DNA of 9,008 nucleotides from assembly GCA_021818905.1 (NCBI GenBank), contig JAKASS010000022.1, positions 1 through 9,008 on the forward strand, written 5' to 3'. The position numbers were made by a program, and so were the translations under genes. The notes under the pieces are model-generated. The model saw only the letters and a program-made list of their open reading frames with translations, did no database searches and had not been told where the DNA came from. Shown piece after piece: positions 1 through 9,008 of this stretch (positions within the stretch are counted from its first letter, which is position 1; every line of letters starts with the position of its first letter). Origin of the DNA: Nanobdellota archaeon. Lineage in GTDB: Archaea > Nanobdellota > Nanobdellia > Parvarchaeales > Parvarchaeaceae.

Positions 1-77
1 TTTTCAGATAATGAATCCCTGAATGCTTTCAGCTCGTTGTATGATAGTTCATTGAGCAGGACAGACTTGTATTTCAT
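1..77 (-). CDS. Start of a leftward gene of unknown function, cut by the window edge
   Basis: An ATG at 77-75 opens a frame that runs to the left edge without a stop, giving 25 residues that begin MKYKSVLLNELSYNELKAF. A TATA-like box lies 27 bases upstream of the ATG, so a leaderless start here is likely. The visible part is hydrophilic and probably helical, with no signal peptide or recognisable domain. An IS6-family element sits 50 bases upstream in the same orientation, so transcripts running out of the transposase gene could enter this gene. I do not recognise the family; only the N-terminus is visible. Confidence 0.5.
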   Translation of the reverse strand, partial: MKYKSVLLNELSYNELKAFRDSLSE

Positions 78-99
78 TATATTATATAATAATTCTATA

Positions 100-108
100 T
101 TATATAAA
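100..108 (-). promoter_or_regulatory. TATA-like promoter of the left-edge gene
   Basis: On the minus strand this reads TTTATATAA, centred 27 bases before the ATG at 77, the usual spacing of an archaeal TATA box for a leaderless transcript. The TAA that ends the IS6 transposase frame (100-102) lies inside this box. The box is outside the insertion sequence, so the promoter core was not disrupted, but everything more than about 10 bases upstream of it is now IS sequence. Confidence 0.5.
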
Positions 109-999
109 CTTTTGCTTTCTAATTGCGGCACTGTTACTAAATACGGTTGATATATAAGCCAAATAAAAAGAGAGCGAAGCTCTCTCGACCCATCGCTCCC
201 ACCGTCCTAACCAATCATCGTCTTTGTAATATCTTACAAGTCCCGCTTCTTCGGCGGGAGTCCTGCCGAGGGAAGAATGCGGCCTTATGAAGTCATAGTA
301 GAACGTCCATAATCTTACGAACAAGTCTCCAGTGTAAAGCTCCTTGAACCCGCGAAGCTCATGGGTATTGGCACGATAGGGATCGTCCCGTCTTTCCATG
401 GGATCATTGTCCTTCTTGTCCTCGAAGGAAGCGCAGCGATGATAACGATTGTGGTAATACCACGATCCCTTGGCTTCCCTTATGACGGAGCCGTATCCGA
501 AGGCTCCATCCGTGGTGATGTTCATGGCTGGCGGGGACTCTTTCATCAGCAGTCTGGCGTTCTTCTTCGTCCTGTCGGAAGCGAGAAAAGCCGTGGCAAA
601 CCTGCTCTCCCTGCAGATGGAAGCCCATACGTAAAAGGACTTCCCACGCGTCTTTACGGACATCTCGTCCATGTGAAGCCTTTCCGTCCTGAAAGGCTTC
701 ATGTCCTTTACGTATCCTATGATCATTTTTCCGTATTCAAGAAACCACCTGAATACGGAATCAACGGACACGGAAAGGAACTTTGCAGCGTCCCTAAGCG
801 ACGATCCTATCAGATGGAGGTGAATACTGCCGATTATGGTGCGTTTCGCATGGTGTTTCCACCTGAAACCGATGTTTTCTACGAACGTCTTGCCACAGGA
901 CGTACAACGGTATCGCTGTACGTTTCCCCTGTTTTTTGTCTTTCTAAAGCCATTTAAATCCACACTGCTGCTTTTACAATAATTACATCGGTTTTCCAT
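100..999 (-). CDS. IS6-family DDE transposase with N-terminal zinc ribbon
   Basis: Catalyses cut-and-join of its own element. From the ATG at 999 it is 299 residues: a zinc ribbon (Cys5, Cys8, Cys32, Cys35), a helix-turn-helix around residues 67-86 (SLRDAAKFLSVSVDSVFRWF), then an RNase H-like DDE domain with Asp111 (HMDEM), Asp164 (TTDGA) and Glu202 (NDPMERR), and a conserved FIRPHSSLGRTPAEEAG segment near the C-terminus. An AGGTGA Shine-Dalgarno lies just before ATG 999; a GTG at 1005 is the alternative start. Oddly, no stop occurs inside the element: the frame reads through the left inverted repeat and ends at TAA 100-102 in host DNA, so the last eight or nine residues come from the target site. 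All catalytic residues are present, so it is probably active. Confidence 0.92.
   Translation of the reverse strand: MENRCNYCKSSSVDLNGFRKTKNRGNVQRYRCTSCGKTFVENIGFRWKHHAKRTIIGSIHLHLIGSSLRDAAKFLSVSVDSVFRWFLEYGKMIIGYVKDMKPFRTERLHMDEMSVKTRGKSFYVWASICRESRFATAFLASDRTKKNARLLMKESPPAMNITTDGAFGYGSVIREAKGSWYYHNRYHRCASFEDKKDNDPMERRDDPYRANTHELRGFKELYTGDLFVRLWTFYYDFIRPHSSLGRTPAEEAGLVRYYKDDDWLGRWERWVERASLSFYLAYISTVFSNSAAIRKQKFI
119..126. repeat. Target-site duplication, left copy (CTAATTGC)
   Basis: CTAATTGC directly precedes the left IS end and is repeated exactly at 1067-1074 directly after the right end. Eight bases is the IS6 duplication length. Confidence 0.92.
127..149 (+). repeat. Left terminal inverted repeat of the IS6 element
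   Basis: 23-bp repeat beginning GGCACTGTTACTAAATAC, matching the reverse complement of 1044-1066 with one difference (T/C at its twelfth base). This end lies inside the 3' end of the transposase reading frame. Confidence 0.93.
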
Positions 1000-1043
1000 T
1001 TTCACCTTAAATAAAGATGGCAGCCGATGTAATTAACATTCAC

Positions 1044-1066
1044 CAACCGTATTTGGTAACAGTGCC
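1044..1066 (-). repeat. Right terminal inverted repeat of the IS6 element
   Basis: 23-bp repeat; read on the minus strand it begins GGCACTGTTACCAAATAC and pairs with 127-149. The transposase start is 45 bases inside it. The A/T-rich TTAATTAC on the minus strand at about 1029-1037 could be the transposase TATA element, giving a leader of only a few bases. Confidence 0.93.
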
Positions 1067-1074
1067 CTAATTGC
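1067..1074. repeat. Target-site duplication, right copy (CTAATTGC)
   Basis: Exact copy of 119-126 directly outside the right IS end. Removing the element plus one copy restores the pre-insertion sequence, which shows no open gene across the junction. Confidence 0.92.
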
Positions 1075-1594
1075 GCGTGTGCATAAGTGCTTTATAGGAT
1101 CGCTGCTTCTGTAAGTATATGGCGTCTAATACCGCTAAAAACAGGGTAGAAAGGAGTGGAGGCTGCCTTGACAAACGGAGTGGACCATATGGCAAGGGAT
1201 CGTCGCCTCCAAAAACATGGAGCAGTAAGGTCATCGCTGAGTCATGCACGGAATAAAGTTGAGATATGACTGTGCATAACTCCTCATTTTCTACTTTATG
1301 TGCGGAAACGGTCGTAGTGGCCTTAGTAATGACGTGCATGTCTGGATCTACTATTAAACGGGTTTGTTCCTGGGTCATTTATACTATTACCTGAAACTTC
1401 ACCGCTCGAGACCAGACTAGAATCTAGATAAATAGAATAGTAGAGATTTCCGCCGGAGATGTATGATGTAAAGGCGACCATATACCGGGTGTTATAATTA
1501 AGCGTTAACATAGAACGAAGAGCAATAAAAATGGAAAGTGCTTTTAACACATTTATATTCTCAGTGTGCAAATTTGATATGGCTCGCGTCTGAT
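1075..1594. other. 520-bp stretch without a confident gene
   Basis: Two overlapping minus-strand frames fill most of this stretch: 1378-1067 (103 codons from ATG, ending at a TAG inside the target duplication) and 1571-1323 (only a TTG start; 82 codons). They overlap by 56 bases in different frames, as a frameshifted single gene would, but neither shows a motif, a membrane pattern or a convincing promoter, and I recognise no family. Read as decayed coding DNA or intergenic sequence. The 103-codon frame, with a hydrophilic N-terminal half (VENEEL) and a hydrophobic patch (STLFLAVLDAIYL), is the more plausible of the two. Confidence 0.35.
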
Positions 1595-1596
1595 AA

Positions 1597-2016
1597 TCAA
1601 AGTCTTTCTATCAGTCCGCGACAGAAGGTCAATGCTTCTTTTACTTTCGGAGTGTATTTAGACACGAGATCTTCCAATTCCTTTTCCGATGCTTTATCAT
1701 TTGCGTCGTCAAAAAAGTAACCGCCTATCGGCCGAAGTCTGATAAGGTCGGAAAGTACGAACATATATTCGTTAAAGCGATTGGCGTCTTCTACGCTTAT
1801 CTTCTTGTTTGACTTCAATTGTTTTCTCAACGCGATAGTTATGTCATGCACTTTTGGATAATTTACGTTGAGTGCCATCAAAACGGCTTTAAGAGTTATC
1901 TCCAAGGACATCTCTAATGAATAAGCAGATATGCCGTAGTCTTCGTTTTTGCGAGTGATCTCTGCCGTCCTTAACCATGCTTCCGCCGATTCTATCGCGC
2001 TTTTGCTTTTTCCCAT
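1597..2016 (-). CDS. HEPN-domain protein, toxin-type partner of an MNT antitoxin
   Basis: A 139-residue all-helical protein of the HEPN superfamily, whose members are usually RNA-cleaving toxins. The first helices (SAIESAEAWLRTAEITRKN, then a hydrophobic EMSLEITLKAVLMALNV) and the following VHDITIALRKQ segment match the HEPN pattern of a paired helix bundle with a conserved VHD/THD turn. The catalytic-type motif RX4HXY appears at residues 93-100 as RLRPIGGY: Arg93 and Tyr100 are kept but His is replaced by Gly98. Its start overlaps the end of the upstream MNT gene by 25 bases, so translation is coupled and the two form a pair. Without the histidine it may be a weak or non-RNase member, or belong to an HEPN branch that lacks the motif. 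Confidence 0.8.
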   Translation of the reverse strand: MGKSKSAIESAEAWLRTAEITRKNEDYGISAYSLEMSLEITLKAVLMALNVNYPKVHDITIALRKQLKSNKKISVEDANRFNEYMFVLSDLIRLRPIGGYFFDDANDKASEKELEDLVSKYTPKVKEALTFCRGLIERL

Positions 2017-2585
2017 GACAATTCTTCTCCGAATTCTGAAAAACTCCGTTTATGTTTCACTTTCTCCATGTTTTCCAAAAACCTGCTAAGCGTGCCGTTT
2101 CTGTCATATAAAATAACCCCATAGTCAAGAAAATCTAGGTATAGCGGATGAAAGTTCCCAAGTTCTCTTATATCCAGGATAAATGGGCTCAAAGTGCAAG
2201 GAAGTCCGCGATCGTTTAATTCTACTGCTTCATCGACCATATCGATCTTGATTTTAGAGATCTCAGATGCATTTTTGTACCCGTCATTGACTACGATCAA
2301 CAGGTCTATGTCGCTGTTCTCATTAAAAGTACCTTTGGACACTGAGCCGAAAAGAAGGGTCCCTAAAACGTACTCCTTTTCCTTCAACGCAGATACAAAG
2401 TCGTTGATAAATGATTTAAGTTCGTTTGGGATATCGAGGAATTCAAAGTTTCTGCCGATAGTCATGTTGATTACATCACTGAAGCTTAGCTTCTTTGAGA
2501 GTTTTTTGCTTAGTGTCTCCGCGCTACGCTTAAGCGTGCTGTAAGCTTCGTCATTCATGATAACATTATGAAATCTCTTATTCAT
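1992..2585 (-). CDS. Ribbon-helix-helix/MNT nucleotidyltransferase fusion, antitoxin
   Basis: 197 residues in two parts. Residues about 5-45 (MNDEAYSTLKRSAETLSKK, then LSFSDVINMTIGR) resemble the VapB-type ribbon-helix-helix antitoxin domain (strand, 'DEAY..LK', 'SFSDVI'). Residues about 70-165 are a minimal nucleotidyltransferase: GSVSKGTFNENSDIDLLIVV at 80-99 is the GS-x-SDxD signature, with Gly80-Ser81 and metal-binding Asp92 and Asp94; Asp138 in SPFILDI may be the third acid. In characterised HepT/MntA pairs the MNT enzyme silences its HEPN partner by AMP transfer to a tyrosine. Starting at ATG 2585 keeps the RHH strand and places a TATA-like box 26 bases upstream. It ends with TAG inside the HEPN gene. 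The DNA-binding domain and adjacent inverted repeat suggest autoregulation. Confidence 0.82.
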   Translation of the reverse strand: MNKRFHNVIMNDEAYSTLKRSAETLSKKLSKKLSFSDVINMTIGRNFEFLDIPNELKSFINDFVSALKEKEYVLGTLLFGSVSKGTFNENSDIDLLIVVNDGYKNASEISKIKIDMVDEAVELNDRGLPCTLSPFILDIRELGNFHPLYLDFLDYGVILYDRNGTLSRFLENMEKVKHKRSFSEFGEELSWEKAKAR

Positions 2586-2622
2586 ATGTATATTTATATG
2601 TGTATATATTTAAATACATATG
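2583..2622. promoter_or_regulatory. Inverted repeat over the RHH-MNT start and promoter: candidate operator
   Basis: CATATGTAT (2583-2591) is the exact reverse complement of ATACATATG (2614-2622). A further direct copy of ATATGT lies between them (2596-2601), 12 bases from the first (2584-2589). The arms cover the start codon and flank the TATA-like element, where a repressor would block transcription. Ribbon-helix-helix proteins typically bind such short repeated or inverted sites, and the gene controlled here encodes such a domain. The A/T bias raises the chance of a fortuitous repeat. Confidence 0.5.
2606..2615 (-). promoter_or_regulatory. TATA-like promoter of the RHH-MNT/HEPN pair
   Basis: ATTTAAAT at 2608-2615 is centred about 26 bases before the ATG at 2585, consistent with a leaderless archaeal start. 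It lies inside the candidate operator. Confidence 0.45.
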
Positions 2623-2640
2623 AGTATCTTAAAAAGCTTC

Positions 2641-2648
2641 CTTTATAA
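2641..2648 (+). promoter_or_regulatory. TATA-like box upstream of the candidate RNA
   Basis: CTTTATAA (2641-2648) would place transcription starts near 2668-2672, immediately before the GC-rich foldable segment. Because CTTTATAAGG is nearly palindromic it could instead serve the leftward RHH-MNT gene with a leader of about 30 bases. Confidence 0.3.
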
Positions 2649-2669
2649 GGTAGAGATTAAAGAAATCTA

Positions 2670-2770
2670 TACCTCCATAATGCATGGGCAGCGGAGGCGA
2701 TTTTATACGGACCGGACGGGGATTTACTTTTTATAGCAATCCTCGAAAGTAATCCTACACTCCGCCCTTT
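2670..2770 (+). ncRNA. Candidate structured small RNA (unknown class)
   Basis: A GC-rich patch in an A+T-rich intergenic region that folds in two tiers. Outer stem: GCGGAG (2691-2696) with CTCCGC (2760-2765), extendable with GGGC/GCCC if a 3-base bulge is allowed. Inner hairpin: GGATTTACTTT (2720-2730) with AAAGTAATCC (2746-2755), ten pairs with one bulged T and a 15-base loop. A TATA-like box lies at the right distance upstream and a short T run follows (2768-2770). No match to tRNA, 5S, SRP, RNase P or C/D box RNAs is apparent; an ACA at 2757-2759 is too weak to call H/ACA. It could also be a chance fold. Confidence 0.3.
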
Positions 2771-2872
2771 AATGTCTTTCCGCGGCTTTCCCCCACCCCC
2801 TTATGCTATCATTAAGAACGTTACCTCCCGAAATACTTTTCGGTTCGGTGTCGGTTTACTTTTGTGGAAAGC
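2771..2872. other. Intergenic remainder with a small hairpin
   Basis: No gene. A C-rich tract (CCCCCACCCCC) at about 2799-2810 and a perfect 6-bp hairpin, CCGAAA (2828-2833) with TTTCGG (2838-2843) around loop TACT, precede the NDK-like gene promoter. The hairpin would be upstream of the leaderless transcript, so it is not a 5' leader element; it could belong to the 3' end of an RNA starting near 2670. Confidence 0.25.
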
Positions 2873-2879
2873 TATAATA
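2873..2879 (+). promoter_or_regulatory. TATA box of the NDK/HprK/GT4 operon
   Basis: TATAATA centred 26 bases before ATG 2902, preceded by purine-rich GTGGAAAG (2864-2871), which fits a BRE element. Spacing implies a leaderless transcript for the three-gene operon. Confidence 0.6.
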
Positions 2880-2901
2880 GCAGGAAATAATATCAAATAT
2901 T

Positions 2902-3405
2902 ATGAAAAGTAACCTAGAAAATTATTTGGGATCTGATAATATTTTATCTAAAACAGATAAAAGACATGGTGAAGTTTACTGTCTCTTAAAACCAGACGGT
3001 TATAAAATAAGTACAGAAGTTTATAAAGTTATAAATGACAACAATCTGGCGGCTATCGAGATTGGGAGTTTCTATTTGACTAGAGAAGACGTGATGCTGT
3101 TATATCCGCAGCATCAAAACGCGCCTTTTTTAGAAGAACTTATATCTTACATGACTTCGGAAAGGGTAAGTATAATACGAGTAGAGGCGAATCTTCATAA
3201 AAACGAGCTTTTTAATAAGCTCTTCGAAGTGGTGGGCGGCACACACCCAAAAACTGCTAAAAGCGGCACTATAAGGCAGCTATATGGAAAAGAAAGTGAA
3301 ACTTCTTTGGTTATTTATAACGTAATTCACTCACCGAATTCTGATGAAGAGGAATCTAGACTTAAAGTGCTGATACACAAATACTTGAAAAATGTACATG
3401 TATGA
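2902..3405 (+). CDS. Divergent nucleoside-diphosphate-kinase-fold protein
   Basis: 167 residues matching the NDK fold along most of its length. NDK moves the gamma-phosphate of ATP to other NDPs through a phosphohistidine. Visible landmarks: CLLKPDGY at 27-34 (Lys30), LYPQH (Tyr68) and PFLEELISYMTS at 75-86, GGTHP (Thr114), GTIR at 122-125 (Arg125) and the active-site segment YNVIHSPNS with Asn140 and His143, the phosphohistidine position. The arginine that normally precedes VMLG/KLIG is Phe108, and the usual HGSDS after the catalytic His is HSPNS. There are about 20 extra N-terminal residues compared with ordinary NDK. It opens the operon; its TGA overlaps the ATG of the HprK-like gene (ATGA). 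The catalytic core suggests phosphotransfer is retained, but the divergence suggests a specialised role instead of the housekeeping enzyme. Confidence 0.85.
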   Translation: MKSNLENYLGSDNILSKTDKRHGEVYCLLKPDGYKISTEVYKVINDNNLAAIEIGSFYLTREDVMLLYPQHQNAPFLEELISYMTSERVSIIRVEANLHKNELFNKLFEVVGGTHPKTAKSGTIRQLYGKESETSLVIYNVIHSPNSDEEESRLKVLIHKYLKNVHV

Positions 3406-4259
3406 ATACGTTAAGCTTTTTCTTAAGCAATAATCTAGTTAAACTAAGCTCAAATCGACCCGATATCTTAAAGGAGATAAAAAATGATTGGTTCGCACCT
3501 GCTCATCTACCTGGACTTTCATATATAAAACAGGCAAACTCCGGCAACCCGATAGCCATAATTCTTACTCAATCCGATAAAATATTTACTGTGGTGTTAA
3601 GTTATAAAAACAAAAAATGGGGCATATCAGCCACAAAAAGAAAAGTCCGGGCTCGGGATCTTGTACTATTAAGCTTACAGGCATCGACATATGTTAATGA
3701 ATTAAATAGAGTATTCACAGCTCATGCATCAATGATTAAAAACAAATCCGGGGGAGTGCTATTATGCGGCGGTACAGGTAGTGGAAAAACACTCTTGGCG
3801 GTTGCAGCGAAAATGCGCGGCTGGGAATTAGTGTCAAATGAGTTCACTAGCCTTAACGAAAAATTTCAGAACATTGCAAATATAACCAATATTTATTTAG
3901 ATGGGGATCTTGCAAGCATTTTGAAGACAAAAGAAACCGATATAACCTTTAAAAATGTTACGGGGATAAAGACAAAGCTAGTAGTTTTTCTTAAATTGTA
4001 TAAAAGCGCCGTAGCAGAAATTAAAGAAGTTAGTTTTCCAAATAAGTATTTTTATTTATACGAGACATTTTCTAGAATAACAAAATCGGTAGACAACTTA
4101 ATGACAGAAGAGTTTGATATACCATATTTCAATCTAGAAGATTCTGCATCAAGCAGCAACAGAGCAACTTTTGTTAAGAAAATGGCTGAAAAAGTTAAGG
4201 TCGTGATAGCGCAGGGGAATTATAAGAAAGTTCTAGATGATTTAAAAAATTATTTGTGA
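3402..4259 (+). CDS. HprK-like P-loop kinase
   Basis: 285 residues. The C-terminal half resembles the kinase domain of HPr kinase/phosphorylase: AHAS (107-110) before a GGVLLCGGTGSGKT segment (Walker A 123-130, Lys129), then AVAAKMRGWELVSNEF (133-148), the place where HprK has a conserved 'RG..LVADD' turn. Here the acidic pair is Asn146-Glu147, so one acid is kept. Residues 1-100 have no clear match and could hold the partner- or substrate-recognition region. No transmembrane segment is seen. HprK-like kinases outside the sugar phosphotransferase system occur in bacterial peptide-modification and polysaccharide clusters, so a phosphotransfer role here need not involve HPr. The ATGA overlap with the NDK-like gene and zero-base spacing to the glycosyltransferase show co-translation. 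The target is unknown. Confidence 0.75.
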   Translation: MNTLSFFLSNNLVKLSSNRPDILKEIKNDWFAPAHLPGLSYIKQANSGNPIAIILTQSDKIFTVVLSYKNKKWGISATKRKVRARDLVLLSLQASTYVNELNRVFTAHASMIKNKSGGVLLCGGTGSGKTLLAVAAKMRGWELVSNEFTSLNEKFQNIANITNIYLDGDLASILKTKETDITFKNVTGIKTKLVVFLKLYKSAVAEIKEVSFPNKYFYLYETFSRITKSVDNLMTEEFDIPYFNLEDSASSSNRATFVKKMAEKVKVVIAQGNYKKVLDDLKNYL

Positions 4260-5372
4260 ATGCCGATGGAAGCAACTCACTTATTCGAAATGAGTATGAA
4301 GCCGATATCCGGCAGTAGAAACTATGTTTACAACTTAATAAACAATCAAAATAAATTTATTCGAACGTCTCTGTTATTCCAAAAAAGCGCTGGAAGCAAA
4401 CTTCCACATACGAGGTTAATACCTGTATTGCATCACTCTTTTCATAGCTGTGCATGGTTCAAGGAGAATAAAAGAGCGGCAAATAGTGCAATAAAAAGCT
4501 GCGCTTCTGCACTTAATAGTTATATTAAAAATAAAAAGAACAGATGTATAGTTTTAAACGTACACCATGTAGGTTCAATGCTTTTATCTGCGGCCCCTTC
4601 TTCCATAGCGTTTGATTTACCTATAGTAGTTACTAGTCACGGAACCGGGATATATCAAAATTATGATAATAGCTTAATACGCCACGCACTAGAAACGTAT
4701 GCGGACAGGGTAATCGCAGTTAGCAAAGCCGTTAAAAAATTTATAAGTTCTAACACAGACTTCAGTGCGAAAAGAATAAAAGTGATATACCCCGGGGTTG
4801 ACACGGGTGTTTTTTCTCCTTCAAATTTCTCTAGTGAGATATTTAAGATATACGGCGATTATGTGCTCTTTTTTGGGAGAATAGAATATGAAAAAGGCGC
4901 ACATTTACTGCCGAAAATAGCCGAAAAACTCCCTAAAAATCTAAAACTCATTATTGTCGGCGATGGTAAAGCGCTAAGTGAGATTGCTATGCAAGTCAAA
5001 AAGAAAAACCTGGCACATAAAGTGGTTTTTACAGGTTATGTCCCCGAGGATAAACTGAAAGTTCTTGTGGCAACCGCAAAAGCCATCTTGATACCTTCAA
5101 TGTTCGAGGAGCCATTCCCTCTTGTATTCCTGGAATCAATAGCGTCAGGGATTCCTGTGGTTATGTCAAAAAAGGGAGGTATGAATGAGATAAGGGATAG
5201 TGCGGGGATATCAAAGGTAGCGTTAGATCCGGGTGAATTCGCTTCCGCGGCTGTCAAACTCGCTACGGAAACCACAGGAAAAACTAAAAACGGACTAATA
5301 AAAATGGCATCTGGGTTTTCTTGGGGAGCAATAGCCGAGAAGTATGTGGAGTTGTATAAAAAATTGATTTGA
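4260..5372 (+). CDS. GT4-family glycosyltransferase
   Basis: 370-residue retaining glycosyltransferase with the GT-B fold, which moves a sugar from a nucleotide donor to an acceptor. N-terminal domain: GSRNYVYNL (18-26), replacing the usual glycine-rich GG.ERHV.EL motif, then VTSHGTG (124-130) and ADRVIAVSKAVKKFI (148-162). C-terminal domain: KVIYPGVDTGVFSP (174-187), FFGRIEYEKG (204-213), IIVGDG (231-236), TGYVPEDKL (258-266) and the donor-site EX7E motif, Glu284 to Glu292 (EPFPLVFLE), followed by SGIPVV and GGMNEI. Length is normal and the core is intact. The ATG directly follows the TGA of the HprK-like gene; an ATG two codons in (4266) is the alternative. Sugar and acceptor cannot be read from sequence. 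It may be regulated by, or share substrates with, the two upstream phosphotransfer proteins. Confidence 0.93.
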   Translation: MPMEATHLFEMSMKPISGSRNYVYNLINNQNKFIRTSLLFQKSAGSKLPHTRLIPVLHHSFHSCAWFKENKRAANSAIKSCASALNSYIKNKKNRCIVLNVHHVGSMLLSAAPSSIAFDLPIVVTSHGTGIYQNYDNSLIRHALETYADRVIAVSKAVKKFISSNTDFSAKRIKVIYPGVDTGVFSPSNFSSEIFKIYGDYVLFFGRIEYEKGAHLLPKIAEKLPKNLKLIIVGDGKALSEIAMQVKKKNLAHKVVFTGYVPEDKLKVLVATAKAILIPSMFEEPFPLVFLESIASGIPVVMSKKGGMNEIRDSAGISKVALDPGEFASAAVKLATETTGKTKNGLIKMASGFSWGAIAEKYVELYKKLI

Positions 5373-5395
5373 GTATGTCTTTAAAAATAATAAGA

Positions 5396-5402
5396 TTTAT
5401 AA
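5396..5402 (+). promoter_or_regulatory. TATA-like promoter of the HD/hydrolase pair
   Basis: TTTATAA centred 30 bases before ATG 5429. The spacing and the 56-base gap after the glycosyltransferase stop argue that the HD and hydrolase genes have their own transcript. Confidence 0.5.
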
Positions 5403-5428
5403 CCTAGCTATTGATATTAAGAGTCAAG

Positions 5429-6067
5429 ATGGAAGCCGAAACTGAAGGAAAAATGGTAGATATAATGAGAAACATTTTTATCGACAGGGAGGAAGATTCT
5501 GGGGGGTTGGGTTATAGGTTCTTCCATTCTTATCGTGTTTATAAAATGTGCAAAGTTTTTTTGAGCATGAACGAGGTATCCAGTAAAAACCCTGATGAAG
5601 ACGTCCTTTTGACTGTAGCACTCTTTCATGACATAGGAAGATCAAAAAGCAGTGACAAAGTAATGAAGGCGGTAATGCCTGGACATGACGAAGAATCCGC
5701 AAAAATGCTGCACAAACTTTTGGATGGAGTTGTTGCGGATAGTGTTATAAAGACTACGGCAGGGATACTCCATAACTACCTAGACGATAATTACAAGAGC
5801 ATAGAGAAGGAACTGCTTTCATATGCTGACGATCTGGATGAGATAGGCGCACTTGACGTATGGAGGATGTTCACATTCGCCGCTTACAACAAGAGGACCG
5901 CGGCTAAGCAACTGGACTATTGGAAGGACAAGGAATCAAAAAAATATAGCGGGGCCTGGATAAACAGGTTTAGGATAGAAAGCATAAAGAAGATAGCTGA
6001 AGATCGTATAAGAACACTTAACGATTTTATGCTGGAGTTCGATAAAGAGTTCAACACTATTGTTTAA
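5429..6067 (+). CDS. HD-superfamily metal-dependent phosphohydrolase
   Basis: 212 residues from ATG 5429. A TTG six codons upstream is in frame, but the TATA-like box sits 30 bases before the ATG. HD-domain ligands are in order: His33 (FFHSYRVYKM), His67-Asp68 (LFHDIGR), His86 (MPGHDEESA), His115 (GILHNY) and an aspartate near 134 (SYADDLDEIG). This is the layout of small single-domain HD proteins that cleave phosphate esters or nucleotides using divalent metals; the extra histidines would suit a two-metal site. No regulatory domain or membrane segment is seen. One base separates its TAA from the hydrolase ATG, so the two act together, but the substrate cannot be told. Confidence 0.88.
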   Translation: MEAETEGKMVDIMRNIFIDREEDSGGLGYRFFHSYRVYKMCKVFLSMNEVSSKNPDEDVLLTVALFHDIGRSKSSDKVMKAVMPGHDEESAKMLHKLLDGVVADSVIKTTAGILHNYLDDNYKSIEKELLSYADDLDEIGALDVWRMFTFAAYNKRTAAKQLDYWKDKESKKYSGAWINRFRIESIKKIAEDRIRTLNDFMLEFDKEFNTIV

Positions 6068-6068
6068 C

Positions 6069-6965
6069 ATGGTGACAACGCGCGTAGCATTACATATAAG
6101 CAAATGCGAACTGGTCGATTTTTTCACCTTGGATTGCTTATGGCTGCAAGGTTTATTGCTTAGAGCAAAACCAGATTCTCAGATAGCTGTCGTTTATGTG
6201 CATGGGGTAGACAGTAATTTTTACAGAAGCCATTTACCTATTTTCGTTTTTGACTACATAAAAGCCAAGGGAGTATCTGTATTCCTTGTTAATAACAGGG
6301 GACATGACCCGATAAATCTTTTGAGGGATAATAAGGGAAATAGCATTCTAAGCGGAGGCAATGTAGAGAGATTTGAAGATTGCTTATTAGATATCGAGGG
6401 CGCGCTTGATAGGCTATCTGGATTAGGTTACAAAAAGTTTGTATTAATGGCTCACAGCGGCGGTTCACAAAAAGTGGCGTATTACCTAAACAACAAAACG
6501 GACGCAAGGATAGTAGGCGCAGTATTGATAGCACCTCCAGATGATTACAAAGTTTTTAAAAAAGTTCTGGGGGATAAGTATAAAAAAACGATAAGGGCTG
6601 CTAAACTGAGAATCAAAACCTCGCTCGCAGATAAGCCATCCGATGAGTTTCTACATTTTAAGTCCGCTAGAAGAATATTATCACTATGTGATACAGATAA
6701 TTTTGAAGCAAGAGTATTTAATCTAGAGCAGGGCTTCCACGAATTTGGAGGTATAAATAAAAAAATTCTAATCATACTAGCAGGAAACGATGAACATGTA
6801 GAGGGCCCGCGGCAATTAATGCTTAAATTAAAAGAAGCAAATGAGTCCGCAACAGTAAAAATAATTAAAAATGCAAAGCATTCGTTCATAGGCTATGAAG
6901 AAAGCGTGGCCAAAGAAGTAAACAAATGGCTACTTAAAAACGCTTTATCAAATATTTGTTTTTAA
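6069..6965 (+). CDS. Alpha/beta-hydrolase, resembling the UPF0613/DUF1749 group
   Basis: 298 residues from ATG 6069 (a TTG at 6060 would overlap the HD gene's end). Alpha/beta-hydrolase landmarks: oxyanion-side HGVDSNF (45-51), NNRGHD (75-80), nucleophile elbow LMAHSGGSQKVAYYL with Ser130, acid Asp241 in ILAGNDEHV and catalytic His271 in NAKHSF. The HSGGSQ...YYL elbow recalls the HSTGxQD..YYL of the DUF1749/UPF0613 family. No signal peptide or lipid anchor is visible, so it is probably cytoplasmic. Likely an esterase or thioesterase; the substrate is unknown. The stop is 8 bases before the left end of an IS5-like element, so the C-terminus seems original or nearly so, but a lost downstream gene cannot be excluded. 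Confidence 0.88.
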   Translation: MVTTRVALHISKCELVDFFTLDCLWLQGLLLRAKPDSQIAVVYVHGVDSNFYRSHLPIFVFDYIKAKGVSVFLVNNRGHDPINLLRDNKGNSILSGGNVERFEDCLLDIEGALDRLSGLGYKKFVLMAHSGGSQKVAYYLNNKTDARIVGAVLIAPPDDYKVFKKVLGDKYKKTIRAAKLRIKTSLADKPSDEFLHFKSARRILSLCDTDNFEARVFNLEQGFHEFGGINKKILIILAGNDEHVEGPRQLMLKLKEANESATVKIIKNAKHSFIGYEESVAKEVNKWLLKNALSNICF

Positions 6966-7868
6966 TGCGGTCTGGCTCTGTAGAAATCCTATGATAATAA
7001 TATAAGCAAGCTGTATGCATCGCCGGACGTCGTAGACTACGTCGATCACCTTCACCTCCTTCAGCTTGTCCGGATGCAGCCTGCTGCTTAAGGTGGAGCC
7101 GAACTTCCTCTTCTCCACGGAGTTGACAGTCTCCACAAGGCTTCGTTTATGGTATTCCGACAATGGAAAGTCCGTCTTCATCAGCTTCCTCCACCTGCCG
7201 TGAGTCCTCCATATCGGAACGCCTTCGTTCCTTGCAGGGATGATGGATCCTGCGTGGAGTCTCTCCCTTGAAAACCTGTGGTCTCTCTACGGATTGTAGC
7301 CTTTATCAGCCAGTATCTTACCGATCTTTACCATTTCGGCGGCTTTCTTCATGAGCGGTATGAAGGTCTTATTGTCACTTTCATACCTTCGGTTAGAGGA
7401 AGAAGCCGCTATAGCCTTCGTCTTCGGGTCTACGACGATGGAATGCTTGGTAAACACTCTTCTATGCCGTTCTTCTCCTATTCTCCACAGGTAGTGATAG
7501 GAAGCATTGCGTCCTTCATATCCGGTGGAGTCTATGGCGGCGTCCATCCTCTTGAGACCAAACAGTCTAAACGCGAAGGACAGCATCGCGTCCCATACTC
7601 GCATCGGTATCCTCCTGAAGAACTTCTGCAGCGTCGTATAATGAGGCGCCTTGTCGAGGCCAAAGAGCCCCCTGAGCTCTTCCAGCTCGTCTACGACATC
7701 CCGATAAGGCTTTCTCTCGTGTTTCATCAGGCAGATGCAGGCTGCCAGCTGTGGCTGCGTGTAGGTCTTCTTGGAGAACTTGTTCGAGAAGGGCGACAAC
7801 GCCCTCCTCGCTATGCCCAATACGATGGACGCAAATCTTTTATAGTAAGGACTCCCATTTTTATTCAT
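6948..7868 (-). pseudogene. IS5-like DDE transposase interrupted by one in-frame TAG
   Basis: From ATG 7868 the frame runs 193 codons, meets TAG at 7289-7287 and then continues open in the same frame to TGA 6950-6948, about 305 residues in all. The N-terminal part carries the substrate-binding helices (TYTQPQLAACICLMKH, DKAPHYTTLQKFF) and Asp113 (AAIDSTGYEG) and Asp188 (LADKGY); the catalytic Glu246 (SLVETVNSVEKRKFG) is beyond the TAG. So the stop separates the catalytic acids and should abolish activity unless suppressed. It falls at a normally variable position after DKGY, where one base change from CAG, AAG or GAG would create it. No frameshift is needed. Like the IS6 gene, it reads through the inverted repeat and stops in the neighbouring gene. 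Confidence 0.88.
6974..6990 (+). repeat. Left inverted repeat of the IS5-like element
   Basis: GGCTCTGTAGAAATCCT, the exact reverse complement of 7924-7940. The transposase frame continues through it into the hydrolase 3' end. Confidence 0.92.
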
Positions 7869-7917
7869 AAGCACCTCTTTTTTTGTTTATTTACTATAAT
7901 AATTAAAGAGGTGCTTA
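7868..7917 (-). promoter_or_regulatory. Hairpin enclosing the IS5-like transposase promoter and masking its ribosome site
   Basis: TAAGCACCTCTTT (7868-7880) is the exact reverse complement of AAAGAGGTGCTTA (7905-7917): 13 perfect pairs around a 24-base loop. The downstream arm contains the transposase Shine-Dalgarno (GAGGTG) and the first base of its ATG. The loop contains the A/T-rich promoter. A transcript entering from outside would form the hairpin and hide the start, while one starting at the internal promoter would lack the first arm. IS10 and IS50 use this arrangement to avoid activation by outside transcription. Confidence 0.6.
7888..7900 (-). promoter_or_regulatory. TATA-like promoter of the IS5-like transposase
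   Basis: ATTATAGTAAATA on the minus strand, centred about 26 bases before ATG 7868, would give a leaderless or very short-leader transcript. Confidence 0.4.
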
Positions 7918-8568
7918 CTTTAGAGGATTTCTACAGAGCCTAATTGGTTTTTGAAGTAAAATATAAAATCGTCTGTTTTTAAAGTAAAATCTTATTGGTT
8001 TATAATTTCTGAATAGACGCTTAAGTTCTGCTTTTGTAAAGTAATGGTAATAGTCTCCATGACTACCATGCCTGTATGTTCCTTTTTCCCTTGTTTTGAT
8101 TTGACCGTAAAATCTTTTCCTTTGCCATGTAAAATGCTGATCACTTTCGATATAAAAATACCCACCGGTTTTTATTATCCTATCAATTTCCTTTACGTAC
8201 CCTTCAATATCAGTCATTTGTGCCTGGTACAGAGCCCGAACCGCAATTACCGCGTCAAAAAAGCTGTCTTTATAGGGCAACTCACCTTTAAGCCTTGATA
8301 ATTTGAATTTTACTTTGGTTTTAGCGCGTTCCTGTTTCGTCATGGCCATTTGTATTGCCATTTCCGATTTGTCGAAACCATAGATCTTGAACCCCCCCTT
8401 TGCTAAGAATATGGAGTTTCTACCAGTACCACAATAAAAATCAAGGACTCGTTTTACTCCTTTTTTCTTGAAAAAGGTGCTTAAATTACTCATGCTTTTA
8501 GATGGGTGTTGTTGCCCTACACCCGAGCCCTTATAATAATTTTCATAACCATCTTTCAAACATACCAC
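7915..8568 (-). CDS. Class I SAM-dependent methyltransferase, tail replaced by IS sequence
   Basis: 217 residues with a Rossmann-fold methyltransferase core: motif I VLDFYCGTGRNSIFL (41-55), acidic residue binding the SAM ribose in YGFDKS (Asp66), motif IV FFDAVIAVRALYQ (103-115), then EIDRIIKTGGYFYIES (127-142) and the closing strand FYILLQK (201-207). The fold is therefore complete. The last eight residues (RLCRNPLK) and the TAA come from the right end of the IS5-like element, so the original C-terminus is lost. GTG at 8568 is chosen because a TATA-like box lies 27 bases upstream and no ATG is in frame before motif I. Small stand-alone enzymes of this type (TehB-like and relatives) methylate small molecules, but the substrate cannot be told. 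It faces the hydrolase gene across the IS. Confidence 0.85.
   Translation of the reverse strand: MVCLKDGYENYYKGSGVGQQHPSKSMSNLSTFFKKKGVKRVLDFYCGTGRNSIFLAKGGFKIYGFDKSEMAIQMAMTKQERAKTKVKFKLSRLKGELPYKDSFFDAVIAVRALYQAQMTDIEGYVKEIDRIIKTGGYFYIESDQHFTWQRKRFYGQIKTREKGTYRHGSHGDYYHYFTKAELKRLFRNYKPIRFYFKNRRFYILLQKPIRLCRNPLK
7924..7940 (-). repeat. Right inverted repeat of the IS5-like element
   Basis: Exact 17-bp partner of 6974-6990. It codes for the end of the methyltransferase (RLCRNPLK) when read on the minus strand. Confidence 0.92.
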
Positions 8569-8590
8569 CCATCATGTTCCTCATCTTATC

Positions 8591-8598
8591 CTTTTAAA
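8591..8598 (-). promoter_or_regulatory. TATA-like promoter of the methyltransferase
   Basis: TTTAAAAG on the minus strand, centred about 27 bases before the GTG at 8568. The upstream small frame ends at a TAA (8596-8594) inside this box. Confidence 0.45.
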
Positions 8599-8758
8599 TT
8601 TTACCCTTTATTAGCCATGCAGCGACATAGATGGCGAATAGCCACTTTATATAGTCGGCGATGGTGTGGAATTTTAGCAGATATTCAGCGACGCCGTAGA
8701 GAATCCCAGCGAGGAAAGCGGGCGTCTTCGCGCTCGAGGACGAGGACTATATAAGCAT
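8594..8758 (-). pseudogene. Small two-helix membrane-protein frame interrupted by TAG
   Basis: Reading from ATG 8758 gives three codons and then TAG (8749-8747); the frame continues for 50 codons to TAA 8594. The 50 residues look like real protein: a short hydrophilic head (SSSSSAKTPA), then two hydrophobic stretches (FLAGILYGVAEYLL and KWLFAIYVAAWLI) ending in KGKI, with codons typical of genes here. No ATG follows the TAG. A TATA-like CTTATATAG lies at 8755-8747. It may be a remnant of a larger membrane protein or a small gene with an unusual start. The overlapping plus-strand frame is arginine-rich shadow sequence. Confidence 0.35.
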
Positions 8759-8810
8759 ATCTATTCTGTTTTTTAATGGCTGATCGACTTTTTTTAAATA
8801 AACATCAGGC

Positions 8811-9008
8811 CTATTTTATTGATTTTATCTTTGTTTTTAGCAGTGGAACGTCTTCCTCGGCGATTTTCCAGACTAACCGGTGATCTACATCGAAATATTT
8901 ATGGATCACGACGTCGCGTAAACCTATAAAATCTTTTATTATTTTATCATCCGAAAACTCCGGAAAATGTAGGGCCATCTGCTTAAGAGCTTCGCCTATC
9001 TTTTCTAG
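8811..9008 (-). CDS. HepT-type HEPN toxin (DUF86), C-terminal part, cut by the window edge
   Basis: 65 codons run from the right edge to TAG 8813-8811. The fragment matches the C-terminal half of HepT/DUF86: IGEALKQMALHFPEF, then DFIGLRDVVIHKYFDVDHRLVWKI and EEDVPLLKTKI. RDVVIHKY is an exact RX4HXY motif (Arg31, His36 and Tyr38 counted in the fragment). That motif is the RNase site of HepT, and its tyrosine is the one AMP-modified by MntA in the characterised system. The partner MntA gene is expected upstream, beyond the right edge. Unlike the HEPN protein at 1597-2016, this one keeps the catalytic histidine. The frame was found by reading the edge; its start lies outside the window. Confidence 0.88.
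   Translation of the reverse strand, partial: LEKIGEALKQMALHFPEFSDDKIIKDFIGLRDVVIHKYFDVDHRLVWKIAEEDVPLLKTKIKSIK

Follow-up and report, generated by a model that had tools for sequence, protein, structure and literature searches.

An NDK-fold protein, a PEPCK/HprK-fold kinase and a GT4 glycosyltransferase in a putative accessory operon of a Nanobdellota archaeon

What could an NDK-like protein, a P-loop kinase and a glycosyltransferase be doing in a single row of closely packed genes? The question is raised by a complete contig of 9,008 bases (C23, the whole of which was analysed and is called the window here) from a 945 kb Nanobdellota genome in 25 contigs, where the three genes, followed by those for an HD protein and an alpha/beta hydrolase, are carried on the plus strand between two insertion sequences (Table 1). 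The initial annotation had taken the trio for a cassette without a name, and this holds, since no published description of an NDK-kinase-GT4 gene set was found in the literature searched. The reading that best fits the data presented below is that the trio is an accessory unit, confined to its lineage and related to a kinase-glycosyltransferase neighbourhood of archaea.

Gene layout and genomic setting

The stop codon of the NDK-like gene (TGA, 3403-3405) overlaps the ATG of the kinase gene at 3402 by four bases (ATGA), the stop codon of the kinase gene (TGA, 4257-4259) is followed directly by the GT4 ATG at 4260 with zero spacing, and all three frames are intact. The start and stop codons are thus exactly as claimed, which supports the assignment of the three genes to one operon. 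A TATA-like sequence, CTATAATA, is present on the plus strand at 2872-2879, 23-30 bases 5' of the first ATG and at a spacing as in leaderless archaeal promoters. The single TATA box ascribed to the three genes is therefore there, while its role as the only promoter of the trio is plausible but unproven. With a second TATA-like box (TTTATAA, plus strand, 5396-5402) located 5' of the HD gene, the trio is likely to form one transcript and the HD and hydrolase genes a separate one. Stoichiometric co-translation of the trio may be inferred from the gene spacing only, and the HD phosphohydrolase and the DUF1749-like alpha/beta hydrolase are possible but unproven partners.

Table 1 Features of the 9,008-base window.
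Feature	Position	Strand	Length	Basis or remark
Insertion sequence	121-1072			29-base terminal inverted repeats, IS240-type DDE transposase
HEPN/MNT-type toxin-antitoxin pair	1597-2585	-		
NDK-like gene	2902-3405	+	167 aa	Pfam NDK, 25-NDK alignment, structure model
PEPCK/HprK-fold P-loop kinase gene	3402-4259	+	285 aa	Profile searches, structure model
GT4 glycosyltransferase gene	4260-5372	+	370 aa	Pfam Glycos_transf_1, hydropathy
HD-domain phosphohydrolase gene	5429-6067	+		Pfam HD 7.8e-10
Alpha/beta hydrolase gene (DUF1749-like)	6069-6965	+		Adjoins HD gene; Pfam DUF1749 1.1e-15
Second insertion sequence (DDE_Tnp_1)	6974-7940			Just 3' of hydrolase gene; transposase frame interrupted

A search of 27 congeners (12 of which were sampled for the NDK) gave no orthologue of any of the three proteins or of the HD protein, the best GT4 matches in congeners being approximately 33% identical, and because of this absence we regard the trio as part of an accessory island between the two insertion sequences. 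The GC3 values are 0.317 for the NDK-like gene, 0.319 for the kinase gene, 0.365 for the GT4 gene and 0.458 for the HD gene, against a background mean of 0.412 with a standard deviation of 0.055, so the NDK-like and kinase genes share an unusually low GC3, which together with the absence from congeners fits an acquired accessory unit. Defence-system models gave no match to the five plus-strand genes, and no RNA families were found in the window. The nucleotidyltransferase of the HEPN/MNT pair has an N-terminal extension of approximately 55 residues that matches a VapB antitoxin very weakly. A copy of the second insertion sequence, 90% identical and with a longer open frame of 307 aa, is present on contig C4 (L093).

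Properties of the three proteins

The NDK-like protein is matched by the Pfam NDK model with 65.4 bits (E 6.4e-18), above the cut-off of 27, and falls below the NCBIfam equivalog cut-off (best 60.8 bits vs 155), while its structure model (pLDDT 88.7) has the NDK fold and matches solved NDKs. It was aligned with the canonical NDK of the same genome and with 24 NDKs of the phylum (25 in all), equivalent positions being given in the standard NDK residue numbering. It is clear from this alignment that K30, Y68, F76, T114, R125 and N140, the equivalents of K12, Y52, F60, T94, R105 and N115, are retained along with the catalytic histidine (H143), whereas R88, S120 and E129, each conserved in 24-25 of the 25 aligned NDKs, are replaced by F108, P145 and L154, respectively. 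In human NDK, S120 and E129 form a hydrogen-bond network to the catalytic histidine H118 (PMC8080780). The histidine said to be kept by this divergent NDK is thus present, but with its three support residues lost H143 is no proof of normal NDK activity, and an NDK-fold protein that has the histidine without the residues that activate it is a candidate for repurposing. It differs from a nucleoside diphosphate kinase also in being the second copy in its genome and in having an operon partner; the canonical gene lies at 78.7-79.2 kb on contig C4, amid housekeeping genes in a setting that is also conserved among the congeners. Among the 30 best ordinary NDK loci of the phylum, none adjoins a kinase or a GT4 gene, and no relatives of the NDK-like protein were found in viral contigs.

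The second protein had been described as an HprK-type P-loop kinase. Its relation to the P-loop fold is borne out: a profile built from the kinase and its relatives matches solved HPr kinases at 1.6e-5, the PEPCK/HprK P-loop fold was recovered by Foldseek as a structural match over the domain (E 2.9e-6), and both an upstream histidine (H108) and a Walker A motif (GGTGSGKT, K129) are present, as in HprK/P. All curated HPr kinase cut-offs are missed, however, by a wide distance, with 15.5 vs 33.3 bits for Pfam Hpr_kinase_C, 22.6 vs 240 for TIGR00679 and 27.1 vs 200 for HprK_rel_A (TIGR04352, HprK-related kinase A), and N146-E147 is found where the HPr kinase 1jb1 has its catalytic D-D pair. At whole length the model (pLDDT 73) is nearer to PEPCK (VIA-align Z 13.3, rmsd 4.0, 239 residues) than to HPr kinase, with which it aligns more weakly. 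Identification as an HPr kinase was therefore rejected on account of the cut-offs and the altered D-D pair, and PEPCK/HprK-fold kinase is the accurate label. In the tree the kinase sits on a long branch, loosely placed with that of genome G053 (93/93). No relatives were found in phage and plasmid collections or in viral contigs, and the only match to its peptide patterns in named genomes was a Pacearchaeota contig, taken to be the same record as that of G040.

The third protein matches Pfam Glycos_transf_1 with 92.4 bits (E 3e-26; gathering cut-off 26.4) and resembles GT4 enzymes such as GlgA, BshA, MshA and the archaeal Agl16 type in having both GT4 Pfam domains and an intact E-x7-E motif (EPFPLVFLE), but it differs from them in falling under all equivalog cut-offs. 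Hydropathy predicts no membrane segments, and the enzyme is therefore probably cytosolic. No relatives of this GT4 were found in viral contigs.

Recurrence of a kinase-glycosyltransferase neighbourhood

The kinase profile was run against 371 genomes of the phylum, 39 of which gave a match at a loose threshold and 19 at a strict one, some of the strict matches covering the P-loop region only. An NDK gene near the kinase was seen in one of these 19 genomes, that of the window, whereas the other 18 had none at a distance of up to 4 kb, so the trio as such is not a conserved unit. Adjacency in this genome alone, which had been named beforehand as a refuting finding, thus holds only by half, since the link between kinase and GT4 recurs elsewhere: over the same distance, 8 of the other 18 genomes had a GT4 gene, against an expectation of 1.02 based on gene density (P 2e-6), and 10 had a Nudix hydrolase gene, against 0.85 (P 7e-10). 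The P values treat as independent genomes that are related, though spread over several families. The glycosylation context proposed for the locus is hereby strengthened, as the association between this family of kinases and GT4 enzymes is significant in the phylum.

Reading the neighbourhoods directly, with annotation in part, we found a recurring set of GT2, GT4, kinase and Nudix genes in seven genomes, often with a HAD phosphatase and a methyltransferase (Nanobdellia loci L075, L076, L077, L078, L079, L080 and L081). The order in G138 is HAD-GT2-GT4-kinase-methyltransferase-hexapeptide transferase-Nudix, where the GT2 gene overlaps the GT4 gene, and the GT4 gene the kinase gene, by a single base, and that in G229 is kinase-GT4-GT2/Nudix fusion; comparable sets are present in G155, G260, G083 and the two congeners G020 and G016. 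Other members of the kinase family lie beside genes for an inositol-1-phosphate synthase, a paralogue of the CTP synthase N-domain, PfkB and Nudix (G382, L086:2563-8587), beside a dehydroquinate-synthase-like cyclase and Nudix (G308, L084:5048-9698), these two loci being possible cyclitol pathways, or in a polysaccharide locus with a deacetylase, GT2s and a flippase (G239).

The window shares with these Nanobdellia neighbourhoods the pairing of a PEPCK/HprK-fold kinase with a GT4, but it has an NDK-like gene instead, and no GT2, HAD or operon-linked methyltransferase genes were found in it, nor a Nudix gene on the 9-kb contig, whose ends bound the view. Its GT4 also falls, though on a long branch, outside the supported 7-member clade of kinase-neighbouring GT4s (97/96). 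Given this position and the loose placement of the kinase, the pair in the window may have met independently of the recurring neighbourhood.

Possible functions of the trio

Since the neighbourhoods of the kinase family have mostly to do with the assembly of sugars or cyclitols and with the handling of nucleotides, and since there is a parallel in lasso peptide tailoring, we favour a phosphorylated glycoconjugate as the product. Our proposal, which is tentative and which we hold to be somewhat short of probable, is that the trio forms a cytosolic accessory operon for such a conjugate, with the substrate, the order of the steps and the joint product being what we infer. The GT4 would use a nucleotide-activated sugar to glycosylate a small-molecule, lipid or peptide acceptor, the kinase would phosphorylate this acceptor or the added sugar, and the NDK-like protein would assist by handling nucleotides or as a scaffold, in a place of the kind held beside related kinases by Nudix hydrolases or the CTP-synthase paralogue.

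The parallel comes from PsmK, which phosphorylates a peptide serine before PsmN installs hexoses on the phosphate (PMC9266682). As in the PadeK, ThcoK and PsmK/PsmN systems, a kinase of the HPr kinase kind stands beside a hexose-adding enzyme, and of the His-Lys-Asp-Asp motif of the lasso kinases the window kinase retains the His and Lys, with N-E for D-D. Unlike those systems, the window encodes a true GT4 and not a nucleotidyltransferase-like protein, and neither a lasso precursor nor the B/C enzymes were found as Pfam matches among the ten larger window ORFs.

The strongest rival explanation, although we consider it unlikely, is that the trio was assembled by chance from unrelated and partly eroded foreign genes on an IS-rich island and has no joint role. 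The absence of orthologues from the congeners sampled, the insertion sequences on either side, the active-site losses of the NDK-like protein, the change from D-D to N-E in the kinase and the single occurrence of the NDK-kinase adjacency all speak for such an assembly. It is less easily reconciled with three intact frames joined by overlapping or zero-spaced start and stop codons, with an intact GT4 motif, and with a kinase-GT4 association that elsewhere is far over chance.

A local supply of nucleotides, in which the NDK-like enzyme would convert the UDP, GDP or TDP that the GT4 leaves behind to the triphosphate again while the kinase used ATP for sugar activation, appears distinctly improbable. 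The modelled NDK fold appears intact and the catalytic His is retained with the Lys, Tyr, Thr, Arg105 and Asn equivalents, but the R88, S120 and E129 equivalents that nearly all relatives conserve are lost, two of them from the very network that holds the active histidine (S120-E129-H118; PMC8080780), and the genome has its canonical NDK elsewhere, all of which speaks against the suggested local NTP supply, if by an ordinary NDK. Regulation, by which glycosylation would be switched when the kinase phosphorylates a Ser or Thr residue of the GT4, or of some other enzyme, we give slightly less chance still: proteins are substrates of HPr kinase homologues and the kinase adjoins a GT4 in several genomes, but its relatives also occur beside cyclitol and sugar-kinase genes without a GT4, and its whole-length fold match is PEPCK, a small-molecule enzyme. 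The His-to-Ser or Thr phosphorelay proposed earlier, here taken as one in which the kinase would receive phosphate from the histidine of the NDK-like protein and hand it to the GT4, is hardly credible, for beyond the presence of the histidine and the adjacency of the genes nothing speaks for it, while the NDK is beside no other kinase of the family, the histidine-activating residues are lost and a Pfam scan of the window ORFs found no receiver-type domain.

Returning to the phosphorylated glycoconjugate, a wider proposal, which we regard as doubtful, is that Nanobdellia possess an undescribed pathway in which the kinase, GT4 and GT2 enzymes and a nucleotide-cleaning enzyme, usually a Nudix hydrolase, would yield a glycan or cyclitol conjugate that bears phosphate, the window being a variant in which a repurposed, non-canonical NDK-fold partner would take the place of the Nudix enzyme. 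No published description of the kinase-GT4-GT2-Nudix neighbourhood was found, and we consider this recurring neighbourhood a more valuable lead than the unique trio. In DPANN archaea the glycoconjugates, both those of the surface and the small-molecule ones, may govern host attachment and are almost uncharacterised. A kinase family with a statistical link to glycosyltransferases and to Nudix hydrolases offers a concrete entry point to them.

Within the neighbourhood two gene fusions were seen, GT2-Nudix (L077:8469-9797) and Nudix-methyltransferase (L075:3984-5138), and two congeners carry a divergent pair of kinase paralogues arranged tail to tail (L075:6085-7802 and L076:6083-7843). In a further congener (G015, L082:9397-10630) a kinase gene interrupted by stop codons lies 3' of a GT2 gene at a contig end and is probably a decayed copy of the neighbourhood.
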